Source: Chitinophagaceae bacterium
GTDB lineage: Bacteria; Bacteroidota; Bacteroidia; Chitinophagales; Chitinophagaceae
Length of the DNA stretch: 64,000 nucleotides
Assembly: GCA_947380905.1 (NCBI GenBank)
Contig: CANCSS010000001.1
Span: 62,001-126,000, forward strand
Direction: 5' to 3'
The notes under the pieces were generated by a model that had not been told where the DNA came from, ran no database searches, and saw only the letters and a list, made by a program, of their open reading frames with translations. Position numbers and translations under genes: made by a program. This document shows positions 1-64,000 of this stretch, one piece after another. Every line of letters starts with the position of its first letter. Position 1 is the stretch's first letter.

Positions 1-855
1 CAAATATTTTCTACCCCATGCATTGGCTGGAAATGCTTGTTGAATATAATTATCAGCACTTCCAGAATTTGCAGTACAGGTTAAACTTAATTTTCCGGAA
101 CCTGAAAAAACAGCAATTTTTTTACACGGGCTAGTAGCAGTAGCCACGGATCTAATTCTAGTACCTGTTAAATCTTCCCCTTTATAAGGATTGACTAAAC
201 TAGTTAACTTACCGAAAATATTATAAATTTCGCCTTTATTTAATACCACTCTAATGGTATCTCCTTTTGCATTATTTATTGTATTAGCTGTAGGAATTAT
301 TTCAATATTGGTATTGTCTTCTGTGGCAATTACATAAGAATAGCAATACGAATATGGACTGTTTGAAACCTGAGTGAAATTGATTGAATAATAATCACGC
401 GCCAATGTTGTAACTGGAAATAACAAGCTGGCACCTGAAATACTTCCGTTGTATATATGCGCGTAGGCAATAATATTGGCATCAGATAAAACATGAATGC
501 CTTTCCCAGACTTTCCTTCTTTTGTAAGCCTGGCATCTTCAGGACCTAGTTTTGGTATCGTATCAGAAACCGTAACTTTATTGGCAATTACTTGATAGGT
601 TCTTTTCCAAACAGGAGAAGTATTAGGGATCTCTACAGTGACAGTTGCATTTCGATCCGAAGTGAAATATAAAACCATGTTTTGAGTACCTCCTGTGATG
701 GTATCCTCAGTGCCTTTGCCATTATACATACTAACATGACTTCCATACCCCACCCAAAACTCTTTTCCTTTGTTTGAAAAATCTTGACCTAGACCCGAAA
801 GGGATTTCGAGAATATTAAAAATATTAAAATAAATCTATATACGAAATTGCCCAA
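1..855 (-). CDS. Secreted IgGFc-binding-type protein, 3' part outside window
   Basis: This reading frame runs off the left edge, so only the N-terminal part is present. The frame begins with a hydrophobic signal-like stretch and continues into DFSNKGKEFWVGYGSH, followed by QNMVLYFTSDRNATVTVEIP and later FPANAWGRKY. That pattern is typical of the IgGFc-binding N-terminal domain of large secreted or surface proteins of Bacteroidota, which often end in a gliding/type IX secretion tail; the tail would lie outside the window. No ATG sits at the expected place. A TTG at 855 is my best start, and codons further upstream stay open, so the start is uncertain. Function: probably surface or extracellular; no enzymatic role can be read. 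Confidence 0.7.
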   Translation of the reverse strand, partial: MGNFVYRFILIFLIFSKSLSGLGQDFSNKGKEFWVGYGSHVSMYNGKGTEDTITGGTQNMVLYFTSDRNATVTVEIPNTSPVWKRTYQVIANKVTVSDTIPKLGPEDARLTKEGKSGKGIHVLSDANIIAYAHIYNGSISGASLLFPVTTLARDYYSINFTQVSNSPYSYCYSYVIATEDNTNIEIIPTANTINNAKGDTIRVVLNKGEIYNIFGKLTSLVNPYKGEDLTGTRIRSVATATSPCKKIAVFSGSGKLSLTCTANSGSADNYIQQAFPANAWGRKYL

Positions 856-1011
856 TCTATTTATCTTTAAGTAGTAGACAATAAATTTAATAAAATATTT
901 AATCAGAAACGATAAAAAAAGCTTCAAATAGATAGATAAAAATGTACCTAATAACAAAGACGGAGCCTTCTATTTTTTAATCTACATCAAAAAAGAAAAA
1001 TTAAAGCCTCC

Positions 1012-1386
1012 TTATTTTCTTTGTTTGGCTCTAAAATAATTAATGGCCATCACCCCTAAGATAATCACCAATCCAAAAAATTCTCTCGATTCTTCTACCC
1101 AAGGTTTTTCGGCCTTCATGGTAGAGGCAATACTTGTTGCATCGTGAAATTTTATCCAGTCTATGATACCATTGGTATCAAACATTTTATAAATGGCATA
1201 AGCCCCAAATACTAAGAAGCCAGCCCAATAGGCCTTTTTATTGATTGGCTTTTGTTTTACTTCACAATAACACAATACGGCAGGATACAAATAAATAGGG
1301 ACCCATAAATAAGGATCAGGATCATTGTATTGAACTGCTGCAAATAGAATAAATACAAAGATAAATAGGGTGTTGAAGGTTTTCAT
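1012..1386 (-). CDS. TMEM220-like small membrane protein
   Basis: A 124-residue protein with about four hydrophobic helices (residues 3-19, 25-42, 51-68 and 102-118). The first loop carries QYNDPDPYLW, the hallmark of the transmembrane 220 family found in bacteria and animals, whose function is unknown. It ends in a short basic tail. It lies 46 bases downstream of the formylglycine-generating enzyme gene on the same strand and could be the last gene of that operon, but nothing in the protein ties it to sulfatase chemistry. The start is an ATG and the length is usual for the family. Confidence 0.7.
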   Translation of the reverse strand: MKTFNTLFIFVFILFAAVQYNDPDPYLWVPIYLYPAVLCYCEVKQKPINKKAYWAGFLVFGAYAIYKMFDTNGIIDWIKFHDATSIASTMKAEKPWVEESREFFGLVIILGVMAINYFRAKQRK

Positions 1387-1432
1387 AATCTAAATTTAAT
1401 AAAAAAAAGGAAGCTAGTAACCAATTATAATT

Positions 1433-2578
1433 TTATTTTTTTAAATCCTGTACACATCTAAATCCAGTATGCTCTAAACTAGTATCAGGACTACTCTTCA
1501 TTCTTCTTGAAACTCGATATCCAGAGCAATAAGCGTCATTGCATAAAAAACTTCCACCACGTAATACTCTTTTTTGCGTATAAGGTTCGTCTGGATCATA
1601 ACTACTGGCTGGACCTGCAGGGTCAATGGTTTCTTTATCCTTTAAGGAAGTATAGTAATCATTTTTATACCAATCACTACACCATTCCCAAACATTCCCA
1701 GCCATATCGTATAAGCCATACCCATTGGGTAAAAATGTTTTAACGGGTGCAGCAAGTTCATAGCCATCTTTTTTTTCATTCAGGTAAGGAAACTTTCCTT
1801 CCCAAGTATTGGCTTTAGGTTGGCCTTCATTGATAGGTTCATTACCCCATGGATAAATTTGTTCTTTAAGCCCACCTCTTGATGCAAACTCCCATTCGGC
1901 CTCGGTTGGCAATCTTTTTCCAGCCCATTTACTATAGGCGTTCGCATCATCCCAACTTACTTGCACTACAGGAAAATTCTCTTTACCAATAATGGAAGAA
2001 TTAGGGCCATCTGGATGTTGCCAATCTGCACCAGCCATCCATTCCCACCATTGACTGTAATTATTTAAATCAACTGGGCCTTTGGCCGATTTAAATACCA
2101 ATGAAGCAGCCACTAATAATTCCTCGGCAGGCTTGGGCGTACCGGGTGGTACTGATTTTTTTAATTCTTCCCAATCTGGTTTTCTTTCTGCAGTAGTAAT
2201 ATATCCAGTGGCATCTATAAACTTTTTAAATTGCGCATTGGTCACTTCGGTTACGTCTATATAAAACGAATGCACAGTTACTTTGTGTTTAGGAAATTCA
2301 TCTCTATCCGCTTGGTCATTGTCTCCGCCCATGTTAAATGTACCGGCAGGAATTAAAGCCATCCCTTGGGTAGAACTAACTTCACTGATATGAAATACGG
2401 TACTGTCATGGGTTATAGAAAATCTAGAAGGTATTTTCATACAACATGCAGGGACCGTATCTTTGGTTTTTGTACTTGCTTGCGCCATTAGGCCATTGCC
2501 TATGATACATAAAATAAGCGCAGCAACACTTACTACTATTTTATACCTTCTACTAAAATATTTCAAAGTGTAATTCAA
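1433..2578 (-). CDS. Formylglycine-generating enzyme (sulfatase-modifying factor)
   Basis: A 381-residue exported protein of the FGE-sulfatase family. It oxidises the cysteine in the sulfatase C-x-[PA]-x-R motif to formylglycine. An N-terminal hydrophobic segment (about residues 13-33) suggests a signal peptide or anchor. The fold begins at MALIPAGTFNMGG, with typical blocks RLPTEAEWEFA and GNVWEWCSDWY. The catalytic cysteine pair is present in RGGSFLCNDAYCSGYR as C346 and C351, which match Cys336/Cys341 of human FGE, so an active aerobic copper-type enzyme is expected. No ATG fits: the frame opens with TTG at 2578, one base after the stop of the preceding sulfatase gene, which implies translational coupling. 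It modifies the two sulfatases encoded just upstream, probably in the periplasm or during export. Bacterial homologues that serve other proteins exist, but the context makes FGE the best call. Confidence 0.88.
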   Translation of the reverse strand: MNYTLKYFSRRYKIVVSVAALILCIIGNGLMAQASTKTKDTVPACCMKIPSRFSITHDSTVFHISEVSSTQGMALIPAGTFNMGGDNDQADRDEFPKHKVTVHSFYIDVTEVTNAQFKKFIDATGYITTAERKPDWEELKKSVPPGTPKPAEELLVAASLVFKSAKGPVDLNNYSQWWEWMAGADWQHPDGPNSSIIGKENFPVVQVSWDDANAYSKWAGKRLPTEAEWEFASRGGLKEQIYPWGNEPINEGQPKANTWEGKFPYLNEKKDGYELAAPVKTFLPNGYGLYDMAGNVWEWCSDWYKNDYYTSLKDKETIDPAGPASSYDPDEPYTQKRVLRGGSFLCNDAYCSGYRVSRRMKSSPDTSLEHTGFRCVQDLKK

Positions 2579-2579
2579 T

Positions 2580-4046
2580 TTAATTAATTTTTTTTACCAA
2601 TTTCCCAACAGGTCTTACATTTTCACCTACCCTGTTTTGTAAATCATCTCCCAAATCCTTTCTTGCTTCTTCGGCCAATTTATTTAATTCACTTACTATT
2701 GATGGATTTTGATTTTTCACATCATATGCTTCCGATGGGTCTCTTCTTAAGTCGTACAAAGCATAAGGCATGATAATATTTTCAGGGGTATTGCCAGGAT
2801 ATCCATCTTTACCAGGCACTTGATTCAAATACGATCTAGAAGGATGCTCAAATACCAATTTCCAATTATCTCTTCTAACAGCTTCCAAAGAATTTTTTCT
2901 GTAATAATAAAGAAAATTTTTGCGTGGTGTTGCGTTCATGTCCCCATTAAAAATAGGCATCAAACTTACCCCATCAATTTTATTTTCGGGCAATGCTAAT
3001 TTACAGATGCTGGCGATGGTTGGCAAAATATCAATCGCAGAAACCAATTGATTGCAAATTTGACCGGCTTTAATATTTCCTTTCCATCTTACAATAAATG
3101 GGACTCTGTGCCCTCCTTCAAAGCTAGTACCCTTGCCTTCTCTAAAGCCACCTGCATTGCCTGCATGATTTCCGTAGTTCAACCAAGGTCCATTGTCACT
3201 TGTAAATATGACAATGGTATTTTTGTCCAAACCATTGGACTTCAAAGTTTCCAGAATACGGCCTATTCCTGCATCCACTTCTTGAATAACATCCCCAAAC
3301 AAGCCTTGCTTACTTGTGCCTCTGAATTTTTTTGATGCATTGATAGGAACATGTGGCATATTGTGTGCTAGGTATAAAAAGAAGGGTTTGTTTTTATTTT
3401 TTTTAATAAAGGAGATGGCTGCATCCGTGTATAACCCTGTCAAAGTAGATTGATCTTCTAATGTTTTTATTTCTGCTATTTTTTCATTGTCTTTGATGAT
3501 AGGTAAAACAGGATGCTTTGATTTAAAATTTTCTGGCTTAGCAGGGGTACCATCATATTCCATAGGCCACATATCATTTGAATAAGGAATACCAAGGTAT
3601 TCGTCAAACCCCTGTTGCAATGGAAGAAATTCTTTATTGTCTCCTAAATGCCATTTGCCAAAAATAGCTGTGGCATATTTTTTTTGTTTCATCATCTCTG
3701 CAATGGTCACTTCACTATGTGCCAAACCCGTTTCACTTCTTGGACCTAATGCGCCAGCAATTCCAACCCTGTTGGCATAACATCCTGTAAGTAAGGCAGC
3801 TCTAGAAGCGCTACAAACGGCTTGCGGCGTTAAGTAATTGGTAAATCGAATTCCGTCCAATGCCAATTGATCAATATTCGGGGTACGAATATCCAAGGCC
3901 CCATAACAGGATAAATCTCCATAGCCCAAATCGTCCATCAAAACCAAGACAATATTGGGCGCTGATTCTTTTTTTTGTGAAAACCCTGCATGTGCAATGA
4001 GTAGGGTACAAAAAATAAAAATGTATTTTACTTTATTAATACGCAT
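2580..4046 (-). CDS. Arylsulfatase-family sulfatase (S1), CSASR type
   Basis: A 488-residue S1 sulfatase with a signal peptide (residues 1-23, cut near GFSQ). It hydrolyses a sulfate ester, but the substrate is unknown. The metal-binding start NIVLVLMDDLGYGD is followed by the activation motif C78-S-A-S-R with AALLTG, which must be converted to formylglycine. Later blocks include GKWHLGD, FTSDNGPW and a C-terminal YDLRRDPSEAYD typical of the family. Length is normal. It is the middle gene of a three-gene minus-strand operon: 15 bases after the other sulfatase and 1 base before the formylglycine-generating enzyme. The nearby GH29-GH16 enzyme points to a sulfated polysaccharide or glycan as the likely target, but this is inference from context. 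Confidence 0.88.
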   Translation of the reverse strand: MRINKVKYIFIFCTLLIAHAGFSQKKESAPNIVLVLMDDLGYGDLSCYGALDIRTPNIDQLALDGIRFTNYLTPQAVCSASRAALLTGCYANRVGIAGALGPRSETGLAHSEVTIAEMMKQKKYATAIFGKWHLGDNKEFLPLQQGFDEYLGIPYSNDMWPMEYDGTPAKPENFKSKHPVLPIIKDNEKIAEIKTLEDQSTLTGLYTDAAISFIKKNKNKPFFLYLAHNMPHVPINASKKFRGTSKQGLFGDVIQEVDAGIGRILETLKSNGLDKNTIVIFTSDNGPWLNYGNHAGNAGGFREGKGTSFEGGHRVPFIVRWKGNIKAGQICNQLVSAIDILPTIASICKLALPENKIDGVSLMPIFNGDMNATPRKNFLYYYRKNSLEAVRRDNWKLVFEHPSRSYLNQVPGKDGYPGNTPENIIMPYALYDLRRDPSEAYDVKNQNPSIVSELNKLAEEARKDLGDDLQNRVGENVRPVGKLVKKIN

Positions 4047-4061
4047 GGTATTTATTTTAAA

Positions 4062-5618
4062 TTATTTCTTTAATTGATTTTCTTTTTCTAAAATAGCTTT
4101 TGCCTCTTTGTCCTGATATTTATCTATCAATAGATTAAGCTTCGTTTTTAAATTAGCGATGGTAGATTGATATTTTTTTTCATCAATTCCATTTTTCATT
4201 TCACTTGGGTCATTTTTTAAATCGTAAAATTCCCAGGTGGTAGTAGCATTGTAGAATCGAATTAATTTGTACTGTGTAGTACGTATGCCAAAATGAGGGC
4301 TTACATGATGTGGCTCTGGATATTCATAGTAATGATAGTAAAGCTCGTCCTTCCATTGCTTAATTTGATTGTTTTTTAATAAAGGTACCAGCGATATCCC
4401 CTGTACTTCGGCAGGTATCTTCACATGTGCTAGATCCAAAATAGTGGGTGCCCAGTCTATGTTAGAAGCAAATCTGGTGATGTTGGTACCTGGCTTAATC
4501 ATTTTCGGATACCTGATTAAGAACGGCGTCTTTAATGATTCTTCATACATAAATCTTTTATCAAACCAGCCATGCTCACCCAAATAAAATCCCTGATCTG
4601 ATACATAAATTAGCACCGTATTTTCAACCAAATTATTTTTATCCAAGTAATCAAGAATCTTACCAATATTTCTATCCATAGATTTTGCTACGGCAAGATA
4701 ATCTTTCATGTAACGTTGAAATTTCCAAGCAGATAACTCCTTTCCGGTTAATTTCTTTTCATCAAATTCTTTGGTTACTCCATCGTAATATTTTTTTAGC
4801 ACAGCGCGTTGTTCGTCATTGAGTCTTTTAAAGTCCCCTGTTTTATAATCCATATGCACTTTTACATCTTCATTCATGCGCATTGTTTTTTCTACGGTCA
4901 TATCCTGGCGCATAGCTGCATCTCTTCCTTCATAGGTATCATAAAAATTAGTCGGTAAAGGAAACTGGATGGCGTCATAAGCGCCCAAGTCGGGTAAATC
5001 TGGGATCCATTCTCTATGCGTTGCTTTCTCTCCAACCACCAAACAAAAAGGTTTATTCTGATCTCTACTATTTAACCACGCTAAAGATTTTTCGGTAATG
5101 ATGTTAGTAACATATCCATTTTGTTGAATTGTATCTTTATGGCTACTAATAAAATCTGGATTATAATAATTGCCCTGCCCTCTTAATATGTTGAAGTAAT
5201 CAAAACCTTGTGGCAAATTTCCCAAATGCCATTTACCTACCCAAGCTGTTTGATAATTATTTTCTTGAAGCAAGCGTGAAAAAAGAAATTGATTGACGTC
5301 GAATTTTTTTTCATTTAAAGGATACCCATTTTGATGGCTGTACTTTCCAGTTAACAGGGTAGCTCTACTTGGACCACAGATGGAATTGGTCACAAATGAA
5401 TTTTGAAATATAGCCCCTTCTTTTGCAATGCGGTCAATATTGGGTGTGGTCATTAATTTACCGCCATAAGCTCCAATCGCTTGATAGGCATGGTCATCAG
5501 AAATGATGAAAACAATATTGGGCTGCTTTGGCGTATTGTTTGTTTGACCATAAGACTTGGTACCGATGGTACCTAGAAGAAGCAAAGAAAAGAAGGCAAT
5601 TCTAAGGGAATTAAACAT
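4062..5618 (-). CDS. Sulfatase (S1 family), CGPSR type
   Basis: A 518-residue exported sulfatase with a signal peptide ending near SYGQ. The metal site NIVFIISDDHAYQAIGAYGG is followed by C81-G-P-S-R in SICGPSRATLLTGKYSHQNG, then GKWHLG, DQGFYLGEHGWFDKR and a C-terminal WEFYDLKNDPSEM. This pattern resembles the S1_11 and related sulfatases often described as N-acetylglucosamine-6-sulfatase-like, but substrate cannot be decided from sequence. It is the first gene of the sulfatase/sulfatase/formylglycine-generating-enzyme operon. The 74 bases to the arginase gene upstream are too few to tell whether it has its own promoter. Both sulfatases have the cysteine-type motif, so both depend on the encoded activating enzyme. 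Confidence 0.88.
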   Translation of the reverse strand: MFNSLRIAFFSLLLLGTIGTKSYGQTNNTPKQPNIVFIISDDHAYQAIGAYGGKLMTTPNIDRIAKEGAIFQNSFVTNSICGPSRATLLTGKYSHQNGYPLNEKKFDVNQFLFSRLLQENNYQTAWVGKWHLGNLPQGFDYFNILRGQGNYYNPDFISSHKDTIQQNGYVTNIITEKSLAWLNSRDQNKPFCLVVGEKATHREWIPDLPDLGAYDAIQFPLPTNFYDTYEGRDAAMRQDMTVEKTMRMNEDVKVHMDYKTGDFKRLNDEQRAVLKKYYDGVTKEFDEKKLTGKELSAWKFQRYMKDYLAVAKSMDRNIGKILDYLDKNNLVENTVLIYVSDQGFYLGEHGWFDKRFMYEESLKTPFLIRYPKMIKPGTNITRFASNIDWAPTILDLAHVKIPAEVQGISLVPLLKNNQIKQWKDELYYHYYEYPEPHHVSPHFGIRTTQYKLIRFYNATTTWEFYDLKNDPSEMKNGIDEKKYQSTIANLKTKLNLLIDKYQDKEAKAILEKENQLKK

Positions 5619-5692
5619 GTGATTAGGCTTTGGTAAATACTACCTTAAATATACTCAAATAATCGATTTTCACGAAGCCTAAATTCTGAAAT

Positions 5693-6643
5693 TTATTGGG
5701 GCATTAACCGTGCAGCTAGATGATCCAAAACCTGAAAAGCAGTTTCGGCCATTTTATTCCCTTTATTGTCTAACAAAGGATTGATTTCTGTAAATTCTAT
5801 ACAAACTACTTTTTGAGTCGCTATAAAACGATCCATAATTTCTATAATTTCAACATCAAAAAATCCAACCGGCACTGGGGTGCCAGTGCCATAGGAAACA
5901 GAATCACAATCCATAGAATCTACATCAAATGAAATATAAATAAGATCGCAATTTTTCAATTTTTCAATGGCTTCGTTAATACAAACCAATATACTTTTAA
6001 CTCGCACTTCTTCTACTTTAAAAAATTGAATCTTGTTTTGATGGATTATTTTTTCTTCGGCTTGCTCAAAATCTCGCAGGCCAAAATAAACTAAATGATC
6101 GGGGGTAATTTTTGGTCCAGGCAATCCAATATTTTTTAAATGTTCCCAATGCGTTTGCGTAGGTTCCCCAGGTACATTGATCTGACAATTTAAATTATCA
6201 AACGCCAATGCAGCAGCTAAAGGCATGCCATGAATATTGCCCGAAGGAGAAGTAAAGGGTGAATGCAAGTCGGCATGTGCGTCTATCCATACAACCCCTA
6301 TTGTTTTAGTTGGGTAAGCAGCTTTGATTCCACTGATGGTACCTAATGCAGAAGAATGATCGCCAGATAAAACAATCGGAAAATAACCATCGATCAAATT
6401 TTGTGCTACTACTTTTGAAACACGCTCGCATTGCTCCGTTACATGCTCAATTCTTTTAGCAAAATTATTATTGACCTTATTATAAATGGTTTCATTATGT
6501 GTTTCAACATCTTGATAGGCATGTCTGTGAAAAAAATCATTCTGGCAATTAATGGCGGCAATCTCTATGGCATCAATGCCCATATCTGAACCCCTGGTGC
6601 CCGCACCAATATCAGATCTATTTTTGATGAGTTTAATTTTCAT
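5693..6643 (-). CDS. Arginase/agmatinase-family ureohydrolase
   Basis: A binuclear manganese ureohydrolase of 316 residues, likely cytoplasmic, hydrolysing a guanidino or formimino substrate (arginine, agmatine or formiminoglutamate). Metal-ligand blocks are all present: GDH at 94-96, DAHAD at 121-125 and SFDVD with D240 and D242, followed by GTGTPVPVGF. The opening IKNRSDIGAGTRG and the SPSGNIHGMP loop are arginase-like, so arginase is my first choice. The frame is open for 23 more codons upstream, but I place the start at the ATG at 6643: it is preceded by GGAG at a sensible distance and removes an unlikely hydrophobic N-terminus. It sits between the sulfatase operon and the divergent glycoside hydrolase and has no obvious partner gene. 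Confidence 0.82.
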   Translation of the reverse strand: MKIKLIKNRSDIGAGTRGSDMGIDAIEIAAINCQNDFFHRHAYQDVETHNETIYNKVNNNFAKRIEHVTEQCERVSKVVAQNLIDGYFPIVLSGDHSSALGTISGIKAAYPTKTIGVVWIDAHADLHSPFTSPSGNIHGMPLAAALAFDNLNCQINVPGEPTQTHWEHLKNIGLPGPKITPDHLVYFGLRDFEQAEEKIIHQNKIQFFKVEEVRVKSILVCINEAIEKLKNCDLIYISFDVDSMDCDSVSYGTGTPVPVGFFDVEIIEIMDRFIATQKVVCIEFTEINPLLDNKGNKMAETAFQVLDHLAARLMPQ

Positions 6644-6838
6644 AGTGCTCCATTTTAAACGTATTGATAGTACAAAGGTCGTTAAATAAAATTCAATAAA
6701 ATAATTATTCAAACCTAACCGAATGGAGTTATCAATTTATTAACACACTACCCTTAAAGCTGCGATTTACATTATTAATTCGTATTTTAAGTAATATATT
6801 TATACTGACCAATAATTTATAATTTTTAAATACGCCCT

Positions 6839-8995
6839 ATGAAACCTATTTTTTTAACTTGCCTTCTTGTAGGATTATTCCAATTAGGTCATGGTCAAAT
6901 TACAGAAGTATTGCCCAGTGCAAAACAACAAGCGTGGATAGAAAATGAAATTGGTGTGATTATCCATTTAGACATTAATATTTTTGCTCCTGAAACTTTT
7001 AACTACGAAAAAAAAGAAACCCTTCCTCCTTTAACTGCGTTTAATCCTTCCAAACTAAACACAGACCAATGGATTCAGGCTGCCAAAGCCGCTGGCGCTA
7101 AATATGCAGTACTCACTGCAAAACATGGAACTGGTTTTTGTTTATGGAATACTAAAGTGCACAAATACCACACAGGCAATACCCCTATAAAAAAAGATGT
7201 ACTGGCTGCTTTTATAAAATCCTGTAAAAAATATGGTATCAAACCGGGGGTTTATTACAATACCAATATGAATACCTACTATGATGCTGGGTACAAACCC
7301 ATGTCTGATGCAGATAGGCTAAAATACAATCAAGCAGTATATCAACAATTAGAAGAGCTCTGGTCTGAATATGGATCCTTGTACGAAATTTGGTTTGATG
7401 GTGGCATCATGTCAGATAAAAAAACGGGCATTGCAGATAAAGTAAAAACACTATTAAAAAAATACCAACCCAACGCTTGTCTGTTTCAAGGTCCTCCTGG
7501 TATGAATAATATTTTAAGATGGGTTGAAAATGAAGACGGAAGAACTCCCTACCCATTTTGGAGCCGAATCAATTCTGTTATCAATAATAAAGGACAGGAA
7601 GAAATTGTGAATGGGCCTGGCGATCCTAATGGCAAATATTGGGTAAGTGCTGAAGCAGACTTTCCCAATAGAAATAAAAGCGCTTGGAATGGCGGTTGGT
7701 TGTGGAGAGCCAATCAAGAGCAATATCTTTTTACTGCAAATGATTTAATGAGCAGGTATTATACATCTGTAGGCAACAATACCAATATGCTAATAGGAAT
7801 GGGTATCGATACTTCTGGACGGTTTCCCGAAGCGGATGCTAAAGTATTTGCAGCTTTTGGTGATAAACTTAAAAAAAGAAAACAAGCCACCATCGATTCT
7901 TTAACTGGTATGGGCAATTTGCACCAGATTACTTTTAAGAAGCCTACAAAAATTAATGAAATTGAAATAGGTGAAGATATTTCAAAGGGTGAAAATATTA
8001 AAGGCTACACCGTTGAGGTTTTGCAAAAAGGAGTTTGGAAAAAAGTAGTAGAAGGAATTTCTATAGGTCACAAACGAATTCAACAATTCAATACCGTAGA
8101 AGTAGATGCATGTAAATTAACGATTACTGCAGCCATTAAAAAACCTACCATCAAAAGTTTTAAAGCTATTTTTTTTGATCCATTTCAAAAAGATGAAAAT
8201 TATATTTTTATTCAAAAAAAAGAACGAAGAAATGATACCACAAAATGGAAACTGGTATGGGAAGACAATTTTGACAAAGCTACTTTAGATACCAATTACT
8301 GGAGTAGAATTGGCTTGTTTACTACCCCAAAATGGAAAACGCCCATAGAAAAATGGAGAGAGGTTACTGGCTGCTTTAGGTACATTTCCTCCACCAATGA
8401 TAGCGTCGTCTATTTTGATAAAGAAAATATTTACTTAAGTGGGATAGTCAACAATGACACCCTTAATGGCGACCCTCGTCCTATGCTTACAGGTGGAATT
8501 TATAGCTGGAATAAATTTGCCTTTCAATATGGCCGTATCGAAATCAAAGCCAAATTAGATGCAGCTTATGGTTCTTGGCCTGCTATTTGGATGATGTCTG
8601 AAAAAGAAATCTACCCCAACCAACACAATGGAGAAATGGATATCATGGAAAAATTAAACCATGATGCCTTTGCTTATCAAACGACACACAATCATTATAC
8701 CATTACCCTAAAAAAAGAAGTGCCAAAAAAATTCAATACCGCTAAAATAAATACCAATGACTACAATGTATATAGTGTTAGTTGGTACCCAGATAAATTA
8801 GTGTATGCCATTAATGGAATTGAAACCATCACTTACCCCAAAGTGCCATCAGCTGGCACTTATCAATGGCCCTTTGACCAGCCTTTCTATTTAATTATTG
8901 ACCAACAATTAGAAGGTAGTTGGCCTGGTAAAGTAACCAACCCAAAAGAATTGCCTACACGCATGATTGTAGATTGGGTGAGATTGTATCAATAG
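6839..8995 (+). CDS. Bifunctional GH29 alpha-L-fucosidase-like / GH16 endo-glycanase
   Basis: A 718-residue exported protein (signal peptide residues 1-19) joining two glycoside hydrolases. Residues about 25-345 form a GH29 domain: TAKHGTGFCLW and EIWFDGG are classic, and D187 is the expected nucleophile. Residues about 350-450 look like the beta-sandwich (F5/8-like) domain that usually follows GH29. From WKLVWEDNFD (about residue 473) to the end is a GH16 domain with GEMDIMEK, giving catalytic E599, D601 and E604. Both active sites look intact. GH29 removes terminal L-fucose or a related sugar; GH16 cuts beta-glucans or galactans internally. It is divergent from the sulfatase operon, so a fucosylated and sulfated glycan is a reasonable guess. 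No SusC/SusD pair accompanies it. The joined architecture is unusual. Confidence 0.88.
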   Translation: MKPIFLTCLLVGLFQLGHGQITEVLPSAKQQAWIENEIGVIIHLDINIFAPETFNYEKKETLPPLTAFNPSKLNTDQWIQAAKAAGAKYAVLTAKHGTGFCLWNTKVHKYHTGNTPIKKDVLAAFIKSCKKYGIKPGVYYNTNMNTYYDAGYKPMSDADRLKYNQAVYQQLEELWSEYGSLYEIWFDGGIMSDKKTGIADKVKTLLKKYQPNACLFQGPPGMNNILRWVENEDGRTPYPFWSRINSVINNKGQEEIVNGPGDPNGKYWVSAEADFPNRNKSAWNGGWLWRANQEQYLFTANDLMSRYYTSVGNNTNMLIGMGIDTSGRFPEADAKVFAAFGDKLKKRKQATIDSLTGMGNLHQITFKKPTKINEIEIGEDISKGENIKGYTVEVLQKGVWKKVVEGISIGHKRIQQFNTVEVDACKLTITAAIKKPTIKSFKAIFFDPFQKDENYIFIQKKERRNDTTKWKLVWEDNFDKATLDTNYWSRIGLFTTPKWKTPIEKWREVTGCFRYISSTNDSVVYFDKENIYLSGIVNNDTLNGDPRPMLTGGIYSWNKFAFQYGRIEIKAKLDAAYGSWPAIWMMSEKEIYPNQHNGEMDIMEKLNHDAFAYQTTHNHYTITLKKEVPKKFNTAKINTNDYNVYSVSWYPDKLVYAINGIETITYPKVPSAGTYQWPFDQPFYLIIDQQLEGSWPGKVTNPKELPTRMIVDWVRLYQ

Positions 8996-9018
8996 CTTCA
9001 ATTTAAGCATAAAATATT

Positions 9019-10239
9019 TTAGGCTTTGAGCTTCTCTAAAATATAATCTCTGCTTGTTTTACCTAATTGCTCCTGACCCACTAAAAAATTTTGCCTAACT
9101 ACAATAGATGTTTTTTCTCTACTTTCTGGTGTCCAACCGGGAGGCATGAATGCCAATGCTAATTTATTTTTTAATCCCTTGGTCTGTTTTAAATCCTTAT
9201 ACAAACAAATACATTCTCCAAAATAAAAATCAATAAAATTAGTTACATCCATTTGTCTTGTAATACCATATTCAATTTTCACTTCGTCTTTTTCATTCTG
9301 TAAAGTGCCAAATAACCAATCCCAAAATGGTAAGAGCACACAAAAATTAGTGTCCATGTACAAAGGATTTTTTGCATGATGCACCCGATGATGAGAAGGC
9401 GTGATAAATATTTTTTCAAGTATCCCAAGTTTCCCATTCTTAAAAGCATCTTCGCCTGCGTGAATGAAAGTGCCCCAAGTACCATCAATCACCAATATAA
9501 TAGCTACCATTTCGGGTCTTACGCCCAGGATCATTAATATAGGTACTTGAATGGCTGCTGTGTAATATCCTTCTGCAAAAAAATGCACCCATGCCACCGT
9601 TAAATTCATTTCGGCTGGTGCATGATGCGGAGAATGCAAACACCAAAACAACCTTACTCTATGTGCTGCATAATGCCAAATCCAATAGGAAAGCTCCCAC
9701 ATCAAATAAGCATACAACCAACCATACCAATTTTTTTGTACTGTGAACAAAGCAAATTTTTGAAAAAACGGCATCATTTCAATGTAAACAAAAATGATGA
9801 TGAGCTTAGATAAATATTGATTAAAAACTTTGGCTAAAAAATTAGATTTATACCTTCTAAAGAATTCTGTAATAAAAGTAGTTTGTTGAATGCGTTTGAA
9901 AATGATGGAGAGCTGACTGCTAAATGGATGCCCTTGTAAGTTTAATTTTAATTGATTTAACTTGAGCTTTAGATTTTTAAAAGGATTCATGATTACAAAC
10001 AATCTGATTATTTCTACCAACAAGAAAAAAGTAGTTAGCATCGAAAGCAAGGCCATCACCGACTGATAATATATTTTTTTCTGGATGGGATCGGCCATAT
10101 TATTTAAATAGCCCATGCCCATAAAGCTTTTGATACTGCCATCGATAAATGAACCAATAGTAACATATAAAATAGAAATGGCAAAACCAAGAAATAATAT
10201 GTTCTCCAGACTTCTCCATATAGATTTAACCTTTTGCAT
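9019..10239 (-). CDS. Sterol desaturase / fatty acid hydroxylase family membrane protein
   Basis: A 406-residue integral membrane di-iron enzyme. The histidine boxes are complete: HYAAH, HSPHH and HHRVHH, plus HAGED, which is the arrangement of the sterol desaturase/fatty acid hydroxylase superfamily. The phrase WCLHSPHHAPAEMNLTVAWVH recalls the alkylglycerol monooxygenase branch, but the exact lipid substrate is not decidable. Hydrophobic helices lie before the histidine region and around the middle. The open frame extends to a TTG at 10272, but an ATG at 10239 gives MQKVKSIWRS directly before the first membrane helix and is preferred. It converges on the GH29-GH16 gene with 23 bases between the stops. 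Confidence 0.78.
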   Translation of the reverse strand: MQKVKSIWRSLENILFLGFAISILYVTIGSFIDGSIKSFMGMGYLNNMADPIQKKIYYQSVMALLSMLTTFFLLVEIIRLFVIMNPFKNLKLKLNQLKLNLQGHPFSSQLSIIFKRIQQTTFITEFFRRYKSNFLAKVFNQYLSKLIIIFVYIEMMPFFQKFALFTVQKNWYGWLYAYLMWELSYWIWHYAAHRVRLFWCLHSPHHAPAEMNLTVAWVHFFAEGYYTAAIQVPILMILGVRPEMVAIILVIDGTWGTFIHAGEDAFKNGKLGILEKIFITPSHHRVHHAKNPLYMDTNFCVLLPFWDWLFGTLQNEKDEVKIEYGITRQMDVTNFIDFYFGECICLYKDLKQTKGLKNKLALAFMPPGWTPESREKTSIVVRQNFLVGQEQLGKTSRDYILEKLKA

Positions 10240-10407
10240 AGTGGCGTTTTTTGAATAAAATGAGTGATTCAATACTAGTTAATTCGGTCGTAGGTCTCCT
10301 TAAATTATTTAATGAATATAATAAAAATATTACACTCCAATTACAGATTATTGCTAATAATTTTGATTAAATTTATATCAATAGAAATCTTTTATACTAG
10401 ATAAAAA

Positions 10408-11424
10408 ATGAATACACTTGTTTGTAAATCGCCTGGTTTATTCAACTACGAAGAAAAATCAATCCCTGATCTAAAAAAGGGATATGTTTTAGTACAGGTA
10501 AAAAGAGTGGGCATCTGTGGTACCGACTTACATGCTTATAAAGGCACCCAGCCCTATTTTAGTTATCCCAGAATATTAGGTCACGAGCTAGCAGGCGTAG
10601 TGAAAGACCATAATGGCTCTTCTTTATGTGCCAATGAGGAGGAAATAACTATCCTCCCTTATTTTAATTGCGGCAATTGTGTCGCATGCAAAAGTAATAA
10701 AGAAAATTGCTGTGTTCATCTACAAGTTTTTGGAGTTCATATGGATGGCGGTATGTGTGAATACATTGTGGTGCCAGAAAATAGTATTGTCAAAAGCACG
10801 GGTTTAAATTTAGATACCTTAGCGATGATTGAACCCTTTAGTATTGGTGCGCATGGAATGCGGAAAGCTCAATTGCGCAAAGGAGAAAATGTATTGATCA
10901 TGGGTGCAGGTGCCATTGGATTGGGTGCCATGGAATATGCAAGAATCCATGGAGCCAATGTGATTGCTATGGAAATGGATGCGACTCGACTTGATTTTGC
11001 AAAAAAATATTTAAATATAGAACATACCATCCATCCAAAAGAGGAGGATGTATTTGAAAAATTAAAATCTATTACTCGCAACGAAATGCCAACCGTGGTA
11101 GTAGATGCCACTGGAAATCAGAAAGCCATTAACAATGGATTGCTTTACCTCGCTCACGGTGGAAAATATATATTAATTGGTTTACAAAAAGAGGAGCTTA
11201 TTTTTAGTCACCCCGAATTTCATAAAAGAGAAACTACTTTAATGAGTAGTAGAAACGCGAACAGAGTAGATTTTGAATGGGTCATAGAAAATATTAAAAA
11301 TGGAAACATTCATCCCGAAAATTATATTTCACATAGGGTGAAATTCAAAGCATTAAAAAGTGTCTTCGAATCTTTCTATCAACCAGCCGCTAAAGTGATT
11401 AAAATTATGGTCGAATTAGATTAA
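10408..11424 (+). CDS. Zinc-dependent medium-chain alcohol dehydrogenase
   Basis: A 338-residue cytoplasmic oxidoreductase. The catalytic zinc ligands are C37 (in GICGTD), H59-E60 (GHE) and E142. The structural zinc site is C88, C91, C94 and C102. The nucleotide-binding loop GAGAIGLG lies at 166-173, with an acidic residue at the end of the second strand that favours NAD. Overall it resembles the threonine dehydrogenase, sorbitol dehydrogenase and L-galactonate 5-dehydrogenase group; a role in sugar-acid oxidation (for example L-fucose or L-galactose breakdown after GH29 action) is possible but inferred. Its stop overlaps the stop of the convergent gene in the palindrome TTAA at 11421-11424. 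Start is an ATG. Confidence 0.82.
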   Translation: MNTLVCKSPGLFNYEEKSIPDLKKGYVLVQVKRVGICGTDLHAYKGTQPYFSYPRILGHELAGVVKDHNGSSLCANEEEITILPYFNCGNCVACKSNKENCCVHLQVFGVHMDGGMCEYIVVPENSIVKSTGLNLDTLAMIEPFSIGAHGMRKAQLRKGENVLIMGAGAIGLGAMEYARIHGANVIAMEMDATRLDFAKKYLNIEHTIHPKEEDVFEKLKSITRNEMPTVVVDATGNQKAINNGLLYLAHGGKYILIGLQKEELIFSHPEFHKRETTLMSSRNANRVDFEWVIENIKNGNIHPENYISHRVKFKALKSVFESFYQPAAKVIKIMVELD

Positions 11425-12242
11425 TGTGATGCTACTGGAATTTTAGCACCCATGGGTATATTGTATCCCAGGCTTAAAATGAATTCAAGCGTCCCAAAAT
11501 TTTGACGCGCATTGCCTTGGTACACATCTAAGTTATAGTACATAGCATAATCTAATTTTCCAGAAAATTCTAGATATAACTTTTTATAAAAAGTACTTCT
11601 TAGTACATATTCTGCGCCAGTATTCCATCCGCCAAATTGAAACTTGCTGTTGTTCTCTTTCCCAAATAAAGAGTTTTGTACGTGTGGGATAAGTGGGCCA
11701 ACGCCGAACTTAGCGAGACCATCAATGGTAATATTTTTTGTAGATAAACTTTTAAACCGCTCTCTCTTTACCACATTGAATAATAAAAAATTAGCACCGT
11801 TGTTTAAATAATAATAATTCTTGGATGTGCCTTCTCCAGTTTTTGAAAAAATAAAACTGGAATCAATGGCAGCGCCATGATAGGTGCCCACCATGTGAAT
11901 GGTTTGATTGTCTTTAATCAAGGCCTTGGTATGATCAAAATTTATTTCAAATGCCCAATCTTTATTTTTATCGAAAAAATAACCGAAACGATAATTGTAT
12001 TGAGGAATGCTTAAAGCAGTATTAAACAACCCTTCATCCCAACCCGGATGATCCGCTAAAACCGTATTTTTAAAATTAAAATTATTGTTTAAAGCGGGTT
12101 GATTGACAAAAATGTTAGAATTGGTATAGTAGTCTTTATTGTATCCCCAAGAAAAGTAAAATTCTCCCTTTCGTTCTGTTTTTTGAGCAAAACTTGTCAA
12201 AATAATCATCGTCAATAAGCTCAGTAACAAGGCCTTCTTCAT
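11421..12242 (-). CDS. Predicted outer-membrane barrel protein, unknown role
   Basis: A 273-residue exported protein with a clean signal peptide (cut after TSFAQ). The rest alternates aromatic and polar residues in short strands, such as FYFSWGYNKDYY and the C-terminal LEFILSLGYNIPMG, which is typical of small outer-membrane beta-barrels of Bacteroidota. I do not recognise a named family. It is followed on the same strand (transcribed just before it, 36 bases away) by the TPR protein, so the two may form an operon. It converges tail to tail with the dehydrogenase gene, sharing four bases. Confidence 0.6.
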   Translation of the reverse strand: MKKALLLSLLTMIILTSFAQKTERKGEFYFSWGYNKDYYTNSNIFVNQPALNNNFNFKNTVLADHPGWDEGLFNTALSIPQYNYRFGYFFDKNKDWAFEINFDHTKALIKDNQTIHMVGTYHGAAIDSSFIFSKTGEGTSKNYYYLNNGANFLLFNVVKRERFKSLSTKNITIDGLAKFGVGPLIPHVQNSLFGKENNSKFQFGGWNTGAEYVLRSTFYKKLYLEFSGKLDYAMYYNLDVYQGNARQNFGTLEFILSLGYNIPMGAKIPVASH

Positions 12243-12278
12243 TAGAAATCAATTTTTGCAAAGATAGCCAAAACAATG

Positions 12279-13760
12279 CTATTTATGACACCTTAAAATT
12301 CCAGATTTGGCTTTTTGATCCAAAGAATTTTTGAAAGCTGTATTTTTCATCTCCATACAATTTTTATAAAATACAATGGCAGTAGTGTAGTCCTTCATAT
12401 CCTCATAAATGAAACCAATTTGCAACGCCGACCTAGCAGCAAAATATTGTTTTGAATTTTTTCCCTTTTCAATGGTTGATTTATAAAATTTTATCGCCTG
12501 CTCTTTGTCGCCCAGTAAATCATATATTCTGGCTAAACGATAGGAGAATTCTGCTTTGTCATCTTCGGTAGTAAAATCAAGGGTGGTTTTATCAGCTAAA
12601 ATTTTTAATGCTTGTACTTGAAAACCCCCATCACTAAAAATGCGCGATTTTAACAACAATAAATTGGGCCATCCATTTGATTTTGCATTTTGATAGGCTA
12701 ATTTATCGGCTTCCGATATTAAATTTCCCTGCTTCAGTACTTCTGCTCTATACTCATTGGCTTTTTTAATATCGTTTTTCAAATACGCAATGAGACTTAA
12801 TTTTTCATACGCATCTTTAACATAAAAATTACCCTTAAAGCTATTTACAAATTGAGTAAATTCTTTTTCTGCATGGTCTAATTTCATTTCATAGAACTTC
12901 ACATAGCCCAATTCATAATGCCAAAATGGAATGGCTAAATAGGCATCCCCTTGTTCAATATTAGTAGCAATGTCTAATGCCTTAAGGGGTTGTTGATGGT
13001 TTAAATATAAATTGGTAGCCATGTAAGCATGTACATGATTCTTCTTAAAATCATAGCCTGTATGTTCAATAAAATCAAAAGCCTTTTTTGTATTGCCTTC
13101 AAAATTCATAACCAAGTAGGGATAAATTAACAAGGCCTCATTCATGGCCATTTTTGAATACTCATCTTTGCTATTAATGTATCCCAATACCATTTCATTG
13201 CCTTTGGAAATACTTCCTTTAAAACCAAAAATATTTAACATCCATTGATAGTTGGTGGGTACGGCCCCAATGACCGTAGTTAATAGTCCAAAGTATAAAT
13301 TGTTGGGACTAAATTTTGGATACAAATCTTTATTTTCTTTAAACAACATATAGGCTTTCCGAAAGTCTAAAACAGCTTCTATATTTTTATCAAATTTTAT
13401 TGCCAATATCGCTTTATGAAAATGCAATAATCCTAAACTGTATAAATAGTAGGGCGTATTTTTAGGGCCTGCTTTTATTAGATCTATTCTTTTCTCTAGG
13501 CGTGGATAAAAATTATTATACTCTGCTATATTTTCATTAAAAAAAGATTGATACAAATCGGCTCCACTCTCTAACAATAAATAAAAAAGATTATTGGTAT
13601 GGTTGTTTAATTCTTTGTCAATTACTTTTCTGGCTTCCGGAATTCTTAATGAACTAATAGACTCATAGGTTTTTTGTACCTTCTCATTCCAACTATATTG
13701 CGATTGAGCAACGCCATTCAAGGAAGCAAGCAACATAAATAAAAACAAACCCTTTTTCAT
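12279..13760 (-). CDS. Exported tetratricopeptide-repeat protein
   Basis: A 493-residue protein with a signal peptide (residues 1-18, NGVAQ cut). The remainder is almost all alpha-helical and contains degenerate TPR units. The clearest are AFWHYELGYVKFYEMKLDHAEKEF-like segments around residues 275-300 and the C-terminal pair around 405-475 (AEFSYRLARIYDLLGDKEQAIKFY and IGFIYEDMKDYTTAIVFYKNC, in outline). Such periplasmic TPR proteins act as scaffolds; no partner is identifiable. It lies 36 bases upstream of the small barrel protein gene and probably shares its transcript. The start is an ATG and the length is plausible. Confidence 0.7.
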   Translation of the reverse strand: MKKGLFLFMLLASLNGVAQSQYSWNEKVQKTYESISSLRIPEARKVIDKELNNHTNNLFYLLLESGADLYQSFFNENIAEYNNFYPRLEKRIDLIKAGPKNTPYYLYSLGLLHFHKAILAIKFDKNIEAVLDFRKAYMLFKENKDLYPKFSPNNLYFGLLTTVIGAVPTNYQWMLNIFGFKGSISKGNEMVLGYINSKDEYSKMAMNEALLIYPYLVMNFEGNTKKAFDFIEHTGYDFKKNHVHAYMATNLYLNHQQPLKALDIATNIEQGDAYLAIPFWHYELGYVKFYEMKLDHAEKEFTQFVNSFKGNFYVKDAYEKLSLIAYLKNDIKKANEYRAEVLKQGNLISEADKLAYQNAKSNGWPNLLLLKSRIFSDGGFQVQALKILADKTTLDFTTEDDKAEFSYRLARIYDLLGDKEQAIKFYKSTIEKGKNSKQYFAARSALQIGFIYEDMKDYTTAIVFYKNCMEMKNTAFKNSLDQKAKSGILRCHK

Positions 13761-13918
13761 ACTTGTAAAAGTAAAGCTTCTAAGAAATAATAAGGCCGAT
13801 TGGGCTTACTATTATTTAAAATTATTTAACGCCCCTTCGTTTTATGTAATTATTCTTATTTTAAAAAAATATGCTTTAAATTGTTGGAATTCCCTATCAA
13901 AAAATTGAACTTTAAATA

Positions 13919-14872
13919 ATGAAACCACTATTTACATTTTTATTTAGCATAGCCGTTTTTACACACCCCTTTGCTCAAAAAGCAAATTCATTTACAATCC
14001 TACCACTTGGGGTGAAGGGAGGATTGGACGAATCCAACCTTTCGGCCTATATGATAGCTGCTGCAGGTTCGGACAATTATATTTGTCTGGACGCTGGCAC
14101 CATCAACGCTGGATTACAAAAAATAGTAGCCTCTAAATTATTTTATGGGTCAAATGCAGAAGACATTCAAAAAAAATACATCAAAGCCTACTTCATTTCT
14201 CATGCGCATTTAGATCATGTAGCTGGTTTAATTATGAACTCACCCAATGATATTGCAAAACCTATTTATGCACTGCCTTCTGTTATTGATGTTTTAAAAA
14301 ACCAATATTTCACTTGGAAAAGCTGGGCCAATTTTGGGAGTGAAGGTGATTTGCCAATTTTAAATAAATATACTTACCAGCTAGTTAATAATAACAAAGC
14401 AATAGACCTACCCAATACAGAACTTACAGTAACCCCATTTGTATTAAGTCATGTAAAACCTTATGAGAGTACCGCATTTTTAATTCGCAATAAAAATAAT
14501 TATGTTTTATACTTAGGAGATACCGGTGCAGATGTAGTTGAAAAAAGCAAACAATTAGATGCATTATGGCAAGCCATAGCTGAAAAGATAAAAGCAGGAC
14601 AATTAAAAGCCATTTTTATAGAAGTGTCTTTTGACAATAGCATCCCTGATAAATCCTTGTTTGGTCATTTGACACCCCGTTTGTTGATGCAAGAAATGAT
14701 TTCTTTAAATAAATACGCTGATGGACTTTTAAAAAATACGCCTATCTATGTAACCCACATCAAACCTTGTGCCAATTGCGAATCAAACATCAAAAAAGAA
14801 TTGATGGAAGCCAATTTGCTTGGTCTTTCTTTGTTTTACCCAGAACAAGGCAAGATAATTCAGCTTCACTAG
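13919..14872 (+). CDS. Class II 3',5'-cyclic-nucleotide phosphodiesterase
   Basis: A 317-residue exported metallo-beta-lactamase-fold enzyme. The signal peptide ends near HPFAQ. The zinc motif H95-A-H97-L-D99-H100 sits in SHAHLDHVAGLIMNS, which matches the signature of class II cyclic-nucleotide phosphodiesterases (yeast Pde1, Vibrio fischeri CpdP). Further typical blocks are LSHVKPYESTAFLI, YLGDTGAD, FIEVSF and the late THIKP histidine. It should hydrolyse cAMP or cGMP, here in the periplasm, so as in CpdP it may scavenge extracellular cyclic nucleotides rather than end a signal. It stands alone with about 150 bases of upstream intergenic DNA. Confidence 0.85.
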   Translation: MKPLFTFLFSIAVFTHPFAQKANSFTILPLGVKGGLDESNLSAYMIAAAGSDNYICLDAGTINAGLQKIVASKLFYGSNAEDIQKKYIKAYFISHAHLDHVAGLIMNSPNDIAKPIYALPSVIDVLKNQYFTWKSWANFGSEGDLPILNKYTYQLVNNNKAIDLPNTELTVTPFVLSHVKPYESTAFLIRNKNNYVLYLGDTGADVVEKSKQLDALWQAIAEKIKAGQLKAIFIEVSFDNSIPDKSLFGHLTPRLLMQEMISLNKYADGLLKNTPIYVTHIKPCANCESNIKKELMEANLLGLSLFYPEQGKIIQLH

Positions 14873-14967
14873 TTAGTGGATGGAATTTTAGTTTTTAATA
14901 AAAATTTAATTGACCTTTACCCTGCTTGACTTTAATAAAACCTTTATTCAAATAAAATATTGCTACT

Positions 14968-16020
14968 ATGTCCAATTCAAACAACCAAAACAAATCTAAT
15001 TCCCGCCGTCAATTTTTATACCAAAGTACTTTGACTTCAATGGGTTTACTTCTTTTATGTAAAACAGGATTGGCATCTTCACGTTTTGGCTATATTGGAG
15101 AAAAGCCAAACTCAAAAATAAATGGTGTTCAATTGGGAACCATTACCTATTCCTTTAGAAGCATGCCTAGCAGTGTAGAACAATTACTTCAATATTGTAT
15201 AAGTGCTGGCATCAGCGGTATTGAATTAATGGGAGATCCTGCAGAAGCCTTTGCAGGCAGCCCAGTTGGAGTATTGCCTCCTATGAACTTTCCTCCACCT
15301 TCATCCAATCAAAAGGCACAACCCATGGTGCCTCCTCCAGAATTTATAAAGATGATGGAAGAGAGAAGTGCAAAAGCAAGAAGCTGGAGAGAAAATGTTT
15401 CCATGGATAAATTTGTGGAACTAAGAAAAATGTTCAATGATGCTGGAATAACCATTTATGCTTTTAAACCAGAAGCCGCTATGGGAATGAAGAGCTCCGA
15501 TGCAGAAATTGATTATGCGATGCGTGCGGCAAAAGCTTTAGGAGCCAGTTCTGTTAACATTGAACTTCCAACCGATATCGAACATTCTAAAAGATTGGGT
15601 GAGTTTGGTAAAAAGCACAAAGTATATGTAGGATACCATGCACATTTGCAAGCGACCGATACCGCTTGGGATATTGCTTTAAGTCAATCTCCTTACAATG
15701 CGATGAATTTAGATTGCGGCCACTACATTGCTGGTGGAGGAGCCAATACCAAGGAAACTTTATTGGCTTTAATTGAAGCCAAGCATGATCGTATTTCTAG
15801 TATGCACCTAAAAGACAGACATAATAAAGTAAATGGTGAAAAAAATATGCCTTGGGGAGAAGGAGATACCCCGATCAAAGAAATTTTAACTTTATTGAAA
15901 AATAAAAAATATAAAATCCCTGTTTCAATTGAATTAGAATATGACATTCCTGCTAATTCTGATGCGGTAAAAGAAACAAGAAAATGTTTTGAGTATGCAA
16001 AACATATTTTAGAAAATTAA
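14968..16020 (+). CDS. Tat-exported sugar phosphate isomerase/epimerase-like TIM barrel
   Basis: A 350-residue xylose-isomerase-like TIM-barrel protein with a twin-arginine leader (SRRQFLYQS followed by a hydrophobic stretch). The barrel begins at VQLGTITYSFRSMP. Metal-ligand-like residues are seen in SVNIELP, VGYHAH, MNLDCGHY, SSMHLKDRH and SIELEYD. A proline-rich insertion (about residues 92-120) interrupts the N-terminal half. Members of this family are usually annotated as sugar phosphate isomerase/epimerase, but exported versions have no proven substrate. The Dabb gene follows after 12 bases and is probably co-transcribed. Confidence 0.78.
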   Translation: MSNSNNQNKSNSRRQFLYQSTLTSMGLLLLCKTGLASSRFGYIGEKPNSKINGVQLGTITYSFRSMPSSVEQLLQYCISAGISGIELMGDPAEAFAGSPVGVLPPMNFPPPSSNQKAQPMVPPPEFIKMMEERSAKARSWRENVSMDKFVELRKMFNDAGITIYAFKPEAAMGMKSSDAEIDYAMRAAKALGASSVNIELPTDIEHSKRLGEFGKKHKVYVGYHAHLQATDTAWDIALSQSPYNAMNLDCGHYIAGGGANTKETLLALIEAKHDRISSMHLKDRHNKVNGEKNMPWGEGDTPIKEILTLLKNKKYKIPVSIELEYDIPANSDAVKETRKCFEYAKHILEN

Positions 16021-16032
16021 ACCTTAAAACGT

Positions 16033-16374
16033 ATGACCAAAATATTGCCAAAAAATACTTTCGTACATCATGTACTATTTTATTTAAAGAACCCGAATGC
16101 TGAAGCAGATAAAAATAAATTTTTAGAAGGCATTGAATTACTTTCTAAAATCCCGCATATTCAACAATTACATATTGGCACCCCTTCCATTTCCAAAAGA
16201 GAGGTGGTAGTAAGTGATTACACTTATTCTTTGTTGTGTATTTTTGATTCTATCGAAGAAGAAGATCATTATCAAATTCATCCTTTGCATGATGAATTTA
16301 GAAACAATTATGAACACTTATGGGAAAAAGTAGTTATTTACGATTCAACCACCAATACACCGGAAAACCAGTAG
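16033..16374 (+). CDS. Dabb-family stress-responsive A/B-barrel protein
   Basis: A 113-residue cytoplasmic protein of the dimeric alpha/beta barrel (Dabb) family. The start TFVHHVLFYLKNP, the LLSKIPHIQQLHIG segment and the C-terminal HPLHDEF are typical. Small Dabb proteins act as enzymes or binding proteins on varied substrates, so no reaction is assigned. It lies 12 bases after the TIM-barrel gene. Its last 41 bases overlap, on the opposite strand, the end of the amino-acid permease gene, so the two transcripts are complementary at their 3' ends. Confidence 0.78.
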   Translation: MTKILPKNTFVHHVLFYLKNPNAEADKNKFLEGIELLSKIPHIQQLHIGTPSISKREVVVSDYTYSLLCIFDSIEEEDHYQIHPLHDEFRNNYEHLWEKVVIYDSTTNTPENQ

Positions 16375-17713
16375 CAATAAGCGTTAAGCCCCAAATGGCT
16401 TCATAGGGTTGATTGATAATGGTCATTACAAATAAGGCCACACAAAAGATAAAAAAGAAAGCAGGTACCAATGGGTAACCAATTACCTTGTACTTTCTTT
16501 CTATTTTTGGATGCGTTATTCTTAAAATAATAACACCTAATGCCGTACTTCCATAGAAAATAAAGGAAGCAAAAACAAGCATATCTGTTAATTGATCAAA
16601 AGTGCCAGAAAATACCAAAGCGATGGCCCAGAAAGCTTGAATGAATAAAGCCACATCAGGTGTGTTGTATTTGGGATGAACAGAAGCTGCTTTATAAAAA
16701 AACAATTTATCCCTAGCCATGGCATACATAATTCTGGAGGACATTAAAATACTACTATTGGTTGAGTTGAGTGTAGTTACTACAATTAAGCTGGCCACTA
16801 ATACCATCCCAAGATGTCCACTAAGTTTTCCTGCTACTTCAACAGCCGCTATTTTATTAGGCGTGCTGTTTAATTGCATGAAATAATCAATTGGTAAAAT
16901 AGTTGCAAAAACTACATTTAACAATACATACGTAACGATGACGATTAAAGTTCCAATTCCTAAAGCCAAAGGAAGATTGCGTTTTGGACTTTTAACTTCT
17001 TCCCCAATATAGGCAATATTATTCCAGCCTTCATATCCCCAAAATGCTCCTAAACTGGCTACGAATAAGGCTTTCATTAAATTCCATCCATGTAAAGTAG
17101 GTGCTGATGCAAGCCGACTGCTTTGAGTAAGGTTTTGTACACTTCCAATGGTAGAACTCAACCCCACAACAATAAATACTACAATAGCTATCAACATCAA
17201 ATAGGTTAAGAAGCTACTTAATTTGGCTGCAAATTGCACGCCCCTGTAATTAAGCAAAGTGAGTAAAATAATTAATATAGAGGCGACTACTTTGATGGAT
17301 AGATTTTGCAATAAGGCGATGCCTAAAAAACTAGCATCCGACGAATACACTGGGAAAGGAAATAAACTATTCAATGATTGTGAAAAAATATACGCCAAGG
17401 CAGCAATAGCAGCTGTTTTAATAACAGTGAAACTTGCCCAACCATAAATGAAGGAGAAAAAACGTCCGTACACTTTTTGAAAATAAAAATACTCCCCTCC
17501 TGAATTAGGAAACATACTTGCCATTTCTGCAGTGGAAAGTGCCCCTGCCAAACTAATGATCCCAGCCAACACCCAGCATAAAATAACCAATAAAGGAGAA
17601 CCCAACTCATGCGCCATTGGCGCAATTTTTTTAAAAACCCCCGAACCAATGATTACACTTACCACTAAAAAGGTAGCACCGCGTAATCCAATTTTGGGTT
17701 TTAATACTTCCAT
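16334..17713 (-). CDS. APC-superfamily amino acid permease
   Basis: A 459-residue membrane transporter with about twelve helices. The opening LRGATFLVVSVIIGSGVFKKIAPM carries the APC hallmark GSG in helix 1, followed by FPNSGGEYFYFQKVYGRF. The sequence resembles the L-type amino acid transporter/serine-threonine exchanger branch. It should move neutral or other amino acids across the inner membrane, in exchange or by symport. It is the last gene of the minus-strand group containing the DgcA, DgcN and N-acyl-D-amino-acid deacylase homologues (32 bases from the first), so D-amino acid or peptide-derived amino acid uptake is inferred. Its 3' end overlaps the Dabb gene by 41 bases. Confidence 0.82.
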   Translation of the reverse strand: MEVLKPKIGLRGATFLVVSVIIGSGVFKKIAPMAHELGSPLLVILCWVLAGIISLAGALSTAEMASMFPNSGGEYFYFQKVYGRFFSFIYGWASFTVIKTAAIAALAYIFSQSLNSLFPFPVYSSDASFLGIALLQNLSIKVVASILIILLTLLNYRGVQFAAKLSSFLTYLMLIAIVVFIVVGLSSTIGSVQNLTQSSRLASAPTLHGWNLMKALFVASLGAFWGYEGWNNIAYIGEEVKSPKRNLPLALGIGTLIVIVTYVLLNVVFATILPIDYFMQLNSTPNKIAAVEVAGKLSGHLGMVLVASLIVVTTLNSTNSSILMSSRIMYAMARDKLFFYKAASVHPKYNTPDVALFIQAFWAIALVFSGTFDQLTDMLVFASFIFYGSTALGVIILRITHPKIERKYKVIGYPLVPAFFFIFCVALFVMTIINQPYEAIWGLTLIATGFPVYWWLNRK

Positions 17714-17745
17714 ATTACAATTTAGTGTATTCTAAATAAATATCT

Positions 17746-18810
17746 TTAAAGTTTTGTAATGCCAAAACCTGGTTGTTGATTGATGTGCATATAACCATCT
17801 ACTAACTCAAATCCGCCAGTCACTAAATCCGCTGCTAAATCAAAACTTCCATCTAGATCAATGTATCTGGTATTGGCACAACAATATGCAGCATGAAGTG
17901 CTGCTGTGATGCTTAAAATACTTTCATCATTACAACCCCAAAATAAATTAATTTGGGCATTGTTGGCAATGGTGGCAATTTCCATCGCACCCATAACGCC
18001 ACCACATTTCATCAATTTAATATTGTACACGCCAAATGGTTTACTAATGGCAAATTCTAAAGCCGCTTGAGGGTCTTTTAAAGATTCATCCCCCATTAAT
18101 ATTTTTCGATAAGCAGGTTCTACATTCAACAATGCCAATTCTTTTCCTACCGGCAATGGCTGTTCAATCAATTCAACCCCAACATGTTTGGTAGCACCCA
18201 AAAATTTATTCAAATCTGCCAAACTGTATCCCTGGTTGGGATCTACTCTTATTATAAATTGATTGCCATGCTGTTCATGAAGTTTGCAAATTTTTTCAAT
18301 GTCCTCCTCTACATTCAACCCCATTTTAACTTTTAAAATTTTAAAACCTAATTTTAAAAAACCAGCCGCATCCTCTAATGTTTCTTGTACGCTTTTAATG
18401 CCTATGGTGATGGAGGTAGGCAATGCTTTTATTTTTTGACCATAAAAATCCGCTACCGAGATGCCTATGAATTTTGCAAAAGCATCATGCATTGCTATAT
18501 CAATCGCAGCTTGAGTTCCGGGCAAATGATCGAAATGCTTCCTCGTTTCATAAATCATTTGTTGAAAATGTCGAATGTCTCTTCCTACGAAATTTTTTAC
18601 AAAATCGGTTTGTAAATTAACGGCAGTTTGGTCGGCGGTTTCTCCTACTACTTCTCCAGCAGGACTCCCAGATCCATATCCAATCATGCCATTGGCCAAT
18701 TCCACTTCAAAAAACGCCAAAGTAACATCTGAAAATGTACTATAAGCAATGGTGTAAGGCTTGGTCAAAGCCATTTTTTTTAAATAAGATCTTACAGCAA
18801 CTATTTTCAT
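17746..18810 (-). CDS. dgcA: Enolase-superfamily epimerase: DgcA / L-Ala-D/L-Glu epimerase homologue
   Basis: A 354-residue enzyme of the muconate-lactonizing branch. Catalytic lysines are K160 and K162 in LKVKMG and K265 in NIKLMKCGG; magnesium ligands are D190, E216 and D241. A DLDG motif (318-321) near the C-terminus is the substrate-recognition element of dipeptide epimerases. Two activities fit: epimerisation of L-Ala-D-Glu from peptidoglycan, or racemisation of N-acetyl-D-glutamate as in the DgcN-DgcA pathway of marine bacteria. The DgcN homologue ends 11 bases upstream on the same strand, which favours the second, so the symbol is given on context. Cytoplasmic. Confidence 0.72.
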   Translation of the reverse strand: MKIVAVRSYLKKMALTKPYTIAYSTFSDVTLAFFEVELANGMIGYGSGSPAGEVVGETADQTAVNLQTDFVKNFVGRDIRHFQQMIYETRKHFDHLPGTQAAIDIAMHDAFAKFIGISVADFYGQKIKALPTSITIGIKSVQETLEDAAGFLKLGFKILKVKMGLNVEEDIEKICKLHEQHGNQFIIRVDPNQGYSLADLNKFLGATKHVGVELIEQPLPVGKELALLNVEPAYRKILMGDESLKDPQAALEFAISKPFGVYNIKLMKCGGVMGAMEIATIANNAQINLFWGCNDESILSITAALHAAYCCANTRYIDLDGSFDLAADLVTGGFELVDGYMHINQQPGFGITKL

Positions 18811-18821
18811 GATAGATTATT

Positions 18822-19871
18822 TCAATTATTTACCAAAGTCTTTAATGTGGGAATTATTTTATCTACGCCTTCTTGAATCGGCAACAAAATAGGAATATTT
18901 AATTTTTGCTCGTACTGCTTTTGAAAAGCAAAAGCTTCTTCGGTAGTGCAATCTTCGGTATGAATACCTACTGCAATTACTTTTGATCCTAACTTTTCAA
19001 TGATTTCAATTTCTGATTCAACACTTGGTATCCTGCCCCATTTTTCATCGTGGTCAAAATATTTTCGCTTAGGTGAAAACAACAATATTACATTTTTAGC
19101 ATTCCCTGAAATCAATAATTCAATGCCACAAGGACCACTTGGATTTCTTAAGGAGGATTGACCTTCTAAGAATATAAAATCAGGTTTTTCTTCCTTCCAA
19201 CAAGTAACAATGGCGTTTTCCAATTCTCCCGATACAAAATCGTTTAAAGTAGAATCAAATATAAAACCATATTTCCCGCCTTGTAACCAACCCGTTTGTC
19301 CAGTATAAATCATCTGTGCTTTCATGCCACTGGCTTCACAAGCTTGTCTTAACATTCTTGCTGTGGTTCGTTTACCCATCGCGCAATCCATACCTATCAC
19401 GGCAATAATAGGAGCGGTCACATTATAAATATCCCCCGTCCAAAAGCTAAGCTGCTCCCTTGTTTTAGGCTTTCTTACATCAATCAATTGCACTCCCTTT
19501 TCCTTCGCCAAAGCCACTATTGCTGGTTTCTCATTTAAATATTCATGCAAACCATTCACTATCGATATACCAGCGTTGATGGCTTCTATGATAATAGTTA
19601 ACATATCGCCTGGCAATTTTCCTCCAACAGTAGCTACTCCAATTACTAAATACTGGATGTCTTTTAATGCTGCTGCGGTATTAAAATTTTCAAAGACTGG
19701 GATGTCCCTATGTTTTCCATCCAACAAAGTACCTGCATCTTGCCCTGCAGTTTCCGCACAATCAATAACCCCTTTAATGGTAAATCTTTCTGTACCTCTA
19801 ATTAAACCATGTGCCGTTTTCGCATCTAGTACTTTTAATAACCCATTGGTTAATACAATTGCATTGTTCAT
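18822..19871 (-). CDS. dgcN: DUF1611 protein, DgcN homologue (D-glutamate N-acetyltransferase type)
   Basis: A 349-residue cytoplasmic protein with an N-terminal Rossmann-like part (VIGVATVGGKLPGDM) and a C-terminal DUF1611 part carrying a P-loop-like VIGMDCAMGKRTTARML near residue 160 and FLEGQSSLRNP. DgcN of marine Pseudoalteromonas acetylates D-glutamate, after which DgcA racemises it; the gene pair defines the pathway. Here the DgcA-like gene follows at 11 bases, and an N-acyl-D-amino-acid deacylase precedes at 28 bases, so the product could be recycled to free glutamate. The exact substrate in this organism is inferred from neighbours. Confidence 0.72.
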   Translation of the reverse strand: MNNAIVLTNGLLKVLDAKTAHGLIRGTERFTIKGVIDCAETAGQDAGTLLDGKHRDIPVFENFNTAAALKDIQYLVIGVATVGGKLPGDMLTIIIEAINAGISIVNGLHEYLNEKPAIVALAKEKGVQLIDVRKPKTREQLSFWTGDIYNVTAPIIAVIGMDCAMGKRTTARMLRQACEASGMKAQMIYTGQTGWLQGGKYGFIFDSTLNDFVSGELENAIVTCWKEEKPDFIFLEGQSSLRNPSGPCGIELLISGNAKNVILLFSPKRKYFDHDEKWGRIPSVESEIEIIEKLGSKVIAVGIHTEDCTTEEAFAFQKQYEQKLNIPILLPIQEGVDKIIPTLKTLVNN

Positions 19872-19899
19872 CTTTCTACTATTATACTTTTATTTAAAT

Positions 19900-21444
19900 T
19901 TATCTTTTTATAAAAACGCCTGGATAATTCCCCGTTGCTTTTTGATTTTTATAAGTGACTTGACCATTGATCCATACCATTTCTATACCCGATGATAAAG
20001 CCCTACTGTCTTGAATGGTGGCGTTGTCTTTTACAGTAGCTGGATTAAACAATACCAAATCGGCATAATTGCCCACTGCTATCACGCCTCTATCTTTAAT
20101 GCCCAAATGTTTTGCTGATAAGCCAGTCATTTTATAAATCGCATTTTCAAGTGAAATTATTTTATCTTCTCTAACATACTTACCTAATACTCTTGTAAAT
20201 GCACCTTGTCCTCTGGGATGTCCACCGGTATTATTTCCATCAGAACAAATATTGGCATTGGGCCAGGCGATAAATGCAGCTACATCTTTTTCAATCATCG
20301 ATTTGGCAGCAATGGCCTCTACCGTTCCTTTAAAATTGGGGTTCTTTTCTTTAAAATCAGAAGCAATGGCAATCAATGCCATCAGCGTTGTAGACGGCTT
20401 TTCATTTCTCATTGCTGCAATAGCAGCAATGGTTTTACCTCTATAGGCTTCAACAGGTGCGTACTTTACCAAATAAGATTCATTCGCATCAAAAGTATGA
20501 TTCACTGCAAATTCTGCACTTACTGGATTGCTGTAATCACGGGTTGGGAATAACACTCTTAAAGTAGAATTCCAATACGTATAAGGATATACATCTGCAG
20601 TAATATTGATTCCTTCCGCTCTTGCTTTTTCTAATTTTGCGATTAATAATTTTGCAGTTCCCCAGTCATCTTTTTTAGCAAGTTTAATATGTGAAATCTG
20701 AACAGGCATTTTTGTAACTCTACCTAGTTCAATAATTTCATCAATCGCATCTGTCATTCTAATATCTTCACTTCTAATATGACTCATATACCTGGTTTTT
20801 TCTGCAGCTGCCACTTTTGCCAATTGTATCACTTCATCTTTACTAGAAAAAAAAGCTTGCTCGTATTCTAATCCAGTAGATAAACCTAAGGATCCTTTTT
20901 TCAATTCACGTTTTAAAATAATTTTCATTTTATCTATTTCCAATTGGCTAGCTTGCCTGTATACATTTTTTTCACCCATCACTTCCTCTCTCAAAGAAGA
21001 TTGTCCAGTATAAGTACCCACATTCATAGCGATAGGCTGAAATTTCATTCTTGCCGCAATCGTATCCATCGGGAAACTTTCTCCATCCTGTCCAATAATA
21101 ATAGTGGTAATACCCTGATTGTTAGTGGGTATCGCTTCTGGGTGCGTATCTAGATCACCAAAATGATGACTATGTGAATCAATAAAACCTGGTGCCAATA
21201 TCCAACCTTGTCCATCTATGATTTCTTCCCCTTTCACAGGCGTTAATGTACCTATTTGAACTATTTTTTTCCCGCTAATTCTTACCGACGCAGGTATGGC
21301 AGGCTTCCCTGTGCCATCAATTAATTGCACATGGGTAATTAATTGTGTTTTTTCTGGAGGTTGGTTTTTATTTTGAGCAGCTAATTCCAAAGACCCTGTT
21401 AAAACAAATAAGAAGGAAAAAAAATGAACCCATTTCGTTTTCAT
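19900..21444 (-). CDS. Exported N-acyl-D-amino-acid deacylase (amidohydrolase superfamily)
   Basis: A 514-residue protein with a signal peptide (cut near LELAAQ). Metal ligands H91 and H93 lie in GFIDSHSHHFGD. Further blocks are MSHIRSED, VQISHIKLAKKD and the long C-terminal HPRGQGAFTRVLGKYVRE...DRGVIAVGNYADLVLFNP region characteristic of D-aminoacylases. Position 120 is Asp (IIGQDGESF) where Alcaligenes D-aminoacylase has the zinc-binding Cys96, a variant also common in related deacylases. It should release D-amino acids from N-acyl derivatives in the periplasm. It lies 28 bases before the dgcN homologue and 56 bases after the SGLT-like transporter, fitting one salvage operon. Confidence 0.8.
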   Translation of the reverse strand: MKTKWVHFFSFLFVLTGSLELAAQNKNQPPEKTQLITHVQLIDGTGKPAIPASVRISGKKIVQIGTLTPVKGEEIIDGQGWILAPGFIDSHSHHFGDLDTHPEAIPTNNQGITTIIIGQDGESFPMDTIAARMKFQPIAMNVGTYTGQSSLREEVMGEKNVYRQASQLEIDKMKIILKRELKKGSLGLSTGLEYEQAFFSSKDEVIQLAKVAAAEKTRYMSHIRSEDIRMTDAIDEIIELGRVTKMPVQISHIKLAKKDDWGTAKLLIAKLEKARAEGINITADVYPYTYWNSTLRVLFPTRDYSNPVSAEFAVNHTFDANESYLVKYAPVEAYRGKTIAAIAAMRNEKPSTTLMALIAIASDFKEKNPNFKGTVEAIAAKSMIEKDVAAFIAWPNANICSDGNNTGGHPRGQGAFTRVLGKYVREDKIISLENAIYKMTGLSAKHLGIKDRGVIAVGNYADLVLFNPATVKDNATIQDSRALSSGIEMVWINGQVTYKNQKATGNYPGVFIKR

Positions 21445-21499
21445 GTGATGCCATTTTAGTAAACCACTTTGCGTAGTTTTTTTTACAAAAAATTAAGTC

Positions 21500-23206
21500 T
21501 TACCAAAATCGAATATACATTGCAGCTACCAAACCCAATACAATAATGATCATGGCCAAATGCTCATTGGATAATTTATACCTGGTGGTATCTTCTACTA
21601 AATCATTTTCGTGTGTTTGTCCTTTGGTATCTATAAAACTAACCAATACCATGGTAATCATCGTAAAGGCGAATACCAATCCCATCTGAATTAGATAAGG
21701 AATTTCAAATCCACCATGACCATTAGAATAAGCCGTATATAAAATGGTTTCATGTCCTGCCCATCCCACAATAAGCTTATCAAATACAATAGATAAGATT
21801 ACCCCTACAATGATGCCAGTAATGGCCGCTTTTGATGTTGCTTTTTTCCAAAAGAAACCAAGTAAAAAAACCGGGAAGATAGCAGGTGATATATAACCGG
21901 TATATTTTTGTATAAATTCAAAACCTCCTTTGCCTCCAATACCCAATGCATCTTGCCAATTAATAACAATGGCAATAATTAAAGAAACTATAATCATAAT
22001 GCGTCCTGTTGCAACTATTTTATGATCGGACGCGGCTCTATTAATATATTTTTTATAAATATCTAAAGAATAAATGGTTGAAATACTATTGGCTTTGCCT
22101 GCTAATGATGCCACAATCGCAGCTGTCAAAGCCGCCATGGACAAGCCTTTTAAGCCAATGGGTAAAAATCCAACCACAGAAGAGTAGGCATTGTCTTGAT
22201 TCAAAGCGCCATTGCTTAACATTTGTTGTTGCAACTCCCCATTTTGATGCAATACATAAGCAGCAATACCTGGCAACACGACTAATATAGGCATCAATAA
22301 TTTTAAAAAGGCTGCAAATAAAATTCCAGTTCTTGCTGTTTTTAAATCGGCGCCCAATGCTCTTTGTGTTATGTATTGATTGCAACCCCAATAATTTAAA
22401 TTGGCTATCCACATACCCGCAGCCATCATCGCCAACCCTGGCAAACTTGAATAATCATCAATTTGTTTTTGAGTAGCCCCTGTTGTTGGTTTGTCAAAAA
22501 TCATTTTAAAATGATCTGGCGCAACTTTTAATAAATGATTGAACCCTGCAAGCGCATTGCTTCCATAACCAAATTTTTCTCCTACGACTGTTAAGGCAAT
22601 ATAAGAAGTAATTAATCCTCCTATGGTTAAAACTATTACTTGAATAACATCGGTATAACCAATTACTTTCATTCCTCCTAAGGTGATAAATAACGCAAAG
22701 ACTGCCAAGCCTATCATGATTAAATGAAAATTGGCTCCCCCTGTTAAATTATTAATGGCTATGGCTCCTAAATATAAAATAGAAGTTAGATTCACAAATA
22801 TGTATAAGAACAACCAAAATATTGCCATGATCATTGCTACCGTTTCATTGTACCTCGTTTTTAAAAATTGAGGCATGGTATAAATTCTGTTTTTTAAATA
22901 GACTGGCATAAAAAATACTGCCACTACCACCAAAGAAACAGCTGCTATCCACTCATAGGCAGAAATGGCGATGCCCAATCTAAATCCATTCCCACTCATT
23001 CCTATAAATTGTTCGGCAGATATATTGGAAGCAATCAAAGACGCCCCTATCGCCCACCAGGTCAATTGACCTTCTGCTAAAAAGAAATCGGTCGAATTTG
23101 CAGTGGCTGATTTTTTTCTTTTATATATCCAAAACCCATAACTGGCTATGATCAAAAAATACAGGATAAAAACAAGGTAATCATAGGTTTGAAGTCCTTT
23201 TGGCAT
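21500..23206 (-). CDS. SGLT-like sodium:solute symporter (SSS family)
   Basis: A 568-residue inner-membrane protein with about fourteen helices. The SGLT-type motif SNISAEQFIGMSGNGFRLG and the later NYWGCNQYITQRALGA are characteristic of the vSGLT/animal SGLT branch, which couples sodium to sugars or other small organics. The position at the head of the N-acyl-D-amino-acid deacylase/dgcN/dgcA group suggests the imported solute could be an N-acyl amino acid, amino sugar or muropeptide fragment; that is inference. Only 90 bases, including a terminator, separate its start from the end of the redox operon, so its promoter must lie in or beside that terminator. Confidence 0.84.
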   Translation of the reverse strand: MPKGLQTYDYLVFILYFLIIASYGFWIYKRKKSATANSTDFFLAEGQLTWWAIGASLIASNISAEQFIGMSGNGFRLGIAISAYEWIAAVSLVVVAVFFMPVYLKNRIYTMPQFLKTRYNETVAMIMAIFWLFLYIFVNLTSILYLGAIAINNLTGGANFHLIMIGLAVFALFITLGGMKVIGYTDVIQVIVLTIGGLITSYIALTVVGEKFGYGSNALAGFNHLLKVAPDHFKMIFDKPTTGATQKQIDDYSSLPGLAMMAAGMWIANLNYWGCNQYITQRALGADLKTARTGILFAAFLKLLMPILVVLPGIAAYVLHQNGELQQQMLSNGALNQDNAYSSVVGFLPIGLKGLSMAALTAAIVASLAGKANSISTIYSLDIYKKYINRAASDHKIVATGRIMIIVSLIIAIVINWQDALGIGGKGGFEFIQKYTGYISPAIFPVFLLGFFWKKATSKAAITGIIVGVILSIVFDKLIVGWAGHETILYTAYSNGHGGFEIPYLIQMGLVFAFTMITMVLVSFIDTKGQTHENDLVEDTTRYKLSNEHLAMIIIVLGLVAAMYIRFW

Positions 23207-23245
23207 AGTCGTTAGGTTTTGGTCTTAAATTTAGGTCAATTACTC

Positions 23246-23277
23246 AAAAAGGCACCCTTTTGGAGTGCCTTTTTTTA
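23246..23277 (-). terminator. Rho-independent terminator of redox operon 1
   Basis: A hairpin with arms GGCACCC and GGAGTGCC around a TTTT loop, with T-runs on both outer sides. Read on the minus strand it stands about 20 bases after the stop of the 23297-24163 gene and ends the NrfD operon just before the symporter gene. Confidence 0.75.
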
Positions 23278-23296
23278 TCAAAACCAAACCTCGATT

Positions 23297-24163
23297 CTAT
23301 TCCAAACCTAGTTTAACAATTTTCTTTATTAGTAATACTAAATAAATAATGACCACCCATACCGCAGCAATGATGCCATAAGCCAAAAACTCTAACCAGA
23401 AAGGAGAATGCCCTCTTCGTGCAAACAAACTGCGATGATTGTAATTAGTAGTATATACCAATGGCTTTCCCCATGGTACAATTGTCTCAGCAATAATATT
23501 GCCATAAGCATCATTGTCAATCACATTGGCAACTATAATCAAATTGCCTTTATTGTCTCCTGGTAAATTTTCTCTTTTGAATTCCGCTGTCACTGCCCCA
23601 GCTGTATCAGTAGTATAGGTAGCCGTTTCATTTACATTTAAATTCCCGTCCAACCTTTTTACTGTAAGCACCATTTCCACACCAGCCGTTGGTTTCCAAA
23701 TAGAATCTGTCAAAACAAATAATTTTGCATTAACTATTTTCCCATCTGCCGTATCCATTTTTATTTTTGCTTTTGTTATAGCAATTTCGCCTCTAGCCTC
23801 TTCATACAATTTACTTTCAGCACTGATTGCAACAAAACTTTGATTGGCCGACTTGGTCCATGCTGTTTTTGCAGTTGCAGGTATTAATAATAAAAACTCA
23901 CCTCTTTCGCTTGTAGTACCCGTCCCAATAAAATTATTTTTATCGTTTTCATTGTTGATATATACTTTAACTGGAATGTTTCCAATTTTTTGAAATTTAC
24001 CATCCACTTTAGACTTGGCTTGAATAACTAAATGCTGAGAAATATTATTGTCATTGTAATATTTTACGCCAAGCACCAAAGTCTTTTTTTCTATGGCTTG
24101 TGCATTTGAAAATGTTGGTATTAAACCGAATAGTAATAAACTTATTTTAAAAATGTTTTTCAT
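23297..24163 (-). CDS. Exported, C-terminally anchored protein of the NrfD operon
   Basis: A 288-residue protein with a signal peptide (cut near FSNAQA), about 230 residues of beta-rich, Ig-like extracytoplasmic sequence and one C-terminal helix (about 258-280, FLAYGIIAAVWVVIIYLVLLI) with a short basic tail. I do not recognise a named domain and there are no heme or cysteine motifs. The ATG overlaps the end of the NrfD gene by 17 bases, strong evidence of coupled translation and a role as an accessory or assembly subunit of the same membrane complex. It is the last gene of the unit, followed by a terminator. Confidence 0.68.
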   Translation of the reverse strand: MKNIFKISLLLFGLIPTFSNAQAIEKKTLVLGVKYYNDNNISQHLVIQAKSKVDGKFQKIGNIPVKVYINNENDKNNFIGTGTTSERGEFLLLIPATAKTAWTKSANQSFVAISAESKLYEEARGEIAITKAKIKMDTADGKIVNAKLFVLTDSIWKPTAGVEMVLTVKRLDGNLNVNETATYTTDTAGAVTAEFKRENLPGDNKGNLIIVANVIDNDAYGNIIAETIVPWGKPLVYTTNYNHRSLFARRGHSPFWLEFLAYGIIAAVWVVIIYLVLLIKKIVKLGLE

Positions 24164-25463
24164 TCTCTTGGCTTTCTGTTTCTAAAATGGTTTCATGAAT
24201 GGGAATAATGGGAAATATTCTGGCAAAAAAAGTAATGACTAATAATGCACCTGCTAAAGAGCCGCCAGCAATGGCCCACTCTTCCCAAGTTGGAATATAA
24301 TGATGATAATTGGCAGGCACATCGTGCATGGGCAAGAAAGGGTGTAATAAGGTTGGCGTTACAATTAAAAACCTTTTAAACCATGATCCCACCACTACCA
24401 AAACTCCAGCAATGAATGCAGGCAATGGTTTTCTGCCTTTCTTAAATAACAATATAAAGATGGGAATAAACATCGCTGTAAAAATGGCAAACCAAAATAT
24501 AGGCGCAAATTCTCCAGTAAACAATCCCAATAAATGTTCTTCTTCTGATTTTTTCATTTTAAAAGCAGGCACTAAAAATTCATTCACATTAAAATACAAA
24601 TACAGCAATGCCAACATCACCAATACCTTTCCCATTCTATCAAAATGATCATCTGTAATGTATTTTTCGAGCTTATAGTGTTTTCTAAAAATATACATGG
24701 CCACCACTACTCCGCCAGCCCCTACTAAAAAAGCGCCTGAAATAAAATATGCACCAAAGTTGGTGCTGTCCCAACCTGGTCTGTAAGTAGTAGCAAACAA
24801 CCAAGATGTGACGGTATGAATAGAGAAGGCAACGGGTATAATAGCAATGGCTAATATATTAATAGCCTTATCGGTAATTTTAAATTGTGCATGTTTGTCT
24901 TTCCAATAGGAACCTAAAAAAACATATAATTTTTGCAACCACTTTCCGTTCCTTTCTTTAAATGCAATAAGAATTTTCAAATCTGGTAGCAAAGGGAAAT
25001 ACAATAACAATAAACTAATAAAGAAATAGGTAGTAATTACAATTACATCCCAAATAATGGGAGACTGTAAACGTCCATGTAAAAAAAGATTGTAAAACCT
25101 CTCTGGGCGTCCCATATCTACAATAATAATCAAAGAAGCAAATGTAATAGCAGACACCGCAATAATTTCTGCAATTCTAGTAAGTGGTGTACTCCACTTA
25201 ACATTGGTTAATCTTAACACAGCAGTAATTAAAGAGCCTACCAAACTGATGGCTACAAAAAATACGAAGTTGGAAATGTATATCCCCCATGAAACATAAT
25301 CTCGCATAGCAGTTACTTCTAGCCCATAATACAATTGGCGACCATATGCAAAAGCACCTAAGGCACATACGGCAATTAAACTTGCTACCCAAATTCGTCC
25401 AAGCTTACCAAATTTCTGTGGTAATAAATCTTCGATAATTTGATTTTCTTTTAACTTATCCAC
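24147..25463 (-). CDS. NrfD/PsrC-family quinone-interacting membrane subunit
   Basis: A 438-residue integral membrane protein with about ten helices. The N-terminal LPQKFGKLGRIWVASLIAV, the loop DMGRPERFYNLFLHGRLQSP and the later WDSTNFGAYFISGAFLVGAGG are typical of the NrfD family, which exchanges electrons with quinols in the inner membrane. The start codon is GTG at 25463; I see no better ATG. It follows the Fe-S protein gene by 43 bases and overlaps the next gene by 17. In known complexes NrfD and the Fe-S subunit serve a molybdopterin enzyme or alternative complex III; neither is encoded here. Confidence 0.82.
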   Translation of the reverse strand: MDKLKENQIIEDLLPQKFGKLGRIWVASLIAVCALGAFAYGRQLYYGLEVTAMRDYVSWGIYISNFVFFVAISLVGSLITAVLRLTNVKWSTPLTRIAEIIAVSAITFASLIIIVDMGRPERFYNLFLHGRLQSPIIWDVIVITTYFFISLLLLYFPLLPDLKILIAFKERNGKWLQKLYVFLGSYWKDKHAQFKITDKAINILAIAIIPVAFSIHTVTSWLFATTYRPGWDSTNFGAYFISGAFLVGAGGVVVAMYIFRKHYKLEKYITDDHFDRMGKVLVMLALLYLYFNVNEFLVPAFKMKKSEEEHLLGLFTGEFAPIFWFAIFTAMFIPIFILLFKKGRKPLPAFIAGVLVVVGSWFKRFLIVTPTLLHPFLPMHDVPANYHHYIPTWEEWAIAGGSLAGALLVITFFARIFPIIPIHETILETESQENEKHF

Positions 25464-25506
25464 TTTGAATAATTTTAATATAACTTAATGCTTACCTACT
25501 CAAACT

Positions 25507-26415
25507 TTATTGCCCTTTTTCTTTTTCAAAAGGAAAATTTCTATTTACTGGTGGCAAATAATAAACACTCGGCTTAGTTCCCAAATCCTCCATTAATCTA
25601 TAACCAGCTTTGTCTTTTATTAAATCACTAAATCTAAAAGTTTCTGCACCATTGGTAACCGTATCTTCTAATAAATCACCAAACATAAATACACCATTGG
25701 GACAAGCCGAAACGCAATGTGGCAAATTGCCTTGACGCACCATATCTGGACAAAAATCACATTTGCCTACCGTACCTTTCTTTTGAGGAACACTTGTTTC
25801 ACAGGAATAAGGTTTTTCTGCAATTTCTTTTTCTAAAACAGGCTGTTCCCAATTAAAAACCCGAGTGGAATAAGGGCATGCCGCCATGCAAAAACGACAA
25901 CCTATACATCTATCACTATCAATTAATACAATCCCGTCTTTTCTTTTAAAAGTAGCATCCACAGGACATACTTTCACACAAGGTGGCTCATCGCAATGCA
26001 TACAAGTAGTGGGTTGCCAATAGGGTGCTGTATGCTCTGCTTCCTGCATGGGATATACCTTTATCCAGTTTTGTCCTGGATGTATATGGTGCATGTGATT
26101 ACAAGCAGTCTGACATTTTTTGACACTTTTACATCTTGACAAATCAATGACCATTACAAATTTCTTACCCGTAATACCTTCTCTTGCTTCGGTATTCATT
26201 ACCGCTGGCAATTCAGGTACAGGTTTTAAAAATGCTTTGTCTACTTCAATTATTTCTCCATCTACCGATAACAATTTTACCATTTCTCCCGAAGGTTTTA
26301 CATCAGGTAGCTCTTCGGCTGTAAATGGATTTTTTGTAGCACAGCCTACCAAAGAAGCACTTGCTATTAATGAAGTCGCTAAAAAATCTCTTCTTGAATT
26401 TTGATTTGTTTTCAT
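25507..26415 (-). CDS. Tat-exported Fe-S cluster protein (four-cluster ferredoxin subunit)
   Basis: A 302-residue electron-transfer subunit with a Tat-type leader (SRRDFLATS) ending in a lipobox-like LVGC, so it is probably a membrane-attached periplasmic lipoprotein. Four cysteine groups follow: RCKSVKKCQTAC, CMHCDEPPCVKVCP, CIGCRFCMAACP and CDFC...CVSACP. The first lacks one expected ligand: C95, V98, C101, C105, so that cluster is probably altered. It resembles the beta subunit of DMSO-reductase-type complexes and is encoded next to NrfD. A segment before the clusters (VKLLSVDGEIIEVD) is also found in the small protein encoded upstream. Confidence 0.83.
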   Translation of the reverse strand: MKTNQNSRRDFLATSLIASASLVGCATKNPFTAEELPDVKPSGEMVKLLSVDGEIIEVDKAFLKPVPELPAVMNTEAREGITGKKFVMVIDLSRCKSVKKCQTACNHMHHIHPGQNWIKVYPMQEAEHTAPYWQPTTCMHCDEPPCVKVCPVDATFKRKDGIVLIDSDRCIGCRFCMAACPYSTRVFNWEQPVLEKEIAEKPYSCETSVPQKKGTVGKCDFCPDMVRQGNLPHCVSACPNGVFMFGDLLEDTVTNGAETFRFSDLIKDKAGYRLMEDLGTKPSVYYLPPVNRNFPFEKEKGQ

Positions 26416-26430
26416 TCAACTATTTTTTGA

Positions 26431-26703
26431 TTACAGTTCTTTTTTTACCCAAGACTGTAACTGCTTATTAGATATTTTTTCTTTCCCCATATTTATTTTT
26501 GACGCATCTACTTCTACTAGGGTGCCATCCTGCGTTAAAAATTTTATTGTCTTTAGGCCTTTTTCAGGAGCACAGCTAATAACTTCTTTCTTTTTATTGA
26601 ACCAGCCAAATTTCAAAATGGGAAATAAACTTAAAACGCCCAGCCCTGCGATTAATTTTCTTCTTATTGCAGTTTCTTTTGGTATAGGATAATGCTCTGA
26701 CAT
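26431..26703 (-). CDS. Small membrane-anchored or exported protein of the redox operon
   Basis: A 90-residue protein with a basic, twin-arginine-like start (AIRRKLIAGLGVLSLFPILKF) that could be a signal anchor, then a short soluble part. The part TIKFLTQDGTLVEVD is clearly similar to VKLLSVDGEIIEVD in the Fe-S subunit encoded next, suggesting a shared docking or assembly element. No cofactor motif is present; a single cysteine lies just after the helix. It sits between the cytochrome c gene (21 bases) and the Fe-S gene (15 bases). I know no named family for it. Confidence 0.68.
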   Translation of the reverse strand: MSEHYPIPKETAIRRKLIAGLGVLSLFPILKFGWFNKKKEVISCAPEKGLKTIKFLTQDGTLVEVDASKINMGKEKISNKQLQSWVKKEL

Positions 26704-26724
26704 AAAATTTGTTATAATGGTTGA

Positions 26725-27123
26725 CTATTTTTTTAGGGTGCGCATGTAATTCACCAAATTCCAAATGTCTTCTTGATCTGGTATTTTCTTTTTGAAACTT
26801 GGCATGTCCCCTCTTCCTTCAGATGATTTAAAAAATAAAGCCCCATCGGATTGGCCTTGAACTGCTGCTTTGCTAAAATCGGGTGGAGTGGTTTCTAATT
26901 GTGCGGCTTTACTGCCATCACCTAAACCTGTTTTACCATGACAAGAGGAGCAATGTTGCCCCCATAATACTTTTCCAGCAGCCACAGATGCTGCATCAGA
27001 TTTAACCGCATTGGCAGTTTTAGCAGCCTTATCAGGAACTACCCATGGTTTATTTTGTAATAAAGTGAAACTTGCACTTGTAATAAATACAATGAGTAAA
27101 GTTAGGATTGGAATTTTTTTCAT
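26725..27123 (-). CDS. Mono-heme c-type cytochrome
   Basis: A 132-residue exported class I cytochrome c. A signal peptide is followed by a linker and the heme motif CSSCH in WGQHCSSCHGKTGLGDG; the likely axial methionine lies in GRGDMPSFKKKI and the C-terminal helix is IWNLVNYMRTL. It would carry electrons in the periplasm to or from the NrfD/Fe-S complex encoded downstream. It is the first gene of the unit, with a CRP/FNR-like dyad 84 bases upstream. Confidence 0.87.
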   Translation of the reverse strand: MKKIPILTLLIVFITSASFTLLQNKPWVVPDKAAKTANAVKSDAASVAAGKVLWGQHCSSCHGKTGLGDGSKAAQLETTPPDFSKAAVQGQSDGALFFKSSEGRGDMPSFKKKIPDQEDIWNLVNYMRTLKK

Positions 27124-27206
27124 TTGGTTACAATTTTTTGTTTTGAATAGGATACAAAGTTGGTTTGATAAATGTTTGTGTTAAATGATGCCTATCAGCA
27201 GAAATT

Positions 27207-27220
27207 ATGACTTTGGTCAT
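27207..27220. promoter_or_regulatory. CRP/FNR-like dyad operator
   Basis: The perfect inverted repeat ATGAC-N4-GTCAT lies 84 bases upstream of the cytochrome c start. Nearly the same element (ATGAC-N4-GTCAC) lies at 30104-30117 before the other redox unit. The geometry matches operators of CRP/FNR/DNR-family regulators (five-base arms, four-base spacer). No regulator gene of that family is in the window. Confidence 0.5.
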
Positions 27221-27250
27221 ATTATCGAATTAGGAAAAATGGCCTAAAAT

Positions 27251-27290
27251 AAGAACGCCTGCCATTGCAAAAGAAGGGCAGGCGCTTTTC
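27251..27290 (-). terminator. Terminator after the DUF5777 gene
   Basis: An eight-pair GC-rich hairpin with arms CGCCTGCC (27256-27263) and GGCAGGCG (27277-27284). On the minus strand it is followed by TTCTTATTTT. It lies just after the stop of the DUF5777 gene and separates the two redox transcription units. Confidence 0.75.
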
Positions 27291-27302
27291 CTTAACACGC
27301 TA

Positions 27303-28232
27303 TTAAAAATTCCAAAGTCTTGAAATATTAAACCCAATCAAAAATTGGCTTTTTGAGAAATCATTGTGATTGTATACATTGTTATTTTGAGGCAAAATAT
27401 ATCCATAGTTACCCACAAAAATTTGAAAATCATGTCCACTTGTTTTCATATCCAATCCCATACTTATATTCGGATTTGGATTGTTCATTGGATGTTGGGT
27501 AATGGGTTGATCATAATTCGCAATTAAAGAAAGCCCTTCGGTTAATTTATATTTACCAGCTACACTGACTGCTATATGCCCATTATTTGTTTTTGCTTGA
27601 ATAACCTTGTTGTCATCATAATAGCCTTCCACATTATTAAAATAAGAATAACTTGGAGCCACTTGTACAGAAAAACTTTCAGTTATTTTTCTAGCAATAA
27701 TTAGTTGTGAAAAGAAACTGAATCGATCTTGCAAATTTACAATGGGCAAGGAACTACTTTTTGCTCTGGTATCCATTACTGAATTAGCAAAAAATGTTAC
27801 ACTCACCGGCATTTTATTATTCTTTGTTTGTTTTAGCAATGCATACTTTACATTTCCATCCACCTGCATTCTGTCATTGGTACTTCCAAAACCAACCTGC
27901 AAATCTTTAACAGGAACATAACTAAAGCCCAATAACATATTGGCACTCGCAAACAAGCCACCTAAATCTTTCCAGCCATGTTCTATGGTTCCAAAACGAT
28001 GCTGGATATCAAATTCAAAGGTTCCCTTGATGGGCACCATGACAGTTTGATTGTCTATAATATAGTTTCCTTCAAACGTATTTTTGACGTAAGATTTCTT
28101 TTTCACTACAGGAGCATTGGCCTGTGTAGAGTCTTGTGCAATCAATGAATTAATACTTAAAACGAGCACCAACATAAGTAGCGGTAGTCGAATTAAGCTA
28201 ACTATGGATGTATAGGATATTGCTTTTTTCAT
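27303..28232 (-). CDS. DUF5777-family outer-membrane beta-barrel
   Basis: A 309-residue exported protein. The open frame reaches 28313, but the ATG at 28232 starts a proper signal peptide (MKKAISYTSIV..., cut near LIAQ) and removes overlap with the upstream gene. The mature part opens with NTFEGNYIIDNQTV and contains FGTIEHGWKDLGGLFASANMLLGFSYVP, a pattern I associate with DUF5777 proteins, then alternating strand motifs up to a terminal phenylalanine (NISRLWNF) as expected for barrels. It is the last gene of the second redox unit, after two heme-motif lipoproteins, so it could form an outer-membrane passage or anchor for them. Function not established. Confidence 0.75.
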   Translation of the reverse strand: MKKAISYTSIVSLIRLPLLMLVLVLSINSLIAQDSTQANAPVVKKKSYVKNTFEGNYIIDNQTVMVPIKGTFEFDIQHRFGTIEHGWKDLGGLFASANMLLGFSYVPVKDLQVGFGSTNDRMQVDGNVKYALLKQTKNNKMPVSVTFFANSVMDTRAKSSSLPIVNLQDRFSFFSQLIIARKITESFSVQVAPSYSYFNNVEGYYDDNKVIQAKTNNGHIAVSVAGKYKLTEGLSLIANYDQPITQHPMNNPNPNISMGLDMKTSGHDFQIFVGNYGYILPQNNNVYNHNDFSKSQFLIGFNISRLWNF

Positions 28233-28242
28233 TTGAATTAAT

Positions 28243-28641
28243 TTAATTGTTTTTTGCTCCTTGTTTAATCCATGCATAAATTTTTGCATTGATTGTTTCA
28301 TCAGGACCAGCACCCATTGGCATCACTGGACTTTTCTTACCTGTCAACCACAACATCAAAACACTATTATCAGGATCATTGGCTTTAATATAACTTCCAT
28401 CTACTAAAGCTTTATAAGCATTCACTTCGGTTAAATCTGGATTCTTAGCTCCAGCTACATGGCAACCTGCTTTTGAACAGCTTGTAGTAAATAAGGGAAT
28501 AATATCGGTTTTAAAACTCATGGTTTGTGTAATACTACTTCCTGGATTTACAACAATCGTTGAAGTTTTATAACATCCTGTAATAGCAAACATCATAAGG
28601 GTAACGAAACCTGATATTATGGCTATTTTTTTGGTTAACAT
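28243..28641 (-). CDS. Lipoprotein cytochrome c-like protein
   Basis: A 132-residue lipoprotein (lipobox MFAITGC, C22). A single heme-binding site of the extended form C-x4-CH appears in TTSCSKAGCHVAG, with a possible axial methionine in VMPMGAGP and the closing INAKIYAWIKQGAKN helix. This layout is common in small Bacteroidota and Planctomycetes cytochrome-like domains. It sits 29 bases after the ethylbenzene-dehydrogenase-like gene and 10 bases before the DUF5777 start. It is likely a surface or periplasmic electron carrier. Confidence 0.76.
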   Translation of the reverse strand: MLTKKIAIISGFVTLMMFAITGCYKTSTIVVNPGSSITQTMSFKTDIIPLFTTSCSKAGCHVAGAKNPDLTEVNAYKALVDGSYIKANDPDNSVLMLWLTGKKSPVMPMGAGPDETINAKIYAWIKQGAKNN

Positions 28642-28670
28642 ACTTTTACATTTTATCGTTTACACCCATT

Positions 28671-30035
28671 TTATTTTTGAAACTTAAGCATCAAATTAGG
28701 TTGAATAGCATGTTGATTGTTGTTCCTATTCCAAATAGCAAAACCAAATGGTTGATCTTGTAAACTTGTAAAATCAATATCTTGTTTTAATACATCCCCG
28801 GTTTTTAGTTTTCTTCTGTATTCTACAATGTATCCTTTCCCTGTATATACTGCTACACAATCAATATCAGCACGTCCATTTTTTAAAGGAGACACAATTA
28901 CAGAAGGAATACATTTTGCACCAATTTCACTATACGCATCTGTACCCAATCTTTGATAATCACTTCCTGTATTTGGATCTAACGTACCTCCAGTATAAGT
29001 AAGTACCCCTTTTGAACTAACTGCGGTTACTTTTTTCGCAGCACCGCTAGAAGTAGTATCAGCAATATTGATATAATTACTAGATGAACCAGGTATTACA
29101 TACAATGGAACTGCAACAGTAGCGCCTGTTCCATCTAATTTCAAATTTTGTGTATTTGCAAATGATCCTTGCGTAGCGTCAGCAGTATAAACCGGTCTAA
29201 AAGGCCACACTGTAGCAGTACTTCCCACAATCAAATCATCTACGTGCCTTCCATTGGCATTGCCACCTGTTAAATTGGTTACGGCTTGTCCGCCTGCATA
29301 GTCTTGATAATTGTCATCCATCTTACCATAACTTAAACCTTTACTAGGTTGCATCCACCACATGTCAATTTTTTCGTTGGGTCCATTGGTATAATGATTA
29401 CCACTTCCAGCATTAGATTTAAAAGTGGGGTTGGTAACCAAACTATCCAAAGCAGTTTTGCCAACCTTAGCAACCAAGGTTCCTACGGTTGAATAATCAT
29501 AATAAGGTGTAAATACATGACAACTGGCATAACATGTTTGGGTAATAAATTTAGGTGTAGAATTGTCAATGTTCCATAGCATAGCCATTTTATCTTCTCC
29601 AAATCCTTGTCTTGTTAAAACGCCATTGGCATCATATACATTTCCACTACTTTCTTTAGTCCACAATTGCGTAGTAGGATTAAAAAACCATGGTGCTACT
29701 TTTTGATTTTGATCTTTATCTACATATTCTGCTAAAAAATAGATATACTGATCGTCATACATTGACCTTAAAGTGTCCAAATATTTATCACCAATATACC
29801 CAGCAAATAAGCCATTGCCTGGATCTGGAACTGTTGGTGTAATCTCTAATTTTGAAGCCTTTGCCCAGCTTTCATCAATGACTCCATCAATCGTAGGTGC
29901 CAAGGTTATTTTGAGTGAAAGTAAATCCGTTGTATTTTTTGAAGCAGTCGAAACAACTACTTGGTCGGTTTTTGTACAGTACATAAAAAATAGTACTACG
30001 AAACTAAAGAGTGAAACGATTTTAAAAATTTTCAT
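28671..30035 (-). CDS. Ethylbenzene dehydrogenase gamma-like heme lipoprotein
   Basis: A 454-residue lipoprotein (lipobox FFMYC). The mature part resembles the heme-binding EB_dh domain of the DMSO-reductase-family gamma subunits: LAPTIDGVIDESWAKA, DDQYIYFLAEYVD, EDKMAMLWNID and a C-terminal beta-sandwich ending FAIWNRNNNQHA. A heme-c-type C-x3-CH motif (TCYASCH) lies in the middle, as in some cytochrome-fused members. In known enzymes this subunit passes electrons from the Mo/Fe-S subunits; here no Mo subunit is present. It heads the second redox unit, with a dyad 69 bases upstream that is shared with the first unit. It may act as an electron exit point. Confidence 0.74.
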   Translation of the reverse strand: MKIFKIVSLFSFVVLFFMYCTKTDQVVVSTASKNTTDLLSLKITLAPTIDGVIDESWAKASKLEITPTVPDPGNGLFAGYIGDKYLDTLRSMYDDQYIYFLAEYVDKDQNQKVAPWFFNPTTQLWTKESSGNVYDANGVLTRQGFGEDKMAMLWNIDNSTPKFITQTCYASCHVFTPYYDYSTVGTLVAKVGKTALDSLVTNPTFKSNAGSGNHYTNGPNEKIDMWWMQPSKGLSYGKMDDNYQDYAGGQAVTNLTGGNANGRHVDDLIVGSTATVWPFRPVYTADATQGSFANTQNLKLDGTGATVAVPLYVIPGSSSNYINIADTTSSGAAKKVTAVSSKGVLTYTGGTLDPNTGSDYQRLGTDAYSEIGAKCIPSVIVSPLKNGRADIDCVAVYTGKGYIVEYRRKLKTGDVLKQDIDFTSLQDQPFGFAIWNRNNNQHAIQPNLMLKFQK

Positions 30036-30103
30036 ACAATAATCATTTATAGTGAGTGTTAAAATTCCAACTGCAAAATTTGCTCGGAATTAAATTGCAT
30101 AGT

Positions 30104-30117
30104 ATGACCCTAGTCAC
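30104..30117. promoter_or_regulatory. Second CRP/FNR-like dyad operator
   Basis: ATGAC-N4-GTCAC, one base from perfect symmetry, lies midway between the divergent heme lipoprotein gene (30035) and the DUF4442 gene (30185), about 68 bases from each. It matches the perfect copy at 27207-27220, so both redox units are probably under the same regulator. Confidence 0.48.
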
Positions 30118-30184
30118 TGATTTTGATGATTGAAATCATGTTTGGACTATTTTCGCTAATTTTATAAAACTTACTATTTAACCT

Positions 30185-30667
30185 ATGAACCACTCCTTTA
30201 ATATATTCAAGCAGCTTATTACCAACCCCATTAAGTTTCGTTTTTTCTTATTCCAGAAATTACCTGCTGCATTTTTTGCAGGTTTAAGAATGCAACATTT
30301 TGATGCAGATAGCTGTGTAGTGCGCATTCGCTATTCTTGGTTTACCATGAACCCTTTTAATTCGGTTTACTTTGCAGTAGAAGCTATGGCGGCAGAAATG
30401 TGCAGTGGCATGTTGGCTTTTTCTCAGGTATACAAGCGTACCCCTAAAGTGAGTATGTTGGTGGTGAAGATGGAAGTAGCTTTTGTAAAAAAAGCAACGG
30501 GCGTTTTATTATTTTCTTGCGAGGATGGGATGGCCATTCAAACGGCAGTGGATGAAGCCATTGCAACTAAAGAAGGAAAAACGATAATTTGTAAATCCAT
30601 TGGTAAAAATGAAGCTGGTGAAGTAGTTGCTGAATTTAATTTTACTTGGAGTTTTAAAGCAAAGTAG
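30185..30667 (+). CDS. DUF4442 hotdog-fold protein
   Basis: A 160-residue cytoplasmic protein of the DUF4442 family, a thioesterase-like hotdog fold. Recognisable parts are KLPAAFFAGLRMQHFDADSCVVRIRYSW, NPFNSVYFAVEAMAAEMCSGMLAF and the C-terminal strand VVAEFNFTWSFKAK. Members are assumed to act on acyl-CoA-like substrates, but no reaction is proven. It is divergent from the heme lipoprotein gene and converges on the HmuY gene. The central dyad could regulate it too. Confidence 0.78.
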   Translation: MNHSFNIFKQLITNPIKFRFFLFQKLPAAFFAGLRMQHFDADSCVVRIRYSWFTMNPFNSVYFAVEAMAAEMCSGMLAFSQVYKRTPKVSMLVVKMEVAFVKKATGVLLFSCEDGMAIQTAVDEAIATKEGKTIICKSIGKNEAGEVVAEFNFTWSFKAK

Positions 30668-30683
30668 TTGCTTCAAATACAAC

Positions 30684-30705
30684 AACAGCCCCAAAAGGGG
30701 CTGTC
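30684..30705. terminator. GC-rich hairpin between DUF4442 and HmuY genes
   Basis: Arms CAGCCCC and GGGGCTG around an AAAA loop, 17 bases after the DUF4442 stop. There is no long T-run on the plus strand; the minus side is moderately T-rich. It is a possible bidirectional terminator between convergent genes. Confidence 0.4.
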
Positions 30706-30763
30706 AGAAGGGAGCTTTTGGGGGGAAATTTACTCCATCAAAGATATAAATGTCTTACTTTTC

Positions 30764-31417
30764 TTAAAATATTTTTGTTCCGTTGGGTTGAAAAGTAAAT
30801 CTAAAAGTATAATAGCGTTGCTTAGTTAATTTTTCTGCATCGGTTGCTGTGGGCAATAAAGTAACCCCTCCTTTATAATAACTTAAAATTTCCAACTTGG
30901 CATATTTGCCAGAAGCTGTTCTTATTACCAAAATTCTTCCTGGAGTTGGAGTAATTAAATTGTTCATTCCATCATAGATATACCAACCTTTTCCACTGCC
31001 TGTTGTGATGGCATAAGATACAGGTGCGTTGTCTGTTTTAAAAACAGAATCTGTAGCAATCGTTTTTAAGTCATCAAATAATCCGGTATAAATAAATGCA
31101 CCACCTAGTGCACCGCCACTGGTACCGCCATTCGTTAAAATCCTAGTAGACATAAATGCCAAATCCCATTTATTGGATGCACTATCCGTTTTTGGTATAA
31201 TTGCATTTTTTTCAATACTGTAGTAAGTATAATTTCCTGCGCTATATGGCATACCGCTGTTAGGATCTATTCCCAATACGGTGTCGGCCATTAAATCTTT
31301 ATAGGTAGTGGTTACCGAAGCCGTTGGAGTAACCGAAGTGGTCGTTGATTTTGTACAAGAAAATAATCCTATAGTAAATAACAATACGATGTTGATTTGA
31401 GTGAGTTCTTTTTTCAT
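30764..31417 (-). CDS. HmuY-family heme-binding lipoprotein
   Basis: A 217-residue lipoprotein (lipobox GLFSC, C21). The core matches the HmuY family of hemophore-like proteins: YTYYSIEKNA, NKWDLAFMSTRILTNGGTSG, GSGKGWYIYD, PGRILVIRTASGKYAKLEILSYYKG and a C-terminal YYTFRFTFQP. HmuY captures heme and hands it to the TonB receptor HmuR. The TonB receptor gene ends only 3 bases upstream, so the two are co-transcribed. Heme supply would suit the neighbouring cytochrome genes. Confidence 0.85.
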   Translation of the reverse strand: MKKELTQINIVLLFTIGLFSCTKSTTTSVTPTASVTTTYKDLMADTVLGIDPNSGMPYSAGNYTYYSIEKNAIIPKTDSASNKWDLAFMSTRILTNGGTSGGALGGAFIYTGLFDDLKTIATDSVFKTDNAPVSYAITTGSGKGWYIYDGMNNLITPTPGRILVIRTASGKYAKLEILSYYKGGVTLLPTATDAEKLTKQRYYTFRFTFQPNGTKIF

Positions 31418-31420
31418 GAT

Positions 31421-33523
31421 TTACTTTTTTTTATGGATGATTTGATATTTAATTGAAAAGTAGGAACTGCGGCCCGGTAAATTTGCTAAGTTAACAGCAT
31501 CCACATAGTTGGTCATATTGTCGCTTCCAACTTGTAGGGATATCCCATTGGCATACTCTTTTCCAATGGAAGCATGCATGGAAACATATCCAGCTGCAAA
31601 ACTGTCGCCATTATCATACACTTCATTTCCGTTGGTATTCGTAACCGCCCATTTACTTCTATACACCAAGCGAACATTGGCAAAAAATCCATTGGCATTG
31701 ACATAATTCAATTTAATCTGCGCTTTGTGCTTGCTAATATTTGGTAAGCCCACATAATCACTTATGCCTAATCGACTACTCATGCCAGTTGCATCTCGAG
31801 TATACACCGTACCCGCTTTTATTTGAGCAATTTGATCTTTATCGCCTGTTAAAATAAATTGATAGCCGCCAATCCAAGACCATTGCGAATTAAATTGATA
31901 CTTTGTTTCAAGCTCTACACCTTGCGTAAATGCACGTCCAATATTTAAATAACTAAATATTTGTGCACCACTTATATAGGCACCCACTTGCTCTACTTGA
32001 ATTAAATTTTTGATGTCATTTCTAAATGCTTGAACACTGATGAATGTTTTTTGATTGGGTTGCCAGTCCCATGAAAGATGCATCCCTGTAGAAGATTCTG
32101 GCTGTAATGATTTTAATGAATAAAAATTACTGAACAAAGCCCCAATCTGCCCCAAACCATTTAATTGCCCAATTACTTTTTGCGCTTCGGCAGAACCAAA
32201 AACACTATAGTTGCCTGCAGCCGCATTGGTAAAATCTAAATACAACTGTCTAAAATCAGGGGCTTTAAACCCTTGGCCAATGCTAAATTTAATTTTATGT
32301 TTTAGATTTATTTTGTACAACATAGATAGCTTCGGACTCCAAGCCGATGCGTATTGTGCATTTTGATCAAAACGCACCCCTCCAATTAAAATAAATTTAT
32401 TGATGGGCGTCCATTCCCATTGGGTAAAACCATATTGTATGGTATTATTTTTTCTAACTTTTTCGCTGTCATACCTACTACTTTTTACACCCTCCCATAC
32501 CGAACCTGCACCAAAAATACCACTGAGTCTTTTACTTACAGTCCAATCGGTTTGATTTTCAAAACGTTGAAACAAATGATTTAATAAGTCGTTATAGGGA
32601 GCTCCTGATAAGGTTATCAAATCCTGATTAGAAATATAATTGGTCAAATAAGATCTAAAACTTGTTTTTAAATTATAAGAAAACTGATGATGTAAGGAAC
32701 CGGTAAGATTTATGTCGGTATTGTGTTCTTTGCCATTTGAATTAGTGGTGACACCCCCATTAGATACAGCTATATCACTTTTAATATTTTCATCGGTGAA
32801 CCTGGTATTAAATACAAATTGGGTATGATCACTTAGCAGGTATTTAAATTGTTGGTTAGTAGAAATGCTAGTAATGGGAGTAGTGAGTCTATTGTTGCTA
32901 TTAGGTCTAATGCTGTAACCATCAGTAGTATAATAATTGTAAAACCCTTGATAAAACAATTTTTTAGAAGCCAATGAATTATTAATGCTTGCATCTGCAG
33001 TATTATAAGTACCATATCTCAAGGAAGCATTGAATGGAATTGTGGTACTTGCATCTGTGATAATATTAATCACTCCCGCCATGGCTTCACTTCCATATAA
33101 ACTTGAGGATGGCCCTTTGACAATTTCTATTTTCTTAATATTTCCTAAGGCAATTCTATTCAAGTCCAATACACCCGCAGTTCTTCCCACCAAGGGTTCG
33201 CCATTGATGAGTATAATGGTATAATCTGGATTGAGTCCTTGCAACTGCACCCCAGCACCAAAACCACTGGTAAGGGTAAGTCCGGCTTGTTCGCTTAAAA
33301 TGTTGGTGAGTCGTAAAGATCCATTTTGTTGAATCATTTTGGCATTCACAATGGTCACTGGAACGGTAATATTACCTAATTTTCTTTCTGATCTGGTAGC
33401 TGTTACCACAACGCTATCTCCATTAGAATACAAGGTATCATTGATCAATTTTACCTGACCTAAGAGCTTATTGGAGAAAAAAAATAGCGTTACTAGAAAA
33501 AATATAAAAGATAGTTTGGTCAT
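31421..33523 (-). CDS. TonB-dependent receptor, probable heme receptor (HmuR-like)
   Basis: A 700-residue outer-membrane receptor with signal peptide, plug (SVVVTATRSERKL to IKKIEIVKGPSSSLYGSEAMAGVINIITD, residues about 35-155) and a C-terminal barrel ending in YFSIKYQIIHKKK. No CarboxypepD-like extension is present, as expected for metal/heme rather than SusC-type receptors. The HmuY-like heme lipoprotein is encoded 3 bases downstream, which supports heme as ligand. TonB-box-like sequence lies near the mature N-terminus. Confidence 0.82.
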   Translation of the reverse strand: MTKLSFIFFLVTLFFFSNKLLGQVKLINDTLYSNGDSVVVTATRSERKLGNITVPVTIVNAKMIQQNGSLRLTNILSEQAGLTLTSGFGAGVQLQGLNPDYTIILINGEPLVGRTAGVLDLNRIALGNIKKIEIVKGPSSSLYGSEAMAGVINIITDASTTIPFNASLRYGTYNTADASINNSLASKKLFYQGFYNYYTTDGYSIRPNSNNRLTTPITSISTNQQFKYLLSDHTQFVFNTRFTDENIKSDIAVSNGGVTTNSNGKEHNTDINLTGSLHHQFSYNLKTSFRSYLTNYISNQDLITLSGAPYNDLLNHLFQRFENQTDWTVSKRLSGIFGAGSVWEGVKSSRYDSEKVRKNNTIQYGFTQWEWTPINKFILIGGVRFDQNAQYASAWSPKLSMLYKINLKHKIKFSIGQGFKAPDFRQLYLDFTNAAAGNYSVFGSAEAQKVIGQLNGLGQIGALFSNFYSLKSLQPESSTGMHLSWDWQPNQKTFISVQAFRNDIKNLIQVEQVGAYISGAQIFSYLNIGRAFTQGVELETKYQFNSQWSWIGGYQFILTGDKDQIAQIKAGTVYTRDATGMSSRLGISDYVGLPNISKHKAQIKLNYVNANGFFANVRLVYRSKWAVTNTNGNEVYDNGDSFAAGYVSMHASIGKEYANGISLQVGSDNMTNYVDAVNLANLPGRSSYFSIKYQIIHKKK

Positions 33524-33617
33524 CGAGCCGCAAAGCTCAATGATTCAATAGTAGCAATGTTGAATTTGATTTAGAAATGTAATGAAAACAGATAAAATTT
33601 GACACTGGTGTGACAAA

Positions 33618-35030
33618 TCATTTTCGATCTAGTATTTTCTTAATGGATTTTAACTCCGATTCATTTATAAAATATTCATAATATCTTTTATCTTCTTCTT
33701 TCCTAATACTAGAAATAAGTTGAATTTCATTGTTAACAATGATGCCATATTTTTCATTGATGGTGTTAATCACTTCACTTCGAACCTTTTTTTGCAGCCC
33801 TATATTTTTATCCTTGATGCCCAATACATGATTTATTTCTGCTATTTCAACATGACTATCCCTATTGGCAGATGCTATCAACAATTGTATCAATGACAAT
33901 TCTACTCCCACAAAAACTTCTCCAACAGTTTTTGTTTTTAATATTTTCAAACTCGATTGCTGAACTTTTTTCTTAACTCTCCTCCTATAAATTTTAATGG
34001 TAAAGAAAAATAATACAAATACCATTATTAATGCGATAGCTAAATAATAATAATCATTTTCCAAGCCCCATATAGGGAAATCTAATTCACCAAAATCCTT
34101 CATGGATAAACTTCTTTGATCAAAACTATTTGTGGAAGTAGAATAGCTATATAAAGAATCATTGTAAAAGAAAATGTCATTATTGGCGGTTCTTCTAATT
34201 AAGTATTGGTTTAATTCACTGTTATTTGATTTAAATATTTTATTGTTTAAAAAATCAAAATAATAAGCTTCGTCGTTATGCAAAAACAAAAACCCTTTGT
34301 CTGTAGATAAAAAAGAATTGATAATATTATTATCAACAACTAATTTTTTCGCTTTTGATGTGAAACTTCCAATTTTTTTCCACTCCAATAAATTTAAATC
34401 TAGATAATAGCTGTCATACAATCTTGAGCTTAGCGAATTTTGAGTCACCTTGATGCTCGCATTCATGATGGTTTGAAAGGGGACAAATAGTTTACCTTCT
34501 TTTTTGCTCACCCAATTATAGCCGTTAGAAATAATTTCATCGTTCGTTGGAACAATATCCCATTCTTTATCTGTAAAATTATAGGCCCTTAATTGTCCAT
34601 TCAATCTCCAAAAACCATAGCCCCCATAACTATACAAGTGATTTTGGTATAAAAAGTTGTTGGCTTCTATATTGTAGTTGATGTTAATCGTATGATCCAA
34701 CCTATGAAAACCATATGTTTTGTTACTATCCAACACCGGATCCAATAAATAGACCACTCCACTGCGTTCTAATAGAATAAAGACACTGTCATTGGACTTG
34801 ATCAGCTCTTGAACAGTTCCACTAAAAATAGTCCCAGTCGTAGGAATAATTATATTACTAGGAGAAAGAAATATTTTGGTTTTTAGGTCCTTTAAACTAA
34901 GAATTTTGTTTAAAAATGGAGTTTTAGGGATAAAAATTTGATTTGGAAGATCGGTATTCTGCCCATGTATTACGGTTGCAATAGTAAATAAGGAAAAAAT
35001 ACTTAAAAATAGATACTTTTTATAAATCAT
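33618..35030 (-). CDS. Membrane-spanning sensor-like protein with propeller-like outer domain
   Basis: A 470-residue protein I cannot assign to a named family. A signal peptide (about 1-23) is followed by about 300 residues rich in short strands and aromatic turns, suggestive of a kelch-like beta-propeller. One helix (about 329-348, YYYLAIALIMVFVLFFFTIKIY region) follows, and then a basic cytoplasmic part of about 119 residues. The cytoplasmic part contains helices such as GVELSLIQLLIASANRDSHVEIAEINHVLG and KKVRSEVINTINEKYGI, which could form a DNA-binding or interaction domain, but no kinase motif is seen. It is 94 bases upstream of the TonB receptor gene and might sense a surface signal for it. 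This is inference. Confidence 0.6.
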   Translation of the reverse strand: MIYKKYLFLSIFSLFTIATVIHGQNTDLPNQIFIPKTPFLNKILSLKDLKTKIFLSPSNIIIPTTGTIFSGTVQELIKSNDSVFILLERSGVVYLLDPVLDSNKTYGFHRLDHTININYNIEANNFLYQNHLYSYGGYGFWRLNGQLRAYNFTDKEWDIVPTNDEIISNGYNWVSKKEGKLFVPFQTIMNASIKVTQNSLSSRLYDSYYLDLNLLEWKKIGSFTSKAKKLVVDNNIINSFLSTDKGFLFLHNDEAYYFDFLNNKIFKSNNSELNQYLIRRTANNDIFFYNDSLYSYSTSTNSFDQRSLSMKDFGELDFPIWGLENDYYYLAIALIMVFVLFFFTIKIYRRRVKKKVQQSSLKILKTKTVGEVFVGVELSLIQLLIASANRDSHVEIAEINHVLGIKDKNIGLQKKVRSEVINTINEKYGIIVNNEIQLISSIRKEEDKRYYEYFINESELKSIKKILDRK

Positions 35031-35198
35031 TGATAATCAATTTAAAAATAGGTAATTAACTTAATGTTAAAACATGATTAATACCCAAATATAGGAAATA
35101 ACCTATTAGGAAACATAATTCGTAACTTATTTAAACTCCTATCTTAACTTAAAAATGCAATTTTAATTAGCTTTTGGGGGAAAGCTATGGATTTATGA

Positions 35199-35230
35199 AA
35201 GAGGACCAGTTTACTGGTCCTCTTTTTTTA
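35199..35230 (+). terminator. Strong orphan Rho-independent terminator
   Basis: A perfect ten-pair hairpin (arms GAGGACCAGT and ACTGGTCCTC, TT loop) followed by seven Ts on the plus strand. The T-run is weak on the other strand, so it acts on plus-strand transcripts. The nearest upstream gene is on the minus strand, so it must end a non-coding or leader transcript. Confidence 0.75.
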
Positions 35231-35280
35231 TGCAATGCTGTAAAATGAGGGTATTCGGACAAACCGCTCAAAGAGGTCAT

Positions 35281-35300
35281 TTGGTAACAATTTGGTAACA
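35281..35300 (+). promoter_or_regulatory. 11-bp-period direct repeat, possible Pho-box
   Basis: TTGGTAACA occurs at 35281-35289 and again at 35292-35300, i.e. with an 11-base period, 72 bases before the DUF47 start. Direct repeats with 11-base spacing, in some systems of the form TTAACA or CTGTCAT, are what PhoB/PhoP-type regulators bind before phosphate genes. The link is by position and geometry only. Confidence 0.42.
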
Positions 35301-35371
35301 TAGGGCCACCCCCCTTTTGGGCTCAAAATGGGACTTTTGTGCTGCATTATTAAACCAATAAAACGCTTATT

Positions 35372-36019
35372 ATGGACTTTAATTCAATCATGAAAATCTT
35401 CTTACCAAAGGATAGAGTTTTCTTTCAATTATTCGAAGAAGTAGCTGAGCACGTATATGAAATGGGGATTAAATTAAAAGAAATGGTGAATGAGCCAGAC
35501 GCGGATGTAAGAGCCAATATTTTAGCGCAGATTGAAAATTTGGAACATAAAAATGATGATTTAACCCATTCTATATTTACAGAATTAGGGCGAAATTTTA
35601 TTACTCCCTTTGATAGAGAAGACATTCACTATCTAGCCTCTTCTTTAGATGATATTGCCGACTATATATATGCTTCTGCTAAAAAAATTAATTTTTACAA
35701 AGTAAATCCGAACGATACTGGGATTCATAAATTAGCAGAACTCATTTTACAAGGCACACAAGAAACGAAGAAAGCGGTGCTAGGCTTACGCAATATGAAA
35801 AATATTAAGGAGATGACCGAAGCCATGATTAAGGTAAACAGTATTGAAAATCAAGCAGATGACATCTTTGATATGAGCATTGAAAAATTATTTGAACAAG
35901 AGAACGATTTTAAAGAAGTAATTAAGAAAAGAGAGATATACCAAGTACTTGAAATTGCCACCGATAAAATTGAGGACGTGTCTAATGTAATCGAATCCAT
36001 TATTATCAAGTACGCTTAA
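35372..36019 (+). CDS. DUF47-family PhoU-like phosphate transport regulator
   Basis: A 215-residue, all-helical cytoplasmic protein of the DUF47/PhoU-like family. Recognisable parts are FFQLFEEVAEHVYEMGIKLKEM, ELGRNFITPFDREDIHYLASSLDDIADYIYA and KKREIYQVLEIATDKIEDVSNVIESIIIKYA. Such proteins are thought to regulate or assist the Pit transporter, and in this operon the Pit gene follows after 10 bases. The start is the ATG at 35372. Confidence 0.86.
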   Translation: MDFNSIMKIFLPKDRVFFQLFEEVAEHVYEMGIKLKEMVNEPDADVRANILAQIENLEHKNDDLTHSIFTELGRNFITPFDREDIHYLASSLDDIADYIYASAKKINFYKVNPNDTGIHKLAELILQGTQETKKAVLGLRNMKNIKEMTEAMIKVNSIENQADDIFDMSIEKLFEQENDFKEVIKKREIYQVLEIATDKIEDVSNVIESIIIKYA

Positions 36020-36029
36020 TTTATTCAAG

Positions 36030-37742
36030 ATGACTTTATTAATTATCATTATAGCCCTTGCGCTAATATTTGACTATATCAATGGATTTCACGATGCAGC
36101 CAATTCCATTGCTACCGTGGTTTCCACAAAAGTTTTAACGCCATTTCAAGCGGTGCTATGGGCTGCTTTATTTAATTCTGTAGCCTTTTGGATTTTTAAA
36201 GACCATGCCGTAGCCAACTCTATTAGCAAAACAGTGTATAAAGATTTTATTACTTTGCCAGTAATTTTTTCTGGATTGCTCGCTGCTATTTTTTGGAACC
36301 TACTTACTTGGTGGTATGGCATTCCCTCCTCTTCTTCTCATACCCTGATAGGTGGGTTTGCAGGTGCTGCTATTGCACACGCATTGATGATTAAAGGAAT
36401 TGATTTCTCTTGGGCTAAAGTAGTTGATAGCGATACCATTGTTAAAACAATTTTATTTATTTTCTTAGCCCCTATTATTGGAATTATCATTTCTATTTTT
36501 ATATCCATTGTAACCATTATGCGCAATATTTGGTGGCGTCTTGCCATTATTGTCATTGCCACTGCGGGAACCGTTTTAATGTTTGATAAATTTGAGGATA
36601 CAAAAATTAAAGAAAATGTACAAAAATTTTATAGCATCGATAAATATCAAAAAGAAGTTGCAAATATCAACGAAGAACTAACAAAAAAACAAGAAGATAG
36701 TAGTTTAATAGCAGCATTAAATTTAAACAAAGAAAAATTAGAAAAAGCAACTAGTACCTATAATCACTTACTTCCTTTTTTATCTGATTTTGATAATTTA
36801 AGCGCTGATAAAATTGCCGCTATTGCGAATGACAGTGGTTGGTTAAAAAGTGTTGCTGTAAGTAAATTAAAAGATGCTGTTAGAAACGCGAATGATTTTT
36901 TAGTATTAGAAGCAAAAGCACCCGAAGACAAAATAGCTAAAGCAGAATATACGATTGCTAAAGATAAAACAGAAGGTTACAAAGCACCTTTAAAATTGTA
37001 TTTAGCTGGCGAAATAAACTTAGATTCTGCTTTAATTGTCATTAATGGAATTTACCCAATTGCCGACAAAAATACCGACAACATAAAAGCAAAAATCACC
37101 AAGTTTAATATTGAAAAAGCATTTGCTGGCGAAATTGATAAAGCAGATAATTCAATTATTGTATATGGCATTATAGGTGCTGCACTATTATTCATGATTG
37201 TATATGTATATGTGGAGAAAATAAAAACACCTACTGCACATTCCGTCGCTTACATGTTTAAGAAATTACAATTATTTAGTTCTGCCGCCTTTAGTATTGG
37301 ACATGGCGGTAACGATGCGCAAAAAGTAATGGGTATTATTGGTGCCGCTTTAATTGCCAATGGAAGTATGCAGGAATTTAGTCAATTGCCTAGCTGGGTA
37401 CCTGTAGCTTGTTATTTAGCCATTGGGCTAGGTACCATGAGCGGAGGCTGGAAAATTGTAAAAACAATGGGCTCTAAAATAACTAAAGTAACACCATTAG
37501 AAGGGGTAGCCGCTGAAACAGCGGGTGCATTCACCTTGTTCTTCACAGGTCAAATGGGTATTCCTGTTTCCACCACGCACACCATTACGGGATCTATTAT
37601 TGGGGTAGGTGCAACCAAAAGATTAAGTGCGGTAAGATGGGGCGTCACCACCAACCTTTTATGGGCATGGATTTTAACCATCCCAGTAAGTGGCATTTTG
37701 GCGGCAGTTACTTATTTAATTGTTCACTATTTCTTAAAATAA
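36030..37742 (+). CDS. Pit-family inorganic phosphate transporter with large central insertion
   Basis: A 570-residue inner-membrane phosphate carrier. The two signature repeats of the Pit family are present: GFHDAANSIATVVSTKVLTP (about 19-38) and GHGGNDAQKVMGIIGAAL (about 424-441). Between the two membrane halves lies a long soluble, charged, helical insertion (about 188-375) with coiled-coil-like stretches such as KEVANINEELTKKQED. Most Pit proteins have a much shorter loop, so this insertion may contact the DUF47 partner encoded just upstream. A terminator follows the gene. Confidence 0.86.
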   Translation: MTLLIIIIALALIFDYINGFHDAANSIATVVSTKVLTPFQAVLWAALFNSVAFWIFKDHAVANSISKTVYKDFITLPVIFSGLLAAIFWNLLTWWYGIPSSSSHTLIGGFAGAAIAHALMIKGIDFSWAKVVDSDTIVKTILFIFLAPIIGIIISIFISIVTIMRNIWWRLAIIVIATAGTVLMFDKFEDTKIKENVQKFYSIDKYQKEVANINEELTKKQEDSSLIAALNLNKEKLEKATSTYNHLLPFLSDFDNLSADKIAAIANDSGWLKSVAVSKLKDAVRNANDFLVLEAKAPEDKIAKAEYTIAKDKTEGYKAPLKLYLAGEINLDSALIVINGIYPIADKNTDNIKAKITKFNIEKAFAGEIDKADNSIIVYGIIGAALLFMIVYVYVEKIKTPTAHSVAYMFKKLQLFSSAAFSIGHGGNDAQKVMGIIGAALIANGSMQEFSQLPSWVPVACYLAIGLGTMSGGWKIVKTMGSKITKVTPLEGVAAETAGAFTLFFTGQMGIPVSTTHTITGSIIGVGATKRLSAVRWGVTTNLLWAWILTIPVSGILAAVTYLIVHYFLK

Positions 37743-37762
37743 AAAATTCTCTTTCAATAAAA

Positions 37763-37797
37763 AAAACCTGCACATGTATCTGTGCAGGTTTTTTTTA
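37763..37797. terminator. Bidirectional terminator between Pit and M24 peptidase genes
   Basis: A ten-pair hairpin with arms AACCTGCACA and TGTGCAGGTT, preceded by an A-run and followed by a T-run. It can therefore stop both convergent transcripts. Confidence 0.85.
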
Positions 37798-37818
37798 TTC
37801 GTTTATTTTTTAACCAAG

Positions 37819-39105
37819 CTATTTCGACTGGATGGTATGGACTATAGTTTGTCTCCCATCAATGTATTCAAATTGAGTTCCATTAAAAAATCCATTTTGC
37901 TCTAGCGCCACTCTTACTGGTTTATCCCAACCTGGAATGCTATGGGTAGCATTTAGTTCAATGGAATAACAAGTATGGGCATGCATGGTATAATCTCCTG
38001 AGCCAGGAACTCCGTTTTGCATATCCCACATTCCAATGGTAGTGCCGGCTGCATGGCCATGAAATCCAATGGGGTGCGTGTAGATACTTGGATTGATTCC
38101 TGCAGCTTTGGCTTTGGTTAAAGCTTGCTTTAATATTTCATTGCCCGACTTCCCAATAGCAAATTCATGGGTTAAAAAATCCTGTAATTGATTGGTCTTA
38201 GTAAGTGCAGCTTGTAAATTTTGAGGTACTTTTTTTTCTGTTGGTAACAATACATAGGCTTGCTCTTGCACATCAGAATTCAATCTTAAATAAGTAATTC
38301 CAAAATCAACATGTAAAAAATCACCGGGTCTGATGACTTCGTCTTTTTCATTGGTTACTCTTCTTTGAATCTCTATAGAAGGATGAAACCAAGTAATCAA
38401 TCCTTTATCGCTTAATTGTTGCCTAAACCACCAAACTAAATCTTCAGTGGTAGTCACATTGGGTTTAATTACTTTATTACTAAATCCTTCTTTGATAATA
38501 GCATGTGTAATTTTTAATAAAGTGGGATACAGCAACATTTCTTTTTTAGTTCTTGTTTCTAACCAACTTACAGCCAAAGGCTCTGAAGAAACCACTTTGG
38601 CTTGCTCACTTGCATTCAATGCATGCATGAACTCTGCGTATTCTGTATGGTCCAAGCCATCTGCATGACCATAATCTACTGAGGTATTAATGGCAATTTT
38701 TGTTGGATTTAGTTTTCTTAACAAAGCAACAAGTGCCTCATACTGATTGGGAAATGCCTCCACATCCCAGGCCGATTTAATTTCCTTCCCTACCGCATAT
38801 CTTGCTACAGCAAATTTTTCAAGGCTATTTTTTTGTTTGTTACGATAAAATACAAGTATGGTTCTACGACGAGCTGCAATCCATTCGGCAGGCAACATGG
38901 TCCTAACAATAGGATCTTCATTGTATTCGCGCGTTATCAATACCCAACAATCCATATTGGCATTGTCCATTAGCGTAGGCAATAAATTATTAAAACGATC
39001 GGCTAAAACATCATTGATGATTTCGGCTTGCACGCGCAAAGATTTCACTTGCGCATTGGCTCCTATAAAAAAATGTAATGTGAGCAGTAGTAAAATTTTA
39101 CGCAT
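37819..39105 (-). CDS. Exported M24-family metallopeptidase (Xaa-Pro aminopeptidase-like)
   Basis: A 428-residue pita-bread-fold peptidase with a signal peptide (cut near GANAQ). The five metal ligands of M24 are visible in order: Asp in LHVDFGITY, Asp in NSDVQEQ, His in THPIGFHGHAAGT, Glu in CYSIELN and Glu in VALEQNG. An N-terminal creatinase-like domain (about 25-190) precedes the catalytic domain. The expected activity is removal of N-terminal residues before proline or a related reaction, in the periplasm. It is divergent from the TonB receptor gene. Confidence 0.83.
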   Translation of the reverse strand: MRKILLLLTLHFFIGANAQVKSLRVQAEIINDVLADRFNNLLPTLMDNANMDCWVLITREYNEDPIVRTMLPAEWIAARRRTILVFYRNKQKNSLEKFAVARYAVGKEIKSAWDVEAFPNQYEALVALLRKLNPTKIAINTSVDYGHADGLDHTEYAEFMHALNASEQAKVVSSEPLAVSWLETRTKKEMLLYPTLLKITHAIIKEGFSNKVIKPNVTTTEDLVWWFRQQLSDKGLITWFHPSIEIQRRVTNEKDEVIRPGDFLHVDFGITYLRLNSDVQEQAYVLLPTEKKVPQNLQAALTKTNQLQDFLTHEFAIGKSGNEILKQALTKAKAAGINPSIYTHPIGFHGHAAGTTIGMWDMQNGVPGSGDYTMHAHTCYSIELNATHSIPGWDKPVRVALEQNGFFNGTQFEYIDGRQTIVHTIQSK

Positions 39106-39161
39106 AAGTTGCTTTGATTTAAAATAAGTTAAACTAAAATCCGAATACCTAAAATAACTAC

Positions 39162-39169
39162 TAAATTTG
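39162..39169 (+). promoter_or_regulatory. Bacteroidota -7-like box before TonB receptor
   Basis: TAAATTTG matches the TAnnTTTG -7 element of Bacteroidota. It ends only 5 bases before the ATG at 39175, so a transcript started from it would have almost no leader. No clear -33 TTG is seen at the right distance. Confidence 0.3.
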
Positions 39170-39174
39170 CAATT

Positions 39175-41238
39175 ATGGTTTTTTTTAGAAAATTTATAGC
39201 TGGTATTTTGATTTTAGGGAGTTCCGCTGCCTTCGCACAGGATACTAGTTATAATAATTTAACCACCATCATTGTATCTGCCAATAAGCTTAAAGAAAAA
39301 CGAACGGCTTCTCCTGTAGCCATTTCCGTATTAAGCCCTAAAATCATTGATGAAGCCAAAGCCCAAAGAATAGATTATTTATTGAACAAAGTAAGTGGGG
39401 TTTACATGCCAACCATTGGCAATGAACAGCATATGATGGCCATTCGTCAACCCATTTCATTAAAAGGGTTGTATCTTTTTTTGGAAGATGGCATGCCCAT
39501 TAGAACCAGTGGCTTATACAGCAGCAATGCTTTGATTGAAATTAATACCAGCAATATTCATTCCATTGAAATTCTTAAAGGGCCGGCTTCTGCCTTGTAT
39601 GGTGCGGAAGCTATTGGTGGCGTGGTCAATTTTTTATCTACCCCTGTTCCATCAAAAACACTTTTGAATTTGAGCAGTCAGTTGAGTAACGGAGGATTTA
39701 AAAAAGTAGAATTACAATATGGTACCCCCACCACCACTGGAGGTTGGATGATAAATAGTTCTTATACAGATCAAAAAAATGGCCCTGTTGATTATTCAGA
39801 TTACAACAAAAAAACCATTACCATAAGAAGGGATTTTAAAATAAAAGGGAAATGGACAGGTTACCAAACCCTTAACTACATTGACTATTATACACAAATG
39901 ATTGGATCAGTAGACAGCATTCACTTTGCACAAAAAAACTTAAGTAGTCAGCAATCATTCACTTTTCGACAAATTAATGCGCTTCGATTTAGACAAAATT
40001 TAGCTTACCAATGGAATGAAAATAACAGCACTACCCTTAATGTGATGTATCGCAACAATACCATGGACCAAAATCCTACCTATTCCATCGCCTCCACGGC
40101 CAATCCTACCAAATACAAAGGTCAAGTAAATAGCAATCATTTCGATGCTTATGTTTTAGACCTTCAGCATCAATGGAACTTAAATCAACTTAAAAGCAAA
40201 TTGATTATTGGCGGATACTTAGACATGACAAAACAAAATTTAATCGCCCACTATATTGATATTTTTAAAGACACTGCCATTGGCAAATACACCAGATACA
40301 GTTACCCTATGGTGGATTCATTGGTTACTTCTTACGCCACCCAAATAAACAATAAAGCGATGTATGTAAATTTCATCACCAACCTGTCTAAAACATTGCA
40401 TTGGAATATGGCGTTGCGTTATGATGATTTTGAATATTTATTTACCAATAAATTAAAGTACGGAACGCCCTCCTCCAACAATCACTTTAGCAATTGGGCA
40501 CCTAAGCTGGGATTCACTTACAATCAAAACCAATGGGGTGGCTACATGAATTACAGTGAAGGATTTGTTCCACCTCAGATCACAGAAATATACAATACGG
40601 TAAGAGTGCCTTATTTATTGCCTCAGCAATTCACTAATATAGAAGTAGGTGCTTGGTATCAATGGTCTAAATTATACACAGAATTTTCTATCTATCAATT
40701 GAATGGAGACAATGAAATTATTTCAGTCAGACAGACCGATGGCGTGAATCTGAATCAAAATTCGGGTAGTACAAAACATATAGGAATAGAGTACCAAATA
40801 AAATATAAAATAAATAATCAATGGGAATGGCATTGGAATGCTACCAATGCAAAACACAATTATATCCATACCCAAATCAAAGGGGTCACTGTAGATGGCA
40901 ATCAAATGACCGCAGCCCCGCAATTTTTTAGCAATATGGCTTTGTATTGGAAGCCTACCATAGCCCTTCACGGCTCTTTAGAATGGCAAAATCAATCCAA
41001 TTATTTTATGGATGAAACCAATGCATCCAAATATCCTGGATTTACTATTTTTAATATTAGAGCCGGCTATCAATTTAAAAAATCAGAATGCTGGATCGCC
41101 ATTTTAAATGCGACCAATAGTTATTATTCTACCATGGCTACCAAAAATTTTAGTGTTAGTGGCAATAGTGCTTACGCCTATTATATTGGAGATCCTAGAA
41201 CTGTAACGATTGGTTGGAAATGGTATTTAATAAAATAA
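39175..41238 (+). CDS. TonB-dependent outer-membrane receptor
   Basis: A 687-residue receptor with signal peptide (cut near AFAQD), plug domain (NLTTIIVSANKLKEKR to IHSIEILKGPASALYGAEAIGGVVNFLST) and a C-terminal barrel ending in RTVTIGWKWYLIK. The plug resembles siderophore, cobalamin or metal-chelate receptors and there is no CarboxypepD extension. No lipoprotein partner is encoded beside it, so the ligand is unknown. It stands alone between a divergent peptidase gene and a convergent GLPGLI gene, with a terminator at its end. Confidence 0.84.
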   Translation: MVFFRKFIAGILILGSSAAFAQDTSYNNLTTIIVSANKLKEKRTASPVAISVLSPKIIDEAKAQRIDYLLNKVSGVYMPTIGNEQHMMAIRQPISLKGLYLFLEDGMPIRTSGLYSSNALIEINTSNIHSIEILKGPASALYGAEAIGGVVNFLSTPVPSKTLLNLSSQLSNGGFKKVELQYGTPTTTGGWMINSSYTDQKNGPVDYSDYNKKTITIRRDFKIKGKWTGYQTLNYIDYYTQMIGSVDSIHFAQKNLSSQQSFTFRQINALRFRQNLAYQWNENNSTTLNVMYRNNTMDQNPTYSIASTANPTKYKGQVNSNHFDAYVLDLQHQWNLNQLKSKLIIGGYLDMTKQNLIAHYIDIFKDTAIGKYTRYSYPMVDSLVTSYATQINNKAMYVNFITNLSKTLHWNMALRYDDFEYLFTNKLKYGTPSSNNHFSNWAPKLGFTYNQNQWGGYMNYSEGFVPPQITEIYNTVRVPYLLPQQFTNIEVGAWYQWSKLYTEFSIYQLNGDNEIISVRQTDGVNLNQNSGSTKHIGIEYQIKYKINNQWEWHWNATNAKHNYIHTQIKGVTVDGNQMTAAPQFFSNMALYWKPTIALHGSLEWQNQSNYFMDETNASKYPGFTIFNIRAGYQFKKSECWIAILNATNSYYSTMATKNFSVSGNSAYAYYIGDPRTVTIGWKWYLIK

Positions 41239-41270
41239 GAAGTCTAAAAGACTTCTTATTTTATTAGGAA
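41232..41270. terminator. Bidirectional terminator after TonB receptor
   Basis: A twelve-pair hairpin with arms AATAAGAAGTCT and AGACTTCTTATT around an AAA loop, starting inside the receptor stop region. AT-rich flanks serve both convergent transcripts. Confidence 0.75.
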
Positions 41271-41286
41271 AATATAATTGTATTTT

Positions 41287-42126
41287 TTAATTGTCCCTAC
41301 GAACTCTAAAACCACCACCTGATCTTTGCATGTCTTCCATGATTTTTTTCATGTTGTCTTGAAATTGAGCTCTATTCATTTTGTCTCCTTTGGTAGGTTC
41401 TACCAATTCCTTCTTTGGATATTTGGTACTTATTTCTTTGGCGGTTGTAACTGTATTTCCATTGTCCATATCTACTTCTAAAATGGCGCCTGGTAATCCA
41501 AAGTAATTGTCTGGACCAACAGAAGCAGGAATTTCTTCGGTATACCAAACAGTAACTTCTGTTTCTTTAGTTACTATGGGTGCTCTTGATGCGCTATCTG
41601 CATTGTTTCTTCCAGCACCACCACCTTGTCTGCCTCCACCCATACGTATATTCAAAGCTTGCATGGGAGCAGAGGTAGTTGCTTTTTTACACAAATGTTT
41701 AGCGATCGTTTTTGTTTCCTCTGAAACCTTCCATTTCAACATTTTTAAAGTATCAATGATTAAAAATGTTTTTTCAAACATGGCTCTTGATTCAAATTGA
41801 ACTTGTGATGTCAAATTAGTATAGATAGCAGATTCAGGCATTCTAAACATAAATCTTTGCCCGCCTCCACGATCTCCGCCATTGTTGGCAAAAGGATCGG
41901 GCGCCTCATCATCAGGAACCGTTCTAAACAAGCTGGCTTGGTCATTGAACAACAACTCAAATTGAGAGGTTCTAAATTCTGGGATCCTGGTTCTCATTTC
42001 CGGATCGGTAATCATTTTCCACATGTTTATTTTTCGCTCGTAGACAATCTTGCCCTCTTTCATTTGAGCGCTTACAATGGTTGCTAATCCAAAAATTAAA
42101 GCAGATAGAAATAAAAGTTTTTTCAT
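41287..42126 (-). CDS. GLPGLI-family exported protein
   Basis: A 279-residue exported protein (signal peptide cut near VSAQ). It contains the family-naming motif as YFGLPGAILEVDM, with EGKIVYERKINMW at the start of the mature chain, both typical of the GLPGLI family of Bacteroidota. Its C-terminal half is enriched in basic and glycine residues, and a short glycine-rich loop (MGGGRQGGGAGRN) interrupts it. GLPGLI genes usually accompany TonB-linked outer-membrane barrels. Here the barrel gene ends 36 bases upstream on the same strand, and the two are probably one system of unknown cargo. Confidence 0.84.
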   Translation of the reverse strand: MKKLLFLSALIFGLATIVSAQMKEGKIVYERKINMWKMITDPEMRTRIPEFRTSQFELLFNDQASLFRTVPDDEAPDPFANNGGDRGGGQRFMFRMPESAIYTNLTSQVQFESRAMFEKTFLIIDTLKMLKWKVSEETKTIAKHLCKKATTSAPMQALNIRMGGGRQGGGAGRNNADSASRAPIVTKETEVTVWYTEEIPASVGPDNYFGLPGAILEVDMDNGNTVTTAKEISTKYPKKELVEPTKGDKMNRAQFQDNMKKIMEDMQRSGGGFRVRRDN

Positions 42127-42162
42127 AATTACTCTTTAAAATATTTTTTATGATGCAATTTA

Positions 42163-44979
42163 TTACATTCTAATCATCATTCTTTGACCCCCGCCGGTAT
42201 TTTTTCCTGTTGCTAAGCCAGATTTTTGTAAACTATAGGTAAAGCCAACCAGGAAATATTGATTAATTACATTGTAGAATTGATCTACAATTTGATTTTG
42301 TGATACGTTTCTAGATACTCCAGCATTTTTATTTAAAATATCAAAGGCGCTAAATTTCAATTCTGCTCGCTTGTTTTGTAGGAAAAATTTAGAAAAACTA
42401 GCATTCCATATAGGGATAGCGGTATTGAAACCAGCAGCACGACCCTCATTGATAGTATAATTAAACGTCTGGTTTAACACCATATCAAAGGGTAAATAAT
42501 TGGTCACATCTGCGCCATAAACTCTGGTAAGGTAGTTGGTATTTAATGCAGCATTAAGCGCATTGTTCGTATTGCTATACGTATGTCTTGCCGTTAAATT
42601 AACATCCAACACTTCATCCAAAGAATAGGTATAGGTAAAACTTGGACCTACTGATTTAATAAGTGTGGTATTAAGAACTGCATTGGTATAGGAAATATTA
42701 TTACTGATGGACCCGTTTAAACCAAAATTAAATCTAGAATAGATTTGTTTAACCCCAAATCCATAGTTGGCAGTGGCATTTACTCGGTAGCCTCCATTAA
42801 CGTTGACCGGTTTAGAAAGAATGGCTCTACTAGGAAGAATGCTATCATAATTCACAATGGAATTGTTGATGATCTGTGCATTTACCAAAGCAAAGAAATT
42901 GCGTTGTGCCAATATTTTAGTAGAGAAATAACTTAAATTAATATTGTTCGTATAACTTCTTTTTAAGTCAGGATTACCAATGGTCTGATTGTTGATATTG
43001 CTTTGATCTAAAACAGGTTGTAACTGCGTTAAAGAAGGTTGATTGGTAGAAGTACGATAGTTAAATCTAAAATTTTGTGTTTGTGAAAAATTATAAACAA
43101 ACACAGCCGAAGGCAAGATGTCTTTAAAATCATGACTAATTGAAGAATGAACACTTGTATTTTCTCCAGTTAATATGGCATCTTGTAGTGAAAAACCTGT
43201 TGTAAAATTATACTTCTTTTGATTGAAACGGAAGTTCAATCCACCACCCGCATAAGTATACTCGCTATTGTATTCGTTGGTAAGTCTTGTGTTTAAGGCG
43301 TCGTATAAATTATTGGTTGCGTTTTTATCGTATACTTTTTTACTGGTGTTGCCATTGTTTTTATTTAAAAAAGTATTGAATTCCAACAAGGATTTTTTAC
43401 CCAATGGTTCGGTATATACGATATTGACAGAATAAGATTCGGTCAATCCTTTGCGGGTGCTTTTTTGATCTAAAATAGAGTCCTTGGTTTTAATGCCATA
43501 ATTATAATAAAGTTGATCGGTATATTGACTGCTATTGGCACTTGAATTATTATACCCTTGCGTGAGGGTAGAAGAAATAGTACGCCCTTTTTTGGTAAAC
43601 TTTTTTCTTAATAAAAGGGTATTAGAAATATTAACTGCATCCGACACACTGGTTGAATTGGTATTGGTTGAATTCGTTACTGTACCATCGGGCAACAAAG
43701 TGCTACTAGATGACACCCCATAAGAAGTATTGTGTTGATTAGATATATTGGGGGTATACTTATAAGAAAAATTTTCAGAAACCTTATTGTCAATCGTCAT
43801 GCCTAATCTTTCTTGTTGGTTTCTAGTGGTATTATTTGAATTACTCGTTCTATTAAATAAATTACCTGGTGTTAAATTTTGAGTAAAGGAATTGCTAATA
43901 TTATTGCGCTCTACATCACTTACATTGGCATTGGTGTTAAAATCCATTTTTTTATCATTCAATACATCAGAATAATTACCTCCCAAAGAGTAAGTATTGG
44001 CAACGCCTTGAGAACTTACATCTGATCCACCACCGCCACCGCCGCCTGAAACATTAAGCGTCATTCCGCCGCCACCTCTGCCGCCACCACCGCCGCCACC
44101 TGAAAAATTAGACACATCTCCATTGGTAAAAGCTTGACGATTGGTATTATTAGCAGTTCCAATTAAAGAAAACTGTTGGTCATTGTTAATTCTATTGATA
44201 TTCCCTTGCCCATCAAATCGGCCAGGTACGCCGCCACTGCCATTTAATTTACCAAAAGTAGATTGCTTGCGATCTTTTTTTGTTTTAATATTAATCGCAG
44301 TTTCTTCATTTCCATCATCGATTCCCGTAAACATCGCTTGGTCTGATTTGCGATCATATACTTGAATTTTATCTACGGCATCTGCTGGTAAATTTTTAGT
44401 GGCCATTTTAGGATCTCCTGTAAAAAATTCTTTCCCATTTACATATACTTTTGTTACAGACTTTCCATTTACAGTAATCGCACCAGCCTTGTCTACTTCT
44501 ATGCCTGGCATTTTTTTCAACATGTCTTCGACCACTGCATTGGGTACCGTCTTAAAATTTTCGGAATTAAATTCTATAGAATCACCATTAATAACTACTG
44601 GAGGCCTGCGAGCGGTAACGGTAACAGTACTTATCTTATTAGCATCTTCTAAATAAATTTTATTAAGATTGATGGTTGGATTGGTGCCAGTTTTAAAAGC
44701 TACCCATTGTTGTTGATACCCCACATAGGAGATAGAGAGTAAAAATTTACCAGCCACCATATTTTTAATAGTAAATTTTCCGTCATCATCACTTCTAGTA
44801 AAGGAAACCAAGGAAGAATCTTTTGCTCTCACCAAGGAAATGGTTGCATAAGGCAATGCTCTTTTTGCACTACTATCTACAATACTGCCTTGTACTTGAA
44901 AATTCTGAGCCTTGCCCGCAAAACCTATCAAAAAGGCAGCTATTAGTAAGACGGATCTATAAATATTCATATTTGTCAT
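42163..44979 (-). CDS. Outer-membrane beta-barrel protein with CarboxypepD-like N-terminus
   Basis: A 938-residue outer-membrane protein. After a signal peptide comes a CarboxypepD regulatory-like domain (about 28-105, VQGSIVDSSAKRALPYATISL), a plug-like part (TVTVTARRPPVVINGDSIEFNSENFK, VEDMLKKMPGIEVDKAG) and a long barrel of the OMP_b-brl_3 type. Two glycine-rich stretches near residues 294-320 interrupt the start of the barrel. It pairs with the GLPGLI gene downstream, a common Bacteroidota combination. It may start at either of two ATGs (44979 or 44970). The cargo is unknown. Confidence 0.82.
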   Translation of the reverse strand: MTNMNIYRSVLLIAAFLIGFAGKAQNFQVQGSIVDSSAKRALPYATISLVRAKDSSLVSFTRSDDDGKFTIKNMVAGKFLLSISYVGYQQQWVAFKTGTNPTINLNKIYLEDANKISTVTVTARRPPVVINGDSIEFNSENFKTVPNAVVEDMLKKMPGIEVDKAGAITVNGKSVTKVYVNGKEFFTGDPKMATKNLPADAVDKIQVYDRKSDQAMFTGIDDGNEETAINIKTKKDRKQSTFGKLNGSGGVPGRFDGQGNINRINNDQQFSLIGTANNTNRQAFTNGDVSNFSGGGGGGGRGGGGMTLNVSGGGGGGGSDVSSQGVANTYSLGGNYSDVLNDKKMDFNTNANVSDVERNNISNSFTQNLTPGNLFNRTSNSNNTTRNQQERLGMTIDNKVSENFSYKYTPNISNQHNTSYGVSSSSTLLPDGTVTNSTNTNSTSVSDAVNISNTLLLRKKFTKKGRTISSTLTQGYNNSSANSSQYTDQLYYNYGIKTKDSILDQKSTRKGLTESYSVNIVYTEPLGKKSLLEFNTFLNKNNGNTSKKVYDKNATNNLYDALNTRLTNEYNSEYTYAGGGLNFRFNQKKYNFTTGFSLQDAILTGENTSVHSSISHDFKDILPSAVFVYNFSQTQNFRFNYRTSTNQPSLTQLQPVLDQSNINNQTIGNPDLKRSYTNNINLSYFSTKILAQRNFFALVNAQIINNSIVNYDSILPSRAILSKPVNVNGGYRVNATANYGFGVKQIYSRFNFGLNGSISNNISYTNAVLNTTLIKSVGPSFTYTYSLDEVLDVNLTARHTYSNTNNALNAALNTNYLTRVYGADVTNYLPFDMVLNQTFNYTINEGRAAGFNTAIPIWNASFSKFFLQNKRAELKFSAFDILNKNAGVSRNVSQNQIVDQFYNVINQYFLVGFTYSLQKSGLATGKNTGGGQRMMIRM
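44026..44102 (-). repeat. Glycine-codon (GGN) repeat tract inside the barrel gene
   Basis: Two clusters of consecutive glycine codons, mostly GGC/GGT/GGA (44027-44046 and 44065-44100), encode two runs of about six to seven glycines split by a short segment. Such near-triplet repeats can change length by slippage; a change of whole codons would alter loop length without breaking the frame. Confidence 0.6.
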
Positions 44980-45268
44980 TCGGTTATAAGTACGATGTAT
45001 TTCGTAATTTGGTCATTATTGAATACCAAAAATACCATTTAAAATGGCTTTTTTGGGAAAACTAACTAGTTTAGGATGAGTGGCAACAGGGGTTATTGAG
45101 CGCATATTATTCTGATGCATTTTGGCACCTTGGGTTTAATGTATTCAATAAAGCTAGATAAATATAAATCTCCCAAAAGATGGGTATGGTTTTTATCCCA
45201 AACTGCCGTATCCTTTTTAGGCCCCAATTCGTCAATATTTTGTAAGTTTATTTATAAAACCAATTGTT

Positions 45269-46189
45269 ATGCAAAACACCAGAAGAAAATTTATTCAAAA
45301 CGCATCTCTTGCCATTGTAGGAGCTAGTTTAAAACCCAATTTCTTGTGGTCAAATGTACCAGCAGAGGCCAATAGATTGATTGGCATTCAATTGTATTCT
45401 GTGAGAGAGGATATGAAAAAAAATCCATTGGCAACATTGACTGCTTTATCAAAAATGGGTTATCAATATGTAGAACACGCCAATTATATAGATCGTAAAT
45501 TGTATGGTTGGACGGCCAAAGAGTTTAAGAAAGTATTAGATGGCTTAGGTTTAAAAATGCCAAGTGGCCATACGGTAATGACCTCGGCACATTGGGACAA
45601 CAGTAGCAAAGATTTTACTAAAGAATGGAAATACACCGTAGAAGATGCAGCCACACTAGGTCAGGCCTATGTGATTAGTCCTTCAATAGATGATAAATTA
45701 AGAAGCACCTATGATGGATTGATGTTGCAATTAGACATCTTTAATAAATCTGGAGAATTGTGTAAAGCAAATGGAATGAAATTTGGTTACCACAATCATG
45801 ATTTCGAATTTAAAGAAAAAATGAATGGTAGCTTACTCTATGACATCATTTTACAACATACCGACCCAAAATTAGTGATACATCAATTAGACTTTGGCAA
45901 TATGTATGGTGCTGGTGGAAGGGCAGCAGCTTGGGTTAAAAAATATCCTGGTCGTTTTCAATCTTTACATATTAAAGATGAAATTAAAGCAGAAAAAGGA
46001 GAAATGAATGATGGATACGAAAGCACCATTCTAGGCACAGGTGTTGTAGATCCAAAATCAATTGCATTGTTGGCTAAAAAAATGGGCGGCGCTGTTCACT
46101 TTATTATTGAACAAGAGTCTTACCAAGGACTTGCACCACTTGAATGCGCTAAAAAAAATCTAGAAATTATAAAAACTTGGGGTATTTAA
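45269..46189 (+). CDS. Tat-exported sugar phosphate isomerase/epimerase-like TIM barrel
   Basis: A 306-residue xylose-isomerase-like TIM barrel with a twin-arginine leader (NTRRKFIQNASLAIVG). The barrel starts at IGIQLYSVREDM and contains FGYHNHDFEF, VIHQLDFGNMYG, FQSLHIKDE and the closing HFIIEQESY, which carry likely metal ligands. It is a distant relative of the protein at 14968-16020. Exported members are often found in glycan or inositol degradation loci, but no substrate is shown here. It stands alone and is followed by a terminator. Confidence 0.8.
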   Translation: MQNTRRKFIQNASLAIVGASLKPNFLWSNVPAEANRLIGIQLYSVREDMKKNPLATLTALSKMGYQYVEHANYIDRKLYGWTAKEFKKVLDGLGLKMPSGHTVMTSAHWDNSSKDFTKEWKYTVEDAATLGQAYVISPSIDDKLRSTYDGLMLQLDIFNKSGELCKANGMKFGYHNHDFEFKEKMNGSLLYDIILQHTDPKLVIHQLDFGNMYGAGGRAAAWVKKYPGRFQSLHIKDEIKAEKGEMNDGYESTILGTGVVDPKSIALLAKKMGGAVHFIIEQESYQGLAPLECAKKNLEIIKTWGI

Positions 46190-46208
46190 AACATATTACA
46201 CTGTATAT

Positions 46209-46243
46209 AAAAGCACAAACCGAAAATGTTTGTGCTTTTTTTA
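46209..46243 (+). terminator. Terminator after TIM-barrel gene
   Basis: A hairpin with arms AAAGCACAAAC and GTTTGTGCTTT around CGAAAAT, followed by a T-run. It lies 20 bases after the stop at 46189. Confidence 0.8.
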
Positions 46244-46255
46244 TGTGTAACTTTA
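46230..46255 (+). promoter_or_regulatory. Possible -33/-7 promoter of the first acylase gene
   Basis: TTG at 46230-46232 and TAACTTTA at 46248-46255 resemble the -33 TTG and -7 TAnnTTTG elements of Bacteroidota, with usual spacing, 35 bases before the ATG. It overlaps the upstream terminator, so it is tentative. Confidence 0.3.
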
Positions 46256-46289
46256 AATACTATTTTGTTGCTGATATAATTTTACCAAT

Positions 46290-48491
46290 ATGAAAAAAAA
46301 TACCCTTACTAGCTTGCTTACTATTTTGATGGTTGCCATTTTTGCCAGTAATCTACAAGGTCAACAAACTACAGCTACAGCTGCAGATAAAGTACGGTGG
46401 GAGTTACACGCAAAGCAAGTAAATATTATAAGAGACGAATGGGATATTCCACATATTTATGGAAAGACCGATGCCGATGCCATTTTTGGTTTAATGTATG
46501 CCCAATGCGAAGAAAATTTTGCTCAAATTGAATTGAACTATTTAGAAATGCTTGGTCGAACTGCCGAAGTAGCTGGAGCGAATGCTATTTATGAAGATTT
46601 AATGATGCGTTTAATACAAGACAGCGTGGAAGCCATTAAAGATTTTAACAAAAGTCCCGTTTGGTTTAAAAATTTATTACAAGCGCATGCAGATGGTTTA
46701 AATTATTATTTATACAAACACCCCGAAATACATCCTAAAGTAATTACTTATTTTAAGCCCTGGTATCATTTGATGTGGACCGATGGAAGTGTTTCTCCCA
46801 CAAGAACTGGAGGTATCAAAACCGAAGACGTAGCTAATTTTTATGGCGATAAAAATAAATTAGCCATTCATACCCTTCCCAATTTTGAAGAAAAAATAAG
46901 TACGGGATCCAATGGTTTTGCCATTGCACCCATGCATAGTAAAAATGGAAATGCATTGTTGTACATCAACCCACATGTGCCTTTTTATTTTAGATCTGAA
47001 ATGCATATGAATAGTGAAGAAGGATTAAATGTGTATGGGGCTGTTACTTGGGGTCAAATGTTTATTTACCAAGGGTTTAATGAACATTGTGGATGGATGC
47101 ATACCAGCAGCTATGCCGATGTGGCCGATGTATATGAAGAAAAAATGAAAAAAAATACTACAGGTTGGGTCTCCATCTACGAAAATGAAGAAAAAAAAGT
47201 AGTACAAAGAAACATCCGCTTACAATATACAGAAGGGGGCGTAATAAAATCAAAGTCTTTTATTACTTATAAAACAATTCACGGACCAGTGATGGGAAGT
47301 AAAAATGGGAAATGGTTAAGTCTTCAAGAAAACAATCGTTCTTTAAACGCTTTGTTGGAATGTTGGACCAGAACCAAAGCCACGCATCTTCAATCCTATC
47401 AAAAAGCATTGTCTTTACTAGCCAACAATAGCAACAATACTGTTTACGCTGATGGAGACGGTAATATCGCCTATTGGCATGGAAATTTTATGCCCAAAAG
47501 AAATCCCACATACAATTATAGTTTGCCTGTAGACGGATCTATTAAGCGTACCAATTGGAATGGGGTGCACCCCTTAAATGAAATTGTACAAAGTATTAAT
47601 CCATCCAATGGCTGGTTGCAAAATTGCAATGCAACTCCCTTTACTGTGGCGGGTATCCAAAGCCCTAAAGCCGAAAATTATCCATCTTATATGGCGCCAG
47701 ATGGGGAAAATGGAAGAGGCATTACAGCAGTTACATTATTAGAAAAAATAGATAAAATAAGTTTAGATGATTTGATACGCATTGGCTACAACAGGCACAT
47801 GTCGGCCTTTGATGTTTTACTTCCTTCGTTTTTAGCCTATGCAAAAACAGTTTCATTAAATGAAAAAGAAAAGAAAGCAATTCAATATTTAAGTAACTGG
47901 AATCATGATGGAGATACTGCTTCTATTGCAACTGCCATTGCAATAGAGTGGGCTACCGAATGGAGCAAAGAATTACCGCCAGCTCCAACAGAAGAAACAA
48001 GTACGCATGTATGGAAAAAATATGAACGAATGGTTACTGCCGTTTCCAATGAAAAAAAATTAGAATTATTAAATAAAGCATTGACTCAAATTGAAAAATT
48101 ATATGGTTCTTGGGAAATTACTTGGGGCAGCATCAATAGATATCAAAGGGTGAACCCGGGTGAAAAATTTAATGACCAAATGCCTAGTATCGCTGTGGGT
48201 CAAGCTTCTTCCAAATGGGGTACTTTGCCTGCATTTGAAAGTAAAAGACAAGAAAATACCAATAAAAGATACGGTTACTCTGGAAGTAGTTTTATTGCAG
48301 CAGTTAGTTTTGGAAAAAAACTAGAAGCAAAAACAATTATTACTGGAGGTCAAAGTCGTTTTGCCAATTCAACTCATTTCACAGACCAAGCTCAAAAGTA
48401 TATTGCAGGTGATTTTAAAACCATTCACTTTTACAAAGACGATGTTTTAGCACATGAAGTAATATCATACAAACCTGGATTCACTAGGTAA
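46290..48491 (+). CDS. Penicillin-acylase-family Ntn hydrolase (first of two)
   Basis: A 733-residue exported enzyme (signal peptide cut near LQGQQ). It is made as a precursor that cleaves itself. The new N-terminal nucleophile is S207 in STG|SNGFAIAP, dividing the chain into a roughly 180-residue alpha subunit (starting VNIIRDEWDIPHIYG, typical of the family) and a 527-residue beta subunit. Family members cleave amide-linked acyl groups from beta-lactams, homoserine lactones or peptides; the substrate here is unknown. Its last 61 bases overlap the divergent regulator gene on the other strand. A second paralogue lies 4 kb away at 52458-54533. Confidence 0.84.
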   Translation: MKKNTLTSLLTILMVAIFASNLQGQQTTATAADKVRWELHAKQVNIIRDEWDIPHIYGKTDADAIFGLMYAQCEENFAQIELNYLEMLGRTAEVAGANAIYEDLMMRLIQDSVEAIKDFNKSPVWFKNLLQAHADGLNYYLYKHPEIHPKVITYFKPWYHLMWTDGSVSPTRTGGIKTEDVANFYGDKNKLAIHTLPNFEEKISTGSNGFAIAPMHSKNGNALLYINPHVPFYFRSEMHMNSEEGLNVYGAVTWGQMFIYQGFNEHCGWMHTSSYADVADVYEEKMKKNTTGWVSIYENEEKKVVQRNIRLQYTEGGVIKSKSFITYKTIHGPVMGSKNGKWLSLQENNRSLNALLECWTRTKATHLQSYQKALSLLANNSNNTVYADGDGNIAYWHGNFMPKRNPTYNYSLPVDGSIKRTNWNGVHPLNEIVQSINPSNGWLQNCNATPFTVAGIQSPKAENYPSYMAPDGENGRGITAVTLLEKIDKISLDDLIRIGYNRHMSAFDVLLPSFLAYAKTVSLNEKEKKAIQYLSNWNHDGDTASIATAIAIEWATEWSKELPPAPTEETSTHVWKKYERMVTAVSNEKKLELLNKALTQIEKLYGSWEITWGSINRYQRVNPGEKFNDQMPSIAVGQASSKWGTLPAFESKRQENTNKRYGYSGSSFIAAVSFGKKLEAKTIITGGQSRFANSTHFTDQAQKYIAGDFKTIHFYKDDVLAHEVISYKPGFTR

Positions 48492-49150
48492 TGATCATAC
48501 AACTTTGAGATAAATGCCACTTTTACCAAACCCGCTAAATTTTTAACTTCTAACTTTTGCATCATTTTAGTGCGATGACCTTCAATGGTTCTTTTGCTAT
48601 GCCCTACTTCATATGCAATTTGCTTGCTAGAAGCTTCTTCGCAAATACGCACTAAGATGTACTTATCATAAGTATGAAGTTGATGTACTTTTTCGGTCAA
48701 TTTAATTTTCTCCATATGATTGACCATGGCAAACACTTTGTCTGAAATGATAGAGCAAAAATATATTTTATTGAGTCGGGCCATTTCTAAAGCTTTGGAC
48801 CATTCTTGTCTTGTTACATTTCTAGAGATAACAACATTTATACCATTGTCAATGAGTTGATACAAATGGGCATCGTCTTGCTCATTAAATACTACCATAA
48901 TCGACATCTTTTCCCTTAGTGCACGTATTTGGGCCATGGCTTCGGAATGACCATAATCAAATAAAGAACTGTCCACCACTAAAAGCAAGGAACATGCTTT
49001 TTGGCTTTGCTCATTTTCCAACCAATCATCTAATTCTTTTAAACTTTTAATGATATGATAGCCCATTAACATTGGATTCTCTTTAATAAGAAAGCCACAT
49101 CCCATGGCATATACATTTTGTTGATCGCATATAATTACTTGACTTTGCAT
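48431..49150 (-). CDS. Orphan response regulator with LuxR-type HTH
   Basis: A 239-residue regulator. The N-terminal half is receiver-like (QVIICDQQNVYAMGCG, LLLVVDSSLFDYG with a possible phospho-acceptor Asp), but the usual acidic pair is poorly conserved (only one acid near the start), so it may be degenerate. The C-terminal half is a LuxR/GerE helix-turn-helix: LVRICEEASSKQIAYEVGHSKRTIEGHRTKMMQKLEVKN. No histidine kinase is encoded near it. The start lies 261 bases from the divergent ATP-grasp gene, so it could control that operon, and its tail overlaps the acylase gene by 61 bases. Confidence 0.78.
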   Translation of the reverse strand: MQSQVIICDQQNVYAMGCGFLIKENPMLMGYHIIKSLKELDDWLENEQSQKACSLLLVVDSSLFDYGHSEAMAQIRALREKMSIMVVFNEQDDAHLYQLIDNGINVVISRNVTRQEWSKALEMARLNKIYFCSIISDKVFAMVNHMEKIKLTEKVHQLHTYDKYILVRICEEASSKQIAYEVGHSKRTIEGHRTKMMQKLEVKNLAGLVKVAFISKLYDHYLVNPGLYDITSCAKTSSL

Positions 49151-49411
49151 ACATAATTGATTTGATGATTGATACTGTAATAAAACAATAATTTTATAAC
49201 CTATTGATATACAAGTTAATATCTTTTATAAATGGCGTTTAAAATCATGGTAATTCAGCCCATTCACGTATTTTCTAATATAGCATTGGGTGGAAGGAAA
49301 TGACATCAAAATGATAGAAACAAGTAGTTACTAAATAAACCTTATAATTATTTGTTAGTATTATATATTATATAACTTTATTGAATATTATACTAACCCC
49401 TTTACATAGCG

Positions 49412-50530
49412 TTGTCATCAATTCGTAACTTATTTTACCCTTTTGTTCCAGTAGGACATTTGAAAGTGTGGGTACTTGCCCCAGCCTTGGACAATCCGGA
49501 TCCTAACTTGGCGTACTATTATGACTTTAGTCAAAGTATTGAAGAATATACACGAGTTTTTGAACAATTAGAATTGCCTTGGAAATGGCAACCTGTTTCT
49601 TTAAATAGTTACAAAACCATTGTACAAGAAATTGCACATGAAAGAGAAAAAGGAATTTATTTTCCTGTGGTTTTAAATTTATGTGACGGAGACGAAATAA
49701 ATGGTGCGCCTGGCGTGTCTGTTATAAAAGCATTAGATGCTAAGCAATTGGTTTATACTGGTGCCAACGATTATTTTTACGATATCACTACTTCTAAAAT
49801 TCCTATGAAAGAAGCTTTTGATTTAGCAGGTGTAGCTACGCCAAAATGGGAAGCCATTAGAACCAATGACATCAATGAAAAAGAATTGCTTAAAAATTTA
49901 GGTAGCCCATTAATTGTCAAGCCTGCTGTTTCTGGTGGAAGCTTGGGGGTTGGTGTAAAAAATGTAGTAGAAACGCCCTCCGAATTAAAAACTCAATTAA
50001 CTAAAATGTTTGAGGGTTATAGAGGCTGGAATTTAGTGACAGACGGAATTCTAGCTGAATCATTTATTGAAGGGCCTGAATATACGGTGATGATTGTAGG
50101 AAGTCATACCCATCCAGAATATGCAAAAATTTATCCTCCCATTGAAAGAGTTTTTCATGCCTCACTTCCTGAAAAAGAAAAATTTTTATCCTTTGATCGC
50201 TTATGGGAAATATATGAAGAAGAAACCCCAATGCCTGAAGAAGAAAATTTTTATCAATACCAACTAGGCGACGAAGCCATACAAATGGCGGTTCAAAAAA
50301 TTTCTTGGGATGCCTATGTAGCTGTGAATGGTACAGGCTATACCCGGGTAGACGTTCGAATTGACAACAAAACAGGTATCCCCTATGTATTAGAAGTAAA
50401 TGCGCAATGCGGTATCAGTGAAGATGAAAACTTTACTTCTATTGGTGCCATTTTGAGATATGCGAATCAGAGTTTTACCGAATTGGTAGTACATATTATT
50501 AACGACGCATTTGCAAGAAGAAAAAAATAA
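49412..50530 (+). CDS. D-Ala-D-Ala ligase-like ATP-grasp protein
   Basis: A 372-residue ATP-grasp ligase. Motifs fit the D-alanine-D-alanine ligase fold: LIVKPAVSGGSLGVGVKNV (ATP loop, about 167-185), ESFIEGPEYTVMI and the metal site YVLEVNAQCGISEDENF. The N-terminal segment VWVLAPALDNPDPNLAYYYDFS differs from housekeeping Ddl, so a different amino acid, peptide or amine acceptor is likely. Translation appears to begin with TTG at 49412; no upstream ATG is in frame. The second ATP-grasp gene starts 4 bases after the stop, and the two proteins are similar in motifs, suggesting two sequential ligation steps. Confidence 0.8.
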   Translation: MSSIRNLFYPFVPVGHLKVWVLAPALDNPDPNLAYYYDFSQSIEEYTRVFEQLELPWKWQPVSLNSYKTIVQEIAHEREKGIYFPVVLNLCDGDEINGAPGVSVIKALDAKQLVYTGANDYFYDITTSKIPMKEAFDLAGVATPKWEAIRTNDINEKELLKNLGSPLIVKPAVSGGSLGVGVKNVVETPSELKTQLTKMFEGYRGWNLVTDGILAESFIEGPEYTVMIVGSHTHPEYAKIYPPIERVFHASLPEKEKFLSFDRLWEIYEEETPMPEEENFYQYQLGDEAIQMAVQKISWDAYVAVNGTGYTRVDVRIDNKTGIPYVLEVNAQCGISEDENFTSIGAILRYANQSFTELVVHIINDAFARRKK

Positions 50531-50534
50531 AATT

Positions 50535-51980
50535 ATGCGCCCGCTTCCCCAATTAAATCATCCTGAAAGTTTTAAAGACTTAAAAATTTGCGTCCTTCAA
50601 CCCGACTACACTACTTCTAAAGTTGATTATCAATATTACGATCCCAAAAGAGACTTGTCGGCTATTATGCCCGAAGCAGATATCGCTCATATTTATCTAA
50701 ATAAGTTAACGACCTACCAACAGCTAAAAGAATTAAAAGATAAAAACTACGATATCTATATTAACTTATGTGAAGGTTATTTGGAATGGGAAGTGCCTTC
50801 TATTGATGTCATTATAAGCATGGATTTATTAGGATTGCCCTATACCGGGCCCAATGCCAACTTATATGACCCGCCTAAAACCATCATGAAGTACTTGGCA
50901 TTTTGTGAGGATGTTGTTACCCCAGCGCATATACTTATAGAATCTTTGGAAGACTTACATCAATTGCCAGGTAATTTAAAATTTCCCTTATTTGTTAAGC
51001 CTGCGAAAGCCGGAGACAGCTTAGGCGTGGATGATGCTTCTAAAGCAAACAACATCGAAGACCTACTGGTGAAGGTAAAGAATATAGTAAACGAATTTGG
51101 ATCTGCCTTGGTAGAAGAATACATTGCTGGTCGCGAATTTACAGTATTGGTTTGTGGCAATGCAGATGGTAAAACCTGTACCAGTTTTGTGCCCGTCGAA
51201 TATATTTTCCCCGAGGGGTTTAGTTTTAAAACCTATGCTTTAAAAACTTCCGAATTACATCCAACTGCAAATATTCCTGTTACTGAGACTGCCTTAGCCA
51301 ATAAATTAAAAAGTATTGCAGAGCAAGTTTTTATGTCTTTTAATGGAGTTGGTTATGGAAGAATGGATTTTAGAATGAACGATAAAGGAGAAATTTTCTT
51401 TCTTGAAATAAATTTTACTTGCTCTGTTTTTTATGCGCAAGGATATGAAGGATCAGCAGATTATATTTTACTGCACGACGGCATTGGACAAAGAGGCTTC
51501 TTAGAAAGAATTATTATTGAGGGTATGTCCAGGTATCGTAGAAAAGAAAAATTGTTTACCATCAAAGGCAACGCTATTGCTGGTTATGGCATGTATGCAA
51601 AAAGAGATTTGCCAAAAAATACTTTATTGTTTAAAGGAGAAGAAAAATCACAACGTATTGTAAGTAAAAAATTTGTAGATGAAAATTGGGACGAAAGAGA
51701 AAAATTAAATTTTAGAAGATACGCCTACCCTATTAGTTCCGAAGTATATATTTTATGGGATTTACAACCCGAAGAATGGTCTCCACAAAATCATCACTGT
51801 GACGCCAATTGTACTTACAAAGGATTGAATTTATATGTCAATAGAGACATAAAAAAAGGAGAAGAGCTTACTTTAGATTATGGTAGTTTCTTAGATGAAA
51901 CCATGGAACCTTTTAACTGCCATTGTGGTTCGCCTAAGTGCCGCGGCCTTATTAAAGGCACTGCTCAAATTAAAGGCTAG
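50535..51980 (+). CDS. ATP-grasp ligase fused to a SET-domain methyltransferase
   Basis: A 481-residue two-domain protein. Residues about 15-330 are a second D-Ala-D-Ala-ligase-like ATP-grasp (FVKPAKAGDSLGVDD at 153-167, VEEYIAGREFTVLV, FFLEINFTC at 288-296). Residues about 340-452 form a SET domain: GNAIAGYGMYAKRDLPKN, NHHCDANC (419-426) and GEELTLDYG (442-450). A post-SET zinc motif follows, C462-H-C464-GSPK-C469, with C422 as likely fourth ligand. SET domains methylate lysines using S-adenosylmethionine and are rare in bacteria. I place the start at the ATG at 50535; an in-frame TTG at 50511 would overlap the previous gene. Its stop overlaps the HAD gene by 4 bases. Confidence 0.82.
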   Translation: MRPLPQLNHPESFKDLKICVLQPDYTTSKVDYQYYDPKRDLSAIMPEADIAHIYLNKLTTYQQLKELKDKNYDIYINLCEGYLEWEVPSIDVIISMDLLGLPYTGPNANLYDPPKTIMKYLAFCEDVVTPAHILIESLEDLHQLPGNLKFPLFVKPAKAGDSLGVDDASKANNIEDLLVKVKNIVNEFGSALVEEYIAGREFTVLVCGNADGKTCTSFVPVEYIFPEGFSFKTYALKTSELHPTANIPVTETALANKLKSIAEQVFMSFNGVGYGRMDFRMNDKGEIFFLEINFTCSVFYAQGYEGSADYILLHDGIGQRGFLERIIIEGMSRYRRKEKLFTIKGNAIAGYGMYAKRDLPKNTLLFKGEEKSQRIVSKKFVDENWDEREKLNFRRYAYPISSEVYILWDLQPEEWSPQNHHCDANCTYKGLNLYVNRDIKKGEELTLDYGSFLDETMEPFNCHCGSPKCRGLIKGTAQIKG

Positions 51981-52318
51981 ATTTCTTCAATTCTTTTTGC
52001 TTTATCGTCTATGACCAAATCGAAATTGGGTTTGGTAGCACCTCCATTAGGACAATAGCCTGTTATTAATTCATTGAATTTGCATCCCCATTGATTGAGT
52101 TGCGTAAGTGTTAATGCTCTTAAATCTCTTTTTGAGCTTTCCCCTCTACCCGTCCAATAAGTAATATGCCAGCCTTCCTCGAATAACTTATTAATTTTAG
52201 CTATATGTTCAAAATTGGGTTCGGCCAATTCATATACCCGCTTGTCTGAATAAAAACAGATGGTTTCATCAATATCAACCAATGCCTTCTTAGAACCAAA
52301 CCTTTTAGACTCCATCAT
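51977..52318 (-). CDS. Small HAD-superfamily phosphatase
   Basis: A 113-residue HAD-like phosphohydrolase. Motif I is D15-I-D17-E-T in LVDIDETICF, motif II is the WTGRGES region (YWTGRG), and motif III/IV lies in KPNFDLVIDDKA. It resembles the capsular or polynucleotide-kinase-3'-phosphatase-like small HADs, with no cap domain. It is convergent to the ATP-grasp-SET gene with a 4-base overlap. The substrate is unknown; a role in the neighbouring ligase pathway is possible. A second ATG lies at 52315. Confidence 0.72.
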   Translation of the reverse strand: MMESKRFGSKKALVDIDETICFYSDKRVYELAEPNFEHIAKINKLFEEGWHITYWTGRGESSKRDLRALTLTQLNQWGCKFNELITGYCPNGGATKPNFDLVIDDKAKRIEEI

Positions 52319-52457
52319 TGTTATGTATTTTAAATGTATTTAACTATGGCAAATTTAGATAGTTTCTATAAATTACAGCTTTCATTTTATTGACCACTAA
52401 AATCATTGTTAAAAACACAGCCTCTTTCAAATTTTGAACAAATTTAACCCTTCCACC

Positions 52458-54533
52458 ATGAGATACTTTTTTTTATCGCTTTTTGTATGCCTATTTCAAT
52501 TCGCCTCTGCACAAATAACAAATAACCCAATAATAAGAACCGATAAAATTACCATAGCACGTGATGCGTATGGCGTACCCCATATTTTCGCCCCCACCGA
52601 CCCAGAAGTAGCCTATGGATTGGCTTGGGCACATGCCGAAGATGATTTTACGACCATTCAAACCCTCCTGCTTACTGGTAAAGGAAAATTGGCTACCTAT
52701 CTTGGAAAAAAAGGAGCACCAATTGATTATGTAGTAGGATTACTCAATACCAAAGCAATTGTAATGGCACAGATAGATCAAATGGACCCTGCTTTTTTAC
52801 AATTGGTAAGAGGCTATTTGTTAGGTTTAGAAGCTTATGCAAAAGCACACCCTAATGACTTGCTTAATAAAAATGTATTTCCAATTACGATAGAAGAATA
52901 TTTATCCGCTACTGTTTTTTCAGTCGCTGTATTTTGTGGTGTGGATAAAGCTTTGCCAAAAATCTTAAATGGTACCATGGATGCTTTGCCTGGTTTAAAA
53001 GGAGAAGGCAGCAACTCTATTGCAGTTCATTCCAGCAAATCTGCTTCTGGCGAAAACATGTTGCTTATTAATGCGCATCAACCTATTGAAGGGGCTACTG
53101 CTTTTTATGAAGCACATCTTCAAAGTGAAGAAGGCTGGAATATTTTAGGAGGATTGTTTCCAGGTGCACCATTGATATTCCATGGTGTTACCCCCAACTT
53201 GGCTTGGGCACATACGGTGAACTTGCAAGATAAAATAGATGTATATCAATTGCAAACCGATAAGCAACATCCAGGACAATATAAAGTAGATGGTGAATGG
53301 CTCACACTTGAAAAAAGAAAAATAAAATTAAGTATCAAGGGCATTCCATTCCCTATTTATAAAACGGCCTATACCTCCATCTACGGGCCTACTGCAGCCT
53401 CGCCAAATGGTGAATATTTTTCGATGCGTTTGCCTTCCTTAATGGATGCAGGTGCGGTTCAACAATGGTACGCCATGAACAAAGCACAAAACTTTACCCA
53501 ATTCAAAGCGGCTTTAACACAGAACCATTTACCCATGTTTAATATTGTATACGCCGATAAAAGCGATACTATATTTTATATTTCCAATGGGAAAATGCCC
53601 TATCGCAATGCAGATACCAGCTACCATTGGAATGCAACTTTACCTGGCAATACGCTTGCAACCCTTTGGACAAAGTTTAAACCATTAAGTGCTTTACCTC
53701 AATACCTGAATCCAAAAAGTGGTTACTTGTTTAATACCAATCATTCTCCTTTTTTAGCAACAGCCGAAAATGAAAATTTAAATCCTGCCAGTTTTGATAC
53801 TTACGATGGATATGAATTAACGCATAATAATCGTAGTCGTCGTGCTAAAGATTTAATAGATCAATTAGATAAAATTAGTTATGCCGATTTAAAACGTATC
53901 AAATTTGACCGTCAACTTCCTGCACAAATTTTATATCCTTATGAATTTACAGCAGATACCTTATTTATGTTGGATGAAAATAAGTATCCACATTTAGCAC
54001 CTCTAATTCTAAGTTTAAAGAAATGGGACCATCAAGCTGTTGCCGAAAGCAATGGGGCACTGATTTATAATTTGGCTTATTATCAAGTACCTAAAATAAT
54101 GAAAGACCATAAATTTGAGCACTTGACTACCACAGAAGCGGTAGCTACCTATGAATACATCTATCAATTCTTAATGAAAAATTACCAACGTTTAGATGTG
54201 AGTTTAGGAGAAGTGCAACGTTTGGTAAGAGGAGATGAAAACTGGCCACAAAGCGGTATGCCCGATGTATTGGCAGCGGTTCATACAGAAAAATTTGGCG
54301 AAGCACAACGTAAAATGAATAGTGGAGATGCTTATATAGGGTTTGTTCGCTTTCCTAAAAATGGAAGTTTGCCACTCATTGAAACGGTGAATACTTTTGG
54401 TGCCAGTTCGGTAAAAGGAAATAAACATTATGCCGATCAAAGGGCCATGTATCAAGCACAACAAGTTAAAAAAATGACTTTGGATAAAGAAGAGGTCTTA
54501 AAAAATGCGGAAAGTATTTACCATCCTCAATAA
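52458..54533 (+). CDS. Penicillin-acylase-family Ntn hydrolase (second of two)
   Basis: A 691-residue exported acylase (signal peptide MRYFFLSLFVCLFQFASAQ). The open frame extends to a TTG at 52434, but the ATG at 52458 gives a proper signal peptide. The predicted autocatalytic nucleophile is S185 in GEG|SNSIAVHS, preceded by an alpha part starting ITIARDAYGVPHIFAPT, and followed by LINAHQPIEGATAFYEAHL and NLAWAHTVN, typical of the family. It is clearly a paralogue of the acylase at 46290, but the two sequences differ widely, so they may have different substrates. It follows the HAD gene, with divergent promoters. Confidence 0.84.
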   Translation: MRYFFLSLFVCLFQFASAQITNNPIIRTDKITIARDAYGVPHIFAPTDPEVAYGLAWAHAEDDFTTIQTLLLTGKGKLATYLGKKGAPIDYVVGLLNTKAIVMAQIDQMDPAFLQLVRGYLLGLEAYAKAHPNDLLNKNVFPITIEEYLSATVFSVAVFCGVDKALPKILNGTMDALPGLKGEGSNSIAVHSSKSASGENMLLINAHQPIEGATAFYEAHLQSEEGWNILGGLFPGAPLIFHGVTPNLAWAHTVNLQDKIDVYQLQTDKQHPGQYKVDGEWLTLEKRKIKLSIKGIPFPIYKTAYTSIYGPTAASPNGEYFSMRLPSLMDAGAVQQWYAMNKAQNFTQFKAALTQNHLPMFNIVYADKSDTIFYISNGKMPYRNADTSYHWNATLPGNTLATLWTKFKPLSALPQYLNPKSGYLFNTNHSPFLATAENENLNPASFDTYDGYELTHNNRSRRAKDLIDQLDKISYADLKRIKFDRQLPAQILYPYEFTADTLFMLDENKYPHLAPLILSLKKWDHQAVAESNGALIYNLAYYQVPKIMKDHKFEHLTTTEAVATYEYIYQFLMKNYQRLDVSLGEVQRLVRGDENWPQSGMPDVLAAVHTEKFGEAQRKMNSGDAYIGFVRFPKNGSLPLIETVNTFGASSVKGNKHYADQRAMYQAQQVKKMTLDKEEVLKNAESIYHPQ

Positions 54534-54556
54534 GTGCTTGCGCAATAAAATTTTTT

Positions 54557-55828
54557 TTAGAGACGTGCCGTAATAATACTTTTATCTAAGAAAGACTTGG
54601 TATCATAAATAACCGTTTGACTAGAAGCTTTCAAGTTTGCAAAATTCAATGATTTGAAAAAATCATGGGCCACGGTTAATACTATAGCGTCATAAGTAGT
54701 TAATTCATTGGTTAATTTTATTTGATGCTTTTCGAGCACTTCTGCTGCATTGGCAAAAGGATCAAATGCAAATACTTCCAAACCTTGCTGTTCTAGTAAA
54801 TGATAAATTTCAAACGCTTTTGAATTTCTGATGTCTGGACAATGCTCTTTAAAAGTAACACCCAACAACAAAACCTTTGCAGCTTTTAGCTGCACCTTGT
54901 TGGCTATTAACAATTGAACGACTTTATTGGTTACAAAAGCACTCATTTGATCGTTTACATGACGACCCGATAAAATAACTTGTGGATCATAACCTAAACT
55001 GGTTGCCTTATGTGCTAAATAATAAGGGTCCACGCCAATGCAATGTCCACCTACCAATCCTGGCTTGAAAGGTAAAAAATTCCATTTGGTTGCGGCAGCA
55101 GCTAATACATCCTGTGTGTCAATATTCATTTTGTCAAAAATAAGTGCCAACTCATTGACAAAGGAAATATTAATATCTCTTTGAGCATTTTCGATCGACT
55201 TAGCAGCTTCTGCTACTTTAATATTGGGCGCTTTATGGGTGCCAGCTGTTATGATGCTAGCATATAAGGCATCTACCTTATTGGCAGTTTCGGGTGTAGA
55301 GCCCGAAGTCACTTTAATGATTTTAGTGAGGGTATTAATTTTATCACCTGGATTGATTCGTTCAGGCGAATACCCGCAAAAAAAATCTTGATTGAATTTT
55401 AATCCACTTACTTTTTCTAGCACTGGAACACAATCTTCCTCTGTACAACCTGGATAAACTGTACTTTCATAAATGACCAGATCTCCTTTTTTTAATATCG
55501 ATCCTACCATCTCAGTAGCTTTTAACAAGGGCCTTAGGTCGGGTTGTTTTAGCGCATCTACAGGTGTTGGTACGGTGATAATAAAAATTGAGCAATGTTT
55601 TATGTCACTTAATGTATGACTAAAAGCCAAAGCTTGGGTGGATTGTATTTCTTCAGGAGTGCATTGCAAAGTAGTGTCCACTCCTTTTGTTAAAGATTCA
55701 ATTCTACTTTCGTCAATATCCAACCCAATGACTTTGTATTTTTTACCCAATGCCACGGACAATGGCAAGCCCACATAGCCTAATCCTATCACAGCAATAG
55801 CATCAAATGTAAATTGTTGATTGTCCAT
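54557..55828 (-). CDS. UDP-GlcNAc/ManNAc-type nucleotide sugar 6-dehydrogenase
   Basis: A 423-residue cytoplasmic enzyme that oxidises a UDP-sugar C6 alcohol to an acid, with two NAD+. The dinucleotide loop IAVIGLGYVGLPLSVALG (11-28) and the catalytic C263 in GLVGGHCIGVDPYYL are clear. The sequence is of the WbpO/TviB type, acting on UDP-N-acetylhexosamine for capsule or O-antigen sugars, rather than UDP-glucose dehydrogenase. No other polysaccharide genes are nearby; the gene appears alone, which is odd for this pathway. Confidence 0.84.
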   Translation of the reverse strand: MDNQQFTFDAIAVIGLGYVGLPLSVALGKKYKVIGLDIDESRIESLTKGVDTTLQCTPEEIQSTQALAFSHTLSDIKHCSIFIITVPTPVDALKQPDLRPLLKATEMVGSILKKGDLVIYESTVYPGCTEEDCVPVLEKVSGLKFNQDFFCGYSPERINPGDKINTLTKIIKVTSGSTPETANKVDALYASIITAGTHKAPNIKVAEAAKSIENAQRDINISFVNELALIFDKMNIDTQDVLAAAATKWNFLPFKPGLVGGHCIGVDPYYLAHKATSLGYDPQVILSGRHVNDQMSAFVTNKVVQLLIANKVQLKAAKVLLLGVTFKEHCPDIRNSKAFEIYHLLEQQGLEVFAFDPFANAAEVLEKHQIKLTNELTTYDAIVLTVAHDFFKSLNFANLKASSQTVIYDTKSFLDKSIITARL

Positions 55829-55852
55829 TTCAAACCAAAGTTAATGGTCTAC

Positions 55853-56743
55853 TTAGTGATGACCATAATTTTTTTCTCCAGCAGTAATACTCACTTTTAA
55901 TCGGTTTTGAGCAGGAGGTAAAGGACAGGTGGCAAATGCAGTAAAAGCACAAGGAGGGTTGTAAGCTTTGTTGAAATCTATTTCTGTATTACCATTCGCG
56001 TCTGGCTTTGGAATGTCTATAAAGCGTCCTGCACCATAAGTTGTTTTGCCTGCCGTTTCATCAGCAAATACAATAAATAAATTGGGGCCTCCTTCATCAA
56101 TTACATCCAATGTGTATTCTTTATTATCTATATTGAATAAAAGACGTCCTGCACTTTTTTGAGCCGTAGTTTGACCCAATACATTGGTGATCATCAATAA
56201 ATTTTGTGCAGGTTGTACCAATACGGCTTTGAGACGCCAATTAGAATCAACTGGAAATCTTTGGATGCCTTTAAATGCAGTTAGTGTTGCGGCTTTTAAA
56301 TTTCTAAATCTGATGCCCACTTTATCTTCTCGCTGTATTACAGACCAACTAAAATGAGACCAATCCATGATTTTTGCAATCCCATGTTGCTTATACACAG
56401 TAATAGGTTGTTCCCCTTTTATTTCATTATTGTCAATGTTGACATGGTTGTTATTTTTATTTACCCATTCCACAGAATCTCCATTAAATAAAAATGCACC
56501 TAAATAATCTGCGAATTCACGATGCTGGTATTTACAATCATTCGCTGCTGCTTTACCAAATGTATTTACTCCCTTGTGCAACCAAAAAAGACCCTCTAAA
56601 TTTAACCAGCCATTGGGTTGTTTTAATTCATTTTCTCTTTTGGCATGCCAATCATTGATTGATTTAACATAGAGATTGGACCCTTGAGCAAAAAGGCCAG
56701 TACAAACAGCCATCAATATTAATAGAAATAAATATTTTTTCAT
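55853..56743 (-). CDS. DUF1684-family exported protein
   Basis: A 296-residue protein with a signal peptide (cut near GLFAQG) and the DUF1684 pattern: WHAKRENELKQPNGWLNLEGLFWL, FRNLKA with RFPVDSNWRL, and the C-terminal FNKAYNPPCAFTAFATCPLPPAQNRL. The family's function is unknown, though several members are exported or periplasmic. It precedes the nucleotide-sugar dehydrogenase by 24 bases and may be in its operon. The final residues are histidine-rich (YGHH). Confidence 0.82.
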   Translation of the reverse strand: MKKYLFLLILMAVCTGLFAQGSNLYVKSINDWHAKRENELKQPNGWLNLEGLFWLHKGVNTFGKAAANDCKYQHREFADYLGAFLFNGDSVEWVNKNNNHVNIDNNEIKGEQPITVYKQHGIAKIMDWSHFSWSVIQREDKVGIRFRNLKAATLTAFKGIQRFPVDSNWRLKAVLVQPAQNLLMITNVLGQTTAQKSAGRLLFNIDNKEYTLDVIDEGGPNLFIVFADETAGKTTYGAGRFIDIPKPDANGNTEIDFNKAYNPPCAFTAFATCPLPPAQNRLKVSITAGEKNYGHH

Positions 56744-56895
56744 GTAATTCAGTTTTGGACCACTTAGATATAGTAGCGTGTAAAATTACGCTATTTAACT
56801 GGCCTTTCAAAAATAGAGGCCTTTAGATAAGCTTAAAATATTAAAAATGGAATTAATCTTAGTTTTTATTTAATTTAGGAGTACGAATTTTTAAA

Positions 56896-58308
56896 ATGCA
56901 ATTTAAAAAAATCATATTTACTTTTTTAATTTCAGTCGTCATTTTTTCTTGTAAAAAAGAAGTGGCAGGAAATGGAGCTAATAGTACTTTTTCAAGTACA
57001 GATGTAAACAATTGGATTTATCAAAGTATGAATACCTATTATTTGTGGTCAACAAAAATGCCAACCATAGCAAAAACAAATTTGACCATCGATCCCATGA
57101 ATTACTTTACTTCCATTTTATACGATTATGGGAATACCGATCGATTTTCATGGATTGATAGTAGTTCCAGTAATTTAATCAACCAGCTTAATGGTGTAAA
57201 TAAAGTTTTAGGAATAAAAATTAATTCCTTTTTTGTAGACAATACAAAACCTAACGGAGACATTGCAATGGTGATTGCTTATGTTATAAAAGGCAGTCCT
57301 GCAGAAAAAGCAGGGATCAAAAGAGGTGATATTATTTTAACGGTGGATGATCAAACTGTAAATGCAAAAAATTACAATACGATTTTACAAAATTCAACCT
57401 TAAAATTAGGGTTTGGCAATTTTGTCAATAATACTTTTAGCAACAACGGAAAATTTTTAACGGTTACAAAAGTGGAGTTGCAAACCAATCCCATTTTAAT
57501 GGATACGGTGATCAATTGGTCCGGTAAAAAAGTGGGCTATTTTTCCTATACTCAATTTTTAAACAGCTACGATGACAGCTTAAGAGCCGTATTTGGACGT
57601 TTTAAATCCAAGGGTGTCAATGAATTGGTAGTAGACCTGAGGTATAACGGTGGTGGCTATGTGAGCTCTTCCGACCTGCTTACCAATTTAATAGTTAAAG
57701 ACTTGGGTTCGCATGTAAATAATGTAATGAATAAAAAAACATACAATGATGCTTACACTCAAACTTTAACCAAGCAATCAAGCAGTAATCCATTTGTTAC
57801 AAATTTTCAAAACGAAGCAAATAACCTTGGAAATTTATCCAGGGTTTTTATACTCACCTCCAACAATACCGCTTCGGCAAGTGAACTTATTATTAATAAT
57901 TTAAGGCCATTCATGAATGTTATTTTGGTGGGAGAACATACCTATGGAAAAAATGTAGGCTCTTTTACGATTACAGATGACCAAAATAGATGGAATTATG
58001 GACTACAACCCATTACATTTAAGATTGTCAACTCACTGGATCAATCTGATTATGGCACTGTAAATGGATTTACTCCTAATTACCAAGTGGTTGACAATGT
58101 TTTACCTTATAAATTATTGGGCGACCCCTATGAAACATTATTCAATTCAGCATTAAATGTGATTGGTGCCGTTGCTTATCAATCCAATAGTACCCATCCA
58201 AGTCAAAAAATAATTAGAAACCTAGCGCAAGCGGCAGCCATTTCTGACAATCGAAATTTAGACAGGCATGATATGTTTGATCATCCGCCGCACACACGCA
58301 CAAAATAA
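56896..58308 (+). CDS. S41-family C-terminal-processing-type protease, lipoprotein
   Basis: A 470-residue lipoprotein (lipobox near VVIFSC) with a PDZ domain (about 110-190, IKGSPAEKAGIKRGDIILTVDDQ) and an S41 peptidase core. The catalytic serine lies in TASASELIINN and the lysine in VGEHTYGKNVGSF. The SNNTASASE sequence is the Bacteroidota variant of the usual nucleophile motif. Residues before the PDZ domain resemble the tail of the S41-associated N-terminal domain. It is expected to cleave C-termini of periplasmic or surface proteins. It stands alone. Confidence 0.85.
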   Translation: MQFKKIIFTFLISVVIFSCKKEVAGNGANSTFSSTDVNNWIYQSMNTYYLWSTKMPTIAKTNLTIDPMNYFTSILYDYGNTDRFSWIDSSSSNLINQLNGVNKVLGIKINSFFVDNTKPNGDIAMVIAYVIKGSPAEKAGIKRGDIILTVDDQTVNAKNYNTILQNSTLKLGFGNFVNNTFSNNGKFLTVTKVELQTNPILMDTVINWSGKKVGYFSYTQFLNSYDDSLRAVFGRFKSKGVNELVVDLRYNGGGYVSSSDLLTNLIVKDLGSHVNNVMNKKTYNDAYTQTLTKQSSSNPFVTNFQNEANNLGNLSRVFILTSNNTASASELIINNLRPFMNVILVGEHTYGKNVGSFTITDDQNRWNYGLQPITFKIVNSLDQSDYGTVNGFTPNYQVVDNVLPYKLLGDPYETLFNSALNVIGAVAYQSNSTHPSQKIIRNLAQAAAISDNRNLDRHDMFDHPPHTRTK

Positions 58309-58361
58309 TTTAAGTGTGAAGATTTCTTTTTAGTACCTTAGAATTTCAAAAGAATTTTATC

Positions 58362-58811
58362 ATGAAAGTTATTTACACTTTACTCTTTTTTGCTTTTGCA
58401 TTAAACTTGCAAGCACAACAAAAAAATACAAAAGTTCATTTAAATCACACCGCTATTTATGTTGTTGATGTAGCAAAATCAGGTATTTTTTATAGCACAA
58501 TTATTGGCATAGATTCGATACCTGAGCCCTTTCATGACGGAAAACATATTTGGTATAAAACTGCCGATCATGCGATGTTGCATGTGATTCAAGGAGCCGT
58601 TCAAAAAAAGGAATACTATAAAAATCAACACACTTGTTTTACGGTACCCGACTTTAATGCGTTTATTGCAAAATTAAAAGCGGCCAATTGGCCCTATGAA
58701 GATTTAAAAGGCACAAAAGATGCCGTGACCACTAGAGTAGATGGCATTCATCAAATATGGGTGCAAGACCCTGATGGCTATTGGATTGAAATTAACGACG
58801 ACAACTATTAA
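58362..58811 (+). CDS. Exported VOC/glyoxalase-family protein
   Basis: A 149-residue protein with a signal peptide (cut near NLQAQQ) and one VOC (glyoxalase/bleomycin-resistance) fold domain: LNHTAIYVVDVAKSGIFYSTIIG opening and IHQIWVQDPDGYWIEIND closing. The typical metal ligands H and E can be read in HTAIYV and WIEIND. Exported VOC proteins of Bacteroidota have no assigned reaction. The asparaginase-domain gene follows 13 bases later, likely in the same transcript. Confidence 0.8.
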   Translation: MKVIYTLLFFAFALNLQAQQKNTKVHLNHTAIYVVDVAKSGIFYSTIIGIDSIPEPFHDGKHIWYKTADHAMLHVIQGAVQKKEYYKNQHTCFTVPDFNAFIAKLKAANWPYEDLKGTKDAVTTRVDGIHQIWVQDPDGYWIEINDDNY

Positions 58812-58824
58812 ATCATACCCAGTT

Positions 58825-59316
58825 ATGCAAGCAGAAATTAAAGTTTTTATTACAGGGGGTACTTTTGACAAAGAGTACAATGAATTAAATGGAACCTTGT
58901 ACTTTAATGAAACTCATTTATTTGAAATGCTTACCCTTGGAAGAAGCCGCTTAGATCTTTCGATTCATACCTTAATGTTAAAAGACAGCCTGGATTTTGA
59001 AGATGCCGACAGAGCACTTATTGCTACCGCTTGCAATGCTGCCCATGAAAATAAAATAGTAATCACGCACGGTACAGACACAATGACCATTACTGCATCT
59101 TATTTGGCCAAACATTGCCCCAATAAAACGATTGTACTCACTGGCGCAATGGTCCCTTATAAATTTGGCAGCTCTGATGGGCTTTTTAATTTAGGGAGTG
59201 CCCTTGCCTATGTTCAGGTTGTTTCTGCAGGTGTTTACATTGCCATGAATGGTAAAATATTTGAAGCAGACAAAGTGATTAAAAATACAAGTAGGGGAGA
59301 ATTTGAAAGTATTTAA
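58825..59316 (+). CDS. Single-domain asparaginase-like protein
   Basis: A 163-residue protein with only the N-terminal domain of type I/II L-asparaginases: KVFITGGTFDKEYNE holds the first catalytic Thr, and VITHGTDTMTITASYLA holds the second Thr-Asp group. TIVLTGAMVPYKFGSSDG is also conserved. The C-terminal domain of ordinary asparaginases (about 330 residues) is missing, but such short proteins are known as a separate class, so this is not a broken gene. The frame extends to 58741, but that would overlap the VOC gene; the ATG at 58825 gives the expected start. Confidence 0.82.
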   Translation: MQAEIKVFITGGTFDKEYNELNGTLYFNETHLFEMLTLGRSRLDLSIHTLMLKDSLDFEDADRALIATACNAAHENKIVITHGTDTMTITASYLAKHCPNKTIVLTGAMVPYKFGSSDGLFNLGSALAYVQVVSAGVYIAMNGKIFEADKVIKNTSRGEFESI

Positions 59317-59345
59317 AATATTTTTTAATTTTACAATAAATATTT

Positions 59346-59711
59346 ATGAAGCGTACTAAAATCATTTATTGGATTACCACCAGCATTGTTTGTTTATTTG
59401 CATCTACTGCTGTATTTATGAACACTAAAATGGCCATTGATGGGGCAACGCACTTAGGCATTCCGCATTACCTTGGATTAGAAGTAAGTATTGGACAATT
59501 AATTGGATTGGTCTTATTGATTGTCCCTTCTGTACCTGCTCGAATTAAAGAATGGGCTTATGTTGGATTTGGCATTATGTATTTAACAGCATTAAATGCA
59601 CATCTTTCTGTAAATGACCCTATTGCTAATAGTATCATGGCCATTGTATTTTTTGGACTATTGATTGTATCCTACACTAGCTTCCATAAAATAATGGCAT
59701 CAAAAGTATAA
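59346..59711 (+). CDS. DoxX-like small membrane protein
   Basis: A 121-residue protein with four predicted helices (about 6-25, 43-63, 69-88 and 93-113). The pattern MATHLGIPHYLG-like loop (GATHLGIPHYLGLEV) and the short loops fit the DoxX-like family of quinone- or thiosulfate-related membrane proteins of unclear role. It lies 29 bases after the asparaginase-like gene on the same strand and before a terminator, so it may end that operon. Confidence 0.75.
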   Translation: MKRTKIIYWITTSIVCLFASTAVFMNTKMAIDGATHLGIPHYLGLEVSIGQLIGLVLLIVPSVPARIKEWAYVGFGIMYLTALNAHLSVNDPIANSIMAIVFFGLLIVSYTSFHKIMASKV

Positions 59712-59727
59712 AAGATCCAATTGTATA

Positions 59728-59764
59728 AAAAAGCCATTTCAAATAATTGAGATGGCTTTTTTTA
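59728..59764 (+). terminator. Terminator after DoxX-like gene
   Basis: A hairpin with arms AAAAAGCCAT and ATGGCTTTTT, a T-rich tail on the plus strand and an A-rich start. It lies 17 bases after the stop codon at 59711. Confidence 0.72.
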
Positions 59765-59850
59765 TGGTGCCCACTTTTAAGGGAAGCCCTAAAAATGATC
59801 GTTTAAATTATTTAGGCATTCCTACCAACTATTGTTTAAATTAGCAGTAT

Positions 59851-60393
59851 ATGTCAAGTGATCAAGAACTCATAATTCAATTTCAGCAGTCTGTCAATAA
59901 AGAAGAGGTATTTACTCAATTAATGCGTAAGCATCAACAAAAAGTATATTATCAAATTAAAAGAATGGTGTTGGAACATGCAGATGCAGATGACATTGCT
60001 CAATTGGTTTGGATTAAAGTATGGAATAAACTAGATGGCTTTAAAATGGAAAGCGAGTTTAGTACTTGGATATTTAGAATTGCCTACAATGAAACCTTAA
60101 ATTACCTACAAAAACAAAAAAAGCAAAGCACCCGGCTATCAAATGACGATTTATTTGCTTATGAAAACGCCTCTGGCAGCAGTGATGAGCCAAAAAGTAC
60201 CGAAATCCAAATTGCATTGGACAGCGCCATCAAGCAACTCCCTGAAAAACAAAGGATTGTGTTTATGTTGAGGTATTTTGATGGTTATGATTATGAAAAA
60301 ATTGCGGGGATTATGGGCACCACAGTGGGGGGCGCTAAAGCCAATTTTCATCAAGCAGTCAAAAAAATAGAGAAATTTATAAAAAAGCTTTAA
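59851..60393 (+). CDS. ECF-family RNA polymerase sigma factor
   Basis: A 180-residue sigma-70-type factor. Region 2 is visible in KVYYQIKRMVLEHADADDIAQLVWIKVWNKLDGF with TWIFRIAYNETLNYLQ, and region 4 in LPEKQRIVFMLRYFDGYDYEKIAGIMGTTVGGAKANFHQAVKKI. The size is normal for ECF factors. It heads a three-gene operon with a membrane protein (33 bases later) that is probably its anti-sigma factor and a small exported protein. It should respond to envelope or other stress and direct its own operon. Confidence 0.87.
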   Translation: MSSDQELIIQFQQSVNKEEVFTQLMRKHQQKVYYQIKRMVLEHADADDIAQLVWIKVWNKLDGFKMESEFSTWIFRIAYNETLNYLQKQKKQSTRLSNDDLFAYENASGSSDEPKSTEIQIALDSAIKQLPEKQRIVFMLRYFDGYDYEKIAGIMGTTVGGAKANFHQAVKKIEKFIKKL

Positions 60394-60426
60394 ACCTAAA
60401 GCCCAATTGACTATCAAATTAAAACC

Positions 60427-60900
60427 ATGAATCAAGAAAAGGAAAAAGAATCGTTACAACTAGACCAACAATGGGTAGAATCTATTGTGGAAAAAAATGA
60501 ATTGAATCGATTTAATTTGACTCATACCGACGCGCCTTTCAATTATTTTGAGTCCTTCCCTGAAAAAATAATTTCGCGAATACAATTAGAAAAAAATAAT
60601 ACAAAGCATTCGGCATTTAAAATATTATTTTTAAACCATTATGCTAAAATAGCAGTTGCAGCAACTTTTATTTTACTAGTAGGTGGTTTATATTTATATG
60701 ATAATGCAAGCATTAAAAAATCCAATATTGAAATAGTATCAATGCAAGAAATTCCAAATGAGGAAATAATAAATTACGTGAACAACAACGAAGCCTTAGC
60801 AGAATTGGATTTGGACCTTGCTATTAATAAAGAAAATGCCGCTCTAGAAAGTTTAGGCGAAATAGAAATTCAAAAAATTCAAAAAGCGATTATACATTAA
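60427..60900 (+). CDS. Probable single-span anti-sigma-type membrane protein
   Basis: A 157-residue protein with a charged cytoplasmic N-terminus (about 1-72), one helix (about 75-92, AKIAVAATFILLVGGLYLYD) and a short outer tail rich in acidic residues. This layout and its position directly after an ECF sigma gene suggest an anti-sigma factor, though no zinc-binding HxxxCxxC motif is present. I do not recognise a named family. The next gene is 23 bases downstream. Confidence 0.62.
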   Translation: MNQEKEKESLQLDQQWVESIVEKNELNRFNLTHTDAPFNYFESFPEKIISRIQLEKNNTKHSAFKILFLNHYAKIAVAATFILLVGGLYLYDNASIKKSNIEIVSMQEIPNEEIINYVNNNEALAELDLDLAINKENAALESLGEIEIQKIQKAIIH

Positions 60901-60923
60901 TAATACAATACTCAATTATTTTT

Positions 60924-61388
60924 ATGAAAAAAATAGTACTAAGTAGTTTATTTGCTTTGCTCTTAGCAAGCGGATATGCACAACCAGATCCCCAAAGAAG
61001 GCCTCCTCCACCTCCACCAAGAGAAGACCAAGAACTAGGGGAAAAAAGAAGGCCTCATTTTGGACGGGGAGATACGAAACAGGGTAAAGAGCGCATTGAA
61101 TTGTTTAAAATTCAATTTATAACTAAAAAACTAGATTTAACTAAGGCAGAAGCCGAGACCTTCTGGCCTGTCTATGAAGAACATAAGAAAGCAGTAAATG
61201 AAATTTTACAATCTAAATCAGAGGATGAAATTGTATTTCAAGAAGCAATGCTAAATGCTAGAAAAAAATATAAAAACGATTTAAAACCCGTGTTAAAATC
61301 AGATGAAAGGGTGAATAACGCCTTAAAACTAGAAAGAGAATTTTTAAGGCAAATGCACTTTGAAATGAATAGAAGAAGGGGATTCTAA
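60924..61388 (+). CDS. Exported Spy/CpxP-like small protein
   Basis: A 154-residue exported protein (signal peptide cut near SGYAQP) with a proline tract just after the cleavage site (PQRRPPPPPP), a charged linker and a helical region containing LDLTKAEAETFWPVYEEHKKAVNEIL and later LKPVLKSDERVNNALKLEREFLRQM. This resembles the LTxxQ-type Spy/CpxP chaperone or sensor proteins of stress responses, though the classic motif is only partly present. It ends the sigma factor operon, before a terminator, and may feed back on the sigma/anti-sigma pair. Confidence 0.64.
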   Translation: MKKIVLSSLFALLLASGYAQPDPQRRPPPPPPREDQELGEKRRPHFGRGDTKQGKERIELFKIQFITKKLDLTKAEAETFWPVYEEHKKAVNEILQSKSEDEIVFQEAMLNARKKYKNDLKPVLKSDERVNNALKLEREFLRQMHFEMNRRRGF

Positions 61389-61415
61389 TTATTTCTTTCG
61401 CCTCAAATAACTATA

Positions 61416-61456
61416 AAAGTGCCCTTGGTTAAATACCGGGGCACTTTTATTTTATA
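61416..61456 (+). terminator. Terminator of the sigma factor operon
   Basis: A hairpin with arms AAAAGTGCCC and GGGCACTTTT around a 14-base loop, followed by ATTTTAT. It lies 28 bases after the Spy-like gene. Confidence 0.75.
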
Positions 61457-61498
61457 GCCGAGTTTCCGTATATTACAGCGTATAATAAATGTCATTTT

Positions 61499-62941
61499 AT
61501 GAAAAAAGTTGTCGTGTTTATTGGAGCGATTGTACTAATCATCATCGCTGTTGTTTTAACTAAAACAATTTCTAATGCCCCAGGTGCACATCAAAAAAGC
61601 AGTGTACTAGAGCCCTTGACAAATGAGTCCATCAACCATATGAGTCAGGCTATTCAAATAAAAACCGAAACCCCCAATGATGCTTTGGAGTTTGATACAA
61701 CTACGTTTTTAACCTATCGAAAATTTTTAGAGAAGTCCTACCCTTTGGTTCATAAAAATTTACCACGTACCATCATAGATAGTTTTAATTATGTGTACGA
61801 ATGGAAAGGAACTGATACCAGCATATTGCCTATGGTTTTAATGGCGCATTATGATGTAGTTCCTGTAGAAGCCTCGGCCGTAAAATTATGGCATGCTGTA
61901 CCTTATGGAGGTGAAGTGAAAGAAGGTTATATATGGGGAAGGGGCGTATTAGATGACAAATCAAGTATGATAAGTATTTTAGAAGCAGCAGAAGCGCAAT
62001 TAGCCAAAGGATTCCAACCCAAACAAACTATTTTGTTGTGTTTTGGTGCAGATGAAGAATCAAGTGGCAATGGTGCAACCGCTGTAGTGAAATATTTTAA
62101 ATCTAAGAATAGGAGATTTGATATCGTTGTGGATGAAGGCGGTGAAATTTCAACGGAGGAAATGAAAGACATTAAAAGACCTATAGCTTCTATTGGCGTT
62201 GGAGAAAAAGGGTATGTGACTTTAATTTTAACCGCTCAAATAGCAGGAGGCCATTCCTCTATTCCTGGCCAAACTACTGCCATCGATATTCTTAGCAAAG
62301 GCTTGTACCAACTAAGAAAAAAGCAAATGCCTGCAAAATTAATTGCTCCAATTAAAACTTATTTAGAAAGAATCAGTGGGTATACAGAAAGTTTTAGTAA
62401 AAAAATAGCTTTGTCTAATTTGTGGCTTTTTGAAAAACAAGTTATCAATAATTTATCCGAAGCTCCTTCAACAAATGCATTAGTTAGAACCACCATTGTA
62501 CCTACTATTGTCAATAGCGGAGTAAGAGACAATGTAATTCCAACTTTTGCGACTGCTTATATCAATAGTAGAATTTTACCAGGAGAGACGCAAAAAGATG
62601 TTTACAATTTTGTAGAGAAAACAATCAATGATACGAATATAAAAATTACCTATTATAACAATTACAGCACTTTGCCTTCGCCCACTACAGACATTCATAG
62701 CAAAGCTTTTAAAAGAGTAGAAGCTGTTATTAATAAAATTGTAGACGACGTTATCGTAGCGCCCATGTTGATGGTAGGTGCCACTGATTCTAGAAACTAC
62801 AGAGACGTAAGTGATGGCGTTATTAATTTTACGCCCATTACCAATGCCAAAGGTTACCATGGAATAGATGAACGTATGTTGGTAACTGATTATCAAAAAT
62901 GCATCAATTTTTATAGTTTATTAATTCAAGGTTCAAAATAA
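61499..62941 (+). CDS. M20-family metallo-carboxypeptidase (Cps1-like)
   Basis: A 480-residue zinc peptidase with one N-terminal membrane anchor or signal (about 1-24). Metal ligands appear in the usual order: LMAHYDVVPVEA, WGRGVLDDKSSM, CFGADEESSG and IVVDEGGE, with a final His-containing segment near the C-terminus. A dimerisation domain of about 110 residues separates the two metal halves. It resembles yeast carboxypeptidase S and eukaryotic PM20D1-like enzymes, some of which act on N-acyl amino acids. It is followed 6 bases later by the esterase gene in the same operon. Confidence 0.84.
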   Translation: MKKVVVFIGAIVLIIIAVVLTKTISNAPGAHQKSSVLEPLTNESINHMSQAIQIKTETPNDALEFDTTTFLTYRKFLEKSYPLVHKNLPRTIIDSFNYVYEWKGTDTSILPMVLMAHYDVVPVEASAVKLWHAVPYGGEVKEGYIWGRGVLDDKSSMISILEAAEAQLAKGFQPKQTILLCFGADEESSGNGATAVVKYFKSKNRRFDIVVDEGGEISTEEMKDIKRPIASIGVGEKGYVTLILTAQIAGGHSSIPGQTTAIDILSKGLYQLRKKQMPAKLIAPIKTYLERISGYTESFSKKIALSNLWLFEKQVINNLSEAPSTNALVRTTIVPTIVNSGVRDNVIPTFATAYINSRILPGETQKDVYNFVEKTINDTNIKITYYNNYSTLPSPTTDIHSKAFKRVEAVINKIVDDVIVAPMLMVGATDSRNYRDVSDGVINFTPITNAKGYHGIDERMLVTDYQKCINFYSLLIQGSK

Positions 62942-62947
62942 TATTTT

Positions 62948-63868
62948 ATGAAATTAAAAAATACAACTGGGCTATTATTTATTGTATTAATCTTAAAAAT
63001 GAATTTGACGATGGGACAATTTCAACCTTTATACACTACCATTCCTAACTTTAAGCAGCAAGAGAACAAAGAAACTAATATTATTAATCCAACTTCGGGC
63101 AAACTAAGTATTGAGAAAGTTTCAGAACCCGCATATCAATATTATAGATTCGCTAATGATAATGTAAAAAGGCCATGTGTTATCATTTGTCCTGGTGGAG
63201 GTTATAGAGCTTTAGCAGCTAGTCATGAAGGCTCTGATGTAGCAAAAGTATTGAATGCTATGGGGATAAATGCACTCGTATTAAAATACCGCCTGCCCAA
63301 TGCAGACAATCAAATAGACAAGTCTATTGCACCATTACAAGATGCACAACAAGCTGTTTATTTATGTCGTTTACATGCAGCAGATTGGGGTATAGATCCA
63401 GCCAAATTAGGCATTATGGGATTTTCTGCAGGGGGTCATTTGGCTGCTACCTTATCCACGCGTTATCAGGATGGTAAAATTAACAACCCAGAAAATATTT
63501 CATTAAGACCCGACTTCCAAATACTTATTTACCCAGTAATATCTTTCAATAATGAAGTACATGCTGGTTCTCGAAACAATTTAATTGGGCCATTGATGAG
63601 TGAAGAAGCCATTCATTATTACAGCAATGAAGAGCATATCAATCATGATACTCCTCCTGCATTTTTAGTACACGCTAAAGATGATACTTCAGTACCTGTA
63701 TCTAATTCAACCAGCTATTTCAATTCATTGCAATTAAATAATGTACCTGCCGAAATTTATTTGTATGAAAAAGGAGGCCACGGCTTTGGAATGAAAAATC
63801 CAACGAGCGAAGTGTATTGGCCAGATTTACTAAAGCAATGGATGCAAAAAAATAAAATAATTAATTAA
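62948..63868 (+). CDS. Exported alpha/beta-hydrolase, acetyl-xylan-esterase-like
   Basis: A 306-residue exported hydrolase with a signal peptide (cut near TMGQ). The nucleophile elbow is GFSAGGH (about residue 157) in KLGIMGFSAGGHLAATLSTRY. The oxyanion part is CPGGGYRALAASHEGSD, and the acid and histidine lie in HAKDDTSVP and EKGGHGFG. This pattern is typical of the BD-FAE/AXE-like esterases that remove acetyl or feruloyl groups from plant polysaccharides. It directly follows the M20 peptidase gene and precedes the truncated gene at the window end. Confidence 0.82.
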   Translation: MKLKNTTGLLFIVLILKMNLTMGQFQPLYTTIPNFKQQENKETNIINPTSGKLSIEKVSEPAYQYYRFANDNVKRPCVIICPGGGYRALAASHEGSDVAKVLNAMGINALVLKYRLPNADNQIDKSIAPLQDAQQAVYLCRLHAADWGIDPAKLGIMGFSAGGHLAATLSTRYQDGKINNPENISLRPDFQILIYPVISFNNEVHAGSRNNLIGPLMSEEAIHYYSNEEHINHDTPPAFLVHAKDDTSVPVSNSTSYFNSLQLNNVPAEIYLYEKGGHGFGMKNPTSEVYWPDLLKQWMQKNKIIN

Positions 63869-63887
63869 TTCTAATTTAAAAAATCTT

Positions 63888-64000
63888 ATGCGATATCTAA
63901 TTCTTAGCTTGGGATTATTTTTGTGTTCAACATTGATTGCACAAAAAACTATTTTAATCAAATGTGGTCAACTACTAGATTGTAAAACAGGTATTGTTTC
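63888..64000 (+). CDS. Exported amidohydrolase-like protein, cut by the window end
   Basis: Only 37 codons are present. The ATG at 63888 starts a signal peptide (MRYLILSLGLFLCSTLIAQ) followed by TILIKCGQLLDCKTGIV, which resembles the N-terminal strand of exported imidazolonepropionase-like amidohydrolases. The catalytic residues lie beyond the window, so this is tentative. It is 19 bases after the esterase stop and likely belongs to that operon. Confidence 0.5.
   Translation, partial: MRYLILSLGLFLCSTLIAQKTILIKCGQLLDCKTGIV

Follow-up and report, generated by a model that had tools for sequence, protein, structure and literature searches.

A conserved pair of D-Ala-D-Ala-ligase-like ATP-grasp proteins, one fused to a SET domain, and its probable solo SET partner in Chitinophagaceae

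What might a bacterium make with two adjacent ligases of the D-Ala-D-Ala ligase (Ddl) fold family, one of which ends in a SET domain, a type of enzyme known chiefly for methylating lysines in chromatin? This arrangement is found in a 64,000-nucleotide stretch of contig CANCSS010000001.1 (here the window) from a freshwater bacterium of the Chitinophagaceae, and the ligase and SET gene set is also present in many of its relatives. The first gene, LigA (positions 49412..50530, + strand; TTG start, exact start uncertain), encodes a stand-alone ATP-grasp ligase (Dala_Dala_lig_C, PF07478, 61 bits in Pfam with a cut-off of 24) whose ATP-grasp residues were invariant in 11 sequences. It is followed after 4 bases (50531..50534, + strand, read directly from the sequence) by LigB-SET (50535..51980, + strand; ATG start), in which an N-terminal Ddl-like ATP-grasp ligase (PF07478, 77.4 bits, cut-off 24) is joined to a C-terminal SET and post-SET domain (51546..51977, + strand; PF00856, 44.4 bits at residues 358–458 of the 489-aa ORF, cut-off 22.4). 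Coordinates and Pfam matches confirmed the original prediction of two adjacent Ddl-like ligases 4 bases apart, and the SET domain of the second was complete as had been described, with the SET and post-SET motifs NHxC (here NHHC), GEELTLDY and CxCx4C, and also with GxG.

The architecture search that the prediction had called for placed the pair beyond chance, LigB being found in 50/50 and LigA in 48/50 related loci (L025–L074, contig scan with patterns from one close sequence). Spacing between the two genes in six outgroup loci ranged from a 4-base overlap up to an 88-base gap. The locus had been said to match no described system, and no description of an ATP-grasp ligase–SET pair was found among the literature matches listed (subscription journals were mostly outside the scope and a description elsewhere is possible); neither 'ligase' nor 'D-ala' occurs in the text of PMC3980110, on bacterial SET proteins, nor does 'SET domain' in that of PMC4431377, on ATP-grasp enzymes. 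The pair is a genuine and conserved unit that, from what could be seen, has yet to be characterised, and it differs from what the window by itself would suggest: its likely closest partner, a solo SET gene, lies elsewhere in the genome.

ATP-grasp ligases of the Ddl family form acyl phosphates and then join them to amines, small amino or hydroxy acids being the substrates of its known members. The nearest solved ligases to LigA and LigB are D-Ala-D-Ala ligases; scores against the NCBIfam Ddl models were far below the cut-off for LigA (best 92.2 bits, cut-off 243) and for LigB-SET (best 77.8 bits, cut-off 245.65). A second Ddl-like protein of 328 aa is encoded elsewhere in the same genome (G000:C28), 25% identical to LigA and 30% to LigB over the aligned part, so that LigA and LigB are not its only Ddl-like genes and a housekeeping Ddl role for them is disfavoured. 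From Ddl and Van ligases the pair differs in the fusion of LigB to SET and also in gene surroundings. A reading of the substrate from Ddl active-site positions was dropped: LigA shows an apparent Glu-for-Ser change, but this is doubtful, because a 3-residue insertion falls there when LigA is aligned with the second Ddl-like protein of the genome. Operon-like sets that contain two neighbouring Ddl-like ATP-grasp ligases also occur in other Bacteroidota (L110:8519-12349, L111:6856-10608, L112:7952-11820, L115:5334-9080), beside GNAT-like and lysine 2,3-aminomutase-like genes (the mutase scanned in all four loci, GNAT by Pfam in L110 and L111); these sets perhaps represent an acetyl-beta-lysine-type pathway extended by peptide ligases. 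They differ from the pair studied here in that no SET gene of such kind was seen among their listed ORFs and in that their ligases are more Ddl-like (161–198 bits to NF002378 for three proteins, against 92 for LigA and 75 for LigB), and on the latter ground a lysine substrate inferred from such operons was rejected.

The solo SET gene lies outside the window, as does an ABC-transporter membrane gene present in many genomes, and both were hence missed by the original prediction. In six outgroup loci (L063–L066, L068, L074) a solo SET protein of 160–169 residues is encoded directly upstream of LigA; no solo SET gene was adjacent to the pair in L055, L097, L141 and L142. A census of 294 genomes of the family, the window's own included, gave LigB-SET in at least 84, solo SET in at least 80 and both in at least 78, with neither in 208, LigB alone in six and solo SET alone in two; three LigB genomes of 100% completeness (G034, G580, G718) contained no solo SET. 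The carrier counts, like those of the phylum scan below, are minima, only part of the candidates having been scored in large genomes, and the co-occurrence counts take genomes without regard to relatedness. Among the 78 carriers of both, the two genes shared one contig in 68, and in 66 the solo SET gene was on the same strand 1.1–2.8 kb upstream of LigB-SET; it was 1 kb downstream in G092 and 1.7 Mb away in G350, and the genes were on different contigs in 10, including the window's genome. By genus, LigB was found in 37/101 and solo SET in 37/101, with 36 in common. The ABC membrane protein (PF13748 in the five members tested by Pfam) was encoded in at least 36 census genomes (34 of the 84 LigB carriers and two others; 18 genera, all with LigB), in 31/31 same-contig cases 56–228 bp downstream of LigB-SET on the same strand, and was not found in 50/84 LigB genomes, the window's included. 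The window shows the ligase pair only, because the solo SET gene of its genome is on another contig (G000:C4, among unrelated genes) and an ABC gene of this type was not found in the assembly, which is 82% complete. One same-genus locus (L138:5774-12684) has a more complete layout, which reads TIM-barrel gene, response regulator, small gene, solo SET, LigA, LigB-SET and ABC membrane protein.

In a second set of 60 relatives, own genome included, LigB-SET was present in 18/37 same-genus genomes and 0/23 others, and in 11 of the 12 carriers of a strong solo SET; the exception, G026, is 69% complete. Conversely, 7/18 LigB carriers were without a strong solo SET, among them G025, G027 and G034, which are 99–100% complete. 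As a control, a treble-clef-like protein that recurs near the set (5/12 outgroup loci) was found in 4/18 LigB genomes and 18/42 genomes without LigB; since it does not track LigB, nearness alone does not yield such co-occurrence, and the protein was rejected as a member and taken as local synteny. SSB and a PIF1-like helicase were each near the set in 4/12 outgroup loci compared. No conserved precursor peptide was found beside the ligases in 14 loci (ATG starts, 18–95 aa, within 1.5 kb), the 17 small-ORF clusters seen in at least 3/14 loci all being positioned within the span of the operon; assignment to the graspetides (ATP-grasp RiPPs) was dropped for want of a conserved precursor peptide.

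The solo SET protein has about 165 aa, similar in size to BurB of Burkholderia thailandensis (172 aa; PDB 9l4t, 9l4v), a SET-domain methyltransferase that converts free methionine to S-methylmethionine (PMC12542666, PMC7496086). By sequence and by predicted fold, BurB is the nearest solved relative of the solo SET protein, ahead of histone methyltransferases: a profile of solo SET sequences scored 64.8 bits with BurB and then 34.2 with KMT2A, and the window genome's own copy 46.8 bits with BurB and 31.3 with the next protein. A fold model of the L074 copy, built with six sequences (mean pLDDT 80.8), returned BurB first in Foldseek (E 6.4e-08; MLL4 4.0e-06), though the structures agreed only modestly (TM-score about 0.6, rmsd 5.6–6.0). 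Identity to BurB was 28–30%, and residues matching BurB His93 and Tyr124 were retained in the solo SET alignment. As a control, BurB was not listed for two further solo SET genes of the genome (G000:C2:107701-107997 and G000:C32:10971-11285), of which one matched SETD7 and vSET and the other gave only weak matches, making the latter a weak control. At that identity and structural agreement the BurB substrate cannot be carried over to the solo SET protein, and since BurB contacts methionine via the main chain (PMC12542666), sequence cannot tell whether methionine is the substrate. The available part of the BurB account names no ligase partner (PMC12542666), whereas the solo SET gene is linked to ATP-grasp ligases. 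The resemblance to BurB makes a small-molecule role the leading reading.

For the SET half of LigB, BurB was not the closest solved protein: its profile scored 53.1 bits with KMT2D and 48.2 bits with BurB, placing it by sequence slightly nearer the histone-type enzyme, and protein methylation would fit this half too. In the fold model of LigB-SET (mean pLDDT 70), the structure matches listed by Foldseek and VIA were all Ddl-type, and the SET fold of this half consequently rests on its sequence.

Beyond the family, full-length LigB-SET was found in at least 17/395 genomes across the phylum, own genome included; genome searches covered the window's phylum only. In one further class it was present in 9/98 genomes, all of one genus of a single family (f37). 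In f37, a solo SET gene and a second small SET gene stood beside LigB-SET in 6/6 loci, with a full ABC transporter gene between in 5/6 (PF00664 and PF00005 by Pfam in all five); in the remaining locus, L102, the ORF caller had chosen an overlapping frame at this position. LigA was beside LigB in none of the nine loci read outside the window's family, and no solo SET was seen among the listed ORFs of three of them (L100, L101, L106). The full set accordingly belongs to the window's family, and a related set without LigA occurs in f37. Viral contigs, scanned with patterns from two peptides, yielded no confirmed relative, and plasmids and phages gave no match covering 80% of LigB-SET. In one distant locus (L101:4541-10292), genes near LigB-SET encode an ATP-grasp protein resembling glutathione synthetase, a carboxypeptidase of the MATCAP type (PF08014) and an N-formylglutamate amidohydrolase (PF05013).

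Domain content, conserved motifs, gene order and co-occurrence were observed directly. The reading that fits them best, to which we give about an even chance, is that solo SET, LigA, LigB-SET and often the ABC membrane gene form a compact pathway whose product is a methylated amino acid or oligopeptide. For its chemistry, step order, substrates and export we infer the following course. The solo SET protein would methylate a free amino acid or another small molecule of that sort, by analogy with BurB and methionine; LigA and the ATP-grasp half of LigB may then activate a carboxylate with ATP and join it to an amine, so that a compound like a di- or tripeptide results; in step with ligation, the SET half of LigB would methylate an amine or other nucleophile of this compound; and the product would be exported where the ABC gene is present. 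We class the set with ATP-grasp ligase pathways that include a methyltransferase, its use of SET chemistry being unusual.

In a rather unlikely alternative, the set modifies protein: the ATP-grasp halves would attach amino acids to proteins, at a side chain or at a terminus, while protein lysines would be methylated by the SET domains, a bacterial form of tagging of the tubulin-tyrosine-ligase type. The nearness of the LigB SET half to histone lysine methyltransferases is in its favour, as is the distant L101 locus, where LigB-SET lies near the MATCAP-type carboxypeptidase and another ATP-grasp ligase. The ligases, however, are Ddl-like, of a family with small amino or hydroxy acids as known substrates, the solo SET protein resembles an enzyme acting on a free amino acid, and a transporter gene comes next in many genomes. 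A further point for protein modification is eukaryotic TTLL12, which likewise joins SET-like and TTL-like domains in one chain (PMC3520985); it is set apart by its description, being eukaryotic, TTL-type and, in the part of the account available, reported inactive for both activities (PMC3520985), and the ligase half of LigB is Ddl-type by Pfam and fold, so that LigB-SET is not a fusion of the TTLL12 type.

The proximity of both ligases to solved D-Ala-D-Ala ligases also allows a role in the cell envelope, in which LigA and LigB would produce an alternative form of the peptide stem, cross-bridge or head group, to be methylated by the SET domains and moved by the ABC protein, the latter's membrane region (PF13748) being encoded downstream. 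Against this stand the separate Ddl-like gene of the genome and the patchy distribution (84/294 genomes), which is unusual for a wall essential, and we regard such a role as improbable.

It is very unlikely that the SET half of LigB has no catalytic activity and serves a structural or regulatory purpose, although the SET-like domain of TTLL12 is described, in the part of the account available, as lacking critical residues and activity (PMC3520985), and the GxG motif is not kept in all distant LigB sequences: in 10 LigB sequences, the most divergent of them at 36% identity, N-H-x-C, D-Y and the three post-SET cysteines did not vary.

The original prediction had also drawn the flanking genes of the window into one tailoring system with the pair. 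The genes themselves are largely as described. Two penicillin-acylase-family proteins (PF01804, 366 and 351 bits in Pfam; against the PvdQ model 75 and 180.5 bits, cut-off 950) are encoded on either side of the pair at 46290-48491 and 52434-54533, and a LuxR-type protein at 48431-49150 (GerE, 38.9 bits, with no receiver-domain match in Pfam). The supposed HAD phosphatase (113 aa, 51977-52318) is 81–96% identical in close relatives but gave no match to any Pfam or NCBIfam family at E 0.01, so that a DxDET motif is the one feature in favour of its name. In the 50 close-relative loci L025–L074, many of which end early at contig ends, acylase 1 recurred in 36, acylase 2 in 34, the HAD protein in 35 and the LuxR-type protein in 40. 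This recurrence is ordinary synteny, since genes without a plausible link recur there too (a sugar dehydrogenase in 30/50, an S41 peptidase in 17/50). Neighbour conservation therefore held among close relatives only: of 24 loci lying beyond the syntenic block of the window (two of which, L074 and L142, stop at LigB, with the downstream side outside view), none had acylase 1, acylase 2, the HAD protein or the dehydrogenase close to the pair, and a single one, L138, had a weak relative of the LuxR-type protein (25%), which also has the TIM-barrel (epimerase-like) gene. The L138 regulator has receiver and GerE domains, and in the window's LuxR-type protein, at a like place, GerE alone was matched. 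In L055, LigB is 78% identical to that of the window, yet the surroundings of the pair are wholly different. A single cluster of pair, acylases, LuxR-type regulator and HAD protein is thus highly improbable, despite the recurrence of all four flanking genes in close relatives and the LuxR-type response regulator three genes upstream of LigA in same-genus L138, and the acylases and HAD protein were rejected as parts of the system. What stands of the proposed tailoring system is the ligase and SET unit, which plausibly tailors an amino acid or peptide.

Returning to the compact pathway, its fuller form would be a nonribosomal route tailored by SET-fold methyltransferases of eukaryote type, one free and BurB-like and one fused to an ATP-grasp peptide ligase, which would couple ligation and methylation within a single protein. 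The product would be a methylated oligopeptide or a compound of osmolyte type, made in many genera of the window's family and also in another lineage of Bacteroidota; we put this forward tentatively, at somewhat less than an even chance. In the available part of one source, natural-product methyltransferases before BurB had been found only in classes I and III (PMC7496086). If the pathway is as proposed, small-molecule metabolism would have a second and quite distinct use for SET chemistry, with the operon in 37/101 genera of the family, and through the gene set one could ask directly what function SET proteins have in bacteria, which lack chromatin.
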